Positions 1 to 64,000 of a stretch of DNA of 64,000 bases are shown piece by piece; positions within the stretch are counted from its first letter, which is position 1, and each line of letters starts with the position of its first letter. The notes beneath the pieces are model-generated. The model ran no database searches. It was not told the DNA's origin and saw nothing but the letters and a program-made list of their open reading frames with translations. The translations under genes were made by a program, and so were the position numbers. The stretch is from an uncultured Verrucomicrobiae bacterium (GTDB lineage Bacteria > Verrucomicrobiota > Verrucomicrobiia > Limisphaerales > AAA164-E04), in NCBI GenBank assembly GCA_951813855.1, contig OX638380.1, positions 3,674,876 to 3,738,875 on the forward strand. The letters are read 5' to 3'.

Positions 1-2636
1 GCGGCGAACGGCCCGGTTGGGAATCGCTTTTATCCCGCCATTGCTTTGGTTGCCACGGTCTGGAAAAGACGAAGGGAGGATTGAATCTGCTGGAGTTGGC
101 CGCGCAGCAGCCGTTGGTCCAAAATCGGGACCGGTGGAATCAGGTCATTAACGTCGTCACCGCCGGCGATATGCCGCCCGAGGGCGAAGCCGAACTGAAA
201 CCGGATCAACGCCGGTCGCTGCTTCAGGCGTTGGATCGGGAATTGAACCATTTCGATTATTCGACGGTCGACGATCCGGGATTCGAGCCCGCACGGCGGT
301 TGACTCACCGCGAGTATGATCGAACGGTAAGCGATCTGTTCGATTTTTCCCTTACGCCGACGGACCGGTTCCCGCTCGATTTGACCGGTTCCAGCGGATT
401 CGAGAATTCTGCCAACACCCTGTTTCTGCCGCCTTCCCTGATGGAGCGTTATATCGCGGCGGCCGAGCGGGTCGTGGCGACGGTGTTCGCGAGCGGTATG
501 GAAGGCGGGGAAGTCCGGGCGAAACTTTGGAAACTGGCCGGCCGGGAACCGCCCGCCGGCGGCACGGCGGAAAGCGACGCCCGAGCGTTGCTCGAAGCGT
601 TTTTGTGGCGTGCCTATCGGCGATCGCCCACGGAACGGGAACTCGCCGGGGCGATGGATTTGTATCGGAAGATTCGTTCGGCCGGCGAGGAGCCGGCCGC
701 TTTCGAAACGGCCGTGTTGCGGGTAGTTCAATCCGCCTTGATCGCTCCCCAGTTTCTCCTGCGGTTGGAGCGGGGACGTTCGACGGAAGAACCTTGGCGG
801 GTCACGGATCACGAATTGGCGGCTCGCCTGTCCTATTTTCTTTGGGCGTCTTTGCCCGACGACGAGTTGTTCGTTGCCGCGAAGCGCGGGGGATTGCACG
901 ATTCGGAAACGCTGCGGCGGCAAGTCGAGCGGATGTTGCGGGATCCGAAATCCGAAGCGCTCGGTTCGCTGTTTGCCGCGCAGTGGCTCGGGTTCCGGTA
1001 TATCGGCAATCGCGTGCGGTTGGATCCGATCGATAACCCTTGGTGTACCGACACTTTGATGAACGCCATGCGCCGGGAATCGGAACTTTTTTTCGCCTCG
1101 TTGGTCCGGGACAACGGGACGTTGGACGATTTCATCGACGCCCGGCATACCTACCTCAACGAAGAGTTGGCCCGGGAAATTTACGACATCGAAGACGTCC
1201 GTGGGCCCGAGATGAGAAAGTATCGGCTCCAGGATCCGAACCGGGGCGGCATTCTGACCCACGGCAGTTTGATGGCGATCACTTCCAACTACAAGGAGAC
1301 CAGTCCGATCAAGCGGGGCAATTGGATATTGGAGACGCTGTTGGGGCGTCCCTTGCCGCCGCCTCCGCCCAACGCCGGCGCCTTCAGCGAGGAGGTCGAA
1401 GAAGACGATTCCCTGACCTTTCGCCAGAAAGTCGAATTGCATTCGAGCCGGTCCCAATGCCGGAGTTGCCATAGCTTGATCGATCCTCTCGGTTTCAGCC
1501 TGGAGAATTTCGATTACTTCGGGCGCTGGCGCGACAGCTACCTGGTGAGGGTGGTTGAACGCCGGGACCGGGAAGTTCTCTCGTTGACCGAAGCCATGCG
1601 TTCGCTCGCCTGGCAGGACTTGGACGAGAGAATCGCCGACCTCGATTCGGGGCCGAAGGAACGGCGGGCCATGCGGGAACAATTGCAGGCGTTACGGCAG
1701 GCGAACGAAACGGTTTTGGAGCTCAAATTGACGAAAGAATACAGTCCGGCACGGCAAAACCGTTTGATCAGGTTGCTGCGCCGCTTGGATATCGACCCGG
1801 AAAACTCCGAACTGTCGGCCCTGTTTTTTCAGGCGATCAAAAAGATCCGGGAATTGCCCCAGGAGCGGTTGGATGCCCGGATCGACCGGTTGGAACCGGA
1901 ACCGGAGGAACGTTCCGAGATCGCCGAAGTCCTTTGGGAGTTTCGCCGCCTGCCGGAAGAAGATTTGGTCGAAGAATTGGCCCGATACGAGGTTCACGAC
2001 CGGAGAGAACTATTGGAGTTTTTCGAGCGGTTGGGATTGTTGGAGGAGGGGATAGGCGGCGGTGACGAATCGAGGTTCCAGCGCGTCGTCGCGTTGCGCC
2101 GTTTGGCCACGGAGGAACTTGAGGAACGGCTGGAGGGATTGGAGGTCAATCGCGAAGAGCGGAAAGTTATCGCTGAACTGGTCGCTCAGCTTCGAGCTAT
2201 TCCTGAGGCCGAATTGGCCGCGACGATCGAGAACGAACGGGATGAAGCTACCGAAGACCTGATCGCCGAAGTGTTGGTGATGCTGGATCCAGAGGCGCCG
2301 GAAGAATCGAGCAATCGTCGCGGGCGTCCCCGGTTCGAGCGCAATACCATTACCGGAGAAGCGACTTTGCCCGACGGCACGCCGTTTCAGGGTTCCGCGG
2401 GGTTGCGAAGGGTATTGTTGGCGCATCACCGGGATGATTTGTCTCGACAAATGGCCTCAAAAATGCTGGCGTACGCTTTGGGACGGCAGTTGGAATACTA
2501 CGACGAGCCGAGTCTTCGTCTGATTTTGAAGCGGTGGGCCGGCGACGATTATCGCTTGCACTCGCTGATTTACGGCGTGGTCGAAAGTTATCCGTTTCAG
2601 TACAAGAAAAATCCTGAGTCGAAGCCATCCTTATGA
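1..2636 (+). CDS. Planctomycete-type cytochrome protein (DUF1587/1595/1592/1588/1585), 5' end outside window
   Basis: The reading frame is open from base 3, so the true start lies upstream. A C-x2-C-H haem site (CFGCH) sits just before the first internal start codon (TTG at 81). Domains follow in the usual order: DUF1587 (RLTHREYDRTVSDLF), DUF1595, DUF1592 (LAARLSYFLWASLPDDEL), DUF1588 with a second C-x2-C-H (CRSCH, about 1453-1470), and C-terminal DUF1585 (LPDGTPF to LEYYDEP). These proteins are presumed periplasmic and pair with DUF1552 partners; their biochemical role is unknown. The odd feature is about 270 charged, helix-forming residues (about 1530-2350) between DUF1588 and DUF1585, which are normally close together. 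The stop overlaps the ATG of the next gene, so the two are probably translated together. Confidence 0.93.
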   Translation, partial: GERPGWESLLSRHCFGCHGLEKTKGGLNLLELAAQQPLVQNRDRWNQVINVVTAGDMPPEGEAELKPDQRRSLLQALDRELNHFDYSTVDDPGFEPARRLTHREYDRTVSDLFDFSLTPTDRFPLDLTGSSGFENSANTLFLPPSLMERYIAAAERVVATVFASGMEGGEVRAKLWKLAGREPPAGGTAESDARALLEAFLWRAYRRSPTERELAGAMDLYRKIRSAGEEPAAFETAVLRVVQSALIAPQFLLRLERGRSTEEPWRVTDHELAARLSYFLWASLPDDELFVAAKRGGLHDSETLRRQVERMLRDPKSEALGSLFAAQWLGFRYIGNRVRLDPIDNPWCTDTLMNAMRRESELFFASLVRDNGTLDDFIDARHTYLNEELAREIYDIEDVRGPEMRKYRLQDPNRGGILTHGSLMAITSNYKETSPIKRGNWILETLLGRPLPPPPPNAGAFSEEVEEDDSLTFRQKVELHSSRSQCRSCHSLIDPLGFSLENFDYFGRWRDSYLVRVVERRDREVLSLTEAMRSLAWQDLDERIADLDSGPKERRAMREQLQALRQANETVLELKLTKEYSPARQNRLIRLLRRLDIDPENSELSALFFQAIKKIRELPQERLDARIDRLEPEPEERSEIAEVLWEFRRLPEEDLVEELARYEVHDRRELLEFFERLGLLEEGIGGGDESRFQRVVALRRLATEELEERLEGLEVNREERKVIAELVAQLRAIPEAELAATIENERDEATEDLIAEVLVMLDPEAPEESSNRRGRPRFERNTITGEATLPDGTPFQGSAGLRRVLLAHHRDDLSRQMASKMLAYALGRQLEYYDEPSLRLILKRWAGDDYRLHSLIYGVVESYPFQYKKNPESKPSL

Positions 2637-3982
2637 AACCGATTTCCCGGCGCACCATGTTGCGCACTTTGGGGGCGGCGGTTGCCTTGCCGGCTCTGGA
2701 GGTGATGAATCCTCTGCCGGCCTGGGGCGGACCGGCCCAGACCGGACCGCTCAATCGCGTGGCTTGGTTTTATTTCCCCAACGGAATTCCCCGGGGGATT
2801 TGGCATCCGGAGGAGGTGGGGTCTCAGGGCGAATTGCGGCGGCTCAATCCGTGGATGAGTCCGTTGGAGCCTTTCAAATCGGACTTGCTGATACCCACCA
2901 ACATTTGGACTCCTAAAGGCAATGGGCATGGGGCGGGCACGGCTACCTGGTTGACGGGACAAGACTACGATCGCCGGCGAGTGGACGCCGGGGGCGTTTC
3001 GGTCGATCAATTGATTGCCGAAGAGGTCGGCGGTCAAACCTTGTTGCCGTCGCTGGAACTGGCTTGCAAGGGCGAAGGCTTTTTTTCCAATTCCTTGCCT
3101 CGGAACGCTATTTCCTGGTCGAAAAACGGGATGCCGTTACCCCGGGAAATCGAACCTCGAGCTGTTTTCGACCGGATGTTTCGTCCGCTGTCCGGAGGGG
3201 TCACGGATCGTTCGGTTATGGATTTGGTATTGTCTCAGGCGCGGTCGTTGCGCCGCAAGGTCGGCCATACCGACGGGCATCGCCTGGACGAGTACTTCGA
3301 GGCGATTCGCGCCTTGGAAAAGCGGATCGAGTTCGCCGAAAGTCAGACTCGGGACAAGCGGCAAGATCGAGCGTTGACCGATTCTTTGACTCGGCCGGAT
3401 CCGGGCATCCCCAGCGAACATCAGGAATATCTCCAGTTGATGATGGATATGATCGTGTTGGCTTTCTGGTCGGACGCTACCCGCGTCGTTACCTATATGT
3501 TGGATCACGGCCAGTCCAACCGGTATTTTAATTTCGTCAACGGAGTCAAAGGCACTTGGCACGCGCTGTCCCATTATGGCAACGCGTCCGGAACGACGGA
3601 GGACGACGACGGAACGACATCGTGGGATTCGGTAGAGTCCAAGCGCGAGATGTTTGCGGAAGTCGTTCGCTGGCACCATCGTCAGTTCGCCTATTTGCTG
3701 AGGAAACTCAAGTCGATCGAAGAGCCTCAGGGGGGAACCTTGCTGGATAACAGCATGCTGTTATACGGCAGCAGTCTGGGCGACGGCGACGCTCATGACG
3801 AAAAAGATCTTCCGACCTTGATTGCCGGAGGAGGTGGCGGAACGATTCGAACGGGGCGGCAGTTGACTTTTTCCGGCCGGGCCGATCTTTCCGGCGTTCA
3901 CCTCGCGTTCATGGAACGGATGGGCATCGAACGAGAGCGGTTTGGGACCGGCAAGGGAGCGATTGGCGGTTTAAGTGGATGA
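2633..3982 (+). CDS. DUF1552 domain protein, Tat-exported
   Basis: This 449-residue protein opens with a twin-arginine signal (SRRTMLRTLG, then an alanine-rich hydrophobic stretch), so it is probably exported folded. The remainder matches the DUF1552 family: a RVAWFYFPNGIPRGIW start, an ATWLTGQDYDR segment, and a C-terminal MLLYGSSLGDGDAHD block like that of the DUF1501/alkaline-phosphatase-like superfamily. The ATG overlaps the stop of the upstream cytochrome gene (ATGA). This pairing is characteristic of Planctomycetota and Verrucomicrobiota. The substrate is unknown; roles in extracellular carbon or electron metabolism are inferred only from the haem-bearing partner. Confidence 0.93.
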   Translation: MKPISRRTMLRTLGAAVALPALEVMNPLPAWGGPAQTGPLNRVAWFYFPNGIPRGIWHPEEVGSQGELRRLNPWMSPLEPFKSDLLIPTNIWTPKGNGHGAGTATWLTGQDYDRRRVDAGGVSVDQLIAEEVGGQTLLPSLELACKGEGFFSNSLPRNAISWSKNGMPLPREIEPRAVFDRMFRPLSGGVTDRSVMDLVLSQARSLRRKVGHTDGHRLDEYFEAIRALEKRIEFAESQTRDKRQDRALTDSLTRPDPGIPSEHQEYLQLMMDMIVLAFWSDATRVVTYMLDHGQSNRYFNFVNGVKGTWHALSHYGNASGTTEDDDGTTSWDSVESKREMFAEVVRWHHRQFAYLLRKLKSIEEPQGGTLLDNSMLLYGSSLGDGDAHDEKDLPTLIAGGGGGTIRTGRQLTFSGRADLSGVHLAFMERMGIERERFGTGKGAIGGLSG

Positions 3983-4037
3983 TTGCTAGGGCATTGCTCT
4001 CGGCTTTGAGAACGGTCAAGAGCAGAAACACTAAAAT

Positions 4038-4958
4038 ATGATTTTGAAAGCGGCGAACAGGACGAACCCGGCGGGAGTGATCCCGGTTAGTGATTTGAAG
4101 GTCTTCAAGCAGGGATTTACGTTGATCGAATTGTTGGTGGTGATTGCGATCATCGCCATCTTGGCGGGTATGCTGCTGCCGGCGCTCAGTAAAGCCAAAA
4201 TGAAGGCGAGGAATATTGAATGCTTGGGCAATCTTCGGCAATTGACTTTGGCTTGGATTATGTACGTCGACGATTCCCGGGGAAACATCCCTGCCGCCAG
4301 CGATCCTCGGCAGGCAGTGCCGCCCGCGCTTTTACCTCCGGTGGTGCCGGCTTGGGTGAGGGGCCACATGAATTTCGATCCGAACAATCGTTCCAATTGG
4401 GACGTTACGGTCGATTTGCACAACAGCTTGATTTGGCCCTATCTCGGTAGTGCCGAAGTGTTCAAATGTCCGGGGGACAAGAGCGGAGTCCGGGTAAACG
4501 GTATCTGGCGTCCTCGTGTAAGAACGGTGGCCATGAATTGGCACTGCGGAGAATGGGGACGCAAGCAGACGCTTGATTATTGGGGGTATCGGGTCTATCA
4601 AAACATGGCGGATTTCGTCGAACCCGGACCTTCGGGAACTTTTCTTTTTATTGACGTTCGGGAGGATAGTATCGATTTGGGCAATTTTCTCGTTTACATG
4701 AACGGTTACCCGAATAACCCCGAAAATACTCGTTTTGTCGATTATCCTGCCAGTTATCACGCAAATAGCGGATCGTTGTCTTTTGCCGACGGGCACGCCG
4801 AGATTAAGCATTGGCAGCATAAGGATACGGTCATACCCATCAAACCCGGCGAAATATTGGTGGACGGTCCGACCGTCACTGTCAATAATCCCGATGTGAT
4901 TTGGTTGCAGGAACGGACTTCGCGGCGGGTGATGGATATTCCATCGCCGGATTGGTGA
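4038..4958 (+). CDS. Prepilin-like protein with N-terminal methylation motif and H-x9-DG C terminus
   Basis: The 306-residue protein has a type IV prepilin/pseudopilin cleavage motif ([26 protein letters not shown]) split here as G-FTLIE followed by a hydrophobic helix. Cleavage by prepilin peptidase would occur after the Gly at about residue 30. The C terminus has the H-x9-DG motif ([12 protein letters not shown]). Such proteins occur in large paralogous sets in PVC-group bacteria and probably form type II-like secretion or surface structures. Conserved cysteines are present ([26 protein letters not shown]). The ATG at 4038 gives a rather long leader; a start nearer the motif is possible. 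Confidence 0.9.
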
Positions 4959-5340
4959 TTCGATTAATGCCTTTGGTTTGCTGAATCCAGAGATGCAGGC
5001 AGTTAATTCGTTGTCGCGACAAATACGGGACCGGCAAGCCTTGATGGTCGGAAGTGCGCATGCCTTCGTCGCCGAGTTTATTTGAGTTCTACGCCCGCTA
5101 TTCGACGACGGACGGGGAAGCTATGAGACAATAATGAAATGTTTTGAAACCTATCCGTAGTTTTCACGTTAAAGTAATGATCAATGGTATTAGCCTGGTT
5201 ACGGCTATTCTTGAGGGCGAATTCGATTAATTGATATCAATCTGGGGTCTAAGTGGAAGTTTCAAAAAGTTAAAAGTGTTAGTCATCGGCACGACCGCTG
5301 AGTGTGTCGAGTTTGACAACCGCTGATTCAATCGTTTTTT
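4959..5340. other. Intergenic region, AT-richer than its flanks
   Basis: No convincing gene is seen. The second half is clearly AT-richer than the preceding genes and leads into the lower-GC restriction module. A TTGACA hexamer lies about 30 bases before the ATG at 5341, but no -10 box is well placed between them. This may mark the left edge of an acquired island. Confidence 0.5.
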
Positions 5341-6708
5341 ATGCCACGTAGCGATCTTCCTTTCGGAAGCGAATTCTCACCGGCTCAGATTGAGCTCCCG
5401 TTTCTTCTGGAGTTGGCGAATCGGTATAGTGTCGATTGGAAAGTTTTCGAGAATGCCGTGCGTGACCGTTACTTCGCGAAAAACAGGACTACCGAACGCA
5501 ACAAGGGTAAACTCGCCAACAATACGAAACTGTCCATGCGCGCCTACGGCCTTATTGGGGAAAAGGACGTAACCCTGACTGAAACCGGTCGTGCGCTTTA
5601 CGACATTCGTCACGGGGAAGCTTCTCTCTACGAAACCTTCGGTCGACACGTCCTCTATCGTTGTCAGGGAATAAATTTTGTCCAATGTTTGCTCGACATG
5701 CACGTTGCCGGCGAACGGATCGATCTCAATACTCTCCGTCGATGGCTTGAGGAACGTGGAATCAGCGTTCCTCGTGGCGGGAAACACATGAGCATTCTTC
5801 GTCTGTGGCTAGAGAAGTTCGGAGTTATTACATCTGGTTACCATGTTGATCAAATGCGGCTCAACAAAATTCTTGGCGTCAGCGTCGAGGAGTTCGAGGC
5901 TCTCGCCGCATTCAGTCCCGAGCAGCGCGCCTTTCTCAAGGCTTTAGCGAACATCGGCGGCGGCGGCCCGTATGCCTCCACCGACATTGAGCGTTGCGCT
6001 ACCGCTAGTTTCGGAGTGAAATTCAATGAGAAAAGCTTACCGAAACAGGTGCTTTATCCGTTGCGAGATTCGGGATATATCGAACTCGAAAGCAATATCA
6101 AGACATCCGGTCGCGGTGCTAAACCTTTTTGGATCACAGCCACTGATAAGCTGGCAGCTGACGTTATTGCACCGCTTATCGAGCAAATTGAGTTGCAAAC
6201 ACAGGCCGACCTTCGTCTCATGTTGCGAAAGTCCCTCAGAGACATCAGAAAGGAAATGAAATCCCGCGACCGTCATGTTCGTGGTCTGGCGTTGGAAGCG
6301 CTTGCCTTTAAGCTTATGCGTTCCATTAACCTGACATATGTGGCCACCCGTCTGCGGGGCGCTGCCACCGGAGGGGCGGAAGTAGACCTTATTTTCGAGA
6401 GTGCTCGGCTCGTATTTTCGCGTTGGCAGGTTCAGTGCAAGAATTCCGCTCGCGTGTCGCTGGACGATGTCGCAAAAGAAATAGGTCTGACGCACTTCCT
6501 CAATAGCAACGCTATTGTCATGGTTTCGACCTGTGAGATTAGTGGCGAAGCTCGCCGCTATGCCAACAAGATCATGGCCAATTCCAATCTTTGTGTCGTC
6601 ATGGTGGACGGCAACGATCTTGACCGTATTGAAACCAATCCTGCGGTTATCGTAGATGTTTTTGCTTGTGAAGCTCGTCATGCCATGGATCTCAAGAAAC
6701 TCGATTAG
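5341..6708 (+). CDS. Mrr-type restriction endonuclease
   Basis: The 455-residue protein has an N-terminal part made of helical, winged-helix-like segments. The C-terminal PD-(D/E)xK fold begins near residue 315 (LALEALAFKLM). Asp349 in GGAEVDLIF and Gln365-x-Lys367 in WQVQCKN form the D...QxK catalytic signature typical of Mrr_cat nucleases, followed by a helix/strand pair (FLNSNAIVMVSTCEISGEAR). The methyltransferase gene starts 4 bases after the stop, which points to a two-gene restriction-modification operon. Recognition sequence unknown. Base composition is lower in GC than the housekeeping genes, consistent with acquisition. A methyl-directed (type IV) role is less likely given the adjacent methyltransferase. 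Confidence 0.8.
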   Translation: MPRSDLPFGSEFSPAQIELPFLLELANRYSVDWKVFENAVRDRYFAKNRTTERNKGKLANNTKLSMRAYGLIGEKDVTLTETGRALYDIRHGEASLYETFGRHVLYRCQGINFVQCLLDMHVAGERIDLNTLRRWLEERGISVPRGGKHMSILRLWLEKFGVITSGYHVDQMRLNKILGVSVEEFEALAAFSPEQRAFLKALANIGGGGPYASTDIERCATASFGVKFNEKSLPKQVLYPLRDSGYIELESNIKTSGRGAKPFWITATDKLAADVIAPLIEQIELQTQADLRLMLRKSLRDIRKEMKSRDRHVRGLALEALAFKLMRSINLTYVATRLRGAATGGAEVDLIFESARLVFSRWQVQCKNSARVSLDDVAKEIGLTHFLNSNAIVMVSTCEISGEARRYANKIMANSNLCVVMVDGNDLDRIETNPAVIVDVFACEARHAMDLKKLD

Positions 6709-6711
6709 CAG

Positions 6712-8412
6712 GTGACTCAAGTGCTGAAGCAACAACGAAAAGATTTCACGACCTTTCACGAAACGCCCTTGGGACAGATTATTCAGGGCGACAGTCGAGA
6801 AGTGCTTGCCACCTACGGCGACGAGTCCGTAGACCTCATGATGACCAGCCCTCCCTTCGGGTTGGTTCGAAAAAAAGAGTACGGGAACGTGGCAGCCGAT
6901 GAATACGTCGATTGGTTCAAGTCGTTCGCCGCCGGCTTCCACAGGGTTCTCAAGGATAACGGCAGCTTGGTCATCGACATCGGCGGCGTTTGGAACAAGG
7001 GTTACCCCACTCGTCACCTCTACCATTTCAAATTGTTAGTCATGCTTTGTGAGGAATTCGGTTTCCACCTCGCACAGGATTTCTACTGGTGGAATCCCTC
7101 GAAACTTCCTACTCCGGCCGAGTGGGTTACAGTGCGTCGGGTTCGGGTAAAGGACGCCGTAAATACTGTCTGGTGGCTATCTAAGACTCCTTGGCCTAAG
7201 GCTAGCAACCGACGAGTCCTCCAGCCCTATAGTTCGAGCATGCAGGAGTTGTTAGCAAAGGGGTGCCGAGCGAAAAAACGACCGTCGGGACACGACATCA
7301 GTGAGAAATTCAGTATTGATAACGGTGCGGCAATCCCGCCCAACCTTATTGCTATTCCGAACACCGAAAGCAACAGCTTTTATCTGCGTTACTGTGAAAA
7401 AAAGGGGTTGAAGCCGCACCCGGCCCGATTCCCGTCTGAGTTGCCCGAGTATTTCATTCGCATGTTGACCGAGCCGGACGATCTGGTAATCGACCCGTTC
7501 GCCGGTAGCTGCGTGACCGGCGAGATTTGTGAACGTATCGATCGCCGTTGGGCCTGCATCGAACTATTGCCGGATTATTGCCAGGCAGCACTGGGCCGCT
7601 TTGTCCGTGAACCGCGGGAGACAACCAAGCCAACCGCCAACCCCGGCCATTCATCCAATTACTACCGAGTGCCGCGTCCGGGTATTTTATGGAACGGAGA
7701 TACCTTTCCAAAGTTGGCTGAGAACGGGGGAAAACGACGCCTTGCCGAATCGAAAGACGACAAGAGAAACACCATCGTTCCCGATTCGGAAACGGCGGCA
7801 CCCGATTACCGGAAGTACGCCGATTGCATGGAAGAGATCAAAAAGCGTACCGCAGCAATCGACAAATATCTCGTCGGTGGATTTCATGCGGGATGTCCCC
7901 AAATTACGGCCGAGTCGGTATTCCTTCAAATTCGGAAGATACTCGAACTGATAGCTTTGGCTTCACTGGTGGCGAATCAGAGGGAATACGCGAAGCAGCG
8001 GAAAAATTTCTGCAACGATTGGAACGCGAATCGGATTCTCGAAACTTTGGAAAAAGCCAACCCGAATTATTATCCGACCCCGGTCGAACAATTGATCGAC
8101 AGCGTAACAGGCCGAGTGTTATCGCTGAAGGCTATTTCTTCCGGTTACTTGACGAAAGAGGATTTCGTCGTTCTTTTCGATAGGTGCAACGGAATGCTCC
8201 ATGCCGAAAACCCATTTTCACGAAATCAAGCTCCCAAGTCTTTGTTGGAGTCAGTCCCGATGTGGACGAATAAAATCATACGGCTTTTGAACCATCATAC
8301 GATCCAACTTCTCAATGACGACAAGCAGCTTTGGGTGCAAATGGTGACTAAGCCCTATGACAAGTCTCAAGTCTGTGAATTCGAACGAGTTTTTGACGGC
8401 GGGGAAGGATAG
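6712..8412 (+). CDS. Beta-class N4-cytosine-type DNA methyltransferase with HEPN-like C-terminal extension
   Basis: The start is GTG, 4 bases after the nuclease stop. The catalytic motif TSPPF (residues 45-49) comes first and the AdoMet-binding motif DPFAGS (about 261) second, which is the beta-class order. The SPPF form favours N4-cytosine methylation. The methyltransferase ends near residue 300, but the protein runs to 566. The extra 230 residues are mostly helical (IRKILELIALASLVANQ) and contain R-x5-H (Arg491 to His497, RCNGMLH), like the catalytic motif of HEPN ribonucleases. That domain call is my inference from the motif and helical character. The natural partner is the upstream Mrr-type nuclease. 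Confidence 0.85.
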   Translation: MTQVLKQQRKDFTTFHETPLGQIIQGDSREVLATYGDESVDLMMTSPPFGLVRKKEYGNVAADEYVDWFKSFAAGFHRVLKDNGSLVIDIGGVWNKGYPTRHLYHFKLLVMLCEEFGFHLAQDFYWWNPSKLPTPAEWVTVRRVRVKDAVNTVWWLSKTPWPKASNRRVLQPYSSSMQELLAKGCRAKKRPSGHDISEKFSIDNGAAIPPNLIAIPNTESNSFYLRYCEKKGLKPHPARFPSELPEYFIRMLTEPDDLVIDPFAGSCVTGEICERIDRRWACIELLPDYCQAALGRFVREPRETTKPTANPGHSSNYYRVPRPGILWNGDTFPKLAENGGKRRLAESKDDKRNTIVPDSETAAPDYRKYADCMEEIKKRTAAIDKYLVGGFHAGCPQITAESVFLQIRKILELIALASLVANQREYAKQRKNFCNDWNANRILETLEKANPNYYPTPVEQLIDSVTGRVLSLKAISSGYLTKEDFVVLFDRCNGMLHAENPFSRNQAPKSLLESVPMWTNKIIRLLNHHTIQLLNDDKQLWVQMVTKPYDKSQVCEFERVFDGGEG

Positions 8413-8419
8413 ATTTTGC

Positions 8420-8683
8420 GATTCACGGGACGGTTACTCCGGCGGAATTGGTTTGGGGCGAATGGACGGAATTGACCCAATCGTGAGAACAGATAAGGAG
8501 CGATGATTGGGGATGCGAACCCGGAAGAGGCGGGCTATCTTCCCCGGTGGGTTCGATCGATTCTCAGGACGGTTTGCCCTGGCGGAATCCGATCGGCGGC
8601 GAATGGACGAAGTTGATCCAACCCTGAGAACAGATAAGGAGCGATGTTTGGGGTTGCGAATCGAAAGGGCGTCGGATCATCTT
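8420..8683. repeat. Imperfect direct tandem repeat, two copies, about 141-bp period
   Basis: Two copies of about 120 bp lie between the methyltransferase and the yceI-like gene (about 8420-8540 and 8559-8683). Shared blocks include GGACGGTT, GGCGGAAT, GCGAATGGACG and gagaacagataaggagcgat. This last block is identical in both copies (first base 8485 and 8626, exactly 141 apart). The blocks between them differ. No convincing protein is encoded. The origin is unknown: a duplicated mobile-element scar or a regulatory repeat are both possible. Confidence 0.75.
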
Positions 8684-8689
8684 CTCTGA

Positions 8690-8715
8690 ACGCCGACGGG
8701 CGGTGCCGTCGGCGT
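8690..8715. terminator. Perfect 10-bp hairpin between convergent genes
   Basis: Arms acgccgacgg and ccgtcggcgt enclose the 6-base loop gcggtg. It sits between the rightward methyltransferase and the leftward yceI-like gene, where a bidirectional terminator would be expected. Neither side has a T-tract, so Rho-independent function is uncertain. Confidence 0.5.
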
Positions 8716-8769
8716 CAAAAGCACCAAGTAACGTCGGATAGCTAAATCAATCGAAAGTCTGTCAGTCGG

Positions 8770-9477
8770 TTACGAGGATTCGGCTGTGACGTCTAATTGG
8801 ATGACGACTTCGTCTCTGATCAGGTCGTCGGCTCGGCCTTTATAGACGATATCGAAGTCGAACCGCTTAATCGAAAATTTGGCGATCAGCAGGATTTCGG
8901 ATTCCGTGATATCGATGTCCGCGTTAAAGGCGATATTTTTGGTAATGCCGTGAAGAGTCAATTGGCCGCTGATTTCATGACCGTTTTCGGTGGCTTTTAT
9001 GCCGGTCAGGGAAAATACCGAAGTGGGAAATTGGGCGACGTCGAAGAAATCTTCGCTTTTCAGATGGCGGGTCAATTTTTCCGAATCGCTCGTGGTGGAA
9101 TCCATATCGATTTCGATGCTGCTCGGTGATACGATGGTGCCGTCTGCTACGGAAATAGTGCCGGAGAATTTTTCGAAGAATCCGCTGTGGCTGCCAGTGA
9201 TTTTCGAGCCCGTGAAACCGATCGTCGAGTCGGCGCTGATTGCGTAGGTTTTGACGTCGGCTCCGGCTGGGACAGGGGGTTGAGCCGGTGCCGGATTCAG
9301 CTCTGGAGCCGAGGTGCTAGCGGACGTTCCGGAATCGGCGGGGGCGGCCGGGGGTGGCGTAGGTTCGCTGACTCTGGCCTCTTCGACGCCGTCGGCAGGG
9401 TTGCCGCATCCTGCCAAGGCTATGGCTAGAAGAGTGAGCCAAAGGCATTCGATCATCGGGGGACGGTTCGTTTTCAT
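8770..9477 (-). CDS. YceI-family lipoprotein
   Basis: From the ATG at 9477 (MKTNRPP) the protein has a signal peptide with a lipobox (ALAGC) and should be lipid-anchored. A low-complexity linker rich in Pro, Ala and Ser follows, then a YceI domain: YAISADSTIGFTGSK, SIEIDMDSTTSD, LKSEDFFDVAQFPTSVF, and QLTLHGITKNI. YceI domains are lipocalin-like and bind isoprenoid-type lipids in characterised members; the ligand here is unknown. An in-frame ATG 33 bases upstream would add 11 residues but makes a poorer signal peptide. Confidence 0.9.
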   Translation of the reverse strand: MKTNRPPMIECLWLTLLAIALAGCGNPADGVEEARVSEPTPPPAAPADSGTSASTSAPELNPAPAQPPVPAGADVKTYAISADSTIGFTGSKITGSHSGFFEKFSGTISVADGTIVSPSSIEIDMDSTTSDSEKLTRHLKSEDFFDVAQFPTSVFSLTGIKATENGHEISGQLTLHGITKNIAFNADIDITESEILLIAKFSIKRFDFDIVYKGRADDLIRDEVVIQLDVTAESS

Positions 9478-9758
9478 CGCTTCCGTGGGGTTGGTCAATT
9501 TGAAATGCATGGTATCGGGGCTTTCGGGAATGGCGAGTAAAAAATGCGGTCCGGATCGGATACCGAACTATTCGGCGGTCCCGAATTTGCGAATCACGGC
9601 AGGCTCGGAAATTTCAATGAGTTTCGTTTACCGGCGACTCGGCTACGATTGCGCCCGTCAGCATCTACCGGTAGTGAACTCCGGAAATTCGCGGGACAAG
9701 GGAACGTTCTTGGATGGTCGGTTCGAATTCGGATGAGAGGAGAAGCGCCAAAGCCGGG

Positions 9759-11272
9759 CTAACGGTATCTTCGTCCCGCCGGTTTTTCCGGTTCGGGAAT
9801 AGGCTGATGAGGTTTTCGGACGCGGTCGATACGCTCGCTCATTCGTCTGACCAGACTGGGGTAGCTGGCGGCCAGGTCGGTAGTTTCTCCCGGATCGGTA
9901 GCCAAATTATAAAGCTCCCAAGCTTGGTCGGATGCGTGGCGAAGTAACTTCATATCGCCCATCCGAATGGCTTGCATCAATCCGGTGTACTGCTGAGTCC
10001 GCCAATTGTATCGAGGCCATTCCCAATAGAGTTCGGGATGCCGTTTTTGCAATCCCCGGTTCAACAGGGTAGGGAGGACGGAAATACCGTCGATGCCTTC
10101 GGGAAGGCTGTCGGATGCGTTGGCCAGATCCAAACAAGTCGGGAGAAAATCCGGAAAATACCAAGGCAAATCGCTTCGTCGGCCAGGAGCGATGCGGCCG
10201 GGCCAACGCACCAGCATCGGCGTTCGCAATCCGCCTTCGTACATGGATCTCTTGCGGCCCTTGAGGATACCGCTGGAATTCAGTTCGCCGTCGAGCCGTT
10301 CGGCCGCCCCGTGGTCGGAGCAAAAGAACACGATCGTTTGTTCGGCGATGCCCAATTCGTCCAGCAAATCCAATAGGGCGCCGACTTGCCGGTCGACCTG
10401 CGAAACCATTGCCGCAATGACCTTCGCTTTGATCGACCAAGGGCGCGAAGCGTACTCCTCGGTCGCGGGATCATCGGCCGGAAATTCGTAACGTCCGTGC
10501 GGCGGGGTCCAAGGCACGTAGCAGAAGAAGGGACCGTCCTGATGGCAGGAGCGGATAAAATCCAGCGTTTCCTCGAAAATCAGGTTTTGGGAATATTGTC
10601 TGACCTTGCCGGTGTCCGGATCGGTCGACGGAAAAAATCCCGCTTGGGGCTGGTCGTCGTAAAAGCCTTCGTTGCCGGGCAACGCGATTTTTTGCCGTTG
10701 CGCACCAGATAATCGGGATAGAAGTAATGAGCATGGATTTGATGGTAGTATCCGAAAAACAGGTCGAATCCCTGCTTCTCGGGTGCGCCCTCGGTATCGA
10801 TATCGCCCAGTCCCCATTTGCCGAAACCTCCGGTAGCGTAATCGGCTTGCTTTAAAAGTTCGGCGACCGTCACTTCTTCCGAAGGCAAGGGAATCCCGCC
10901 GGTGTTGCCCCGCACTGCTGCGTGGCCCATGTGTTTACCGGTCATCAGAGTCGCTCGTGCGGGAGCGCAGACCGTGCATCCGGAATAACATTGGGTAAAC
11001 GAAAAGCCTTCGGTGGCCAACCGGTCGATATTGGGAGTCTGGATCGTCTTGCTGCCGAAACTGCTCAAGTCGGCGTAACCCAAGTCATCGACCATGATGA
11101 AAATGATATTGGGCCGCTCCGCTTCAGGTTCGTCTGCCGGACAGAATGGTGCCGCGCTCAGCACGAAGAGCAGGGCGAGCAGCCGGCGAATAGGCGAAGG
11201 GGCGGACGCCTTCGGATTCCTTGCGGTCACGACGGAGTCTCGCGAGGGGTCGAAAGTGAGTTCGTGATTCAT
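9759..11272 (-). pseudogene. Sulfatase, reading frame broken by an apparent 1-base frameshift
   Basis: The N-terminal part (from 11272) has a signal peptide (LLALLFVLSAAPFCPA), the metal-binding start PNIIFIMVDDLGYAD, and the signature C-x-P-x-R (VCAPARATLMTGK) in which Cys is converted to formylglycine. The C-terminal part (to 9759) carries the rest of the fold, including FFCSDHGAAE and LRTPMLVRWPG. The two frames meet at a run of six T on the plus strand (10688-10693; A6 in the gene). One more A would read GKKIALPGNEGFYDDQP through. This may be a real frameshift, a homopolymer sequencing error, or slippage that still yields some full-length enzyme. It lies 57 bases downstream of the inositol oxygenase on the same strand. 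Confidence 0.85.
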
Positions 11273-11329
11273 GACGTAGTTGACCGACTACTGTCGGTCG
11301 GCAGTTGAATGCGGTAAAGATCAAACGAG

Positions 11330-12196
11330 TCAGAATATGAGTCGTTCGGGCAGATGATCGGCGACTAACGCCCGGTAATACTTCTGAAGCCGACGCCAGT
11401 CTGGCGGGTTCGAGTTTTTGGAGTACAGATCGTAGGCGTTGAACCGGCGCACCCACGGGAGCATTTCCCGATCGTGGTCGTCGCAAAGGAAGTCGTACTG
11501 GCCTTCCCGGTGCCAAGCGTAAAACGAATGATAGCGAATCATATACAGGGCCGGTTCGGGAAGCTGGTCTTTCAGGATTTGGAACAGGTATTCGTCATGG
11601 CCCCAAGACAGGTGGACCCGGCGCAATCCGCAACCGGCTTCGTAGATGCCCGTTTCCGTGTTGAACCGAGGATTGCGCTTGTCTTTGTTGGCTTCGAAGA
11701 ATTCGGCGTAGACGATCCGGTCGTTGAATGCACAACCGACCGGGTGCGTATCGCCGACCACCGCCCACTGGGGTTCGCCGAATAGGCATAACACTTTACC
11801 GAGATCGTGGAGCAGTCCGGTCAGGACGAACCAGTCTTCGTGACCGGCTTGCCGGATGGCTTCGGAGGTCTGCAACAAATGCTGCAATTGATCCAATTCG
11901 ATATCCGGGTCCGAGTCGTCTACCAGGGTGTTCAAAAAATCCAACGCCTCCATGACGGTCATTTTTCGTCGGCGGGGCGGCAACCATTCCTTCTGTTTCT
12001 GCAGGACGAATTCGAAGGTCTGATGCCGGTGGTGGAGACGATAGAACTCCCGCACGCAACTGCAAGTTTCTCGGGAATAATCGCGGTACGTTTTCCGGCC
12101 CCGTCCTTGAGGATCGGGGTATACCTTCTGAGCCATAAAATCGTCCCACGTGTTCACGTGAGGCAACGGATTCTGCTCTTGTGGAAGGTCGTTCAC
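11330..12196 (-). CDS. Myo-inositol oxygenase (MIOX family)
   Basis: The 288-residue length matches the mainly eukaryotic MIOX family, a diiron HD-domain enzyme that cleaves myo-inositol to D-glucuronate with O2. All six expected metal ligands are visible: His106 (LQHLLQTSEAIR), His130-Asp131 (LTGLLHDLGKVL), His200 (LSWGHDEYL), His223 (MIRYHSFYAWH) and Asp256 (FNAYDLYSK). GEPQWAVVGDTHPVGC is also a family hallmark. It is probably cytoplasmic and active. The downstream same-strand gene is a sulfatase, so the pair may serve breakdown of sulfated or inositol-containing compounds; that link is inference. Confidence 0.93.
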   Translation of the reverse strand: MNDLPQEQNPLPHVNTWDDFMAQKVYPDPQGRGRKTYRDYSRETCSCVREFYRLHHRHQTFEFVLQKQKEWLPPRRRKMTVMEALDFLNTLVDDSDPDIELDQLQHLLQTSEAIRQAGHEDWFVLTGLLHDLGKVLCLFGEPQWAVVGDTHPVGCAFNDRIVYAEFFEANKDKRNPRFNTETGIYEAGCGLRRVHLSWGHDEYLFQILKDQLPEPALYMIRYHSFYAWHREGQYDFLCDDHDREMLPWVRRFNAYDLYSKNSNPPDWRRLQKYYRALVADHLPERLIF

Positions 12197-12631
12197 GTCG
12201 TGGGCCCAAGGGTCCGGCCCGACCGGAATCGTGGCAGGAGGTTATCGTTTTTTCAAGCCCTGAAATCCGACGAGGCGAGGCGTCCGGAGTCAGTCGACGA
12301 ACCGGGGAACATCCACCCGAAATCGTAAACGACCGGTCGTCAAAAACCTTCGGCGGCGAGGGTGACGGCGTTATGGGACAGGTCTAGGCGACCGGCCTTT
12401 CGTCGGTCAGAGCGAATTCGTAATTCGGTAGAAAAAAAGATTGAAAAGATGTCACAGGGGCGGTAGACTGGCCGGGCCTTCAAGAAACGAAGGCAGAAAT
12501 TGGGCTAAGGAGAAAAGAGGGACATCGACGATCGAATTGACGGAGATCGCCGCCAATCGAGATTTTCGGAGCAAATAGGTGCGTAAGAGCCGAATTGTTA
12601 TTAGGGGAGGGATGCAGGCGAAAATTTGAGT
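12197..12631. other. Intergenic region, nothing recognised
   Basis: This stretch separates the leftward inositol oxygenase from the rightward ATPase gene and should hold both promoters. No clear promoter pair, RNA gene or conserved ORF was seen. A purine-rich ggggaggg at 12604-12611 is about 20 bases before the chosen start, too far for a standard ribosome-binding site. Confidence 0.5.
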
Positions 12632-14755
12632 ATGAGTGTCGAATATTCCATGAGAATTTCCCGGCTTACCATCGATAAGTTGGGGGTGAAATTATACGAT
12701 AAGGTGTCGGCAGTAATCGCCGAACTCATCGCGAACGCCTACGATGCCGACGCGACAAGCGTGACCGTTCGCGCTCCGACGGGGAAGTATTTGGCGACCC
12801 GGAATGAAGGCAAGGTGTCGGACAAAGGATACGATATCGAGGTAACTGACGACGGGATCGGTATGACTCCTCAGCAGATTCAGAACTTCTTCCTTGTTGT
12901 CGGTGCCGAGCGACGTATCGATAACGAAAGAGGCGATCGTTCTTCTCGATACCACCGTAAAGTTATGGGCCGTAAAGGCGTGGGTAAACTCGCGCCATTT
13001 GGTATTTGCAAGTCAATCGAAGTGATTAGCGCCGGCGGAGAATACCTAAACGGCACCGGGAAAGATCCCGAAATGAAGGGTTACCTCACCTCTCATATCG
13101 TTCTTGATTACGAAGGGATCATGGCACTCGGTGACGAACCGGACGAACGATACCGGCCGGCGGTTGGCAAATTAAATGAATCGTATTCCCTGGAGCCGGG
13201 AACTCGGGTCATACTAAAGAATTTTAATTGTCGGAAAGTTCCCGATAGTAGAAGTATGGAACGTCAGCTGACTCGACGTTTTGGAATCAAGTCGGATAAT
13301 TGGCAGATTCAATTGCTGGACGGTACGAAAACAGATCCAGTGCCGGTGAGGGTTGGGCAATTCGAAGTTGAAACTATGCCGAATACCAGACTCACGTTCC
13401 AGTCGGACGGTACCGTAATAGGTCCCGACGGCAATGTTGATTCCAAGTGTAAGGCAGGATTTGATCAGGATGGCGAGTTTCGTTCGGTTACTGGTTGGAT
13501 GGCATATTCTAAAGTTCCGTATAAAGATGAACTCATGGCGGGTGTTAGGGTTTATTGTCGGGGTAAAATAGCGGCGCAAACGACTGTGTTTAATCAACGG
13601 GCCGGATTTACCGGAGAGCATAATATCCGTTCGTATCTAGTTGGCGAACTTCATGCCAACTGGCTTGACGAGAAGGAAGACTTAATTCAGACCGATCGAC
13701 GTGATATCCTTTGGTCCGAGGAAATCGCCGCTGTCTTCTAGGAATGAGGGCAAAAAAATGTCAAATATATTGGAACCTTGTCGCGGAATCCATTACGAAA
13801 AGCGACTCGGCAACTGTTTTTCGAGCTAGGTGACGTAAACAATCGAATTTCGGAAGAATTTCCGCGTGACGAGCAATCCGACATTCGTAAAAGAGCTACA
13901 GAGATTGCTCGATGCTTGGGGCAAACGATCAGTAGAGGTGAGCTCGAAGAGAAAGCCGTAGTGAGAGATTTAGTCGATTTGAGTATTACACTTGCTCCGC
14001 ACGTTAGCTTGAATTCGATGATGAAGAAAGCAGTCGAAAGCGCGGACTCACCGCTGAGCGTATTAACTTCGTTTTTACGTTTGGCGCGGTTGGCTGAGTT
14101 GTCGTCGTTTGGTAGGATCGCTGAAGATCGCCTTAAAGTGATCGACCGTCTTAATTGTCTTAAAGACGCTGAAGGTACCAACGAAAAAAGCCTTCAGCAA
14201 TTAATTACCGATGCCCCTTGGTTGATTAATCCCGAATGGGCACCAGTGACCGAAAATCAAACGTTTGCCAGCTTGCGTCGTGAGTTCGAGAAATATTACG
14301 AGAAAAAAACAGGTGATGTAGTTTTGTTAGCCGAGTTTCAAGAATCTGGCAAACGACCGGATTTTGTCCTGTTCAGTCAGGAAAATACGGTGCAGATAGT
14401 TGAGATAAAAAAACACCATCATCTATTGTCAGATTCTGAAATGGATCGAATTGTGAAATATCACAACATCATGAAATCTTTTCTTGAAGGCAATAAGCAT
14501 GAATCGTTTAAGAAGTGGTTCCAGGATTTTCACATAACGTTGATTTGCGACCGTCTCGAGTTGAACGGTATGTCACGTGCCGCTTTTGATGGGTATAAGC
14601 TAGCACGTAAGTTGACACATATGAGTTGGACTGATTTTTTATCCAAATCGAAACAAGCACACCAAGATTTCCTTGATGAGGCTAATCGACAACGTGAAGC
14701 TATATCGTGGAATGAGGCTGACGAATCCCCACGAATTTCTGCGCAAAACCCTTGA
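12632..14755 (+). pseudogene. GHKL-ATPase/PD-(D/E)xK restriction nuclease gene, interrupted by two nonsense codons and an IS
   Basis: The first part (ATG 12632) is a GHKL (MutL/Hsp90-like) ATPase: N-box with Glu31 and Asn35 (ELIANAYDADA), DDGIGM (73-78) and GRKGVGKLA (113-121). It ends at TAG (13739-13741), followed by GAA and TGA (13745-13747). The same frame then stays open and reads GQKNVKYIGTLSRNPLRKA, the continuation expected of this roughly 700-residue family; F-Q-E-W-G-Q would be restored by CAG and TGG codons. The distal part carries a PD-(D/E)xK nuclease site (RPDFVL...VQIVEIKK). The last 12 codons before 14755 come from the IS inserted at 14718. The family resembles BbrUII/HgiDII-type restriction enzymes as I recall them. 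Two separate polypeptides, the second from TTG 13778, cannot be excluded. Confidence 0.85.
14709..14741. repeat. Left boundary of IS10-like element: target duplication plus inverted repeat
   Basis: The 9-bp target duplication ggaatgagg (14709-14717) is followed by the left terminal repeat ctgacgaatccccacgaatt from 14718. The repeat pairs with the right end at 18 of the first 23 positions and resembles known IS10 ends (the GATCCCC core). Confidence 0.93.
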
Positions 14756-14768
14756 TTTTCAAGGGTTT
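14746..14768. terminator. Hairpin just inside the IS left end
   Basis: Arms aaacccttga and tcaagggttt (10 bp, perfect) enclose a TTT loop. It lies immediately inside the left end, where a terminator would shield the transposase gene from transcription entering from the host gene. No long T-tract follows. Confidence 0.55.
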
Positions 14769-14918
14769 CAGGAAAAAAGTGACCCAGTGCTTCCCACTGA
14801 CCAAGTGCCCTGGTTGCACGTGTCAATGCGGGTATCAACCCCTATTCGGGCAGTCATCATGCATGCATTGACATTGTTTCGTAACTGTTTCAGTGACGCA
14901 AGCCTGTGGTGCCCCAAA

Positions 14919-14949
14919 GCGTAAGTCGTTGATTACCAACGACTTACGC
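14919..14949. terminator. Perfect 13-bp hairpin upstream of the transposase
   Basis: Arms gcgtaagtcgttg (14919-14931) and caacgacttacgc (14937-14949) enclose a 5-base loop and are followed by aaaattttaaaaa. It is about 80 bases before the transposase start and could terminate read-through transcription or stabilise an RNA fold. Confidence 0.6.
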
Positions 14950-14968
14950 AAAATTTTAAAAAGCTTGA

Positions 14969-15025
14969 CTCTGATCAACAGTTCACATTCAATGTGCCGA
15001 ACCGGACATTGTCCTTTGATCAGAG
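14969..15025. promoter_or_regulatory. Long-range RNA hairpin just before the transposase start codon
   Basis: Arms ctctgatcaa (14969-14978) and ttgatcagag (15016-15025) are perfectly complementary. The right arm overlaps the region where a ribosome-binding site for the ATG at 15032 would lie. A smaller nested hairpin (cacatt/aatgtg) is in the loop. By analogy with IS10, transcripts starting outside the IS would fold and block translation, while a short internal transcript would not. Confidence 0.5.
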
Positions 15026-15031
15026 AAGATT

Positions 15032-16237
15032 ATGCATGTATTGACTGTGTTGACTATGTTGCGTTGCTGGATTGCCGATTACGCCATAATTGGCCACAAG
15101 GCTCGGGTCGAAGCTCTGCTAGCGGCAGTGATCGCGCTGCTCAAAGGCGACACCCTGACGCTGACAACGCTGGGGCGCAACCGAGACGGGTCGGCGCTAT
15201 CCAAGCACAAAATCAAGGCAATTGACCGACTACTCGGCAATTATCACCTGTACAAAGAACTGACGAGATTCTATACCGCCATGGCTGCGACATTGCTGAT
15301 GAATATCAGAAAACCAGTGATTCTCGTCGACTGGGCAGATACAGGGGTCACGACCAACAAAAAGTTGATGATACTCAGAGCAGCGGTACCTGTCAAAGGA
15401 CGGTCGATGGTCATCTACGAAGAAGTGCATCCTGAACGCAAATACAACAACGACAAAGTTCACAGAACGTTCATTCGGAGGCTTATGTCCTTGTTACCGA
15501 AAGGCTGCAAACCCATCGTGGTTACAGATGCAGGATACCGTGTGCCATGGTATCAAGACGTGTTGGATCATGGGGGACATTTCCTCGGACGTGTACGAGG
15601 CAAAGTCATGTATCAAGACCCGGAGACAAAGGACTGGAGCCTGATTTCAACGCTCTACGCCAAGGCCACAGCCCGCATTCGACATATCGGATCGACATGC
15701 TTGACAGTCACCAAATGCTTCAGCTGCAAACTGTATCTGGTGAGGGGCCAACAACGAAAGACCGGGAAGAAAAGAACTGCCAGGAACAAATCCAGGGATG
15801 CAAAATACCAGCTCAGTTACAAAACCCCATGGCTTCTAGCCACCTCATTGCCGCATGAACGAGGAACCGCAAAACTCATCAAGCGGATCTACTCACAGCG
15901 AATGCAGATCGAAGAAAATTTCCGGGATTTGAAGAGTCACCGCTTCGGTTTTGGGCTCCGCGATGCCTATACCAAGAGTCCTGAGCGTGGTGCCATCCTT
16001 CTCCTCATAGCTGCCGTTGCCACATTGGCGCTCTGGCTTCTGGGATTTGCTGGAACAACTCGTGGAATAGCAAGACATTTTCAAGCCAATACCATTCGAA
16101 ATCGAGCAGTTCTTTCCATAGTGTATCTGGGAAAAGAGGTGTGGAAAAATCAGAAGTTTATATTCACACTGGAAGAACTGAACCAAGCAATGGAACATCT
16201 GAAAAAACTGTTGTTTGAGGAGTCTCAATATGCTTGA
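15032..16237 (+). CDS. IS4-family (IS10-like) transposase
   Basis: The 401 residues match IS10 transposase along its length. Shared blocks include LTLTTLGRNRDGSALSKHKI, IDRLLGN, VILVDWADTG (first catalytic Asp), VVTDAGYRVPWYQ (second Asp), LGRVRGKVMYQD, and the Y-R-E-K signature YSQRMQIEENFRDLKS with the catalytic Glu. HFQANTIRNRAVLS near the C terminus is also IS10-like. All catalytic residues are present, so the enzyme is probably active. Hairpins upstream suggest control against read-through expression. Confidence 0.96.
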   Translation: MHVLTVLTMLRCWIADYAIIGHKARVEALLAAVIALLKGDTLTLTTLGRNRDGSALSKHKIKAIDRLLGNYHLYKELTRFYTAMAATLLMNIRKPVILVDWADTGVTTNKKLMILRAAVPVKGRSMVIYEEVHPERKYNNDKVHRTFIRRLMSLLPKGCKPIVVTDAGYRVPWYQDVLDHGGHFLGRVRGKVMYQDPETKDWSLISTLYAKATARIRHIGSTCLTVTKCFSCKLYLVRGQQRKTGKKRTARNKSRDAKYQLSYKTPWLLATSLPHERGTAKLIKRIYSQRMQIEENFRDLKSHRFGFGLRDAYTKSPERGAILLLIAAVATLALWLLGFAGTTRGIARHFQANTIRNRAVLSIVYLGKEVWKNQKFIFTLEELNQAMEHLKKLLFEESQYA

Positions 16238-16244
16238 AACCGTC

Positions 16245-16277
16245 AAAAAATTCGAGGGGATCCTTTAGGGAATGAGG
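16245..16277. repeat. Right boundary of IS10-like element: inverted repeat plus target duplication
   Basis: The right terminal repeat ends at 16268 (ttcgaggggatcctttag, 16251-16268). The second copy of the 9-bp duplication ggaatgagg follows at 16269-16277. Bases 16278-16297 then continue the interrupted nuclease gene as E-N-G-R-D-S-stop. Confidence 0.93.
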
Positions 16278-16293
16278 AGAACGGTCGAGACTC

Positions 16294-17384
16294 ATGACTC
16301 TGACGGCGATCGATGCTTTTTCTGGAGCTGGCGGGCTGACCGTCGGACTTAAACGAGCGGGTTTTCGCGTGGTCACGGCTGTTGAAGTCGAAACCCATTC
16401 CGTCGCCACCTACCGAGCAAATCATCCCGACGTTAGTTGTCTCGCCCGAGATATCACGACCGTTTCCGGAAAGGATTTATCTAATATTTTGGGAATTGAT
16501 CGGATTGATTTGCTAGCGGGTTGTCCTCCCTGTCAGGGGTTTACTAGTTTGACGATAAAGTATCACGGCAAGGATGATCCCCGCAACCGGCTTGTCCTTG
16601 AAATGGCTCGTTTGGCAGAAGAATTACGTCCGAAGGCGATCATGATGGAAAACGTTCCAGGGCTGGCCCGAAGAGGACGGTCTCTTTGCGCTGGCTTGCG
16701 TTCGCGACTTAGGGCTCTCGGGTATCGATTGACGGAAGGAGTCTTACAGGTTGCTAACTATGGCGTGCCACAGTTTCGAAGACGCTTGGTGTTGCTGGCT
16801 GGTCGAGGGTTCGAGATTCCTTTGCCCGGGGTTACTCGCTCCGGCACTAATACGGCCGGTTTGGCGTCGTGGAGAACGGTTCGCGAAACGATCGGAGGTC
16901 TGCCCGATCCCGTCACTTTGGCTAAAGCTAAAGCCACAGGGCCGATTGAACGGTCCGACTGGCACGTTGTGCGCGAATTATCGCCTGCGACTGTGGAACG
17001 GATGAAAGTTGTACGAGCAGGCGAGACTTGGAAAAGAATACCCGAACATCTTCGACCGGAATGTCATCGTGGCGGGTATGTTGGGTTCACCAATGTCTAC
17101 GGTAGTTGGAATGGGACCGTCCGTCGCCGACGATCACCGGTGGTTGCACCACTTTCAGCAAAGGCCGCTTCGGCCATCCCGAAGCCGACCGTACCATTTC
17201 GGTGCGCGAGGCGGCTTTGCTTCAGACTTTTCCCCGTGATTATTGCCTCAATACTCCCTACATCGGACATGCCTGCACCATGATCGGCAATGCCTTTCCG
17301 TGCGATTTCGCAGAAATCTTGTCACGACGGTGTCTCGAGGAAATTCATCGGCATACCGCAACAAGAACGAGCCGCTCCCGTTGA
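16294..17384 (+). pseudogene. C5-cytosine DNA methyltransferase, frameshifted near its C terminus
   Basis: From ATG 16294 the protein has motif I (DAFSGAGGLTVGL), catalytic motif IV (AGCPPCQGFTS), motif VI (MMENVPGL) and motif VIII (VPQFRRRLVLL). After GFTNVYG near 17100 the frame is lost. Motifs IX and X continue in another frame to 17384 (WDRPSPTITGGCTTFSKGRF, ISVREAALLQTFP, IGNAFP). One missing base at about 17105, in the codon before TTG GAA TGG, explains both frames. The protein read in the first frame alone ends at 17283 without motifs IX and X and is probably inactive. The ATG overlapped the original stop of the GHKL-nuclease gene, so the two were co-translated before the IS arrived. 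Confidence 0.88.
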
Positions 17385-17672
17385 GGATATTTCGGTCGGC
17401 AAGCGGGTTGGTTCCTGAGTCGAATCGATTGTCGTTACGTTTCCAATAGGATTTCGTCGTCGAAATAGCGCATTCGGTGCGCCATGGTTAACGGTAGGTA
17501 GCTTAGTCGTCGAGAATCGTCGACTCCGGTTCTCAAGGTGCGTACCGGTAAAAAGGAAACGGGAAGAGTGATGAGATAGTTTTAATCCGTTCGCTCCGGG
17601 AGGGTGACGGGGCGGTAATTTCGAATCCTCTTTACCCGGTCGATTCGGCGGGGCATTTTAGGTTAGCGAACC
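17385..17672. other. Intergenic region upstream of pdxA-like gene
   Basis: No gene or RNA was recognised. It marks the right edge of the decayed restriction module and should contain the promoter for the pdxA-kinase operon. Confidence 0.4.
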
Positions 17673-18668
17673 GTGATCAAGAAACCGGTCATAGCCGTTA
17701 CCATGGGCGATCCCGCGGGCGTCGGCCCCGAGATTTGTCTTCGGGTGCTGAGTTGTCGGGAGGTGCTCGACAGCTGTACCCCGGTCGTTTTCGGTCATGC
17801 CGGGGTCTTGAGACGATGCGCCGAGCTCTTGGGTTTGGAGTTAACTGCCGCAGTAGTTTCGAACCGGGAGCCGTTTGTGGTGGCCGAAGGGGAGGGAGCC
17901 GCCGTGGTCGATATTCCGACGCTGGACGCAAACGCTCTCGTTCCGGGACAGATCGATTCTCAAACTGGCCGGGCCTCTTACGAGTATGTCCAGCGTGCGA
18001 TCGAAGCCGCTTTGCGCCGAGAAGTCTCGGCAGTCGTTACCGCTCCTTTGAGCAAGGAGGCCTTGAGTCGGGCGGGGATCGACTATCCCGGCCATACCGA
18101 AATCTTCGCGCTCCGAACCGCCGCCTCAAGGTGGTGCATGCTGCAGTACGCCGAAACCATCGCCTGCTCCTTCGTGACCGTTCATGTAGGATACGCCGAA
18201 GTCCCCGAATTTTTGACTGCCGATCGGGTGTTGGAAGTTATTCGGCTTTCGGCGGAAGGGTTGGAGCGAATCCGAAAAAAGAATCCCCGGATAGTAGTCT
18301 GCGGCCTCAATCCGCACGCCGGAGAAAACGGTTTATTCGGAGAAGGCGAGGAAGAGCGGGTCATTGCGCCGGCGGTAGCGGCGGCTAGACAGGAAGGTCT
18401 GGATGTCGTTGGTCCGCTACCGGCGGATACGGCGTTCCTGGAGGAAAGACGTCGGAACACCGATGTTTTCGTGTGCATGTACCATGATCAGGGGCATATA
18501 CCGGTTAAGGCTTTGGCTTTCGATACCGCGGTCAACGTGACCTTGGGACTACCGATCGTTCGCACTAGCGTCGATCACGGCACGGCATTGGATATCGCTT
18601 GGCAAGGAAAAGCCCGTTCGTCCAGCCTCAGGAACGCCGTCGCCTTGGCCATTAAGCTGTCCGATTGA
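17673..18668 (+). CDS. pdxA: PdxA-family 4-phosphate dehydrogenase, probably the PdxA2 sugar-acid type
   Basis: The 331-residue protein (GTG start) begins VIAVTMGDPAGVGPEI, the family hallmark. The three zinc-binding His residues are present in YPGHTEIF, NPHAGENGLFGEGE and YHDQGHIPVKAL. Classical PdxA oxidises 4-phospho-hydroxy-L-threonine in pyridoxal phosphate synthesis. The downstream DUF1537 kinase gene suggests a PdxA2 enzyme, which oxidises 4-phospho-D-erythronate or 4-phospho-D-threonate in catabolism of four-carbon acid sugars. Sequence alone does not separate the two roles; if this is the only pdxA in the genome it could serve vitamin B6 synthesis. Confidence 0.9.
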   Translation: MIKKPVIAVTMGDPAGVGPEICLRVLSCREVLDSCTPVVFGHAGVLRRCAELLGLELTAAVVSNREPFVVAEGEGAAVVDIPTLDANALVPGQIDSQTGRASYEYVQRAIEAALRREVSAVVTAPLSKEALSRAGIDYPGHTEIFALRTAASRWCMLQYAETIACSFVTVHVGYAEVPEFLTADRVLEVIRLSAEGLERIRKKNPRIVVCGLNPHAGENGLFGEGEEERVIAPAVAAARQEGLDVVGPLPADTAFLEERRRNTDVFVCMYHDQGHIPVKALAFDTAVNVTLGLPIVRTSVDHGTALDIAWQGKARSSSLRNAVALAIKLSD

Positions 18669-18676
18669 TCAAGTCC

Positions 18677-19825
18677 ATGGTTCTGGTCGTGGCCGACGAT
18701 TTGAGTGGCGCTGCCGAATTGGCCGGTTTGGCTGCCGAACAGGGATGGTCCGCAGAGGTCAATATCGGATTGCAGGGAGCCGGTGACGCCGATTTTCTGG
18801 TGGTGGACACTCAATCCCGGTCCTGTTCGTCCGAACTGGCGGTAGAGCGGATCGAGCGATTATGCCGGTTGACGGCCCCGTTGCGTCTGGAATGGCTCTA
18901 CAAGAAAACCGATTCGGTATTGCGAGGGAATATTGTCCCGGAAACTGAGGCTTTGGCTCGAGGCTACGGCCGCGAACGAATCCTTCTGGTTCCCGCTAAT
19001 CCCCGAAAGGGACGATGCCTGGTCGAAGGACGGTATCAAATCGATGGCGTGCCGTTGCATCAGACAGTGTTTGCCCGCGATCCGGAGTATCCACGACATT
19101 CCGATCGGGTGTTCGAAGCCTTGGGAAAACCGGGCCGTTATCGTCGTGTCCGAGTAGAACGCGGGCGTCCCTGCCCGGATGATGGGTTTCTCGTTCCGGA
19201 CGTATCTTCGACCGCCGATATCGAATATCGCGCGGGGGAGGTTGACGATCGAACTTTGCCGGCAGGAGCGGCGGAATTCTTTACGGCTTTAGTGGCCCGG
19301 TTCAAGGGACGCCAGGCGAGTCGAGAGGCCTGGGACGGTACCGGTTCAGGTGCTCGTTTGTTTGTCTGCGGCAGTCTTGCTTCGTGGGAACAAGGGATTG
19401 GGGTTCAGGCCGAAAGGAAGGATATTCCCGTAATTTTGCCGGTCAGCCAGCCGGATTGGTCTCAGCGAGTCGAAATCGCGTTGAGTCGTCAGGGAACGGC
19501 CATGTTGGCGATCGGCGCTCCGGCGCCCGGTCGGCCGAACCGCTCCGGATCCGGCGGCTCCAGGAACTGGTTGCCGTTATTGATCGATGCGGCCGAAAAG
19601 GCGATTCGCCGTGATTCGCCGGAGAGGTTGTATGTCGAAGGAGGAGCTACCGCTAATGCGTTGTTGAACCGGATGGGTTGGAGCCGATTAACGGCGTTGA
19701 GCTCGGGAATGGAGGGCGTCGGCCGTCTGAGACCGATCGGGCGGTCGCGGTCGCCGGAAGTCTTCGTCAAACCCGGGAGTTATCTCTGGCCCAATTCGGT
19801 TTGGAACGAGCGGCAAGATTCGTAA
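18677..19825 (+). CDS. Four-carbon acid sugar kinase (DUF1537 family)
   Basis: From ATG 18677 (MVLVVADDLSGAAELAG) the protein matches DUF1537 kinases, which phosphorylate D-erythronate, D-threonate or related acids at O4. The N-terminal domain has the ADDLSGA motif and a KKTDSVLRGN segment; the C-terminal nucleotide-binding part has VEGGATANAL and VFVKPGSYLWPNSV (usually G-x-F-G). It starts 8 bases after pdxA stops; an overlapping TTG (18665) is an alternative start. The product would be the substrate of the upstream dehydrogenase, giving a two-step pathway. The protein is slightly short for the family. Confidence 0.85.
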   Translation: MVLVVADDLSGAAELAGLAAEQGWSAEVNIGLQGAGDADFLVVDTQSRSCSSELAVERIERLCRLTAPLRLEWLYKKTDSVLRGNIVPETEALARGYGRERILLVPANPRKGRCLVEGRYQIDGVPLHQTVFARDPEYPRHSDRVFEALGKPGRYRRVRVERGRPCPDDGFLVPDVSSTADIEYRAGEVDDRTLPAGAAEFFTALVARFKGRQASREAWDGTGSGARLFVCGSLASWEQGIGVQAERKDIPVILPVSQPDWSQRVEIALSRQGTAMLAIGAPAPGRPNRSGSGGSRNWLPLLIDAAEKAIRRDSPERLYVEGGATANALLNRMGWSRLTALSSGMEGVGRLRPIGRSRSPEVFVKPGSYLWPNSVWNERQDS

Positions 19826-19893
19826 GGAGCCAGGAAGTCGTTCTGCCCGAAGCGTCCGCTCGTCCGCCGCGATCGCCGAGCCGCCGGTTACCG

Positions 19894-21198
19894 TCAGAAA
19901 TCGTTCTGCGGTTTTGAGAATACCGGGTCCATGAAGCCTTTGATTTCCGGTTTGGTCAACGCGTTCTGCCAAGGTTGAGCCAGCGAAGGATCCTGCTCGA
20001 TAATGACTTCCAGGGACCTGTGCAACAAACCGAGATGCTCGATGTCCACGGGCTGTTCCTGAATCCAACTCGCCGCGGCTTCGGGATCTTGCAGTCCCCA
20101 TTGCAAAAAGGAGCGTTGGAGCATGAGGTTGCGAGCGTGAGGAGTGGGATAATTGTCCGCCCATTCGGTCGCCGCTCGCGGCTCGTTCTGCGACCAACTG
20201 TCGACCAACGCGACGGTCGCCTTGTCGCGCATCCCGGAGTGAGGAAGGGTCGCCGCCCACTCGGAAACCACGTTGAATTCCTGATCCGCCCAGCGCATGA
20301 CGCTCTCTTCCAGTACCAGGTCCAGTTCGGGAGTGCCATACTCCGCTCTGGTCGCCCACTGGGAGGCCTTCTTGGGGTCGGTGCGGTAGACGGCGGCGGC
20401 GGCTTCCACGATGAGCTCGCTTCTTGATTCTCCTTGGACCACGTTGGCGTATTGAAAGGCGTCTTCCGGTTCCGTCAGTGCCCAGCCGGCGACCAGTCCG
20501 TTAATGGCCTGCCGGCGGCTGGCTTCGTCTTCCAGCGACTCCAACCATTGGAAAGCTTCCATTCTATCCTGTTTGGCCCATGATTTGCTGACGCCGTAAA
20601 TCGCCGCGGTTTTCAGCGTTTCGTCTTCGAGGGCGGCGATCCAATCGATTCCTCGATTGACATCCAGATCGGTGAGCGCCTCGGCGGCTCCTTGCGTGAA
20701 AAGCGAGCGGCGGGTATCGGAATCGAACGATTCGATTCGTTGGATCAAACCGGCGGGTTCGACAGCCACCGCGAGGGCTCCGGCCTTGTGCAGCAGCCAT
20801 TGATGTTCCAAGCCGTTCCAGCGGTCTTCCGGTTCTTCCAGCACTCGTTCCATCAGGCTTAGTCCCGCGGCGGCGTCTCCTTCGATCCGGTCGAAGACGG
20901 CTTCCAGTTCCCGAAAACTCAGTTCGCTCGGTTCGGTTCGATCGGTCAGGGCACGGCCGGCGGGCGACGGGGCGTTGGTCTTGCCGGTCCCTTCCGTAGC
21001 TTGTTGCATAAGCCGGCGGTAATTGGTATCGTCCGGAACCGTCCGCAAATCGTTCGGCGTCGGTGTCTCAGGCGAGGACGAAGCCGCATTGCCGTCGTTG
21101 GACACGACCGGGTTCGGACGGTCGGAAGAGGAGAAGAACAAAATCGATAGCGCGATCAACACGCCGGCGCCGGCTAAAAGCAGCAGTGGTTTTTGCAT
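19894..21198 (-). CDS. Membrane-anchored alpha-helical repeat protein, function unknown
   Basis: The 434-residue protein has an N-terminal hydrophobic anchor (LLLLAGAGVLIALSILFF), a Ser/Pro/Asn-rich linker, and a body of about ten helical repeats with recurring DP..A..WA and W...L.....R..A patterns (EFNVVSEWAATLPHSGMRDKA, cut here for length). The pattern resembles uncharacterised Verrucomicrobiota proteins and is TPR- or SEL1-like in spirit. It probably faces the periplasm and mediates protein contacts. It is divergent from the split PQQ-propeller gene, sharing the region 21199-21287. Confidence 0.75.
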   Translation of the reverse strand: MQKPLLLLAGAGVLIALSILFFSSSDRPNPVVSNDGNAASSSPETPTPNDLRTVPDDTNYRRLMQQATEGTGKTNAPSPAGRALTDRTEPSELSFRELEAVFDRIEGDAAAGLSLMERVLEEPEDRWNGLEHQWLLHKAGALAVAVEPAGLIQRIESFDSDTRRSLFTQGAAEALTDLDVNRGIDWIAALEDETLKTAAIYGVSKSWAKQDRMEAFQWLESLEDEASRRQAINGLVAGWALTEPEDAFQYANVVQGESRSELIVEAAAAVYRTDPKKASQWATRAEYGTPELDLVLEESVMRWADQEFNVVSEWAATLPHSGMRDKATVALVDSWSQNEPRAATEWADNYPTPHARNLMLQRSFLQWGLQDPEAAASWIQEQPVDIEHLGLLHRSLEVIIEQDPSLAQPWQNALTKPEIKGFMDPVFSKPQNDF

Positions 21199-21287
21199 AG
21201 AGGTCGAGTATCCTTAACCATTGGAAAACACCGATTCAGGAAAAAGTTGCGTCACGCCAGGCGAATCGTTGTCAGCAGTCCCCGGTT

Positions 21288-21335
21288 ATGGTCTCATTAA
21301 TCCCGGTGATGGTTCAAGTAATTCGGTGGGGCGGC
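21288..21335 (+). pseudogene. 5' fragment of the PQQ-like propeller gene (start and first codons)
   Basis: The start ATG is at 21288 or 21309; from 21309 it reads MVQVIRWGG before the first IS. Joining this fragment to the sequence after the second IS (removing the IS elements and duplications) gives MVQVIRWGGVGIAAAWLAG, a plausible signal peptide leading into EWPGFLGPNRDG. The reading frames agree exactly. The fragment has no function by itself. Confidence 0.85.
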
Positions 21336-21354
21336 CAGGGCTTTTCAAAAGTCG
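21326..21354. repeat. Left boundary of ISAs1-type element 1
   Basis: The 10-bp target duplication gtggggcggc (21326-21335) is followed by the terminal repeat CAGGGCTTTTCAAAAGTCG (21336-21354). This repeat matches the inverted right end at 15 of 19 positions. Confidence 0.9.
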
Positions 21355-23512
21355 TTGGCTCAACAAAGAAGCCGGAACAGGGTCGATTTTTTCTGGACAT
21401 TCAAAAGTTTCTCCGTTATTGGTTTCGCCATGGAATCAATTATTCCGGATGCCGCGGCTTTTTCGTTACGGGACGTAACGGTTCGACTTGTCCGTGGCGA
21501 AGAGGAAAGACTGCGCTGGGATTCGTTAATGTCGCAATACCATTATCTTCCGTTCCACAGCCTGTTTGGGAAGGCCTTGCGCCATGTCGCAATTTACAAC
21601 GAAACCTGGCTCGCCTTGTTGGGTTGGCAGGCCGGGGCCTTCAAGGTGGGAGTTCGCGACGAGTGGATCGGCTGGTCGGCCGAGCAGCAATTTTCCCGGC
21701 TGCATTTGATTGCGAACAACGCCCGCTTTTTGGTGCTGAAGGAGGGGCGGCTCCCCAACTTGGCCTCGCGGGCGCTCGGTTTGAGCCTGCGCCGTCTGGA
21801 AGCCGATATGCGCCGAGTGCACGGTTATCCGGTTTATTTGGCCGAAACATTCGTCGATCCTTCGAAGTTTGCCGGCACCTGTTATCAGGCCGCGAATTGG
21901 CAGTTCTTGGGTTTGACTCGAGGCTTTTCCCGAGTGCCGGGGAAGTCGGTGAGTTGGCTCCAGAACGGACAACCGAAGCAAGTTCTCGCCTATCCGTTAC
22001 GACCCGATGCCGCCACCATCCTCAGCCGCGAATCGGCGGCGGAAGACTGGCAGGCCGGGGATATGGCCCAGATCCCTTCGACCCCGGAACTGCACAGTCT
22101 CTATACGTTTCTGGAAAGCATCGACGACTTCCGCCAAGCTCGCGGGAAGCGTTACCGTCTAGCCTGCTTCCTGGCGATCGCGATTGCGGCTCGCTTAGCC
22201 GGGTATCGCGGCGTCACCGCTTTCGGTGAATTCGCCGCCAGAATGACTCAAGAGCAATTGAAGGCGGTCGGAGCCTTTTGGAGTCCCCGTCGGCAATGCT
22301 ACACGGCTCCGGCGGCCTCTACTTTTCATTACATCCTTGCTAAATTGGAGCCCGACACGCTGGATCGAACGATTGGTAAATGGGTCCGACAACAAAGCGA
22401 CAAGGAAACTCCAGTGGCCATTGACGGCAAGGATATCCGTGGGGCTTCAGCTCAATTAGAAAACGAAAACCGGATGATGGTGGCGGCAGTCGAGCATAGC
22501 ACCGGATTGGTTCTCGGTCAGACTCAAGTGCCCGATAAAACCAACGAAATTCCAGCGGTGCGCGAATTGTCTCGGAAACTTGATCTGGCAGGGCGCGTCG
22601 TGACTCTCGATGCCATGCATGTCCAACAGGAAACCGCCCGTAGCTTGCTGGAGGACTGTGCCGCCGACTACGTGACCAGTTCCGTCAAAAATAATCAACC
22701 GACCATCTATGAAGATTTGGAAGCCATTGATTGGAGTACCGCGGCGTGCTTCGATCAACCCGCCGAAAAGGGACACGGTCGCATCGAAAACCGCCGTTGT
22801 CTGGCCCTCGATATTTCCGGCTCCAAGTGGGATAATTATTGCCAGCTTTACGGTCGCCAACAGGCCATTCGCATCGAACGCGAACGTTACGTTCTGAAGA
22901 CGGACAAAACCAGCCATGAAGTCGTTTACTGCCTCACCTCCCTAAGTGCTGAAAAAGCCAGCCCGGAACAACTGCTCGCTCTCGTCCGTAACCATTGGCA
23001 CATCGAAAATCGTCTCCATTACGTGCGTGATTTCACCTATGACGAAGATCGATGTCGCGTGCGAGTTGGCCATTTACCTCGCAACTTGGCCTGCCTGTCC
23101 AACACCGCCATCTCGATCGTCAGGACCGAAAATCGCTTTGAGCATTTGCCGCCGTCCACTCGCCATTATGCTGCTCACCCCGAGGAAGCTCTCAATGCTA
23201 TCCTCAAACCTTTGACTCACTGAACGACCGGTACCGTTTTCGATCGGAATCGGGACCGCAACAGCTCCTGAGAAAAGGGGTGCGTCGGCTCTTCACGAAG
23301 GCATTGAGGTATCCACCCCCTCGCCGCCAAAACGACATCCCATAATTCGATAAGTCACCTCTGCGAGGATTGATCAACTTGGAATTGATCCCCAATGACG
23401 CAGTCGTGGTTTCGGGACGGAGCAATTCAATGTCGAGATTCTCGTCGCTAAGGTGTTTATCTGGAGTTTTCAAGGGCATTTTTCAGTTTATTTGGACTTT
23501 TGAATATTCCTG
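21336..23512 (+). mobile_element. ISAs1-type element 1 (2177 bp) with DUF4338-transposase fusion
   Basis: The element is bounded by 19-bp imperfect inverted repeats beginning CAGG and by perfect 10-bp duplications (21326-21335 and 23513-23522). It carries one gene (21430-23223) and about 290 bp of 3' non-coding DNA in which no further gene is evident. It lies in the signal-peptide region of the PQQ-like propeller gene. A second, different element of the same type begins 11 bases after its right end. Confidence 0.93.
21430..23223 (+). CDS. ISAs1-family transposase with N-terminal DUF4338 (DruA-like) domain
   Basis: From ATG 21430 the protein has 597 residues. The N-terminal 190 or so form a DUF4338 domain (RWDSLMSQYHYL, IGWSAEQQFSRLHLIANNARF, YLAETFVDPSKFAGTCYQAANW). 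The rest is an ISAs1 transposase with all three catalytic acidic residues: VAIDGKDIRGA, VVTLDAMHVQ and NHWHIENRLHYVRD. It is intact and probably active. DUF4338 is also the domain of DruA from the Druantia antiphage system, but no other Druantia gene is nearby, so a role in transposition is the simpler reading. It shares its architecture with the gene of element 2 but is clearly divergent. Confidence 0.93.
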   Translation: MESIIPDAAAFSLRDVTVRLVRGEEERLRWDSLMSQYHYLPFHSLFGKALRHVAIYNETWLALLGWQAGAFKVGVRDEWIGWSAEQQFSRLHLIANNARFLVLKEGRLPNLASRALGLSLRRLEADMRRVHGYPVYLAETFVDPSKFAGTCYQAANWQFLGLTRGFSRVPGKSVSWLQNGQPKQVLAYPLRPDAATILSRESAAEDWQAGDMAQIPSTPELHSLYTFLESIDDFRQARGKRYRLACFLAIAIAARLAGYRGVTAFGEFAARMTQEQLKAVGAFWSPRRQCYTAPAASTFHYILAKLEPDTLDRTIGKWVRQQSDKETPVAIDGKDIRGASAQLENENRMMVAAVEHSTGLVLGQTQVPDKTNEIPAVRELSRKLDLAGRVVTLDAMHVQQETARSLLEDCAADYVTSSVKNNQPTIYEDLEAIDWSTAACFDQPAEKGHGRIENRRCLALDISGSKWDNYCQLYGRQQAIRIERERYVLKTDKTSHEVVYCLTSLSAEKASPEQLLALVRNHWHIENRLHYVRDFTYDEDRCRVRVGHLPRNLACLSNTAISIVRTENRFEHLPPSTRHYAAHPEEALNAILKPLTH

Positions 23513-23522
23513 GTGGGGCGGC
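23494..23522. repeat. Right boundary of ISAs1-type element 1
   Basis: The right terminal repeat (23494-23512, ending cttttgaatattcctg) is followed by the second copy of the duplication gtggggcggc (23513-23522). The latter overlaps the left duplication of element 2 by all but one base. Confidence 0.9.
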
Positions 23523-23543
23523 GCAGGGTTTTTTCACGCTAAT
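23514..23543. repeat. Left boundary of ISAs1-type element 2
   Basis: The 10-bp duplication tggggcggcg (23514-23523) precedes the terminal repeat CAGGGTTTTTTCACGCTAAT (23524-23543), which matches the inverted right end at 17 of 20 positions. Confidence 0.9.
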
Positions 23544-25688
23544 CGCTAGAGGCCCGTGTCACCGATTTCGGGACATATTCGCTTTTTCCCTTCACCAGAG
23601 AGCCGAAACTTTAGCGCCTTCGAAATGGGAAAATAAAGCTGGCTTTTTCATTCTCCGGTCGTTATTGGTTCCTCATGGACGCCAAAATCAACCTCAAGCT
23701 GGTGACTGTTCGATTAGTGAAGAGCAGTGAGCGAAGACGCTGGGATTCGCTGATGGATCAGAACCATCGCTTGGGTTTCAAAGGCTTTGCCGGACGCGGG
23801 CTGCGTTATGTTGCCGAGTACCGAGGCCGGTGGTTGGCGTTAGCCGGCTGGCAAAGCGGAGTGTTCAAGTGTCGCCCGCGAGACAAGTGGCTCGGATGGA
23901 AAAAACGAGAGCAGTTTCGTCGGCTTCATTTGATTGCCAACAATACCCGATTCCTCCTGCTTACCGAGCGGGGCGAAGTGCGCAATCTGGGGAGCTGCGT
24001 CATGGCCAAAATGCTGCGCCGTCTGAGTGCCGATTGGCAACGGACCTGGGGTCATCCGCTGGAATTGGCCGAAACTTTCGTCGATCCCCGACACTTCGCG
24101 GGCACGATCTATCGCGCGGGGAATTGGCGGGCGGTAGGGCAATCGCAAGGCTACGCTCGCAGCAACGGACGCTATACCGCCCGGCACAATATCAAGAAGG
24201 AAATGTACGTTTATCCCTTGCGGCCCCAAGCCTGTTCCCGATTAAGGAAGCGTCAGGACGATCCGTCTTGGGGCCCCCAGGTGCAGCGGGTAGAAACATC
24301 CCCGAAACAGTTGAAATCATTGGTGCAACTGCTCGCGGAAATGGCTGATTTTCGCCGGGCACAAGGACGCAAACATCGGCTGGAAATGGTCCTCGCTATC
24401 TGCATCTTAGCTCGATTGGCCGGCAAGGTCGGCCCCTTGGCGACTTCGCGTTACGCCCAAAAAATGACGCCAAATCAATTGCAGACTCTCGGGGCGTGGC
24501 GCAACGCCAAGGGCCGTTGCGTGGCCCCGTCTCTCGCGACGATTCACCGGGTCATGACCGAGACGGATCCGGAAGCGTTGCAAACGGTAACTCACCGCTG
24601 GGTAACGGCCCAATTGACTCGACAACCCTTGGAAGCCTTGGCTGCTGACGGGAAGCGGATCAACGGAGCTAATCGCAACAGCAAAGACCATTTCGAGACC
24701 GTCATCCTCGTGCGCCATCAAGATGCGGTGCCCCTCGCCGTTCGCATTTGCCGAGACCAAGGCGGCGAACAGGCGGCGATGGCGGCTCTCTTGGAGGATG
24801 TCGATATCCGGGGAGCCATCATTACGATCGATGCGCTCCATACTAACCGAGTCATGGCCGATGCCATCGTGTTGGTTAACGGAGCCCATTTTCTCTTCAC
24901 GGTCAAAGAGAACAACCCCGAACTCTCTCAATTTTTGACCAGCCTGGATTGGGATCGAGTGGCCCAGGACCGGTTCACCGAAAACCCGGAGAAAGGACAT
25001 GGCCGCATCGATCAACGGAGCATTCAAACCTATGAACCCCTTCCCGGAGCCGTCAAATTACCGCATGTCCTCCAAGTCTTTCGGATCCTTCGACACCGCC
25101 ATCATTTAAACGGTGGGCCCGAGACCGTGGAATATGCTTACGGCGTCACTTCGTTGCCTCCGGAAGCTGCCGACGCTCAACGATTGTTGTCACTCAATCG
25201 GGGACATTGGACGGTAGAAAACGGCAATCACCGCCGTCGCGACGGGATTTTCGGCGAAGATGATTGTCTTATGCGAACTCGCCATGGGCCGACGAACAAT
25301 GCCCTCTTCAACAACCTGGCCTTGGCGATCATTCTCCAGTCGGGATACTCTAATATGGCCGAAGCTACCGACGATTTTCAGACGAATCGGAACCAAGGGT
25401 TGCGAGCCGTCACGAAAACCACCCCGTTTAAACGTCCGAAAAAAAACTGACCCGACCTTCCTGATTACCGACGCTTCCTCCCTGCTGATTCGGTCGGCGA
25501 ATTGATCGTTCGACCGATACTCGCACCGGTTCAGTCTCCTGTCCGGCTGAAACTCGTCTCAATCGGCAATCGCCGCCTAACTCGAAGCATAATTCGGAAA
25601 AACAGTTTTTCCGACGAATCGAAATACTCCGCTCGACACTTAAAAAAAACGATCGTCGATCAAAAATTATTAGCATGAAAAAGTCCTG
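23524..25688 (+). mobile_element. ISAs1-type element 2 (2165 bp) with DUF4338-transposase fusion
   Basis: The element is bounded by 20-bp imperfect inverted repeats (17/20) and perfect 10-bp duplications (23514-23523 and 25689-25698). It carries one gene (23675-25450); about 240 bp of 3' DNA shows no gene. Its target is the same chromosomal site as that of element 1, shifted by one base. The order of the two insertions cannot be told from the sequence. Confidence 0.93.
23675..25450 (+). CDS. ISAs1-family transposase with N-terminal DUF4338 (DruA-like) domain
   Basis: The 591-residue protein has the same layout as that of element 1: DUF4338 (RRWDSLMDQNHRL, LGWKKREQFRRLHLIANNTRF, ELAETFVDPRHFAGTIYRAGNW), then an ISAs1 transposase with LAADGKRINGA, ITIDALHTN and GHWTVENGNHRRRD carrying the three catalytic acidic residues. 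The N-terminal domains of the two proteins are about half identical by eye; the catalytic halves differ more. The gene is intact. The two elements are therefore different lineages, not a recent duplication. Confidence 0.93.
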   Translation: MDAKINLKLVTVRLVKSSERRRWDSLMDQNHRLGFKGFAGRGLRYVAEYRGRWLALAGWQSGVFKCRPRDKWLGWKKREQFRRLHLIANNTRFLLLTERGEVRNLGSCVMAKMLRRLSADWQRTWGHPLELAETFVDPRHFAGTIYRAGNWRAVGQSQGYARSNGRYTARHNIKKEMYVYPLRPQACSRLRKRQDDPSWGPQVQRVETSPKQLKSLVQLLAEMADFRRAQGRKHRLEMVLAICILARLAGKVGPLATSRYAQKMTPNQLQTLGAWRNAKGRCVAPSLATIHRVMTETDPEALQTVTHRWVTAQLTRQPLEALAADGKRINGANRNSKDHFETVILVRHQDAVPLAVRICRDQGGEQAAMAALLEDVDIRGAIITIDALHTNRVMADAIVLVNGAHFLFTVKENNPELSQFLTSLDWDRVAQDRFTENPEKGHGRIDQRSIQTYEPLPGAVKLPHVLQVFRILRHRHHLNGGPETVEYAYGVTSLPPEAADAQRLLSLNRGHWTVENGNHRRRDGIFGEDDCLMRTRHGPTNNALFNNLALAIILQSGYSNMAEATDDFQTNRNQGLRAVTKTTPFKRPKKN

Positions 25689-25698
25689 TGGGGCGGCG
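25669..25698. repeat. Right boundary of ISAs1-type element 2
   Basis: The right terminal repeat (25669-25688, attagcatgaaaaagtcctg) is followed by the duplication tggggcggcg (25689-25698). The host gene resumes in frame at this point. Confidence 0.92.
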
Positions 25699-26909
25699 TC
25701 GGCATAGCCGCGGCGTGGCTGGCGGGGTTTAATCCGGCGGTTCCGGCCGGGGAGTGGCCTGGGTTTCTGGGGCCGAACCGTGATGGCTTCCAACCCGGCG
25801 AAACCCTGCCGGATCAGTGGCCCGGAGGCCCTCGCAAGCTTTGGCAACGCGACGTGGGGAGCGGTTTCAGCGGACCGATCGCGCTGACGGAACGCGTCAT
25901 TCTGCACCATCGCCTAGGCAACGAGGAACATCTGTGGAGCCTGGACCCGGCGACGGGAGAAGAGCAATGGCGGTTCTTTTATCCGACGAACTATCGTGAC
26001 GATTTCGGGTTCGATAATGGACCTCGAGCCACTCCGACGGCCTATCGGGGACGGCTTTACGCTTACGGGGCGCAGGGCGTGTTGAACTGTTTGGATCTGC
26101 AGACAGGGCGGGGGATTTGGCGAGTGGATACCCGGCTGTTGCTTAATGCGCCCAAGGGATTCTTCGGCCTTGCCTGTTCTCCGTTGGCGAGCGGCGACGA
26201 GTTGCTGCTCAACGTGGGCGGTTCGGGGGGCAACGGGATCGTGGCTTTCGACCGGTTGACGGGGGACATTCGCTGGAAGGCGTCCCGGGACGAAGCGAGT
26301 TACTCGTCTCCGGTGGCTGCCACGATCGGCGGCGTCCGCCAGGCGATCTTTTTCGATCGTCAGGGACTCAAAGCCGTCGAACTCGGCACGGGAAGGATTC
26401 GTTCGACTTGGCGCTGGCGGCCTCGCGTCGGCGCGTCGGTCAACGCCGCCAGTCCGGTGGTGTACGACAATCAAGTAATGTTAACCACCAGTTACGACAC
26501 CGGCGCGATCGTGCTCGATCTGACTCGGCCGATGCCGCAGAAGGTTTGGAGCAACGATCTGTCTCTTTCCAGTCATTATTCGACGCCGGTGCGCCGGGGA
26601 GACTACCTGTATGGATTTCACGGACGTCAGGAAAGGGGCGCGATATTGCGTTGCGTTTCGTGGCGGGACGGCGAGATAAAGTGGAGTCAGCCGAACGTTC
26701 GCAACGGCAGTATCCTGTCGGTCGGAGAACGTTTGTTGATACTGCAGGAGAACGGCGAATTAATCATGGCCGTCGCTACGCCCGAACGCTATCAGGAGTT
26801 GGACCGAGCGCAGATTTTGCCGTTCGGGGTTCGCGCTTATCCGGCGTTTGCCGACGGCGTCCTTTATGCCCGCAGCCCGAAAGTGCTGGTGGCGTTCCGC
26901 TTGCGTTGA
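25689..26909 (+). pseudogene. PQQ-like beta-propeller protein, separated from its start by two IS elements
   Basis: The frame is open from the duplication onward and reads WGGVGIAAAWLAGFNPAVPAG, the remainder of a signal peptide (given here in 20 residues plus one Gly), then EWPGFLGPNRDGF, the typical start of exported PVC-group PQQ-like propellers. Blades follow with recurring LDPATGEEQWRF, LDLQTGRGIWRV and FDRLTGDIRWKA motifs. Its own start codon and promoter are 4.4 kb upstream (21288-21335). An internal GTG at 25854 could start a shorter cytoplasmic product, which would lack the export signal. The rest of the frame is undamaged, so the disruption is probably recent. Confidence 0.88.
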
Positions 26910-26917
26910 TGCCGTCG

Positions 26918-26940
26918 CCGGGGGCGGGGCGGCCCCGGCG
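26918..26940. terminator. GC-rich hairpin between convergent genes
   Basis: Arms gccgggg and ccccggc with a 9-base loop lie between the rightward propeller gene and leftward gpsA. There is no T-tract; assignment rests on position and symmetry. Confidence 0.35.
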
Positions 26941-27021
26941 GTTGGCCGGTTCGGCGGAAACGATCGGGATGGAGGGTTCCGGTAACGGGCGTCTGCCGCC
27001 TGGCGCCGGGAAACAAGTCGT

Positions 27022-28002
27022 TTAGTCTTCGGGTTTCGTATCCCGGCCCAGCAGGGATTTCAGGGCGTCGGCGACGGGTTTTTTCTGGTAAAGCATGGCG
27101 TACACTTCGTCGACGATCGGAGTTTCCACTTGCAGCTGCCGGGCCAAGCGGTGGGCCGAACGGGACGTCGGGATCCCTTCGACGACGGATTGGCTGTGGG
27201 CCAGTATGTCGTCGACCGATTGGCCTTTTCCTAATTCTTCGCCGAAGGTTCGGTTGCGGCTGAGGGGCGAGAAGCAGGTGACCGTCAAGTCGCCCAGGCC
27301 GGAGAGTCCCGAGAAAGTCTTGCCGTTGGCGCCCGCCGCGATGCCGAGCCGGCTGATTTCCGCGACTCCGCGGGTGATGAGGGCGGCTTTGCTGTTATCG
27401 CCCAGCGCCAGTCCGTCTACTACTCCAGCTGCGATAGCGATGACGTTTTTGAGCGCGCCTCCCAGTTCGACCCCGATCAGATCGGTCGAAGAGTAAACGC
27501 GAAAAGTCGGGCGATGGAATAAAGTCCGCGCCGTGGCGGCGGCTTCGGGTTGGCGGCTGGCGACGACGCCGGCGGCGGGTTTGCCGGCGGCGACTTCCTG
27601 AGCGATGGTTGGGCCGGATAGCACCGCGGGAACGGCCTCGGGGAGTTCCGAGTTCAGGATGCCGGCCATCGTGAGCCCGGTATGGTATTCGATGCCTTTG
27701 GTGACCGAGACGGCGAGGCCGCGGAAATCGCCGGTTTGCCGGAGCACCTCCCGGAATCCCCGGGAGGGAATCGCCACTACCAAGGCTTCCGCTGGCTCGA
27801 CGCACCGGCGCAGGGAGGGTTCGGTTCGGATCGTTTCCGGTAGCTGCACTCCGGGCAGGTGGCGTTGGTTTTCGCGGTGTTCCCGAACGGTTCGCAGAAC
27901 CATCGGGTCGCGGGCCCACAGCGCCGTTTCGTGGCCGTTCTCGGCGGCTAACTTGGCCAAGACGGTTCCCCAAGCGCCGCCGCCCAATATGGCTACCCTC
28001 AT
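27022..28002 (-). CDS. gpsA: Glycerol-3-phosphate dehydrogenase [NAD(P)+]
   Basis: From ATG 28002 (MRVAILGGGAWGTVLAKLAAENGH) the protein has a Rossmann GGGAWGT motif, the catalytic-region block GVELGGALKNVIAIAAGVVDGL, and SGLGDLTVTCFSPLSRNR, all family hallmarks. It reduces dihydroxyacetone phosphate to sn-glycerol 3-phosphate, the backbone of phospholipids. The ATG overlaps the plsY stop by 4 bases, so synthesis of glycerol 3-phosphate and its acylation are coupled in one operon. An in-frame upstream start (28140) would run far into plsY and is not favoured. Confidence 0.96.
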   Translation of the reverse strand: MRVAILGGGAWGTVLAKLAAENGHETALWARDPMVLRTVREHRENQRHLPGVQLPETIRTEPSLRRCVEPAEALVVAIPSRGFREVLRQTGDFRGLAVSVTKGIEYHTGLTMAGILNSELPEAVPAVLSGPTIAQEVAAGKPAAGVVASRQPEAAATARTLFHRPTFRVYSSTDLIGVELGGALKNVIAIAAGVVDGLALGDNSKAALITRGVAEISRLGIAAGANGKTFSGLSGLGDLTVTCFSPLSRNRTFGEELGKGQSVDDILAHSQSVVEGIPTSRSAHRLARQLQVETPIVDEVYAMLYQKKPVADALKSLLGRDTKPED

Positions 28003-28748
28003 GACGGTTTTTCCTTTTGTCCGATGCGTGATTCCTCTCCCGCCCACAGGCGTTTGATATTGGTGCGATGGCAATAGACGGCCAGGAGTCCGATCGCCAA
28101 GGCGAATTCCTGCAAGATGCCGGGAGAGGAGGCCCGGCACCAGACGCTGTAGGGCAGCATGGCCGAGGCACCCAGGGAGCCGACCGAAACGGTTCGGGTT
28201 ATGGCCGCCAGAAAAAGAAAGGTGATCAGCGCGACCAGAAGGCTAGTGGGAGCCACGTAGAGAAAAACGCCGGCGGAGGTGGCGATGCCTTTGCCGCCCT
28301 TGAACCCTAGCCAACAGGTGTAATTATGGCCTAAGATGGCCGCATAGCCCGCGAAAATCGTCAAGCGGTACGGCAACTCAGGATCCGAGGCGAACTCGTT
28401 TCCCGGCAGCAGTTCGGGAAGGCGGTAGGCGAGCCAACAAGCCAAGGTTCCTTTCAGCAGGTCGAGAATCAGCACTGCGGCTCCGGCAGCCTTTCCCAGT
28501 ACCCGCAAGGCGTTGGCCGTGCCGATGTTGCCGCTGCCCTTGGTGCGTATATCGGCGCCGAATAATCGTCCCGCTAAAAATCCGAACGGAATCGAACCGG
28601 CCAGATATCCGAGTGCCATGGCCGTTAATGCCGCGGCGACGGCCCCGGTGGTGCAACCTCTCCAGAGTAGATAGCCAGCAAAGAGTGCGGGGACCAAGAT
28701 CTTCAAGCGCCACCAACCTAATTGATTGATTCGGGGGCGCAAGATCAA
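27999..28748 (-). CDS. plsY: Glycerol-3-phosphate acyltransferase PlsY
   Basis: The protein is a multi-pass membrane enzyme that acylates glycerol 3-phosphate from acyl phosphate. Family motifs are AGSIPFGFLAGRLFGADIRTKGSGNIGTANALR (split: GSIPFGFLAGR and SGNIGTANALR), ILGHNYTCWLGFKGGKGIATSAGV, with the first piece near the N terminus, and a C-terminal HRTNIKRLWAGEE. The TTG start at 28748 gives one extra hydrophobic segment relative to many PlsY proteins; the true start may be further in. It is the first gene of the plsY-gpsA pair. Confidence 0.95.
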   Translation of the reverse strand: MILRPRINQLGWWRLKILVPALFAGYLLWRGCTTGAVAAALTAMALGYLAGSIPFGFLAGRLFGADIRTKGSGNIGTANALRVLGKAAGAAVLILDLLKGTLACWLAYRLPELLPGNEFASDPELPYRLTIFAGYAAILGHNYTCWLGFKGGKGIATSAGVFLYVAPTSLLVALITFLFLAAITRTVSVGSLGASAMLPYSVWCRASSPGILQEFALAIGLLAVYCHRTNIKRLWAGEESRIGQKEKPS

Positions 28749-28798
28749 ATCGGGCCGTTGGACGGTTGTCCGGGATTATGCTAGGTTAGGGGGCATTG

Positions 28799-29242
28799 AT
28801 GAGCGCCGAACGTCTGTCTTTCCAGTTTTTCCAGGCCGAAACCGGCACGGCTCTCAAGTTGCCCTTGGCCGGCACGGCGGTAAGCGCCGGGTTTCCTTCG
28901 CCGGCCGATGATTTCGTCGAGGGACGGATCGATCTCAACGAGTTTCTCATTCGGCATCCGACCGCGACGTTCTATTTGCGCGTGCATGGCCATTCGATGG
29001 CGCAGGCCGGGATCCTGGACGGCGATCACGTGGTGGTGGATCGCAGCGAACGGGCCAAGGCGGGGGATATCGTCGTGGCGGTGGTCGACGGCGAGTTTAC
29101 GCTCAAGCGTCTGGAGCGGTCGGGCGAGAAGTGGATTTTGCGGGCCGAAGGCGTCGGGTTCGCGGATATCGAAATCGCCGGAGCGGACCAGGTCGAAGTC
29201 TGGGGCGTGGTGATCGGCGTGTTCCGAAAGTTTGGCCGGTGA
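28799..29242 (+). CDS. umuD: UmuD-like translesion polymerase subunit (S24 peptidase)
   Basis: The protein (about 147 residues) has no DNA-binding domain, unlike LexA. It has a self-cleavage Ala-Gly (VSAGFPSPADD), the nucleophile Ser in VHGHSMAQAGI and the general-base Lys in FTLKRLER. RecA-stimulated self-cleavage would give UmuD', which joins UmuC as polymerase V. The ATG at 28799 is preferred over the TTG 3 bases before. The stop overlaps the GTG start of umuC. An SOS operator is expected upstream, but none matching a consensus I know was seen. Confidence 0.93.
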   Translation: MSAERLSFQFFQAETGTALKLPLAGTAVSAGFPSPADDFVEGRIDLNEFLIRHPTATFYLRVHGHSMAQAGILDGDHVVVDRSERAKAGDIVVAVVDGEFTLKRLERSGEKWILRAEGVGFADIEIAGADQVEVWGVVIGVFRKFGR

Positions 29243-30510
29243 GTGCGGATCGTCTCTTCGCGTTGGTGGACGGCAACAATTTTTACGTGTCCTGCGAACG
29301 CGTTTTCCGCCCTTCGTTATGCTGCCGTCCGGTCGTGGTGATGTCCAATAACGACGGTTGCGCGATTTCCCGCAGCGAGGAGGCCAAGCTGTTGGGTATC
29401 GGCATGGGCGAACCGGTGTTCAAGTATCGGGCGTTGATCGAGCGTCACGGCGTGGAATTATGTTCGGCCAATTTCACGCTTTACGGCGATATGTCGACTC
29501 GGGTGAACGAAACGTTGCGGACTTTCGCTCCGGGGATTGAGATGTATTCCATCGACGAAAGTTTCGTTGATTTGTCGGGAATGGCGGACCGCGACCTGAA
29601 AGGGTACGGCCGGGAGATGCGGGAGCGCGTCCGGCGCTGGACGGGCATTCCCGTTTGCGTCGGGATCGGTCCGACCAAGGCGTTGGCGAAATTGGGCAAC
29701 GCCGTCGCCAAGAAAAACAAGTTGTTTGCCGGAGTCTGCGATTTGATGGACCGGCGGTTTCGGGAACAGGTGTTGCGATTGTTTCCGGTCGGCGACGTTT
29801 GGGGAGTGGGGCGGGCGAAGCGGCGTCAGTTGACGGCGCTGGGGATCGATACCGCTGCCCGGTTGGCGGAATTGCCCTTGGGACAGGCGCGGGCCTTAGG
29901 CACCGTGGTGCTGGAACGGTTGGTGCGGGAACTCAACGGCGAATCGTGCTTGGAAATGGAAACCGTGCCGGCGGCCAGGAAAAGCGCCGCCGTGACGCGA
30001 TCCTTCGGTCAGCCGGTGAACTCCTTCGCCGAGTTGATGGAAAGCGTCGCCCAGCATGTCGCCCGCGTGGGGGAGAAATTGCGGCAGCAGGACTTGGTCG
30101 CGGGAGAGATGACGGTTTTCACGCACACTTCGTCGTTTCGGGGCGGGCCGCAGCGTTGCGGGACGGGCGCCCGGCGGATCTCGCCGGCGACCAGCGATAC
30201 CCGGCTGCTGCTTCAGGTTGCTCGCCGTTGCGCCGAAAAGGCTTATCGGGGGGGTTACCGGTATATTAAGAGCGGAGTGATCGTCGACGATTTGCGGCCC
30301 CGGCCCGCGGGACAGCCGACGCTTTTCGGCTGGGGAGAAGAGGGTTCGATCGTCTTGATGAAGGCGGTCGACGACATCAATCGGAGGTACGGAGCGGATA
30401 CGGTGTTTCCGGCCAGTCGCGGAACGGCGCGGAGCTGGAAGATGCGTCAACTGAGGCTGTCGCCGCGTTATACGACGCGGATCGGGGACGTGCCGGTGGT
30501 CCGGGCCTGA
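29239..30510 (+). CDS. umuC: UmuC-like Y-family DNA polymerase
   Basis: From GTG 29239 the protein begins FALVDGNNFYVSCERVF, the first metal-binding site of Y-family polymerases. MYSIDESFVDLSGM gives the second catalytic acidic pair. GVGIGPTKALAKLGN appears here as VCVGIGPTKALAKLGN, and the VGRAKRRQLTALGIDT helix-hairpin-helix follows. The little-finger region and a C-terminal UmuC extension (FPASRGTARSWKMRQLRLSPRYTTR) are present. It overlaps umuD by 4 bases (GTGA). Role: error-prone bypass of DNA lesions. Confidence 0.95.
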   Translation: MSADRLFALVDGNNFYVSCERVFRPSLCCRPVVVMSNNDGCAISRSEEAKLLGIGMGEPVFKYRALIERHGVELCSANFTLYGDMSTRVNETLRTFAPGIEMYSIDESFVDLSGMADRDLKGYGREMRERVRRWTGIPVCVGIGPTKALAKLGNAVAKKNKLFAGVCDLMDRRFREQVLRLFPVGDVWGVGRAKRRQLTALGIDTAARLAELPLGQARALGTVVLERLVRELNGESCLEMETVPAARKSAAVTRSFGQPVNSFAELMESVAQHVARVGEKLRQQDLVAGEMTVFTHTSSFRGGPQRCGTGARRISPATSDTRLLLQVARRCAEKAYRGGYRYIKSGVIVDDLRPRPAGQPTLFGWGEEGSIVLMKAVDDINRRYGADTVFPASRGTARSWKMRQLRLSPRYTTRIGDVPVVRA

Positions 30511-30517
30511 AATTGCG

Positions 30518-30538
30518 TCGCCGGATTCGGTCCGGCGA
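30518..30538. terminator. Hairpin after umuC
   Basis: Arms tcgccgga and tccggcga (8 bp, perfect) with a 5-base loop begin 7 bases after the umuC stop. There is no T-tract, so it may be a Rho-dependent or 3'-stabilising structure. Confidence 0.45.
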
Positions 30539-30734
30539 GTGGTTCCGCCGGCCGGAATCTGGTGTGGAAGCTCGAACGATTTCGGCACCGCAGTTCTCGA
30601 ACGGGCGAGTGGCCTTTGGCGAGTCGACTCCGTAGCCCTCACGACCGGGCCGGGATAACCGTCGGCAGAGCCAGCGGTGCGAAGAGGGTTAATTAATTTT
30701 TACCTTGATGCCGATTTGTGGTACGGTCCGGGGG

Positions 30735-31004
30735 ATGTCCGGTGACTTGGCAAGTGAGGGAGACGATTTAAAACGGTTGTCTTACGAAGAAGCCCTGAAG
30801 CGATTGGAGGCGATCGTCGGGGAAATGGAAGGTGACGATTTGGATCTGGAAGGACTGACGGCGCACTACGGGCAAGGCATGCGGTTGCGGAAAGTATGCT
30901 TGGATAAGTTGACGGAAGCCGAGAAGAAGGTTCAGAAGCTGGAAGAGTCGATGGAGGCGAAGCCTTCCTCCGTTCTGGAGGGTGGTTCTGTCCCCGGTTC
31001 GTGA
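30735..31004 (+). CDS. xseB: Exodeoxyribonuclease VII small subunit
   Basis: The roughly 90-residue acidic protein has the XseB pattern: LSYEEALKRLEAIVGEMEGDDLDLEGLTAHYGQGMRLR (as LSYEEALKRLEAIVGEME and LEGLTAHYGQGMRL) and CLDKLTEAEKKVQKL, forming a two-helix coiled coil. It joins XseA to degrade single-stranded DNA; xseA is not in this window. ATG 30735 matches the family start; earlier ATG/TTG starts at 30705-30708 are possible. dxs follows 36 bases later. Confidence 0.93.
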   Translation: MSGDLASEGDDLKRLSYEEALKRLEAIVGEMEGDDLDLEGLTAHYGQGMRLRKVCLDKLTEAEKKVQKLEESMEAKPSSVLEGGSVPGS

Positions 31005-31040
31005 CTGGAGGGCGGATCCCCGAACTAGGAGGAGACAACG

Positions 31041-33035
31041 ATGGGAGCTTTATTCAGCATGGTCGACAACCCCGACCACGTCAAAAATTTGACGTTGGAT
31101 CAGTTGGGGCAATTGGGAGAGGAAATTCGGGAAGAGCTGATCCAGACTCTTTCCAAGAGCGGTGGGCATCTGGGCTCGAACCTGGGCGTCGTGGAGTTGA
31201 CTCTCGCGATGCATTACTGCTTTCGGACGCCGCAGGACAAGTTCGTCTGGGACGTAAGCCATCAGACCTATGTCCACAAGCTGTTGACCGGCCGGAAGGA
31301 TCGATTTTCCACGATCCGAACGACCTGCGGCCTCAACGGGTTCGCGTTGCGAAGCGAGAGCGAGCACGATTGCTACGGAGCGGCGCACGCCGGCACGGCA
31401 CTGTCGGCGGCGTTGGGCATGGCCGCGGCGCGCGACAAGCGGGGCGGCAAGGAGCACGTGGTCGCTGTCTTCGGCGACGCGGCCCTTACCAACGGTATTT
31501 CGTTCGAAGCGCTCAACAATATCGCCCGCACCACCGACCGGTTTATCGGTATTCTCAACGACAACGAATGGAGCATCGCCAAGAACGTGGGCGCCATCTC
31601 CAACTATCTGAACAAGCTGATCATCCATCCGGCTTATTCCCGGACGCAACAGGGGATGAGCAAGTTGTTGAAATCCATTCCGAAGGGAGAGCTGGCTACT
31701 CGGTTGGGGCATTGGGGCGGGGAATTGATCAAGGCATCGATATCCAGTTTGGCGCTCAAGGGTCACGAGGACGAATCCCATCACAAGGACGACGGGGGCA
31801 GGGGAAACAGCGGGTTGATTTTCGAAGAGATCGGCCTGCGTTATCTCGGACCGTTCGACGGCCACGATTTATCGACGTTGATCGCGGTTCTCGAGTACGC
31901 CAAGACGAGCGATCAACCCTTGTTGCTGCACGTCATCACGAAGAAGGGCCGGGGTTACGAAGCGGCCGAGCGCCATCCTGAGAAGTTGCACGGAGTCGGC
32001 CCTTACGACGCCAAAACCGGCGTTGCCGTCAAAAAAGGCGGCGGCCCTCCGGCGTGGCAGAACGTCTTCGGAGAAACCATGGTCCGGTTGTGCAAGAGAG
32101 ATTCCGCGGTAGTCGGCATCACCGCGGCAATGCCCAGTGGGACCGGCCTGAAGATCCTGGAGAAGGAGATGCCGGATCGTTACTACGACGTGGGGATTGC
32201 CGAGGAACACGCGGTGTTGTTCGCTTGCGGCATGGCGACCATGGGCTTCCATCCGGTCTGCGCCATCTATTCGACCTTTTTGCAACGGGCCTACGATTGC
32301 ATCATTCACGATGCCGCCCTGCAGGATTTGCCGGTCACTTTCTGCATGGATCGAGCCGGGTTGTCGCCCCAGGACGGCCCGACGCACCACGGCATGTTCG
32401 ATATCGCCTACTTGCGTTGCGTTCCCAATATCATCGCCATGGCCCCCAAGGACGAGGACGAACTGGTGGATATGATGTTCACCGCGAATCACGAAAAGCA
32501 TCCCGTGTTCATTCGCTATCCTCGCGGTGCCGCCGAAGGCGTGCCGATCAAGGAGAACCATACGTTGCTGGAAATCGGAAAGGCGGAGATCACCGCCCGG
32601 TTCAGCGATAACGGCAAACCGAAGATTGCTATTTTCGGGTTGGGCAATTTCCATTCGGTCGCCCGGAATATCGCGGAGACCCTGACGGACTTGGATCTGG
32701 CGGTGATCAATCCCCGGTTTACCAAGCCGATCGACGAGTCGACTACCGAATTTTTCGGGAGAACGGCCGATTTGGTCGTTACCATCGAGGATCATGTCGT
32801 GACCGGAGGCTACGGCACGGCGGTGGTCGAATTGTATTCTCAGCTAGACATCAAGACTACCGTCCTGCGAGTGGGATGGCCCGACTTGTTTGTCGAGCAT
32901 GCGTCCTCCGCCGGGGATCTGCGGAAAAAATACGGACTGACCGCCGAGGCCATCGGGGATAAGATCGCGCAGGCCGTCAACGATCGGCATCGCGATTCGA
33001 AGGTCGAGGTCGAAGCGGAGGGCAGGGTAGCCTAA
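31041..33035 (+). CDS. dxs: 1-deoxy-D-xylulose-5-phosphate synthase (divergent subgroup)
   Basis: The 664-residue transketolase-like enzyme condenses pyruvate and glyceraldehyde 3-phosphate in the MEP isoprenoid pathway, using thiamine diphosphate. Seen: SGGHLGSNLGVVELTLAMHY, WDVSHQTYVHKLLTGR, the diphosphate/metal motif (GDAALTNG to NDNEWSIAKNVG), the catalytic Glu in IAEEHAVLFACGMA, and DGPTHHGMFDIAYLR. Several positions differ from classical Dxs (DVSHQ for DVGHQ, AAHAGT for TGHSST), which suggests a PVC-lineage subgroup. A strong ribosome-binding site (ggagga) lies before the ATG. Confidence 0.93.
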   Translation: MGALFSMVDNPDHVKNLTLDQLGQLGEEIREELIQTLSKSGGHLGSNLGVVELTLAMHYCFRTPQDKFVWDVSHQTYVHKLLTGRKDRFSTIRTTCGLNGFALRSESEHDCYGAAHAGTALSAALGMAAARDKRGGKEHVVAVFGDAALTNGISFEALNNIARTTDRFIGILNDNEWSIAKNVGAISNYLNKLIIHPAYSRTQQGMSKLLKSIPKGELATRLGHWGGELIKASISSLALKGHEDESHHKDDGGRGNSGLIFEEIGLRYLGPFDGHDLSTLIAVLEYAKTSDQPLLLHVITKKGRGYEAAERHPEKLHGVGPYDAKTGVAVKKGGGPPAWQNVFGETMVRLCKRDSAVVGITAAMPSGTGLKILEKEMPDRYYDVGIAEEHAVLFACGMATMGFHPVCAIYSTFLQRAYDCIIHDAALQDLPVTFCMDRAGLSPQDGPTHHGMFDIAYLRCVPNIIAMAPKDEDELVDMMFTANHEKHPVFIRYPRGAAEGVPIKENHTLLEIGKAEITARFSDNGKPKIAIFGLGNFHSVARNIAETLTDLDLAVINPRFTKPIDESTTEFFGRTADLVVTIEDHVVTGGYGTAVVELYSQLDIKTTVLRVGWPDLFVEHASSAGDLRKKYGLTAEAIGDKIAQAVNDRHRDSKVEVEAEGRVA

Positions 33036-33106
33036 TCCCGGTTCGGGAACGCCCTGGGTTAGTTTGACGCAGCGCCGCTCGGCGCTGTTCGGTTTCTCGA
33101 TTAGCT

Positions 33107-34465
33107 GTGGCACAATCTGAATTTTCGCCTCCCGAGGAGGGCGATAGAATAGCGATATCCTCCGGAACGTTGCAGGTGCCGGCGCGGCCGATCATTCCGT
33201 TTATCCGCGGGGACGGCACGGGCCGGGATATTTGGTCGGCCAGCGAGCGGGTTCTGGAAGCGGCGGTAACCAAAGCCTACGAAGGCCGGCGGCAACTCGT
33301 CTGGTACGAAGTCTTTGCCGGAGAAGCGGCGAAACGGCGGTTCGACGATTGGTTGCCGGCGGCGACCGTCGAAGCCTTTCGGGAATATCTGATCGGGATC
33401 AAGGGTCCGTTGACGACGCCGGTCGGGGGCGGCTTTCGTTCGCTTAATGTGACGCTTCGCCAACAACTGGACCTTTACGTCTGCCAACGCCCAGTTCAGT
33501 ACTTTTCCGGGGTGCCTTCTCCGGTGAAGCGTCCCGAAAAAGTCGATATGGTCATTTTCCGGGAGAACACCGAAGACATTTACGCCGGCATCGAGTATCG
33601 GGGCGGCACGCCCGAGGCGGCCCGGGTCCTGGATTTTTTCCGGGAGAACTTTCCCGAACAGTTCGCGAAGGTGCGGTTCGGCACCCCAGAACGGATCCAG
33701 GAATATATGGATCGCGCTTCGCCGGGCCACAGCGCTCCTTCCGTCGAAGTGGGGATCGGCATCAAACCGGTTTCCGAGGTGGGGACTATCCGCTTGGTGA
33801 AGGCCGCCGTCGACTACGCTTTGACCCAGAAGCGCCGGAGCGTGACCTTGGTCCATAAGGGAAACATCATGAAATTTACCGAAGGCGCCTTTCGGGATTG
33901 GGGTTATGCCGCCGCCGAACGGATCTTCGGCGAGCGAGTCTATACTTGGGCGCAATACGCTCGCACTCAAGCCGAGCGAGGCGAGGAAGCGGCTCGTGCC
34001 GAACAGGCGGCGGCGCTCGAGCGCGGAGCGCTCCTGATCAAGGACGCCATTGCGGACATCGCTTTGCAGCAAGTGTTGACGCGCCCGGAAGAATTCGACG
34101 TCATCGCCACCCTCAATCTGAACGGCGATTATCTTTCCGACGCTCTGGCCGCTCAGGTCGGCGGCATCGGAATCGCGCCCGGAGGCAATATCAACTACGT
34201 GACGGGCCACGCCATTTTCGAGGCGACGCACGGCACGGCGCCCAAGTACGCGAATCTGGATAAAGTCAACCCCGGCAGCGTAATCCTGAGCGGGGAAATG
34301 ATGTTGCGTTATTTGGGTTGGAAAGAAGCGGCCGACTTGGTCTTGAAAGGGCTCAGCGGCGCGATCGCTTCCCGTCGCCTGACTTATGACTTCGCCCGTT
34401 TGACCGAGGGCGCGACGGAGATCGGTTGTTCGGCTTTCGGCGACAACGTGATCGCCCATATGTAA
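33107..34465 (+). CDS. icd: Isocitrate dehydrogenase (NADP+)
   Basis: The 452-residue protein (GTG start) oxidatively decarboxylates isocitrate to 2-oxoglutarate in the citric acid cycle. Visible motifs are the substrate-binding [15 protein letters not shown] with the Ser that is phosphorylated in E. coli, [36 protein letters not shown], and [35 protein letters not shown] retains the Lys-Tyr pair that selects NADP+ over NAD+. It is convergent with addA. It would be a second NADPH source beside zwf. Confidence 0.96.
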
Positions 34466-34509
34466 GAGGGCCGTCGGCTTCCGCCCCGCGAGCCCCGCTT
34501 CCGGCCGGG

Positions 34510-37500
34510 CTAATCGCCGGATAGTTCGACCGTGCGGGAGGGCACCAGGAAATGGATCCAGGTTCGGGTGACCCGGCGGTGATAGATATCCTGCAACGCT
34601 TGCCGGTAGAGCGAGAGTTGGGCCGAGTGATGGTCCGTTCGCTCGGGGATTTCTTCTTCCGCGAGGTCGTCGGATTTGAAATCCAGCAACCAGATCGATT
34701 CGGGCTCGATCACCGCCAAATCCACGATGCCTCGCACGATGAGCGGTTCCTCGACGGTTTGCGGCCCGGCCGGAAAGTCGAATCCGATTTTCGTGAGTTC
34801 GCCGATGGTCAGGCGCATGGTAAAGGGTAATTCCCGGCGCAGCTGATGCTGTTCCTTGCCGCGGATCGCCGTGCCGACTTCCGAAGTCCAGAAAGCGACG
34901 ATGGGGTCCAATTCGACGGTCTCGAGTTCGACGCCTTTGAGCGATCCGAGTTCGACGAGCCGGGCGGCGGCCTGTTGCACCCGGTCGCGGGAAGTGCATT
35001 CTCGGGGATCGAGCAGTTGCAGCAGTTGATGATAGGCTAACCCTCGAGATATGGCGTTGCGGGTTCGCCCTTTGGCCGGCTTGGAAGCGGCGTCCGGGCG
35101 TTGGGGTTTGGGGTAGGCGGGGCGGCGGTGGGCGAAATTCAGCGCCGTGGCCGACGCCGTGGCCCGTTGCAAGGTAGCGGCCAGATAAGGGTACTGCCGG
35201 TCGATGCGGTCGAGAAGTTGTTCGATGTCGGCGAGCGGCGGCGATTCGTTCCGGGCGGCCGCCGGCTGTTGGCGCTCCTGGAAGTCGTCGCTTTCCCGGC
35301 AGACGTTCCAATAGATTCCGTCCCGGTCGCCTCGATCGGCTTGATTCAGACCGGTGTGCTGCGACATCCAGGGGCCGATCCAATCCAGCCAAGAAGCCGC
35401 CGGTTTCAATGGCCGGCCGGCGGCTTGCCGGGCGCTGTGGTCGAGCCAGGATTCGTCGAGTTTTTTCTGCGTCGCGGTTCCGGAAAGGATGAGTCGGTCC
35501 TGGGCTCGGGTCATTGCTACATACAGCAGCCGGGCTTCTTCTTCGACGAGTTGATTCCGGCGGTTGCGCCGGCCGAGCCAGAGCGGCAACGAAGGATAGG
35601 CTTCGAACGTCTCGGGCAGGGACAGCAAGGGGCAAGGGCCGCAGTCGCGGTCGAGGAGCAGGCTTTTCTTGAGGTCGTCCAAATTGAACCGGTTGTCCAA
35701 GTGCGCGAGAATGACGATGGGGAATTGCAGGCCTTTGCTTTTGTGCACGCTCATCAACTGGACGGCGTCCTGTCCGGTTTTTTTGACGGGTTCGATTTGA
35801 TGGTTGCTTTCCTGCAACTCCGTCAACCAGCGGACCAACTGCGCCAGGCTCGGGACGTGATTGGTTTCGAATTCCCTGACGAGATTGACGAATTGCCGGA
35901 TGCGGAAGCGGGCGTGTTCGTTCGTGCGGCCGGCGTATTCCGGATAGCCGGTTTCGGCGAGAATCAATTCGAGGCATTCCGCGGGGGGGTGGGTTCGGCT
36001 GGCCAAATGCCATCGTTCGTATTGGGTCAGGAACCGGGCGCATTTCTCTCGAGTGCGGCTAACCCAGGTTTCGCACGTTTCGGGCTCGCGGCCGCGCCAG
36101 TCCTTCAATCGTGAATCGTCGCCGTAAGGTTGGTCGTGGAAGACCTGGAGAGCTTGCCAGAAGCGAGTCCTCTTTTGAACCAGCCTGATGACGGCCAGTT
36201 CGTTGGGAACGAAACCGAAAAACGGCGAACGGAGCACGGTCAACAGCGGGATGTCGTCGATCGGATTGTCGATGGTTTGCAGCAACGCGATCAAATCCTT
36301 GATTTCGGTCAGTTCGAAAAAGGCGCTGTCCGCCGCCTGTACCGGAATCTGGTATTGCGCGAAGATGCGCGAGAAGATCGGCGTCCGGTTTTCGACCGCC
36401 CGCAACAAGACGGCGAAACTGGCGTAGGTCGCCGGTTGCCGGCTGCCGGTGCGGGCGTCGAAGAGTTCCGTGCCCTCGTCCAGGATGGCGCGAATGCGCT
36501 GCGCGATGGCGTGCACCTCGAATTCTCGAGCACTGAGTTCGCTTGGGGACGGCGGGACGCTTAAGTGGAATTCGACGCGCCGGTCGTTCGTTTCGTCGAC
36601 GGGCTCGGCTTCCCGGGGAGCGAGCTGGTCGCCGCCGGCGTAACCGAAACCGGGAACTCTGGCGGCGACGGTGGTGAAGAAGTCGTTGAAAAAGCGGATC
36701 AACCGGGGATGGCTGCGGAAATTTTTCTGGAGGTGGACGACGGACAGCGGCCCGGCGTCCGCCGGCCGTTCTTTTTCGTAATGCTGCAGGATTTCGGGAC
36801 TAGCCAGGCGAAAGCCGTAAATGCTTTGTTTGATATCGCCGACGAGAAACAAGTTCGAGCGCTCCCCCGGGCGGACCAGGGCGTGAATGATGGCGTGCTG
36901 GGCGCGGTTGATGTCTTGGTATTCGTCGACAAACAGATACCGGAATTGATTTTGCAGGTGGCAGGCGACCGGGGAGGGGGGCGCCGGGCCGGTCGGATCG
37001 AACGGGCGGGATTCGGCCGGTTGGATTCGCTGCGGCTCCTCCGGGGCGGGCGACCGCAACAGTTTGAGAGCGAATTGTTCGATGTCCTGAAAATCGAGAA
37101 AATTGTTTCGCCGTTTGAGATCGTCGAAGCGCTGGCCGAATTCCTGGGTTAGTTGCAATAGGTGGTCGATCCATTGCCGGCAACGATACCAGTCCTGTTG
37201 CAGCGGGAGTTCTTCGGTCGGGGACGTATCGGGTTTGAGCAGCGTGGCCAGGAATTCGGTGTCGGCGAAGAAGGCCTCGAACAGCGGGCGGATGCGGGTT
37301 TTATTGCCCTTGGGCCAGGAGCCGTCGGCCTCGAGGATCGGGGATAGGTCGAAGTTTCGGAACGGCGTCTCGCTCAGGGATTGGCGCAACGCTTCCAGGG
37401 TTTTTCGGCACGGAGCGAGATTGGCGCAGTCGGATTCTTCGGCTTGCAGGGCGGGATGCCAGTGCTCGATCCAGGTTTGCAGGTCGCGGCGCAGCCAATC

Positions 37501-38127
37501 GAACCAGCCGTTCGGCTCCGTGGGTTGATAGAATGCGTATTGACGGTTCAGCCATTGTTGCGGCTCGGGAAGCGTTTGCAGGTATTGGTGCAGTTCGGCG
37601 ATCAGTTGCCGGGCCGACCGGTCACTGGCGTTACCGACTTGCCTGATCCAGCGCTGAACGCCCGAATTCGGCGGCGATTCCTCGCGGTAATGTTCCCGGA
37701 GAGTGTCGGAAAGCGCTTGCTGGACGAGCATCGCTCGTTCGGCTTGGGAAATGATCCGGAGTCCCGGAGGCAGTTGGAGATGATGGTGGTATTCCCTGAT
37801 GAGTCGCAGGGCGATGCTGTGAAGCGTGCCGATGTAGGCGGTGTCCAGCAGGGCCAGTTGTTCCTTGATTCGCCGTTTGGTCGAGGTATCGGCTTGCCGG
37901 TAGCGGCGGTTGAGCTCCTCGGCGATTCGGCCTTTCATTTCGGCGGCGGCGGCTTCGGTAAAAGTGACCATCAAAATTTGGTCCAAATCCGCCGGCGGAT
38001 CGGGGTCGAACAGGTTTCTCAGGCAACGTTCCACCATCACGCCGGTTTTGCCGCTGCCGGCGCCCGCCAACACGAGCACGGCGCCGTTCGTTTCGATGGC
38101 CCGTTCCTGGTCTTCGGTGTAAGGCAT
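34510..38127 (-). CDS. addA: AddA-type helicase-nuclease
   Basis: The 1205-residue protein begins with a UvrD-type helicase: Walker A LVLAGAGSGKTGVM, MVTFTEAAAAEMKGRI, and Walker B RYLFVDEYQDINRAQHAI. Further helicase motifs include FLVGDIKQSIYGFR, VQLMSVHKSKGLQFPIVIL and LLYVAMTRAQDRLILSG. A C-terminal RecB-type nuclease has IVDLAVIEPESIWLLDFKSDD and a trailing QLSLYRQAL. With AddB it resects double-strand breaks for RecA loading. It starts 27 bases after addB and is the third gene of the leftward secA-addB-addA run. Confidence 0.92.
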   Translation of the reverse strand: MPYTEDQERAIETNGAVLVLAGAGSGKTGVMVERCLRNLFDPDPPADLDQILMVTFTEAAAAEMKGRIAEELNRRYRQADTSTKRRIKEQLALLDTAYIGTLHSIALRLIREYHHHLQLPPGLRIISQAERAMLVQQALSDTLREHYREESPPNSGVQRWIRQVGNASDRSARQLIAELHQYLQTLPEPQQWLNRQYAFYQPTEPNGWFDWLRRDLQTWIEHWHPALQAEESDCANLAPCRKTLEALRQSLSETPFRNFDLSPILEADGSWPKGNKTRIRPLFEAFFADTEFLATLLKPDTSPTEELPLQQDWYRCRQWIDHLLQLTQEFGQRFDDLKRRNNFLDFQDIEQFALKLLRSPAPEEPQRIQPAESRPFDPTGPAPPSPVACHLQNQFRYLFVDEYQDINRAQHAIIHALVRPGERSNLFLVGDIKQSIYGFRLASPEILQHYEKERPADAGPLSVVHLQKNFRSHPRLIRFFNDFFTTVAARVPGFGYAGGDQLAPREAEPVDETNDRRVEFHLSVPPSPSELSAREFEVHAIAQRIRAILDEGTELFDARTGSRQPATYASFAVLLRAVENRTPIFSRIFAQYQIPVQAADSAFFELTEIKDLIALLQTIDNPIDDIPLLTVLRSPFFGFVPNELAVIRLVQKRTRFWQALQVFHDQPYGDDSRLKDWRGREPETCETWVSRTREKCARFLTQYERWHLASRTHPPAECLELILAETGYPEYAGRTNEHARFRIRQFVNLVREFETNHVPSLAQLVRWLTELQESNHQIEPVKKTGQDAVQLMSVHKSKGLQFPIVILAHLDNRFNLDDLKKSLLLDRDCGPCPLLSLPETFEAYPSLPLWLGRRNRRNQLVEEEARLLYVAMTRAQDRLILSGTATQKKLDESWLDHSARQAAGRPLKPAASWLDWIGPWMSQHTGLNQADRGDRDGIYWNVCRESDDFQERQQPAAARNESPPLADIEQLLDRIDRQYPYLAATLQRATASATALNFAHRRPAYPKPQRPDAASKPAKGRTRNAISRGLAYHQLLQLLDPRECTSRDRVQQAAARLVELGSLKGVELETVELDPIVAFWTSEVGTAIRGKEQHQLRRELPFTMRLTIGELTKIGFDFPAGPQTVEEPLIVRGIVDLAVIEPESIWLLDFKSDDLAEEEIPERTDHHSAQLSLYRQALQDIYHRRVTRTWIHFLVPSRTVELSGD

Positions 38128-38154
38128 GGTTCGCGGGTCGCGGCGCCGGACGCC

Positions 38155-41100
38155 CTAGATTTTCCGGGGCAACGGCTCGAGCCGGCGGTATTCGTGAGTC
38201 TCGGGAACGAAGCGGCAAACCGAGGCGTAGTCGCAGTATTGGCAAGGCGTGCTGTTGTTTTTTTCGCGATAGGGCGACACCGCCGCTTCGCCGTCGAGGA
38301 TGCGTTGCCCCATGTTCCGAATCAGCGTTTCGTTCCGCCGGATCCAAGCCTGGAAAGTCGGCGTCGGCATGGCTTGCCAGGAGTTGCCGTAGGGTTGGCC
38401 GTCCTTCTTGAGCCGATAGGGAAATTGATCGCCTTTTTTCTGCTCGGGGCGGTTGTCGAGGCGGGGCAGATAGTCGAGATCGAAACATCCGACATGCTGA
38501 TAGGCGCCGTATCGTTCGAGTCGGGCCTGGTCGGAATTCGCTTCGTCCCGGTTTTTCCAGATTTTGCGGCGGCCCCGGATCGGGAGAAAAAAGACCCCGG
38601 CCGGTTCCAGTTCTTCGGCTTGGCAACTCCCGGCGATATCCGGCGCTTTCAGGGCGGCGTTCAGATAGGCGAACAGTTGCAGTTGCACACCGTTATAGAC
38701 CAGTTCTTGGTTCAAGGTTTTTTTACCCGACTTATAGTCGATGACGATGACGGCCGGGGGGCCGTCTTCGCGATGGCGAATCACGTCGAGCCGGTCGATG
38801 ACGCCTCTGAAAGCCAACTGGGCGGAGTCCAAGGGAAGGACCCAGGGGCCGATCGGATTGTCCCGGCCGCCGAATTTCAATTCGACGAACAGGGGATCGA
38901 ATTCGTATTGCCGCATCCAGTGGACCAACGTCGCGACGCAATTCTGCAATTGGTCGTCGATGAGCCGCAGGGAAAACGCTTCCGCCTCGCTTCGTTGAAA
39001 GATTCGGTAACGGGGTTCGGCGGCGGTTTGTTCCACGAGGCCGGCGACGAGCTTCCGGGCTCCGTCGGGAGGCAGATCGCGCCAGTGCTGGTCTCGTCCG
39101 CGCACGGTGTCGTGGAACCGTTTGAGCACTTCGTGTTGGAAACTGCCCATCGCGGCAGGATCAAGCCGCAATTGCTTGCGTTCTTCGGCTTGCAGTCCGG
39201 AGCGGAGGAAAAACCGGAACGGGCAAGCCGCGAAATCCTCCAGCGAGGAGGCCGACGTGGGCATCGTGCCGGTTTCGTCGGTGTATAGCAGTCGTGCGAT
39301 TTCCGGCGCTAACGCCGTGCCGGGAGGCGAGGGGGCAGCGATCCACGGAATATGGCGGTTCGCCTGGTTCAGGCGCTCGATCAGAGACGGCGCGAGCTCC
39401 CGGGATTCCTCATGAAAAATCAATTCGGTCAGTTCGCATAAGTGCTCGGCCTGGGCAACCTCGGGATCGCCGTCGAATCTTTCTTCGGCCAGTTTCGGAA
39501 ACAGATGGCGCAGGTGATCGATGACCGTGGAGGGATTGATCGGTTTGCCTTCGGCGTCCCTTTCGGCGTAAGTGATCGTCAACTCCTTTTGGGGACGGGT
39601 GCAGGCGATATACGCCAGAAACTGTTCGTTGGAAAGATTGCGCTTCAAGGACGGGAACAGTTGGACGTTAGATTGCTGCAATTGTTTTTGTTCGGCGTCG
39701 ACGAGCAGGGAAAGCTGCTCGGGTTGGGCCGGAAAGACGGACTCGTTCATGCCCAGCAGCATGGCGTGTTGCATTTCCGGCGTGCGCGTGCGGTCGATTT
39801 GGCCGATCAACACCTGATCCAGGGTTGAGGGGATGACCCCGACGTTCAGCGAGCGCAAACTGGGGTCGAGGATGCCCAGCCATTGGTGCAAGGCGTGCAC
39901 GGATTCGGAGAACGAAAAGCGTAACTCCTTGAGCCATTCGTCCAAGTGGGCGCTGACTTCCTTGTGGAGGGACAAATCGCTGCCCAAGGATCGGGCGGCG
40001 TCGTTCGCTTTGGGTTGGTGCCACCGTTTCAGCGACCGGGCTAACTTGATCTGTTTCCAGAATCGTTCGATGTCGTCGGCCAGTTTTTTCCCGGTGATCT
40101 TCCGCCTGCGATCCTTCTTCTTGCCGAGCAAGGCCTGGTGCAAGCGTTCGAAGGGGGTCAGCAGTTTGTGGCGCAAGGCTTCCAGAGCGGGGGATTGCGG
40201 AATCCGGGCCGGCAAAGGGTCGAGCCAGTCAGTTCCTTTGATGCCGTATTCCAGGGCGGCGTTTTCCAATTGGTTCACCTGTTCGGGGGTCGCCTCGAGC
40301 AACTGGGTTTTCAGTGCCGTGAACCAGTCTTCGTCGCGCCAGTTAAAAACCATCAATCGGAGAGCGCATTGAATCAGAAGTACCGCCGGGTGGTGCCGGA
40401 TGGAGGCGCGGCGGTCGATGAAATGCGGAATCCGGTAGCGATTGAAAACGGATTCGATGGTTTCGGCGTAGCCGTCGAGACTGCGGACGATGACGGTGAT
40501 ATCGCGGTATCTGAGGCCGCGTTCCCGCACGGAGCGAACGATCGCGCGCGCGGCGTACAGCACTTCGGTTTCCCGATTCAGGCAGGCTGCGATCCGGATG
40601 CCGTCCGGCTCGTCCTCGGCCGCCACGGGCTCGGCCCAGTGGGCTTCCAGATGTTGCAGGGCCGGGCTGGCCCGGTAGCGGGAACCGGTGGGATGGCGGG
40701 GCAATTCTTCGACTTTCGAATCGACTCCCTCGATCGAAGCCAGGGTAGCGCGGCAGAGCCGGTAGTTTTCGCTGATGGTTTGCCAGGGATTCAGCCAAGA
40801 CGGATTTTCGGACTGCGTTTGATCGAGGCAGAAATACAGATGGGTATGAGTCGTGCGCCGCACGAGGGCGTGGAGCAACGCGAGTTCTTGGGGAGTCAGT
40901 TCCGCGAACCCGTCCGCCCAAAGGGAGTCCAGGGTTAGTTCGACCGCGTTTTTCTGACCGGCGGGGAGCGAAAGCCTCCGGGTGGCTTCGTTCAGCAAGG
41001 CGCCGCTGTCCATGAGCCGATGGTCTCGCAGCCATTGTTGATAATGGCGATACAGGACGGTCAAGTCGTGCAGCTTGTTGCGGAGCGATTCGGAAAAGGC

Positions 41101-41652
41101 GAGGTTGTTCGTCAGTTGCTCCAGGCGGTTTTCGTCGATTCGCCGTTGTTCCAGCCGCTTGAGCAATTCGTTCAAGGCTTGCGCGTAGGTGAGATCCCGG
41201 TCGGTCGGCAGGGACCGGAAGCCGCTCGTTTCTTCATCTAGCGCCTCGGTCAGAATCAATTCTTGGAAGCCGGAACGGAAGGTGCGAAGTTCCTTGGCGT
41301 GTTTGTCGATCAGGGATTGGAGCACCATGATCCGGCCGCCGTCGCCGAGCAAGCTGGGGGGAGCCGGCGAACTGGCGGTCAGGATTTCATGGGCCAATTT
41401 GTCGAACGAAAGAATCTTGAGCCGGTCGTGGGCGAAGCCTCGGATATAGGGCGCGTCCAAGATGCGGGCCTCGATCTGGAACGTGGCCTGCCGGGGAGTC
41501 AGAAACAACAACGGGAAGCCTTCGGACGACTGGAACAGGCGTTGTTGGGCCGATTGAACGCAGTGTTCCGTCTTTCCGCTGCCGGCCGGTCCCAAATAGA
41601 ACGTTACGTTCGCTCGGTTCACGTCCCTTGGTTCCGGCTTGCCCCCGCCCAT
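38155..41652 (-). CDS. addB: AddB-type nuclease subunit with iron-sulfur cluster motif
   Basis: The 1165-residue protein has an N-terminal Walker A (LGPAGSGKTEHC), a degenerate helicase-like body (TEVLYAARAIVRSVRERGL), and a C-terminal RecB-type nuclease: DFAACPFRFFLRSGL, then VIVIDYKSGKKTLNQELVYNG. The AddB iron-sulfur site is visible as that Cys plus C-x2-C-x5-C near the C terminus (CQYCDYASVC). It is the partner of the downstream AddA. It starts 32 bases after secA ends. Confidence 0.9.
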   Translation of the reverse strand: MGGGKPEPRDVNRANVTFYLGPAGSGKTEHCVQSAQQRLFQSSEGFPLLFLTPRQATFQIEARILDAPYIRGFAHDRLKILSFDKLAHEILTASSPAPPSLLGDGGRIMVLQSLIDKHAKELRTFRSGFQELILTEALDEETSGFRSLPTDRDLTYAQALNELLKRLEQRRIDENRLEQLTNNLAFSESLRNKLHDLTVLYRHYQQWLRDHRLMDSGALLNEATRRLSLPAGQKNAVELTLDSLWADGFAELTPQELALLHALVRRTTHTHLYFCLDQTQSENPSWLNPWQTISENYRLCRATLASIEGVDSKVEELPRHPTGSRYRASPALQHLEAHWAEPVAAEDEPDGIRIAACLNRETEVLYAARAIVRSVRERGLRYRDITVIVRSLDGYAETIESVFNRYRIPHFIDRRASIRHHPAVLLIQCALRLMVFNWRDEDWFTALKTQLLEATPEQVNQLENAALEYGIKGTDWLDPLPARIPQSPALEALRHKLLTPFERLHQALLGKKKDRRRKITGKKLADDIERFWKQIKLARSLKRWHQPKANDAARSLGSDLSLHKEVSAHLDEWLKELRFSFSESVHALHQWLGILDPSLRSLNVGVIPSTLDQVLIGQIDRTRTPEMQHAMLLGMNESVFPAQPEQLSLLVDAEQKQLQQSNVQLFPSLKRNLSNEQFLAYIACTRPQKELTITYAERDAEGKPINPSTVIDHLRHLFPKLAEERFDGDPEVAQAEHLCELTELIFHEESRELAPSLIERLNQANRHIPWIAAPSPPGTALAPEIARLLYTDETGTMPTSASSLEDFAACPFRFFLRSGLQAEERKQLRLDPAAMGSFQHEVLKRFHDTVRGRDQHWRDLPPDGARKLVAGLVEQTAAEPRYRIFQRSEAEAFSLRLIDDQLQNCVATLVHWMRQYEFDPLFVELKFGGRDNPIGPWVLPLDSAQLAFRGVIDRLDVIRHREDGPPAVIVIDYKSGKKTLNQELVYNGVQLQLFAYLNAALKAPDIAGSCQAEELEPAGVFFLPIRGRRKIWKNRDEANSDQARLERYGAYQHVGCFDLDYLPRLDNRPEQKKGDQFPYRLKKDGQPYGNSWQAMPTPTFQAWIRRNETLIRNMGQRILDGEAAVSPYREKNNSTPCQYCDYASVCRFVPETHEYRRLEPLPRKI

Positions 41653-41684
41653 CCCCGACTCGGTTCAGCCGGAGAATCCGAAAG

Positions 41685-44774
<3,090 letters not shown>

Positions 44775-45110
44775 CGGTTTCGAAGAAACGCTATGCGACC
44801 CGGAGGCTAGGCGCGCAATTGAGTTTCGTCAAAGTCAAAGCGCAGATTTGCCTCGGCGCCGGGCGACGGATCCCTTGACCGGCGATGATGTCTTGGTCGC
44901 TTTCAGCGCGTCCGAGGTTTTTTCCGGTTGCTCCCCGGAGATGGGGAGGGCGTTCGGAGCTTGGCGAGCTGCTGCCGCTGAGCTTGTTCGAGCGGTCTTC
45001 AACGACGGTTTGAAGCCAGGGCGGGTTAACGGGTATTAGCCTCCCGGCTTGCTCTCGACTCGTTCGAAGCGCAAACTGACGGAGCCGGAACTCTCGGCAT
45101 CGAAAGCTTC
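44775..45110. other. Divergent promoter region between secA and serS
   Basis: The stretch separates divergent essential genes. No coding sequence, clear promoter boxes, T-box leader or RNA gene was recognised. Confidence 0.45.
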
Positions 45111-46415
45111 ATGTTGGATATCAAGCTGATTAGAGAACATTCGCCTCGAGTCAAGGACAGCTTGGCCTCCCGAGGAGCCGGCGACGACCTTAAGGTGGAC
45201 GAGTTGCTGGAACTGGACGCTCGCCGCCGGAGCCTCTTGGCGGAAGTGGAAACGTCGCGGGCGAAGCGCAATCAGGAATCGAAAGCCATCGGATCCCTTC
45301 TGAAAGAAAAGCGTCACGAGGAAGCCGAACAGCTAAAACGCGAAATGCGTTCTTTGGGCGAAAAAATTGCCGATTTAGAAGCACGCTTGACCGGTCTGAA
45401 GGCGACCGAAGATGAGTTGATGCTGACCATTCCCAACTTGCCGCACGAATCCGTGGCGCGGGGCGCTTCGACGGAGGACAATCCCTTGATTCGGGAATGG
45501 GGCGAGCAGCGGAGCCATGATTTTCCGCTGGAGGATCATCTGACCCTGTGCGAACGATTGAAATTGGTGGATTTCGTTCGCGGGGCTAAATTGGCCGGGA
45601 GCGGTTTTCCGCTGTATACGGGGTGGGGTGCCCGGTTGGAACGGGCGCTGATTCAATACATGTTGCAGTTGCATACTTCGGAACACCGTTACGTCGAAGT
45701 GTCGCCACCGTTCGTCGTCACCCGCGATTGCATGGAGGGGGTCGGACAATTTCCGAAATTCGTCGATCAAGCTTACGCCGTTCAGGAAGGAGAGGACGCC
45801 GAAACTTTGGGGAAACTGTGGTTGGTGCCGACCGCCGAAGCTCCGGTGGCCAATATTCACCGCGAGGAGATTTTGCCTTACGAGGCCTTGCCGATTCGTT
45901 ATTGCGCCTACAGCCCTTGTTTCCGGGCCGAAGCGGGCGCGGCCGGGGTCGGGACTCGGGGCATGATTCGCATGCATCAGTTCGACAAGGTCGAATTGAT
46001 CAAGGTGGTCGCTCCGGAGGAGAGTTACGAGGAGTTGGAGAGCATGGTTCAGGACGCCGAACGAGTCCTGAAACGGTTGGAATTGCGGTACCGGGTGATC
46101 ATGTTGTGCACGGGCGATTTGGGTTTCGGCAGCGCGAAGACCTACGATATCGAAGTCTGGGCTCCGGGGCAGGGCGACTGGCTCGAGGTGTCGAGTTGTT
46201 CGAACTGCGAAGACTTTCAAGCCCGGCGCATGGCCTTGCGGTATAAGGCGCCGGACAAACAGAACCGGTTTCCGCATCTGCTTAACGGGAGCGGGACGGC
46301 CTTGGCCAGGTTGTTCGTCGCCTTGGTGGAAACTCACCAGCAACCGGACGGCAGCATACTGATCCCCGAGGCGTTGAGATCGTCGTTGCAGGCCGATCGT
46401 TTGACGTCGGATTAG
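45111..46415 (+). CDS. serS: Seryl-tRNA synthetase
   Basis: The 434-residue class II enzyme has an N-terminal tRNA-binding coiled coil (residues 28-110, heavily charged) and the catalytic core: SPPFVVTRDCMEGVGQFPKF, VPTAEAPVANIHREEI with the TAE serine-binding loop, motif 2 CFRAEAGAAGVGTRGMIRMHQF, and motif 3 NGSGTALARLFVALVE. The ATG start MLDIKLIREHS is the family standard. Charges tRNA-Ser (and tRNA-Sec where present). glgA follows 23 bases later. Confidence 0.98.
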   Translation: MLDIKLIREHSPRVKDSLASRGAGDDLKVDELLELDARRRSLLAEVETSRAKRNQESKAIGSLLKEKRHEEAEQLKREMRSLGEKIADLEARLTGLKATEDELMLTIPNLPHESVARGASTEDNPLIREWGEQRSHDFPLEDHLTLCERLKLVDFVRGAKLAGSGFPLYTGWGARLERALIQYMLQLHTSEHRYVEVSPPFVVTRDCMEGVGQFPKFVDQAYAVQEGEDAETLGKLWLVPTAEAPVANIHREEILPYEALPIRYCAYSPCFRAEAGAAGVGTRGMIRMHQFDKVELIKVVAPEESYEELESMVQDAERVLKRLELRYRVIMLCTGDLGFGSAKTYDIEVWAPGQGDWLEVSSCSNCEDFQARRMALRYKAPDKQNRFPHLLNGSGTALARLFVALVETHQQPDGSILIPEALRSSLQADRLTSD

Positions 46416-46438
46416 CCGGCTTTCGGGGAAGCAGCCGC

Positions 46439-47890
46439 ATGAAAGTGCTGATCGGTACCAGCGAAATCGCGCCCTATTCCAAAACCGGCGGGCTCGCCGA
46501 CATGACGGCCGCGCTCGGGAAATATCTCGGGGCCGCCGGGGTACGCGTCGGCGTAGTGACGCCGCTTTATTCCGGGATTCTGGAACGGGACGTCGCCATC
46601 CATTCGACTGAACGGCTGATGAAAGTTCAGCTGGGCAGCGGGATTGAAGAAGGGCGGATTTATGAGTGCGAGGCTTCGGATAATCTGACGATCTATTTCG
46701 TCGATCACCAACATTTCTACCGGCGCGGCGGAATCTACGGCGAAGCCGATATGAGTTATCCGGACAACGCGCAAAGGTTCTTGTTCCTGAGCAAGGTGAT
46801 CCTCGAGTTGTCGCGTCAATTGCCCTGGCGCCCCGATCTGGTTCACCTACACGACTGGCAAGTCGCCATGTTTCCCGTTTTGTTGCAGAACGAACGGCAA
46901 GCCGGCCGCTATCTTTTGCCTCCCAAAACCCTGTTGACCATCCACAATCTCGCTTTTCAGGGGATCTTTTCCCCGGATCTGTTGCGGTGGGCTAATCTGC
47001 CTTGGACCTATTTCCATTTCCAGGGACTGGAATACTACGGGCAGTTGAATTTTCTGAAAGCGGGGATCGTCTACGCCGATTATCTCAATACGGTGAGTCC
47101 CTCTTATGCCGACGAAATCTTGACCCGCGACCATGGTTGCGGATTGGAGGGAGCGCTGAACGAACGGAGCGAGCGCTTGATCGGCATCCTCAACGGCGTG
47201 GATTACGCCGAATGGAAAACGACCGATAATCCCTATCTGGAATATTCCTTCTCTCCCGGAAAGTTGAGCGGCAAGGCCAAGGAAAAGCAACGGTTGCAGC
47301 GCGATTTGGGGCTGGAGGTCGATCCGCAGATCCCGCTGTTCGGCAATATTTCGCGTTTGGTGGAGCAGAAAGGCATTGCGCTGATGGCGGAGGCGTTGCG
47401 GCAGGGACTGCTGCATTCCATGCAGTTCGTTTTGTTGGGATCGGGCGAAAAGGATTTGGAGGCCGTGGTGGTCGATTTGGCCGAGAGCTTTCCCGGTCGG
47501 GTGCACATTCGGATCGGATACGACGTCGCTTGGTCTCATCGGATCGAGGCGGCCTGCGATTTTTATCTCATGCCGTCGCTTTACGAACCTTGCGGCCTCA
47601 ATCAACTCTACAGCATGCGCTACGGCACCATCCCGATCGTTCACGCCGTGGGAGGTTTAAGCGATTCGGTTATCGACGAGACTCAGGACGCCGACCGGGC
47701 CACGGGTATTAAATTCGAAGAGTTCACGTCCGCGGCCGTTTTGGAAGGCATCTTCCGGGCCTTGGAACTGTTTGGGGATGCGGACCGGTTACAGGCCTAC
47801 CGGCGGCGGGCCATGGCGGTGGATTATTCTTGGAGCGCCGTGGCGCAATCTTATTTGGATTATTACCGTCGAATTCTGGAAGCCCGGTGA
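46439..47890 (+). CDS. glgA: Glycogen synthase (ADP-glucose type, GT5)
   Basis: The 483-residue GT-B enzyme extends alpha-1,4-glucan chains from ADP-glucose. Seen: the N-terminal substrate loop SKTGGLADMTAALGKYL, LVHLHDWQVAMFPVLL, LLTIHNLAFQGIF, TVSPSYADEI, GILNGVDYAEWK, and the catalytic Glu region MPSLYEPCGLNQLYSMRYG. A GGGGA ribosome-binding site lies upstream. No other glycogen gene is in the window. Confidence 0.97.
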   Translation: MKVLIGTSEIAPYSKTGGLADMTAALGKYLGAAGVRVGVVTPLYSGILERDVAIHSTERLMKVQLGSGIEEGRIYECEASDNLTIYFVDHQHFYRRGGIYGEADMSYPDNAQRFLFLSKVILELSRQLPWRPDLVHLHDWQVAMFPVLLQNERQAGRYLLPPKTLLTIHNLAFQGIFSPDLLRWANLPWTYFHFQGLEYYGQLNFLKAGIVYADYLNTVSPSYADEILTRDHGCGLEGALNERSERLIGILNGVDYAEWKTTDNPYLEYSFSPGKLSGKAKEKQRLQRDLGLEVDPQIPLFGNISRLVEQKGIALMAEALRQGLLHSMQFVLLGSGEKDLEAVVVDLAESFPGRVHIRIGYDVAWSHRIEAACDFYLMPSLYEPCGLNQLYSMRYGTIPIVHAVGGLSDSVIDETQDADRATGIKFEEFTSAAVLEGIFRALELFGDADRLQAYRRRAMAVDYSWSAVAQSYLDYYRRILEAR

Positions 47891-47985
47891 ATTTCCGGTT
47901 ATGATTACGGTGGGCGGTTCTCGCCGTAGCTCCGAGGGAGAACGGCACCGTCGTCTGAAATCCGCCCGCACGGGGAAGGGAATTG

Positions 47986-49449
47986 ATGGAAGCAAAGACA
48001 GCCAACCGCAAGCGAAACCATTTTCGAGCTTATAAGCTGGAGCGGTTTTTCGATGAAGTGATGGCGGGACGCGACAAGTTTCGTTCCCATTACCGCAATC
48101 TGGCGGAACGATTGGCGTCCCTTTCCCGGCAGGACCTTACCGAACGCCAGCAATTGGCCGACAACTCCTTTCGCAATCAAGGGGTGACGTTCACGGTCTA
48201 TAGCGATGAGGCAGGAACCGAGAAGATTTTTCCGTTCGATCTCTTGCCCCGGATCATCCCCGTCGCCGAATGGCGGCATATCGAGCAGGGCCTGATTCAA
48301 CGCATCACGGCGCTCAATCTGTTTTTGCACGATATCTATCACAACCAGAAAATCCTGAAAGATAAGGTAATTCCCCGGACTTACGTCGAACAAGCCAAGC
48401 ACTTTCGCCGCGAATTCATGGGATTTAAAGTCCCCAAAGATATCTACGTGCACATTTGCGGAATCGATCTGGTACGGGACGAAACGGGGCGGTATCTGGT
48501 GCTGGAAGACAATGCGCGATGTCCTAGCGGCGTTTCCTATTTGCTGGGCAACCGGTTGATTTTGAAGCGGGTGTTCCCGGGCCTGTTCGAGAATTACCGG
48601 GTGCGGCCGGTGGAGCAATATCCGTCGCGCCTGTTGGAATTGCTACGGTATGTCAGTCCCGGCGGTAAGCTCGATCCGTCCGTGGCGGTCCTGACGCCGG
48701 GCCGATACAACAGCGCCTATTACGAACATTCGTTTTTGGCCCGGGAGATGGGGGTCGAGATCGTGGAAGGGCGCGACCTCGTCGTTCGCAACGATCACGT
48801 TTACATGCGGACGACCCAAGGCCTGAAGATGGTCGACGTGCTCTATCGGCGGATCGACGACGATTTTCTGGACCCGACAGTGTTTCGAAAGGATTCCGTG
48901 CTGGGCGTTCCCGGAATAGTCGCCGCCTATCGGGCGGGGCACGTGAGTTTGGTCAACGCGATCGGCACGGGAGTCGTGGACGATAAGGTGATGTATTATT
49001 TCGTGCCCCGTATGATCAAGTATTACCTGGATCAGGACCCAGTGCTGCCGAACGTCCCGACCTACTTGGCCAACGAAAAAGCCGATCTCGGTTATATCAT
49101 GGACCATCTGCCCGAACTGGTGGTCAAGGAGGTCAACGAGGCCGGCGGCAACGGGATGCTGATCGGTCCGGCCGCCACCCAAGAGGAAGTCGAACGCTTT
49201 CGCCGCTTGATCCGGAGCCGGCCTCGCGATTACATCGCGCAACCGACGTTGAATCTTTCGCGGCATCCGTGTTTCATCGACGGCAAGCTGGAGGGCCGGC
49301 ATATCGATTTGCGGCCTTATATCCTCTACGGCGACAAGGTTTCGATCATACCTGGGGGGTTGACTCGGGTGGCCTTGAAGAAAGGTTCACTGGTAGTCAA
49401 TTCTTCTCAGGGCGGCGGCAGCAAGGATACTTGGGTGTTGGAAGATTGA
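47986..49449 (+). CDS. Circularly permuted type 2 ATP-grasp protein
   Basis: The protein of about 488 residues belongs to the COG2308 (DUF404/DUF407) ATP-grasp family. Hallmarks are [74 protein letters not shown], and [18 protein letters not shown] at the C terminus (partial motifs quoted). Family members are predicted to ligate amino acids or peptides using ATP; no substrate is established for this type. ATG 47986 is preferred over TTG 47983. It is the first gene of an operon with alpha-E and transglutaminase partners. Confidence 0.92.
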
Positions 49450-49458
49450 GGGGGAGCG

Positions 49459-50514
49459 ATGCTCAGTCGAGTAGCCGACAGTTTGTTTTGGTTGAGCCGT
49501 TATTTGGAACGGGCCGAGAGCGTCGCCAATCTGGTGAGCGTCAACTTGCAATTGGTTCTGGATCTGCCGACCGAGCAGGGAAAGCATTACTCCAAGGATT
49601 GGTCGCCCATCATCGCCGGGTTGGGGGAGGAGGAAGTGTTCCGGGAATCGCATCGTCGCTACGACGCCCGCACCGTGGCCGAATCCTTGGTGTTCGACCG
49701 GGAAATGCCCAATTCGGTCCTCGGTTCCCTGGCCGCGGCCCGGGAAAACGCTCGGACTGTGCGCGAGCAGATCACGCTGGAAATGTGGGAACAGATCAAT
49801 CGAACCTATCTGTGGATTTGCAGTCGGCAAGCGCATGAGCAGTTCGAGCGCAACGACTGGGAGTTTTTTCAGCGCCTCATGAAATCGCTTCAACTGTTTC
49901 AGGGGATCGTCGGGATGATGATGGTGCGGGAAACGGGCTGGGAATTTTTGCAAATGGGAAAATTTCTCGAACGTGCCGACAAGGTCACCCGCTTGCTGGA
50001 CGAGCAATTCCATTTGTTTCGCGAGGAAAAAACGGTCCAGGAAAACGAGGCCGACACGCATCGCTGGCCGGAGTATTTGAGTTGGGAAGAGTGGCACGCG
50101 GAAGATCGCCAACGGATAGACGGTTCGCATCATTGTTGGATGGCGGTGTTGCATTGTTGCCACGCCCGCGCGGCCTATCAACGACTTTACCCTTCGGTGG
50201 TTCAACCCGTCAAGGTGACCGAACTATTGTTGCTCAACGAGCGGTTTCCCCGCTCGATGCTTTTCAGCGTTTCCCGGGTCGAACGGGCATTGCGCCGGGT
50301 GAACGGTTCGGAAGACGGCCGGTTTACCAATCGGGCGGAAAAATACAGTGGTCAACTGGCCAGCGAACTGCGGTTCAGTTCCATAGCGGATCTCTTTGAA
50401 TCCGGACTTCACGACAAAATGGACGAGTTTCAGATCAAGATTAACCGCATCGGCGAAGCCATTCGCGAGGATTGCATTTTTCCGCCCCTTTCGGCGATGG
50501 CCGAAGTCGAGTAG
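49459..50514 (+). CDS. Alpha-E domain protein (DUF403)
   Basis: The 351-residue, almost all-helical protein has the alpha-E start MLSRVADSLFWLSRYLERAESVANLV and a C-terminal FPRSMLFSVSRVERALRRV. Alpha-E proteins (COG2307) are almost always encoded next to COG2308 ATP-grasp proteins; they are thought to be partners in peptide-bond formation or modification. It starts 9 bases after the upstream ATP-grasp gene. Confidence 0.92.
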   Translation: MLSRVADSLFWLSRYLERAESVANLVSVNLQLVLDLPTEQGKHYSKDWSPIIAGLGEEEVFRESHRRYDARTVAESLVFDREMPNSVLGSLAAARENARTVREQITLEMWEQINRTYLWICSRQAHEQFERNDWEFFQRLMKSLQLFQGIVGMMMVRETGWEFLQMGKFLERADKVTRLLDEQFHLFREEKTVQENEADTHRWPEYLSWEEWHAEDRQRIDGSHHCWMAVLHCCHARAAYQRLYPSVVQPVKVTELLLLNERFPRSMLFSVSRVERALRRVNGSEDGRFTNRAEKYSGQLASELRFSSIADLFESGLHDKMDEFQIKINRIGEAIREDCIFPPLSAMAEVE

Positions 50515-50579
50515 GTTGCCGGGTGGCGGCCGCAACGAACGGATCAAGTGACGATCGGATACCGCTAGCGATCTAGAAC

Positions 50580-53105
50580 ATGTCGGAAGTTGTTATCTCA
50601 GGGCCGGCCGGAGCGGCGGATGCGCCGGAGAGCCTTTCGAAACTCGAAACGTTGACCGGTGCCGAGCTCGAACGGTTGGTCTTCAGGCAACTGGAGGGTA
50701 TCGGACGGGATGATCTCGAGCGGCTGAAGAAGCAGTCCGATCTGCTGATGCAAGATCTGGGCATGATCTTTTATCGTTATCCGGTCGATAGTACCTTGGC
50801 CGAAGTGTCGTTCGATCCTTTTCCTAAAATCATCGAAAAGCGGGATTGGGATTTTATCTGCGCCGGGGTAATTCAGCGATTGGAGATCTGGAATTGTTTT
50901 TTACGGGACATTTGCGACACGCAAGAAGTTCTCCGTTCGGGCACGCTGCCGTGCCGGTGGGTGTATACCGATCCCAATTATCAGCGGAGCGCCGTTAACC
51001 TGAAGGTGGCCGGCGATTTGTATGTCCATCTGGCGGCTTTCGATTTGATCCAGGGCGCCGGGGGCGAATGGTGGGTTGCGGAAGATCAGCTGAGCGATAT
51101 GACCGGGGCGGCTTACGCCTTGCAGTGCCGGGTGGTTCGGGAGCAAGTGTTTCCCGATTTGGTTCCCGGTTTGCCGCTTCAGTCGCCGTTCGGTTTTCCC
51201 ACCCGGTTGTGCGAGTCGCTCAAACGCCAGGCCGTGGACGGCGCCGTGCATCGCCAAGTGGTGGTTCTGTCTCCCGGCAGGAGCCACGTCAGCGCCGGCG
51301 AACACGGCTATCTGGCTCAAAAAATGGGCGTGCCGCTGGTCGAAAACGACGATTTGATCGTACTCAATTCCCGGGTACATTTGAAGACGATTAAAGGCCT
51401 GGAACCGATCGACGTGATCTATCGCGGCGTCCATACCCGAAACCTGGACGCTCTGGAATTCGCGGCCGACGGGGATCAAGGGATTTCGGGATTGATGATG
51501 TGCGTGCGCAAGGGGACGGTCAGCGTCTGCAACGCGGTGGGCAGCGAATTGGTCAATAACCGTCTGATCGGTTCGCAATTGAAGAAACTGGCCCGCTTTT
51601 ATCTGGATCAGGACATCACGCTGCCGACGATTGATAGACGGTGGTGCGGCGATCCTGATTGTTTGCAGGAAGCGCTGGCGAATTTCGGCGAGTGTTTGGT
51701 TTCGCGGCTCGGCGCGAATGGTCCGGATTCGCAATGGGATTGCGGAGCGATGGACGAGCGGGCGCTGACGAATTTGCGAGAGCGGATGCTTCAGGCCCCG
51801 GAAGATTATCTCGTGGAATACCGGCTCCAGGTGAACGAGGAACCCATTCTCGATCGCGGCGCCGGGGCGAGCCGCCATACGGGTTTGCGCTTGATAACGC
51901 TGGCGAACGACCGGGGCTCCGGGACGGTATTGCCCTTGACTCGCTATGCCGTGGCCCCGGGGTCGCGGTTGTTGAAAATGGGTTCCGGGGGAGGATTCAA
52001 GGATACTTGGATTCTTGCCGGATCGCCGGATCAAGAGGAGGAAACGCCGCTCGAAGTGCGGCCGCCCCGAACGCAACTTAGGCTGAGCAGCCGGAGCGCC
52101 AATCATTTTTTCTGGTTAGGGCGGTATTTGGAACGAGCCGAGGATATCATTCGGATTTTACGGACGGTGCGTCAGGTGCGTTACGAGCGGTATTATCACC
52201 GGGGTCAAAGGGTTTGGGACGCTCTGGCGGAAACGTTGGCCCTGGTGATGGGCCAGCCTACGGAAAGTTTTAAAGGCGACGATTTTTCCACGGGGCAGAC
52301 CGTGATCGGCAGCGTGTTGCTGGATTCGCAACGGGTCGGTTCCGTAGCCGATTGCCTGCGCAAGGGATGGGAGAACGGCTTGGCCGTTCGCGAAATCCTG
52401 CCGCCCAAGGCGTCCACGCATTTGGCTCGTCTCGCCGAGGATTTGCGGTCGGCGACCGAAGGGATCAGCGATTGTCCGGAAGCTCTCGGGCGAAGAGAAG
52501 AAGTGCGGCGGATCGAAGAGACTCTAATGCTGGATCTGGACGCGTTGACGGGCGCCATGACCACTCATTTGCTGCGCGACGATCGTTGGCATTTTTGGCG
52601 ACTGGGGGTTTGTCTGGAGCGAGGCCTGCAAACGTTGCTGGTCATTCGTCAGATGGCGTTCGGAAACTCCGAAGCCGGGTGGCCGCCGGCGACCGAAAAG
52701 AGATTGGTAGACGTCATTTTGCGCATGTTGGCCTGCAGCGAAGCCTACCGCGTGGCGTTCGAGGGTTATTCCCATTTGGCCGGCGCCTTGCGGGTGGTCC
52801 TTCACGAACGGGGATTTCCCCGCTCGGTGATCGGTTGTCTGAGCGAAGTGCAAGAGATCCTGGAAGCGATTATCCCGGAACGGGCTTTTTTCGCCGCCGA
52901 GAAACAACGCCGCAATCCCTTGGAAGCCTGTCGGCGGCTGTTGGGGCGCCTCGAGTTTTTCGGCGAGGACTATACTCTCAATCTCGATGCCGGTTTGCGC
53001 TGGCGGTTGTTGACCTGGATCGACGAGTTGATCCAAGGGGTTCGTGAGCTTTGCCTGCAAATCGTCGATCGGTGTTTTCATCATCAACACTTCGAACTTC
53101 AGTGA
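50580..53105 (+). CDS. ATP-grasp/alpha-E fusion protein
   Basis: The 841-residue protein joins both preceding families in one chain. Residues 1 to about 490 are a circularly permuted ATP-grasp (YPVDSTLAEVSFDPFPKIIEKRDW shown as FDPFPKIIEKRDW; LKMGSGGGFKDTWILAG). From about 500 an alpha-E domain follows (SRSANHFFWLGRYLERAEDIIRIL, FPRSVIGCLSEVQEIL). The ATP-grasp half diverges from the separate version: the [11 protein letters not shown] site reads VAEDQLSDMTGAAYAL, which suggests a different substrate or a regulatory role. The transglutaminase gene follows 9 bases later. Confidence 0.92.
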   Translation: MSEVVISGPAGAADAPESLSKLETLTGAELERLVFRQLEGIGRDDLERLKKQSDLLMQDLGMIFYRYPVDSTLAEVSFDPFPKIIEKRDWDFICAGVIQRLEIWNCFLRDICDTQEVLRSGTLPCRWVYTDPNYQRSAVNLKVAGDLYVHLAAFDLIQGAGGEWWVAEDQLSDMTGAAYALQCRVVREQVFPDLVPGLPLQSPFGFPTRLCESLKRQAVDGAVHRQVVVLSPGRSHVSAGEHGYLAQKMGVPLVENDDLIVLNSRVHLKTIKGLEPIDVIYRGVHTRNLDALEFAADGDQGISGLMMCVRKGTVSVCNAVGSELVNNRLIGSQLKKLARFYLDQDITLPTIDRRWCGDPDCLQEALANFGECLVSRLGANGPDSQWDCGAMDERALTNLRERMLQAPEDYLVEYRLQVNEEPILDRGAGASRHTGLRLITLANDRGSGTVLPLTRYAVAPGSRLLKMGSGGGFKDTWILAGSPDQEEETPLEVRPPRTQLRLSSRSANHFFWLGRYLERAEDIIRILRTVRQVRYERYYHRGQRVWDALAETLALVMGQPTESFKGDDFSTGQTVIGSVLLDSQRVGSVADCLRKGWENGLAVREILPPKASTHLARLAEDLRSATEGISDCPEALGRREEVRRIEETLMLDLDALTGAMTTHLLRDDRWHFWRLGVCLERGLQTLLVIRQMAFGNSEAGWPPATEKRLVDVILRMLACSEAYRVAFEGYSHLAGALRVVLHERGFPRSVIGCLSEVQEILEAIIPERAFFAAEKQRRNPLEACRRLLGRLEFFGEDYTLNLDAGLRWRLLTWIDELIQGVRELCLQIVDRCFHHQHFELQ

Positions 53106-53114
53106 CCGGCGACC

Positions 53115-53987
53115 ATGCGGTATCTGATCGAACACACCACCGAATACGAGTATCCGCAACCGGCGAGCGAAGCCTTCAGCGAATTACGCTTGGTTCCCCG
53201 CACGGATAAGCGCCAGAGGCTGATCCGGTCGCAAATCCAAGTTAATCCCGCGGTCCTGCTGGAGAACTACGTCGACCATTTCGGGAATTTCGTCGAAACG
53301 TTTTCCATTCCGTTCCGGCATCGGCAGGTTAGCGTCACGTCGCGCTGCGAAGTCGAGACGTTGGGGTTTAAAGACGCGCTGAGGGGATTGGATTTGACGG
53401 TCAACGAAGCGCGTTCGCTCTACCAGAATTGGTGCCTGGAGTTATTCGATTATCTGCAACCGTCTTGCTATGTGGTCTTCTCGCCGCGGCAGACCGAACT
53501 GTCCCGAAAACTGCTGCCGGACCGGAGTTCGTTCGTCGAGGCGGTGTTGCAATTGAATCATTATATCTACCGTCATTTCCGGTGGAGTCCCGGCGCTACG
53601 GACGTGACCTCCAAGGCCGACGAACTTTTGGGGAAAAATGAGGGGGTGTGCCAGGATTTTTCCCATTTGATGATCGGATTGTTGCGTATCGCTGGGATTC
53701 CGGCGCGTTACGTCAGCGGCTACATCGAAAGCGCTTCGGATGCGGAAGGGCGTCCGGCATTAATTGGAGCGGCGGCGAGTCACGCTTGGGTAGAATTATT
53801 CGCGCCTAACGGTCACTGGATCGGATTGGATCCGACCAACGACATGACGGAGGGAGAAAGTCATATTCGCATCGGTTACGGACGGGATTATTTCGACGTG
53901 CCGCCGCTCAAGGGCACCTACAAGGGAAGCGACCGGCAGCGATTATCGGTAGTGGTGCGGGTCAGTCGCAACCAACGCTTGACTTGA
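53115..53987 (+). CDS. Transglutaminase-like cysteine peptidase family protein
   Basis: The 290-residue protein has the bacterial transglutaminase N-terminal domain (MRYLIEHTTEYEYPQPASEA) and a core with the Cys-His-Asp triad: Cys near residue 179 (NEGVCQDFSHLMIG), His near 222 (ASHAWVELFAP) and Asp near 237 (WIGLDPTNDM). There is no signal peptide, so it acts in the cytoplasm. Family members cluster with ATP-grasp/alpha-E genes and may cleave or transfer the peptide bonds these make. Last gene of the four-gene operon. Confidence 0.94.
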   Translation: MRYLIEHTTEYEYPQPASEAFSELRLVPRTDKRQRLIRSQIQVNPAVLLENYVDHFGNFVETFSIPFRHRQVSVTSRCEVETLGFKDALRGLDLTVNEARSLYQNWCLELFDYLQPSCYVVFSPRQTELSRKLLPDRSSFVEAVLQLNHYIYRHFRWSPGATDVTSKADELLGKNEGVCQDFSHLMIGLLRIAGIPARYVSGYIESASDAEGRPALIGAAASHAWVELFAPNGHWIGLDPTNDMTEGESHIRIGYGRDYFDVPPLKGTYKGSDRQRLSVVVRVSRNQRLT

Positions 53988-54381
53988 CCTTCCTGACGGC
54001 GGAGGCGGGGAAAGTTGCCGTTGCGCTCCGACCGGGGGGTGCAGACAGGGACGGATTTTGTCAGGCCCCGATCGGTATCACGGGTTCGTCGCTTCGCTCG
54101 ATCAAATTGTGCTGGAGCCGGCGGCCGTTTTTGAATTCCGGGATCGTTGAATCTTCGACGTTCGAGACGGCAGGCAGGCTGGTCCGGGAGTCGGTGGATT
54201 TGCGGGAACCGATTTCCTCAGGGCGGTTTTGGATTCGAGGTCGAAACAACGACCGGGGCGGAGAAAGGTTTTGATCTGAGTTATTCGGGGGGAGAAAAAT
54301 CGTGGAGCGTCCCGGAATATTGACCGCTCGGTGAGCGGGCCCAAAGGCCACCGGGAAAGATAAGGCGGCGAGCGGGAGCCG
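53988..54381. other. Intergenic region between convergent operons
   Basis: The region lies between the rightward transglutaminase and leftward aat. Short open frames show no recognisable domain. A small hairpin (ccgctc-ggt-gagcgg, about 54330) may assist termination; nothing else was identified. Confidence 0.45.
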
Positions 54382-55029
54382 TTAAAGCGAACGGGGAAAC
54401 TGCCGGGATAAACGAACGGCTCGACGGAGGCGGCTCAGATATTGAGTGCGGGGAATTTCCACCGCGCCCAGCAGAGCGGTAACCGGGGTGATCATCTGAA
54501 TGTCGAAGAGCGTGTATCCCGAACGATTGAGCGAGCGATGCAGTTCGTACAAGGCGATTTTGGAAGCGTCCGATTCTCGATGGAACATGGATTCGCCGGC
54601 GAATAAGCCACCGATGCTGACGCCGTAGATACCGCCGACCAGCCGGTCGTCTTGCCAAGCTTCGACCGAGTGCGCGTGACCTCGGGCATGCAATCGCCGG
54701 TAGGCGTCGATGAATTCTTCCGTGATCCAACTGTTTTCCCCCGTGGTCCGGTCGGCGCAACCCCGGATGACCTGCTTGAACGCTTGGTCGTAAGTGATCC
54801 GAAACGGGTTTTGCCGCAGGCGGCGTTTGAGGCTGCGCGGAACGTGGAACGTGTCGAGTTCGAAGACGGCTCGAGGATCGGGCGACCACCAGGTTATTGG
54901 ATCGACCGTCCAAGGGTAGCAACCGGACCGGTAGGCTCCGAGCAGGTATTCGACTTCCAGGGTGCCGCCGCTAAAGACCAGCCCGGAGGGTAATTCGAGT
55001 TCTTCGGTCGTTTCGTTCGGCGGGGCCAA
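54382..55029 (-). CDS. aat: Leucyl/phenylalanyl-tRNA-protein transferase
   Basis: The 215-residue enzyme adds Leu or Phe from tRNA to proteins with N-terminal Lys or Arg, making them N-degrons. Motifs: GLLAYRSGCYPWT-like LLGAYRSGCYPWTVDP, WWSPDPRAVFELDTFHVPRSL, ENSWITEEFIDAYRRLHARGHAHSVE, GGIYGVSIGGLFAGESMFHRESDASKIAL (given in part), and DIQMITPVTALLGA. The TTG start is one base after the DUF2017 stop, so translation is coupled. Its partner ClpS is encoded two genes upstream. Confidence 0.96.
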   Translation of the reverse strand: MAPPNETTEELELPSGLVFSGGTLEVEYLLGAYRSGCYPWTVDPITWWSPDPRAVFELDTFHVPRSLKRRLRQNPFRITYDQAFKQVIRGCADRTTGENSWITEEFIDAYRRLHARGHAHSVEAWQDDRLVGGIYGVSIGGLFAGESMFHRESDASKIALYELHRSLNRSGYTLFDIQMITPVTALLGAVEIPRTQYLSRLRRAVRLSRQFPRSL

Positions 55030-55030
55030 T

Positions 55031-55507
55031 TCAGGAGGGTTGATTGTGTTCCGGGTTCAGGATCAGGGCCTGGATGTAGGCGGCTATGTTCATGTAGAAA
55101 TAGTAGGTGCTTTTGGGGGTGGAAGAGTCCGGTTCTTCCGGTTCGATGGGATCGGGGCAACCCATTTTCATCCAACTTCCGATGCGAATATCGTTGAGAA
55201 TCTGGAGCAACCATTCCCGGTCGTCGTTGCTGACGACGAGCAGGAAGCGGTTTTGTCGGCTTTTCCAGACGGTCTTGCTCTTCAACCAAGCTTCGAGTTT
55301 GCGTTTATGAGAGAAGGTTTGTTCTCGGAGGCTGATCGCCAGCAATTCGTTCGCATCTTCGATTTCGGCCGATTCGGCGAACCGGGAGATCTGTTTGGGT
55401 TGGTCCAAGGTCAAGGGATAGGAGAGCAGGACTAATTTGAAAAACTCCGCTTCCTCAGGGGTAAATTCCAGCGTGATGGAGGCGTCGGTGACCTCTGTGA
55501 CCTTCAT
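55031..55507 (-). CDS. DUF2017-like protein in the N-degron operon
   Basis: The 158-residue protein is acidic and helical. It resembles DUF2017 proteins, which lie next to clpS in other phyla, notably Actinobacteria. Features seen are FTPEEAEFFKLVLLSYPL and DREWLLQILNDIRIGSWMKMG; the latter block is reminiscent of the family C terminus. It overlaps clpS by 4 bases and abuts aat. No enzyme motif is visible; a regulatory or adaptor role in Clp proteolysis is inferred from context only. Confidence 0.7.
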   Translation of the reverse strand: MKVTEVTDASITLEFTPEEAEFFKLVLLSYPLTLDQPKQISRFAESAEIEDANELLAISLREQTFSHKRKLEAWLKSKTVWKSRQNRFLLVVSNDDREWLLQILNDIRIGSWMKMGCPDPIEPEEPDSSTPKSTYYFYMNIAAYIQALILNPEHNQPS

Positions 55508-55800
55508 TGGAATCGTTCCATGGTCGCCTGCAAATTATAGGCCTGCAATTGGTGGACATAATGTTCGGCCCGTTCGAACGGCTCCTTGACGAGCAGGCTT
55601 TTGCCGGTTTCGTGCACTTCCAGCATGTGTTTTTCGGCCTTGGCCCTCGGCCACCCGAAGATGCGCTGGAAGACATGGGTTACGTAGTCCATCAGATTGA
55701 CGGGGTCGTTCCAGCAAATCACCAGGTAAAGAGGCGCCAACTCGGTCTCGGCCCGTGCATCGGGAGTTTCTTCGACTTTCGGTTCGGTGACTGCCGGCAT
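55504..55800 (-). CDS. clpS: ATP-dependent Clp protease adaptor ClpS
   Basis: The 98-residue protein has a flexible acidic N-terminal tail and the ClpS core: LVICWNDPVNLMDYVTHVFQRIFGW, where the Asn-Asp and nearby Met/hydrophobic residues form the N-degron pocket, followed by EKHMLEVHETGKSLLVKEPFERAEHY. It delivers proteins with N-terminal Leu, Phe, Tyr or Trp to ClpAP/ClpCP. It is first in an operon with DUF2017 and aat. Confidence 0.96.
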   Translation of the reverse strand: MPAVTEPKVEETPDARAETELAPLYLVICWNDPVNLMDYVTHVFQRIFGWPRAKAEKHMLEVHETGKSLLVKEPFERAEHYVHQLQAYNLQATMERFQ

Positions 55801-55981
55801 GATTCGGTTCCAATTGGTTATAAGTTACCTGCCGGTTCAAGGATTTGGCAAGGAACATTTCGGGAGCTCACGTCCCCTGAATGGATCCGGGCGCTGGGAG
55901 AAAACGTCGAGAACGGCCGGCGTTTTATTCTTAACCGATGGGGCTTGGTAGGGTAGTCTGCGCCGCTTGCGCATCTGCTCG

Positions 55982-57205
55982 ATGAAGAAACCGACCCTTT
56001 TAATCATTTTTTTGGTGGTATTTATCGATCTGGTCGGTTTCGGGATCGTCTTGCCCCTTTTGCCGCGGTACAGCGAGCAGTTCGGAGCCGTCGGTTGGCA
56101 AATCGGCGCGATCGTCAGTTCATATTCCCTGATGCAGTTCTTTTTTTCTCCGTGGTGGGGAAAGCTGTCGGATCGGATCGGGAGGCGTCCGGTAATACTG
56201 GTGAGCACGGCGGGTTCGACGCTGTCCTACGCGCTATTCGCCGTGGCTTCCGGCATCGAGGGCGAGACGGGTTTTTGGCTTTTGCTGTTTTCGCGAGTGT
56301 CGGCGGGAATCGTCGGTTCCAATTTGGCGGTAGCGTCGGCGTATATCGCCGATGTGACCGCCCACGAGAATCGTTCGAAGGGGATGGCGGTTATCGGTAT
56401 CGCCTTCGGAATTGGCTTCGTGTTCGGTCCGGCTATCGGATCGTTAGGTTACTACTATGGGGGATTGACCGGGCCGGGTTGGGCGGCGGCCGTGATCTGC
56501 GGTCTCAATTGTTTTTTGGCCTTTTTGATTCTTCCCGAAAGCCGGAAGTCGTCCGAGCAGGAGCCGAAACCGCGGAAACGATTCGAGCAATGGAGCCAGG
56601 TCCTGCAGCAACCGAAATTGCGGTTTTTGATCGGAATCTATTTTTTGGCGATTTTCTGTTTTGCCGGATTCGAATCGATCATGCCGTTGCTGCTGGGCGG
56701 ATTCGGTTATCGCTATGATCAATTGGGATTGTTTTTCGCTTGGTGCGGGGTAGTCAGTCTGGCGGTCAACGGCATGATTGGAAGATTGGTTAAACTTTGC
56801 GGCGAACCCATCCTGATCAGCGCAGGATTAGTGGGAGTGGGACTATCGCTTTTGGCATTTCCGTTGGTCGGACAGGGTAACTGGATCCTGTTATTGCTGG
56901 CACTGGCTTTATTCGCCGCATGCTCCTCCTTTAATCGTTCTCCTTCGTTGGGGATGATCTCCATGAACGTGACGAAGGAGGAACAGGGCAGTGTCTTGGG
57001 AGTGGCGCAAAGCGCGGGGGCACTGGCGCGGATTCTGGCGCCGATCTTGTTGACCGCGGTGTATGGGACCGATTATTTCGGTCTGCCGTTTTTCCTTTGC
57101 GCGAGCATCGCGTTAGGAACGGGTATGTTGGCTTGGTTCGTTCTGGTCTATCAGGGGCGGTGCCGACCGATTCGTGAGGTGCCTCAAGTTGAAACGTCGA
57201 ATTAG
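55982..57205 (+). CDS. MFS transporter, tetracycline-exporter-like
   Basis: From ATG 55982 (MKKPTLLIIFLVVFIDLVGFGIVLPLLPRY, given here in part) the protein has about 408 residues and 12 predicted membrane helices. Motif A is visible in WWGKLSDRIGRRPVILVS. The opening helix with IDLVGFGIVLPLLP matches the DHA1/Tet subfamily of drug-proton antiporters. Substrate unknown. It stands alone, just left of the AT-rich KAP island. Confidence 0.93.
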   Translation: MKKPTLLIIFLVVFIDLVGFGIVLPLLPRYSEQFGAVGWQIGAIVSSYSLMQFFFSPWWGKLSDRIGRRPVILVSTAGSTLSYALFAVASGIEGETGFWLLLFSRVSAGIVGSNLAVASAYIADVTAHENRSKGMAVIGIAFGIGFVFGPAIGSLGYYYGGLTGPGWAAAVICGLNCFLAFLILPESRKSSEQEPKPRKRFEQWSQVLQQPKLRFLIGIYFLAIFCFAGFESIMPLLLGGFGYRYDQLGLFFAWCGVVSLAVNGMIGRLVKLCGEPILISAGLVGVGLSLLAFPLVGQGNWILLLLALALFAACSSFNRSPSLGMISMNVTKEEQGSVLGVAQSAGALARILAPILLTAVYGTDYFGLPFFLCASIALGTGMLAWFVLVYQGRCRPIREVPQVETSN

Positions 57206-57533
57206 CGGGCAAGGGCTTGAAATACGTCGATTATCCAGAAACTCCGCTTGGACAATTGGCTAATCCCAATCTCGATAAACTGACGATCATAACGATTTGA
57301 TTTCCCATCTGAAATTGCCTGAATTTCTCTTTGTTCCGGTAATAACGGTGCGCTCATACCGGAAAATATGGGGCTTCTATTGAAATGGCCGCTTATTCGT
57401 TAATCGCATATGCCTTCTGGATAAATAGAATTATGTGCGATTATCAGTTCGTTATAACAACATTCTGTAATCAATGTTGCTATTGAATATAATCATAGAA
57501 TAAAAACATGGTTCTTGATGCATATTGCTGCTG
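57206..57533. other. AT-rich intergenic region, left part of the KAP island
   Basis: Base composition drops sharply relative to the MFS gene. No gene with a start codon was recognised; a short open stretch without a start (LKYVDYPETPLGQLANPNLD) right after the MFS stop may be a remnant. Confidence 0.5.
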
Positions 57534-58952
57534 TTACAATCTAGAGTCGGGTGATAAAAATTCAAACTGTTTAACCGCCTCTAAGTATCCAATGTATTTG
57601 TTATGTTGATTCATGTAGATGTTTGCCTGCTTAATAATTAATTTGCATCGTTCACGCTCAACGCCTTCGGATTCAATCGTTTTATCATAATGCTTTTGTA
57701 AAGGAGTTCGTGTCGAACCTAAACAATTATGAATTTCTCTGCAGGCGACAATTGCCAGTGCTTCAAACAGAACAAATCCTTCACGCCTAGTAATTATATT
57801 CCTTTTTACCCCGACTTGATCAAAAATTTCATCAACTAGTATCTTGTCGTCGATTTCTCCATTTGAGAAGCGCTGATAGCAGTCGACGTCAACAGTGTGT
57901 AAAATTAGTGCGAGAGCAACACCACAAACGAAAAACTCATCGCCATACTCAATCATGGCCATCAATAGATCCAAATTTTTGAGAGCCTGAATAATTCGAC
58001 GAAAACTGATGTTTAGAGCTGAAAACAAGTCTAATAAAATTGGACTTAAATGTGTTCTTACCATGGCTGCTTCATTTTTTCCATTATTGGATCTACGATA
58101 GAGAAAACGACCTAATTCTGTAGAATCAATGTTATGTTGAATCAGTGTTTCGATGCATTCTGGAGTAGGTTTTGGAAGTTGCAACTCTCGATTGATGAAA
58201 CGGCGTAAATAGTCCTGGGAGTCAAAATTGTCACCGTAAATTGCACAAATCGATTTTTCAAGTTGGTTTTTATTTATGGCCAGTACAAATACCACATGCT
58301 CAACATTGAACAGATGCTTAGCTATTTCTAGAAACGTGATTGCATATGAGGGACGACAACGATCTAACTCATCAATCATTACGATAATTGGATGCCCATT
58401 CTGTTTTTGGGATGTTTCCGATGCAATTTCTCCTAATTGTTTTCGAAACTCATGAATTGATTTGTTTGCCTCTTCTTGGGCTTTAAAGTATTTTTCTGCT
58501 AAACCCGTGCCAGAGTCTAATAATTTGTTTATCACGGGTGGTAAAAACATTGAAATAGTACGTAATGCGAACACAGCAGTTTTCAACAATGTCTCGCGCT
58601 TTTGTTCGTCGATTATTTTTGATTTTAGCAATTGTTCTGTCAAAGAACTTGTGATTGCGTTTAATGGATTATTCATATGATCTGAATCCCAAACATTGAG
58701 ATCAGTTACTATGAAATCATTTAGTCTCAGATGAGCAGCCAACATTTTCATAAATGTTGTTTTGCCATCCCCCCATGTGGCATTGACCGAAATTACGCCT
58801 GGCCCCTGTACTATGCTTAACAATTTAGTATAGTTCTCGACAGTATCCTGACGGCCCAAAAGATCGTTTTTAAAGGGATTATCTTTTGGGACTTCAATTT
58901 CCGGACAGGAAAGAGCCACCTTGTGAATGTTTGATTTTTCTTGTTCATTCAT
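57534..58952 (-). CDS. KAP-family P-loop NTPase
   Basis: The 472-residue protein has a Walker A (SVNATWGDGKTTFM, about 56-67), a moderately hydrophobic segment between Walker A and B (about 124-145), and Walker B with the KAP form IIVMIDELDRCRP (about 189-201). The block following (FLEIAKHLFNVEHVVFVLAINKNQLEKSI, shown in part) and DYLRRFINRELQLP are also family traits. Some KAP NTPases, such as plasmid PifA, exclude phages; others have no known role. The gene is strongly AT-rich compared with its neighbours and stands alone, which points to horizontal acquisition. Confidence 0.9.
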   Translation of the reverse strand: MNEQEKSNIHKVALSCPEIEVPKDNPFKNDLLGRQDTVENYTKLLSIVQGPGVISVNATWGDGKTTFMKMLAAHLRLNDFIVTDLNVWDSDHMNNPLNAITSSLTEQLLKSKIIDEQKRETLLKTAVFALRTISMFLPPVINKLLDSGTGLAEKYFKAQEEANKSIHEFRKQLGEIASETSQKQNGHPIIVMIDELDRCRPSYAITFLEIAKHLFNVEHVVFVLAINKNQLEKSICAIYGDNFDSQDYLRRFINRELQLPKPTPECIETLIQHNIDSTELGRFLYRRSNNGKNEAAMVRTHLSPILLDLFSALNISFRRIIQALKNLDLLMAMIEYGDEFFVCGVALALILHTVDVDCYQRFSNGEIDDKILVDEIFDQVGVKRNIITRREGFVLFEALAIVACREIHNCLGSTRTPLQKHYDKTIESEGVERERCKLIIKQANIYMNQHNKYIGYLEAVKQFEFLSPDSRL

Positions 58953-59939
58953 GGTATGAATGCTTCCATTGATGTTGTGTTCATACGCATTCCGTTTTTC
59001 AGAGGCTTAAGGAGTATGTGACTGTTTGGAGAATGTTAAACACTTGATTGTAACTGCCTGCGCATTAAAATGCCTCTTTCGACGTCAACTGTTTTGCTGG
59101 ATTCGAAAATGAATTTGAATTGGTCAGTCCACAGTCATTCGAGATAGAGTCAGGATTCTCAACGGAATCTGACGAAGTTCGAATAATCTCCCAACTCCGA
59201 TTTCAGGTTGACCCAATCGCATCACACCTTGGAGAAGTTCTTCGAGAATTTTTCGCTGAATGAATTCAATTGGAGTCCTCGTGGCAAAACCGCGTCGTTT
59301 TCTGGCCGGATTCCGCCATACTCGATTTCTCCGGTTTCGCCACTGGTATCGTCCATTTACTCAAAATCGACGCGATACTACCGTACGTCATTGACGGGAG
59401 TCAAGCCTAAATTCGTACATTTCTGGAGGTGATCATTGGCCATTATCGGTCTATGGATAATCCATGAGTATGCCGCGTAGAACAGGCCCTGCTTTCGATG
59501 AATTGATTGTACAAATCATGGCTGACCTAAAGTCCTACGTTGAAAGGCGACGACGGAGGACTCTATCGGTCGAATTTGATTGTACGGGAGTAACTGGTCA
59601 CAAGTTTCCCCTCATTTAACGGGAATCGACCGATCGATCGTCGCACGAAAGTTTTGTCGGCCATCATCTGACCGGAGGCGAGGATCTGAAATACATTCTT
59701 TGGGTAGCGCTCTGTTATCGGATCAATGATCGTCGTTTTCGAATCGGGAACAGTATCCGCCAACCGATGTTGCTGTCTAACCGTCTTGACTATCGGCAAA
59801 CTCTCGGTTAAAAGCCGGGCAGGGAGGCCGAATAACTGTTTTCGGACGGTAGATTCGATTCGACCGACGAACGGGTGGGGGAACCGACAGTTATTTTGAA
59901 GAAGAACGGTAAGCGGAGCATCGGCAGTGACCAAGGAAC
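58953..59939. other. Long AT-rich region without a convincing gene
   Basis: Nearly 1 kb upstream of the KAP gene. Three short open frames were seen: 59208-59432 plus, 59467-59620 plus (MSMPRRTGPAFDELIVQIMA at its start) and 59563-59934 minus (from TTG, 123 codons). None shows a recognisable domain, and starts are weak. The region should hold the KAP promoter and may contain decayed genes from the acquired segment. Confidence 0.5.
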
Positions 59940-60977
59940 ATGAGAGCGATAGTACTGGAGGAACCCCGTAAATTATCCCGACAGGATATCGCTGAATCGT
60001 CGCCTCCGTCGCCGGGGCAAGCGTTGGTAAACGTCCACCGCGTCGGTATTTGCGGCACGGATATTTCGGGCTATTTGGGAAAGATGCCGTTTTTTCGATA
60101 TCCTGTTATTCCGGGCCACGAATTGGGGGTGGAAGTGGTAGCGGTCGGCGACGGAGTCGAGAACGTGAAACCTGGAGACCACTGTTCGGTCGAACCGTAC
60201 CTCAACGACGAGGCTAGCCACTCGAGCCGCAACGGTCACCCGAATTGCTGCGAACGATTGGAAGTTCTCGGGGTCCATCGCGACGGCGGCATGCGCCCCC
60301 GATTTCAACTGCCGGCTCGCAAATTGCACGTTTCGAAGGAATTGAGTTTCGATCAATTGGCTTTGGTGGAAACCTTGGCGATCGGATGCCATGCGGTAGA
60401 CCGAAGTCGCGCCCGCAAGGGGGACCGGGCGTTATTGATCGGTGCCGGGCCGATCGGGTTGTCGGTGAGCGAATTCGCCCGCATCGCCGAGCTCGACCTC
60501 ACGGCGCTGGACCTGAACGAACGGAGATTGGAATTCTGCCGTCGGCAAATGGGAATCGAGAAAACGGTGTTGGCCAAGGGCGACGATTCCGATCTGGAAC
60601 GCTTGGAACAGATCACCGACGGAAAATGGTTTTCCGTAGTCTTCGATGCGACCGGCAATCATCGGTCGATGTCCCGGGCTGCCAACTTCGTCGGTCACGC
60701 CGGCTCTTTGGTGTTCGTGGGCATAACGACTCGGGAAATCGCTTTTCCCCATCCGCTAATTCATCGACGGGAAATGAACCTGTTAGCTTCGCGCAACGCC
60801 TTGCCGAGCGATTTCCCCCGGATCATGCAATGGATCGAACAGGGGAAAATCGATACTGGACCTTGGATCACGCATCGAACATCGATCGATCGGCTCATCG
60901 AGAACTTTCCCGCCTATACGCAAATGGAGACGGGAGTCGTCAAGGCGATGGTCGAAATTGATCAAAACGAATCATGA
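59940..60977 (+). CDS. Zinc-dependent alcohol/polyol dehydrogenase (MDR family)
   Basis: The 345-residue protein has the medium-chain dehydrogenase layout: catalytic zinc Cys in VGICGTDISGY, His-Glu in PVIPGHELGVEVVAVG, and a Rossmann motif LLIGAGPIGLSVSEFAR. The structural zinc lobe is unusual: most of its four Cys are missing (NGHPNCCERL), a trait of some sugar-acid and L-galactonate-type dehydrogenases. The substrate is unknown, probably a sugar alcohol or acid. The stop overlaps the next gene's ATG (ATGA). Confidence 0.9.
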   Translation: MRAIVLEEPRKLSRQDIAESSPPSPGQALVNVHRVGICGTDISGYLGKMPFFRYPVIPGHELGVEVVAVGDGVENVKPGDHCSVEPYLNDEASHSSRNGHPNCCERLEVLGVHRDGGMRPRFQLPARKLHVSKELSFDQLALVETLAIGCHAVDRSRARKGDRALLIGAGPIGLSVSEFARIAELDLTALDLNERRLEFCRRQMGIEKTVLAKGDDSDLERLEQITDGKWFSVVFDATGNHRSMSRAANFVGHAGSLVFVGITTREIAFPHPLIHRREMNLLASRNALPSDFPRIMQWIEQGKIDTGPWITHRTSIDRLIENFPAYTQMETGVVKAMVEIDQNES

Positions 60978-61573
60978 ACGAACCGCAACAGACGTTGAGC
61001 ATCTTGATGGTGGTCGGCAATCGCGCGAAGAAATCGAAAACCCGGACGGTCATGCACCGGCTTCGGGGATTTCTGGAACAGGAGAACGGACCGGTGGATT
61101 ACTTCGATTGCGCCGAAGAGGACATGCCCCTGTTCAACGTGGAAGAAGCCTACGACCGCCCCGCGTTCGCGAACATTCGGCAACGGATCCTTCAAGCCGA
61201 CGCGTACGTGTTGGGCACTCCCGATTATCACGGCTCCATGAGCAGCGCCTTGAAGAATTTCCTGGACCATTTCTGGAAGGAATTCGCCGGGAAGTTCTTC
61301 GCATCGGTAGTCGGATCGCACGAAAAGGGTTTGACGGTTCACGACCAAATCCGGACGGTGGCGCGGCAATGCTATGCCTGGAGCCTTCCCTATGGCGTTT
61401 CGTTTCACGAATTAACCGATTTGGACGAGAACCAACGGCCCGGCGAAAAACTGGAGTCCAATCTGCGAATGATGGCCAGCGACGTCGTTCGATACGGCAA
61501 GCTGCTGAAGGCGCAACGGAGCCAGGATTTGGCGGGAGACTATCCCGGATTCCTGGCTCGCCATCGGAAGTGA
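60974..61573 (+). CDS. NADPH-dependent FMN reductase family protein
   Basis: The 199-residue flavodoxin-like protein starts with a phosphate-binding-type loop (LMVVGNRAKKSKTRTV) and has the FMN-binding LGTPDYHGSMSSALKNFLDHFW, a hallmark of the NADPH:FMN reductase/azoreductase family. It overlaps the dehydrogenase gene by 4 bases, so the two are probably functionally linked. zwf follows 49 bases later and could supply its NADPH. Confidence 0.92.
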   Translation: MNEPQQTLSILMVVGNRAKKSKTRTVMHRLRGFLEQENGPVDYFDCAEEDMPLFNVEEAYDRPAFANIRQRILQADAYVLGTPDYHGSMSSALKNFLDHFWKEFAGKFFASVVGSHEKGLTVHDQIRTVARQCYAWSLPYGVSFHELTDLDENQRPGEKLESNLRMMASDVVRYGKLLKAQRSQDLAGDYPGFLARHRK

Positions 61574-61622
61574 CCGGCGGCGCGGCGCTCCATCGGATTT
61601 AGAACGACCAGCAAGGCGGTTT

Positions 61623-63200
61623 ATGGAAGAGTTGGAACAATTGGACGAATTGCTCGATTGCTGGGACAGCGAGGAACCGCGCAACGTAACGCCGTGCACC
61701 GTCGTGATTTTCGGCGCCAGCGGAGACCTGACGTCGCGCAAACTGATCCCAGCCTTGTTTCGCCTTTATTTGGGTAAGCAATTGCCCGATCCCTTTCGCA
61801 TCGTCGGCCTGGCCCGCCGGGACAAAACGGACGAATCCTGGCGGCAAGAGCTGCGGGCGGCTGTTGAGCAATTCGCCAGGCAACGCTCGATCAAGGAATC
61901 GCAGTGGGCTGCCTTCGAAAAACTGATTTTTTACTGCCAAGGCGATTTGACCGATCCCGAAGGGTATCAGGCGCTCAAGAAAAAACTCGACGATTTCGGC
62001 GACGAACGCCTGTCCGGAAATCTGTTGTTCTATCTGGCGGTATCTCCCAGCCGTTTTACCGAAGTGGTTCGCCGTTTGAGCGAAGAGGGCTTGGTTAACA
62101 AACAGGCCCAAGAGGTGCATTGGCAGCGCGTAGTGATCGAAAAACCTTTCGGGCACGACTTGCGGTCGGCACAGCAACTCAATCGCGAGATCACCGAATG
62201 CTTGCACGAAAAGCAGGTATTCCGGATCGATCATTATTTGGGCAAGGAGACGGTACAGAACATTCTCGCCTTCCGTTTTTCCAACGCCATTTTCGAAAAT
62301 CTCTGGACTCGCGAAGCCGTCGATCATGTCCAGATTACCGTCAGCGAGGAGATCGGCGTCGGCACCCGGGGCGGTTATTACGAGGAATCGGGAGCGTTGC
62401 GCGACATGGTGCAGAATCACTTGTTGCAAGTGCTTTCGCTGGTGGCCATGGAACCGCCGGTCATGCTGGATGCCGAGGCGATCAGAAACGAAAAGGTCAA
62501 GGTGCTCCGGTCGATTCGTCCTATGTCGGCGGCGGAGGTGGATCGTCAGGTCGTCCGGGGACAGTATTTCGGCGGGGAGGTGAACGGCGAAACTCGATTG
62601 GCTTATCGAAGCGAAGGCCGAGTCGGCACTTTGTCCAACGTGGAAACCTACGTCGCTCTGAAACTGTATATCGACAACTGGCGTTGGTCGGGAGTGCCGT
62701 TTTATTTACGCACCGGTAAGAACCTGCCACTGAGCGTTAGCGAGGTGAGGGTGCAGTTCCGCCCGGTGCCGAATGTCTTGTTCGCCGCTAATCCTTCCTT
62801 GCGAGTCGACGCGAATTCGCTCGCGTTGCGGTTGCAACCCGACGAAGGCATCTGCCTGGGTTTCAACGGAAAACTGCCGGGCAGCAATTCCCGGTTGGAG
62901 CCGGTGTTGATGGATTTTCGTTACCACACCAGTTTTGGCGCTTATACCCCGGAGGCGTACGAACGGTTGTTGTTGGAGGCGATGGCCGGAGATTCGACTT
63001 TGTTCATTCGTCGCGACGAAGTGGAAACCGCATGGGCTTTCGTGGATCGTATCAGGGAAGTGTGGGGAGATCGGGCCCTGAGCAATCGGGAATTTTACTC
63101 CGCCGGCACTTGGGGGCCGGAAGCTGCCGAGACCCTGTTGAATCAAGGCGGGCATCAATGGATTAATCCTCAGAAACGCCGGAAGAAGTCGAAGGGTTGA
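61623..63200 (+). CDS. zwf: Glucose-6-phosphate 1-dehydrogenase
   Basis: The 525-residue enzyme oxidises glucose 6-phosphate to 6-phosphogluconolactone, giving NADPH. Seen: the coenzyme-binding VIFGASGDLTSRKLIPALF, VVIEKPFGHDLRSAQQLN, and the active-site motif RIDHYLGKETVQNILAFRF with its catalytic His. YLRTGKNLPLSVSEV lies in the C-terminal half. pgl, for the next step of the pathway, follows 26 bases later. Confidence 0.98.
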   Translation: MEELEQLDELLDCWDSEEPRNVTPCTVVIFGASGDLTSRKLIPALFRLYLGKQLPDPFRIVGLARRDKTDESWRQELRAAVEQFARQRSIKESQWAAFEKLIFYCQGDLTDPEGYQALKKKLDDFGDERLSGNLLFYLAVSPSRFTEVVRRLSEEGLVNKQAQEVHWQRVVIEKPFGHDLRSAQQLNREITECLHEKQVFRIDHYLGKETVQNILAFRFSNAIFENLWTREAVDHVQITVSEEIGVGTRGGYYEESGALRDMVQNHLLQVLSLVAMEPPVMLDAEAIRNEKVKVLRSIRPMSAAEVDRQVVRGQYFGGEVNGETRLAYRSEGRVGTLSNVETYVALKLYIDNWRWSGVPFYLRTGKNLPLSVSEVRVQFRPVPNVLFAANPSLRVDANSLALRLQPDEGICLGFNGKLPGSNSRLEPVLMDFRYHTSFGAYTPEAYERLLLEAMAGDSTLFIRRDEVETAWAFVDRIREVWGDRALSNREFYSAGTWGPEAAETLLNQGGHQWINPQKRRKKSKG

Positions 63201-63226
63201 ACGACACCTGGCGGAAGAGTCAAACG

Positions 63227-64000
63227 ATGAACGAGTGGATCGGGAACGAAGGTCGGACCCAAGGGTGCGAGTATAGTTCTCCGAATGAGTTGACCCGGGC
63301 CGTAGCCGAACGATGGGGGCAGTTCGTCAGCCAGAGCGACCGGCCGTTGTCCGTGGCACTTTCCGGCGGACGAATCGCCAGCGAGCTTTTTTCTCGCATG
63401 GTCGAAACGGGAAAAGACGGGGCCGGATTGGAAGGATTGTGTTTTTTCTGGGCCGACGAACGGTGCGTTCCCGCCGACGACCCCGAAAGCAATTATCGTT
63501 TGGCTCGCCGGAAACTACTGGAGCCGTTGGGGATTGACTCCGGGCAGATTTTTCCGTTTCTCGGCAATCCCGCCACGATGGAGGCGACCGGTCAGAAGTT
63601 GTTGCGTCAAGCGTTTGCTTCTGACGCGACGCCCGTGATGGATTTGGTCTTGCTCGGCATGGGAGAAGACGGGCATATCGCTTCGTTGTTCCCGGAAAAT
63701 CTGGCCCGTGACCAAGTCCGTTCGGAATCCTGTTTTCGGATCACGGCCAGCAAACCGCCGCCGGATCGGATCACTTTGAGTTATGGCGTCTTGGCCGCGG
63801 CCAAGGAGGCATGGGTGGTCGTGTCGGGCGGCGGCAAGGAAAAGTCACTCTTAGCGGCTATCCGGAATCAGGGAAATACTCCTCTGAGATATTTATTGTC
63901 CCTGCGATCTACCACCCGGATTTTCACCGATATCGCTTTGCCTCAAACTTGCCCCGAGCGGATTCCTGAATTCGGTTCCGAAGACTCGGAACGTATCCAT
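63227..64000 (+). CDS. pgl: 6-phosphogluconolactonase (3' end outside window)
   Basis: From ATG 63227 the frame is open to the window end (258 codons). It has the Pgl motifs PLSVALSGGRIASELFSRM, FFWADERCVPADDPESNYRLAR, and LVLLGMGEDGHIASLFP. It hydrolyses 6-phosphogluconolactone from the upstream zwf product. Little can be missing, since the family is about 230-270 residues long. The Lys expected in SGG(S/T)-type loops is replaced by Arg, with no clear consequence. Confidence 0.95.
   Translation, partial: MNEWIGNEGRTQGCEYSSPNELTRAVAERWGQFVSQSDRPLSVALSGGRIASELFSRMVETGKDGAGLEGLCFFWADERCVPADDPESNYRLARRKLLEPLGIDSGQIFPFLGNPATMEATGQKLLRQAFASDATPVMDLVLLGMGEDGHIASLFPENLARDQVRSESCFRITASKPPPDRITLSYGVLAAAKEAWVVVSGGGKEKSLLAAIRNQGNTPLRYLLSLRSTTRIFTDIALPQTCPERIPEFGSEDSERIH

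Follow-up and report, generated by a model that had tools for sequence, protein, structure and literature searches.

The locus considered here lies within a stretch of 64,000 nucleotides (the window), and it raises a simple question: what was the pair of reading frames that now stands on either side of an insertion sequence (IS), and which of its lesions ended its function? We consider it very probably a Type II-like restriction-modification (R-M) pair that was acquired horizontally and inactivated recently, and for which no function is now expected. Its anatomy and lesions are directly visible, as is the intact layout in its relatives, where a single restriction (R) gene is followed by a methyltransferase (M) gene.

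Anatomy of the interrupted pair

The features of the locus are as follows.

12632-14717, + strand: ATPase-nuclease (R) pseudogene, about 701 residues if read through
12707-13036, + strand: GHKL ATPase domain, with an S5-like region next to it (Pfam HATPase_c_3, E = 9e-16)
13739-13747, + strand: TAG and TGA nonsense codons, both in frame, separated by one codon (read from the sequence)
14180-14640, + strand: PD-(D/E)xK nuclease domain, RPDFVL...VEIKK, kin to the Shedu SduA nuclease (Pfam SduA_C, E = 8e-4, which is below the Pfam cut-off)
14709-14717, + strand: left 9-bp target-site duplication, GGAATGAGG
14718-16268, + strand: IS4-family element of 1551 bp, transposase ORF 15032-16237 (NF033591)
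16269-16277, + strand: right 9-bp target-site duplication, GGAATGAGG
16294-17283, + strand: C5-cytosine methyltransferase (M) pseudogene, first frame (PF00145, E = 1.5e-38; alignment with relatives L009 and L010)
17106-17384, + strand: remainder of M in another frame, comprising the end of the target-recognition region and motifs IX and X (PF00145)

The R frame starts at ATG 12632, meets two stops, TAG 13739-13741 and TGA 13745-13747, and apart from these runs on to 14755, inside the IS; at both stop positions, the alignment of intact relatives shows sense codons within an F-[QE]-x-W-G motif. The GHKL motifs (N-box ELIAN, DxGxG and GRKGxGK) occupy invariant alignment columns and are intact in R, and the D and ExK residues of the nuclease are likewise conserved, the catalytic motifs of both activities being still there. 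PADLOC reports SduA and REase_II matches on the gene, and a Foldseek search with a structure model of the relative L009 returned SduA with DNA, MutL, Hsp90 and MORC, with 8ps5 and 8ps4 among the matches; the model, with a mean pLDDT of 62, is a low-confidence one and serves as support for domain identity only.

The first-pass annotation had placed the IS at 14718-16268 between matching 9-mers, and the placement holds, with the refinement that R loses just about six residues at its C-terminus, a short IS-coded tail taking their place. The transposase scores 311 bits against NF033591 (cut-off 152) and, as in the IS4 family, a DDE transposase is accompanied by terminal inverted repeats and a target duplication. 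The genome holds six full-length and six partial copies of the element, that of the window counted, and the boundaries are real because four of the five other full-length copies carry 9-bp duplications at the same ends; the copy at 3,825,350 differs from ours at 5 of 1551 positions. As the insertion costs R only those few terminal residues, it did not destroy the nuclease: the two stops, not the IS, inactivated it. Reading directly from flank to flank with one copy of the duplication gives WNEENGRDS and a stop, the TGA at 16295 overlapping the ATG at 16294, exactly as had been described.

The first frame of M keeps the catalytic PCQ and ENV motifs, and its homology stops at about 17104; the second frame, 17106-17384, corresponds to positions 269-322 of PF00145 (E = 1.7e-8). 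Both genes are thus damaged, as had been claimed, R by the double stop and M by a frame shift near 17105, with the IS between them.

A third copy of GGAATGAGG lies at 13741-13749, on top of the double stop and 968 bases ahead of the IS target copy; in the 64-kb window, the 9-mer occurs three times on the + strand and is absent from the opposite one. Imprecise excision of an IS was considered as its source and rejected, and we take the third copy as a coincidence because the junction letters of the IS leave the first stop unexplained.

Intact relatives and family placement

A scan of genomes gave two relatives that match the read-through R protein over its full length, each as a single ORF, with about 61-62% (L009) and 57% (L010) identity, and a scan of viral contigs gave ten more with 51-56% identity; together they collapse to eight distinct systems (L009, L010, L032, L033, L036, L038, L040 and L041). 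In all eight, spanning 51-62% identity, an R of about 700 residues is one unbroken ORF, and a C5-methyltransferase of about 350-370 residues lies directly 3' of it, on the same strand, the two genes abutting or overlapping. Homologues with separate ATPase and nuclease halves were found nowhere among the eight. It is because these distinct relatives have an unbroken R directly before a C5-methyltransferase that we regard the locus as a former R-M pair, and a nuclease gene beside its cognate methyltransferase in eight of eight relatives is the layout of Type II systems. The earlier proposals that the ATPase and nuclease formed one polypeptide, and that R and M were a translationally coupled pair, are accordingly borne out, the former by single ORFs in the eight relatives and in further copies from Escherichia coli, the latter by the TGA/ATG overlap together with the abutting or overlapping genes of the relatives. 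A Vsr-like gene near the pair in four of the eight (L009, L032, L036 and L040) is consistent with 5mC modification; downstream of the window's own pair, a search for a Vsr remnant gave no convincing match.

In plasmid and phage collections, the relatives are all below 60% identity. Among 5,426 complete E. coli genomes, 21 carry a relative of the same clade at a DNA identity of 99-100% and, where its location was inspected (strain E118), it belongs to a lambdoid prophage adjoining ompW. As in the window's reconstructed order, the E118 pair (WP_021548141.1 and WP_024190764.1) has R first and then M, and there both are intact, overlap by 8 bases and stand between replication and antitermination genes.

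The likeness to BbrUII/HgiDII enzymes suggested by the first-pass annotation stands as kinship and fails as membership. The two halves of R match successive parts of the NF050001 (BbrUII/HgiDII) profile, and the match is full length, with the same domain order and a C5-methyltransferase partner; the read-through protein, however, scores 226.5 bits (E = 5e-67) against a curated cut-off of 550, those intact clade members that were tested score 240-248, and the window's system has R ahead of M. In a maximum-likelihood tree, the window and the eight relatives form one clade with 100/100 support, apart from the proteins that pass the cut-off, which include three from the window's own genome, one of them truncated. 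Score and tree together rule out the name BbrUII/HgiDII and place the window in a sister clade of the curated family, not in the family itself. The recognition site of M.HgiDII, GTCGAC (PMC5867850), should not be assumed here either, because the target-recognition region of the clade's methylases is unlike that of HgiDII-like systems; with 33 occurrences of GTCGAC in the window against 38.5 expected, there is no clear avoidance, and we rejected a prediction of this specificity on both counts.

As an architecture, the system appears to be of a kind already known. The paraMORC3 proteins consist of GHKL, S5 and a C-terminal restriction-endonuclease-fold domain with D-ExK, and C5-methyltransferase and Vsr genes are frequent in MORC and paraMORC operons (PMC2292703). 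The window's R has the same order, with an N-terminal GHKL ATPase (HATPase_c_3, N-box, DxGxG and GxKG motifs) and a C-terminal D-ExK nuclease whose motif is conserved and whose fold, in the model of L009, Foldseek matches to SduA, the difference being that the copy in the window is a pseudogene. The earlier assignment to MutL/MORC-like GHKL ATPases in an R-M setting thus agrees, at the level of architecture, with the paraMORC3 family described by Iyer, Abhiman and Aravind (PMC2292703), and on domain content we class R as paraMORC3 / GHKL-Shedu, a cousin of BbrUII/HgiDII. A functional guide is VcSduA, an anti-phage nuclease of the GHKL-Shedu kind (type I-D), which needs both the glutamate of its GHKL domain and the lysine of its nuclease to defend against phage (PMC12137116). 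It too combines a GHKL ATPase and a DUF4263-type PD-(D/E)xK nuclease within a single protein, but it is described as a stand-alone system and not as an R-M pair, whereas the window has a coupled methyltransferase.

The intact form would have been a single polypeptide of GHKL ATPase, S5-like region and C-terminal PD-(D/E)xK nuclease, presumably active in restriction and translationally coupled to a C5-methyltransferase that would mark the host's own sites. By analogy with VcSduA and MutL-type proteins, we infer that the enzyme was probably ATP-gated: binding and hydrolysis of ATP by dimerising GHKL domains would clamp it on unmethylated DNA and so license cleavage. For the clade as a whole, we can offer only a tentative suggestion, which may well prove wrong: it might constitute an uncharacterised family of ATP-dependent, single-polypeptide 5mC R-M systems with a site other than GTCGAC, carried by lambdoid and other prophages and by chromosomes, in which a MutL/MORC-like clamp licenses a Shedu-type nuclease.

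Acquisition, decay and rival readings

The pair probably came by horizontal acquisition, as close relatives were absent from three same-genus and seven same-family genomes and GC across the R gene is 42-51%, compared with about 55-58% on either side. The myo-inositol oxygenase and pdxA genes that border the locus are on different contigs in the relatives, and hence there is no readable empty site; scans for promoters and terminators gave sites no more numerous than in shuffled sequence. The inactivation is recent: the window's R departs at 15 of 198 columns that are invariant in the eight intact relatives, each intact protein, scored in turn over a similar number of columns, departs at 0-25, and R is thus no more eroded than they are. 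Since separating or breaking M beside a live R should be harmful, R probably died before M, and it is reasonable to think that loss of the toxic nuclease freed the methyltransferase from selection. As the locus now stands, the stops part the nuclease from the ATPase, the IS splits the pair and M is frame-shifted. Counting against a dead pair, M might still function as two overlapping pieces.

The most serious rival to a recently inactivated pair is that the stops and the frame shift are errors of assembly or base calling and that only the IS, which is real, interrupts the genes; in that case R would be close to complete, its tail changed slightly where it runs into the IS, M would be intact and the system might still work. 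We think this unlikely, yet it keeps some weight because two stops within 9 bases are expected by chance, as independent events, in just 0.6% of cases (by enumeration) and because the adjacent sulfatase gene (9762-11287) is split into two frames at an A-run. Whether the split marks a pseudogene or an error of sequencing, it bears on how far small lesions in this region can be trusted; that the amino-acid divergence of R is not in excess also fits the error reading. On the other hand, the frame shift in M has no long homopolymer at it, the remaining genes of the window that were checked by Pfam are unsplit, and the IS is certain and parts the coupled genes regardless.

Considerably less probable is a domesticated remnant, in which the ATPase half (12632-13741) has been kept as a separate DNA-binding ATPase while the nuclease and methylase decay. 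All its ATPase motifs are indeed intact, and its ORF is open from the start to the TAG, but the D and ExK residues of the nuclease are just as intact, which gives no hint that one half has been selectively retained, and no relative in the clade has a standalone ATPase half. The least credible reading, that two genes encoded the ATPase and the nuclease from the outset, as happens in split systems, could appeal to an in-frame TTG at 13778, from which a nuclease ORF of 325 aa can be called, but it is contradicted by the uninterrupted gene of every relative, those of E. coli included, and by a frame that is continuous through the stops, with conserved residues there in the relatives.

Wider setting and neighbouring loci

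On the reading that we prefer, a recently inactivated R-M pair, the locus represents a known system type as an unremarkable fossil, caught early in its decay with all its lesions visible. Its main value is to direct attention to a clade whose intact copies occur in a tractable host, the copies in the 21 E. coli genomes being at least 99% mutually identical. With them, control of a restriction nuclease by a MutL/MORC-like ATPase becomes testable in laboratory E. coli, and such control bears on the possible role of the ancestors of eukaryotic MORC proteins.

The genome holds several related loci. At 1,840,853-1,845,002 (L080:6854-11003), tandem genes of the BbrUII/HgiDII family score 747 and 814 bits, above the cut-off; the C-terminus of the first is degraded, and nuoN and IS66-like genes adjoin. 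The tandem has no methyltransferase gene within about 6 kb and is read as a restriction-type enzyme with no methylase linked to it. At about 2.43 Mb (L060 / L081:8237-11318) lies an apparently intact pair of the same family, the methyltransferase preceding the ATPase-nuclease (672 bits), and at about 1.3435 Mb (L005:1377-1935) a short, broken remnant of a GHKL restriction ATPase has internal stops. A C5-methyltransferase gene overlaps that of a GHKL ATPase (an ORF of 316 aa) at about 3.067 Mb (L006:404-2436), possibly another MORC-like R-M system.

Elsewhere in the window, the ORF at 21355-23220 combines a DruA-like domain and a DDE transposase domain. A KAP-family NTPase gene at 57537-59006, with a GC3 of 0.34 and a GC content far below that of the rest of the window, was probably acquired.
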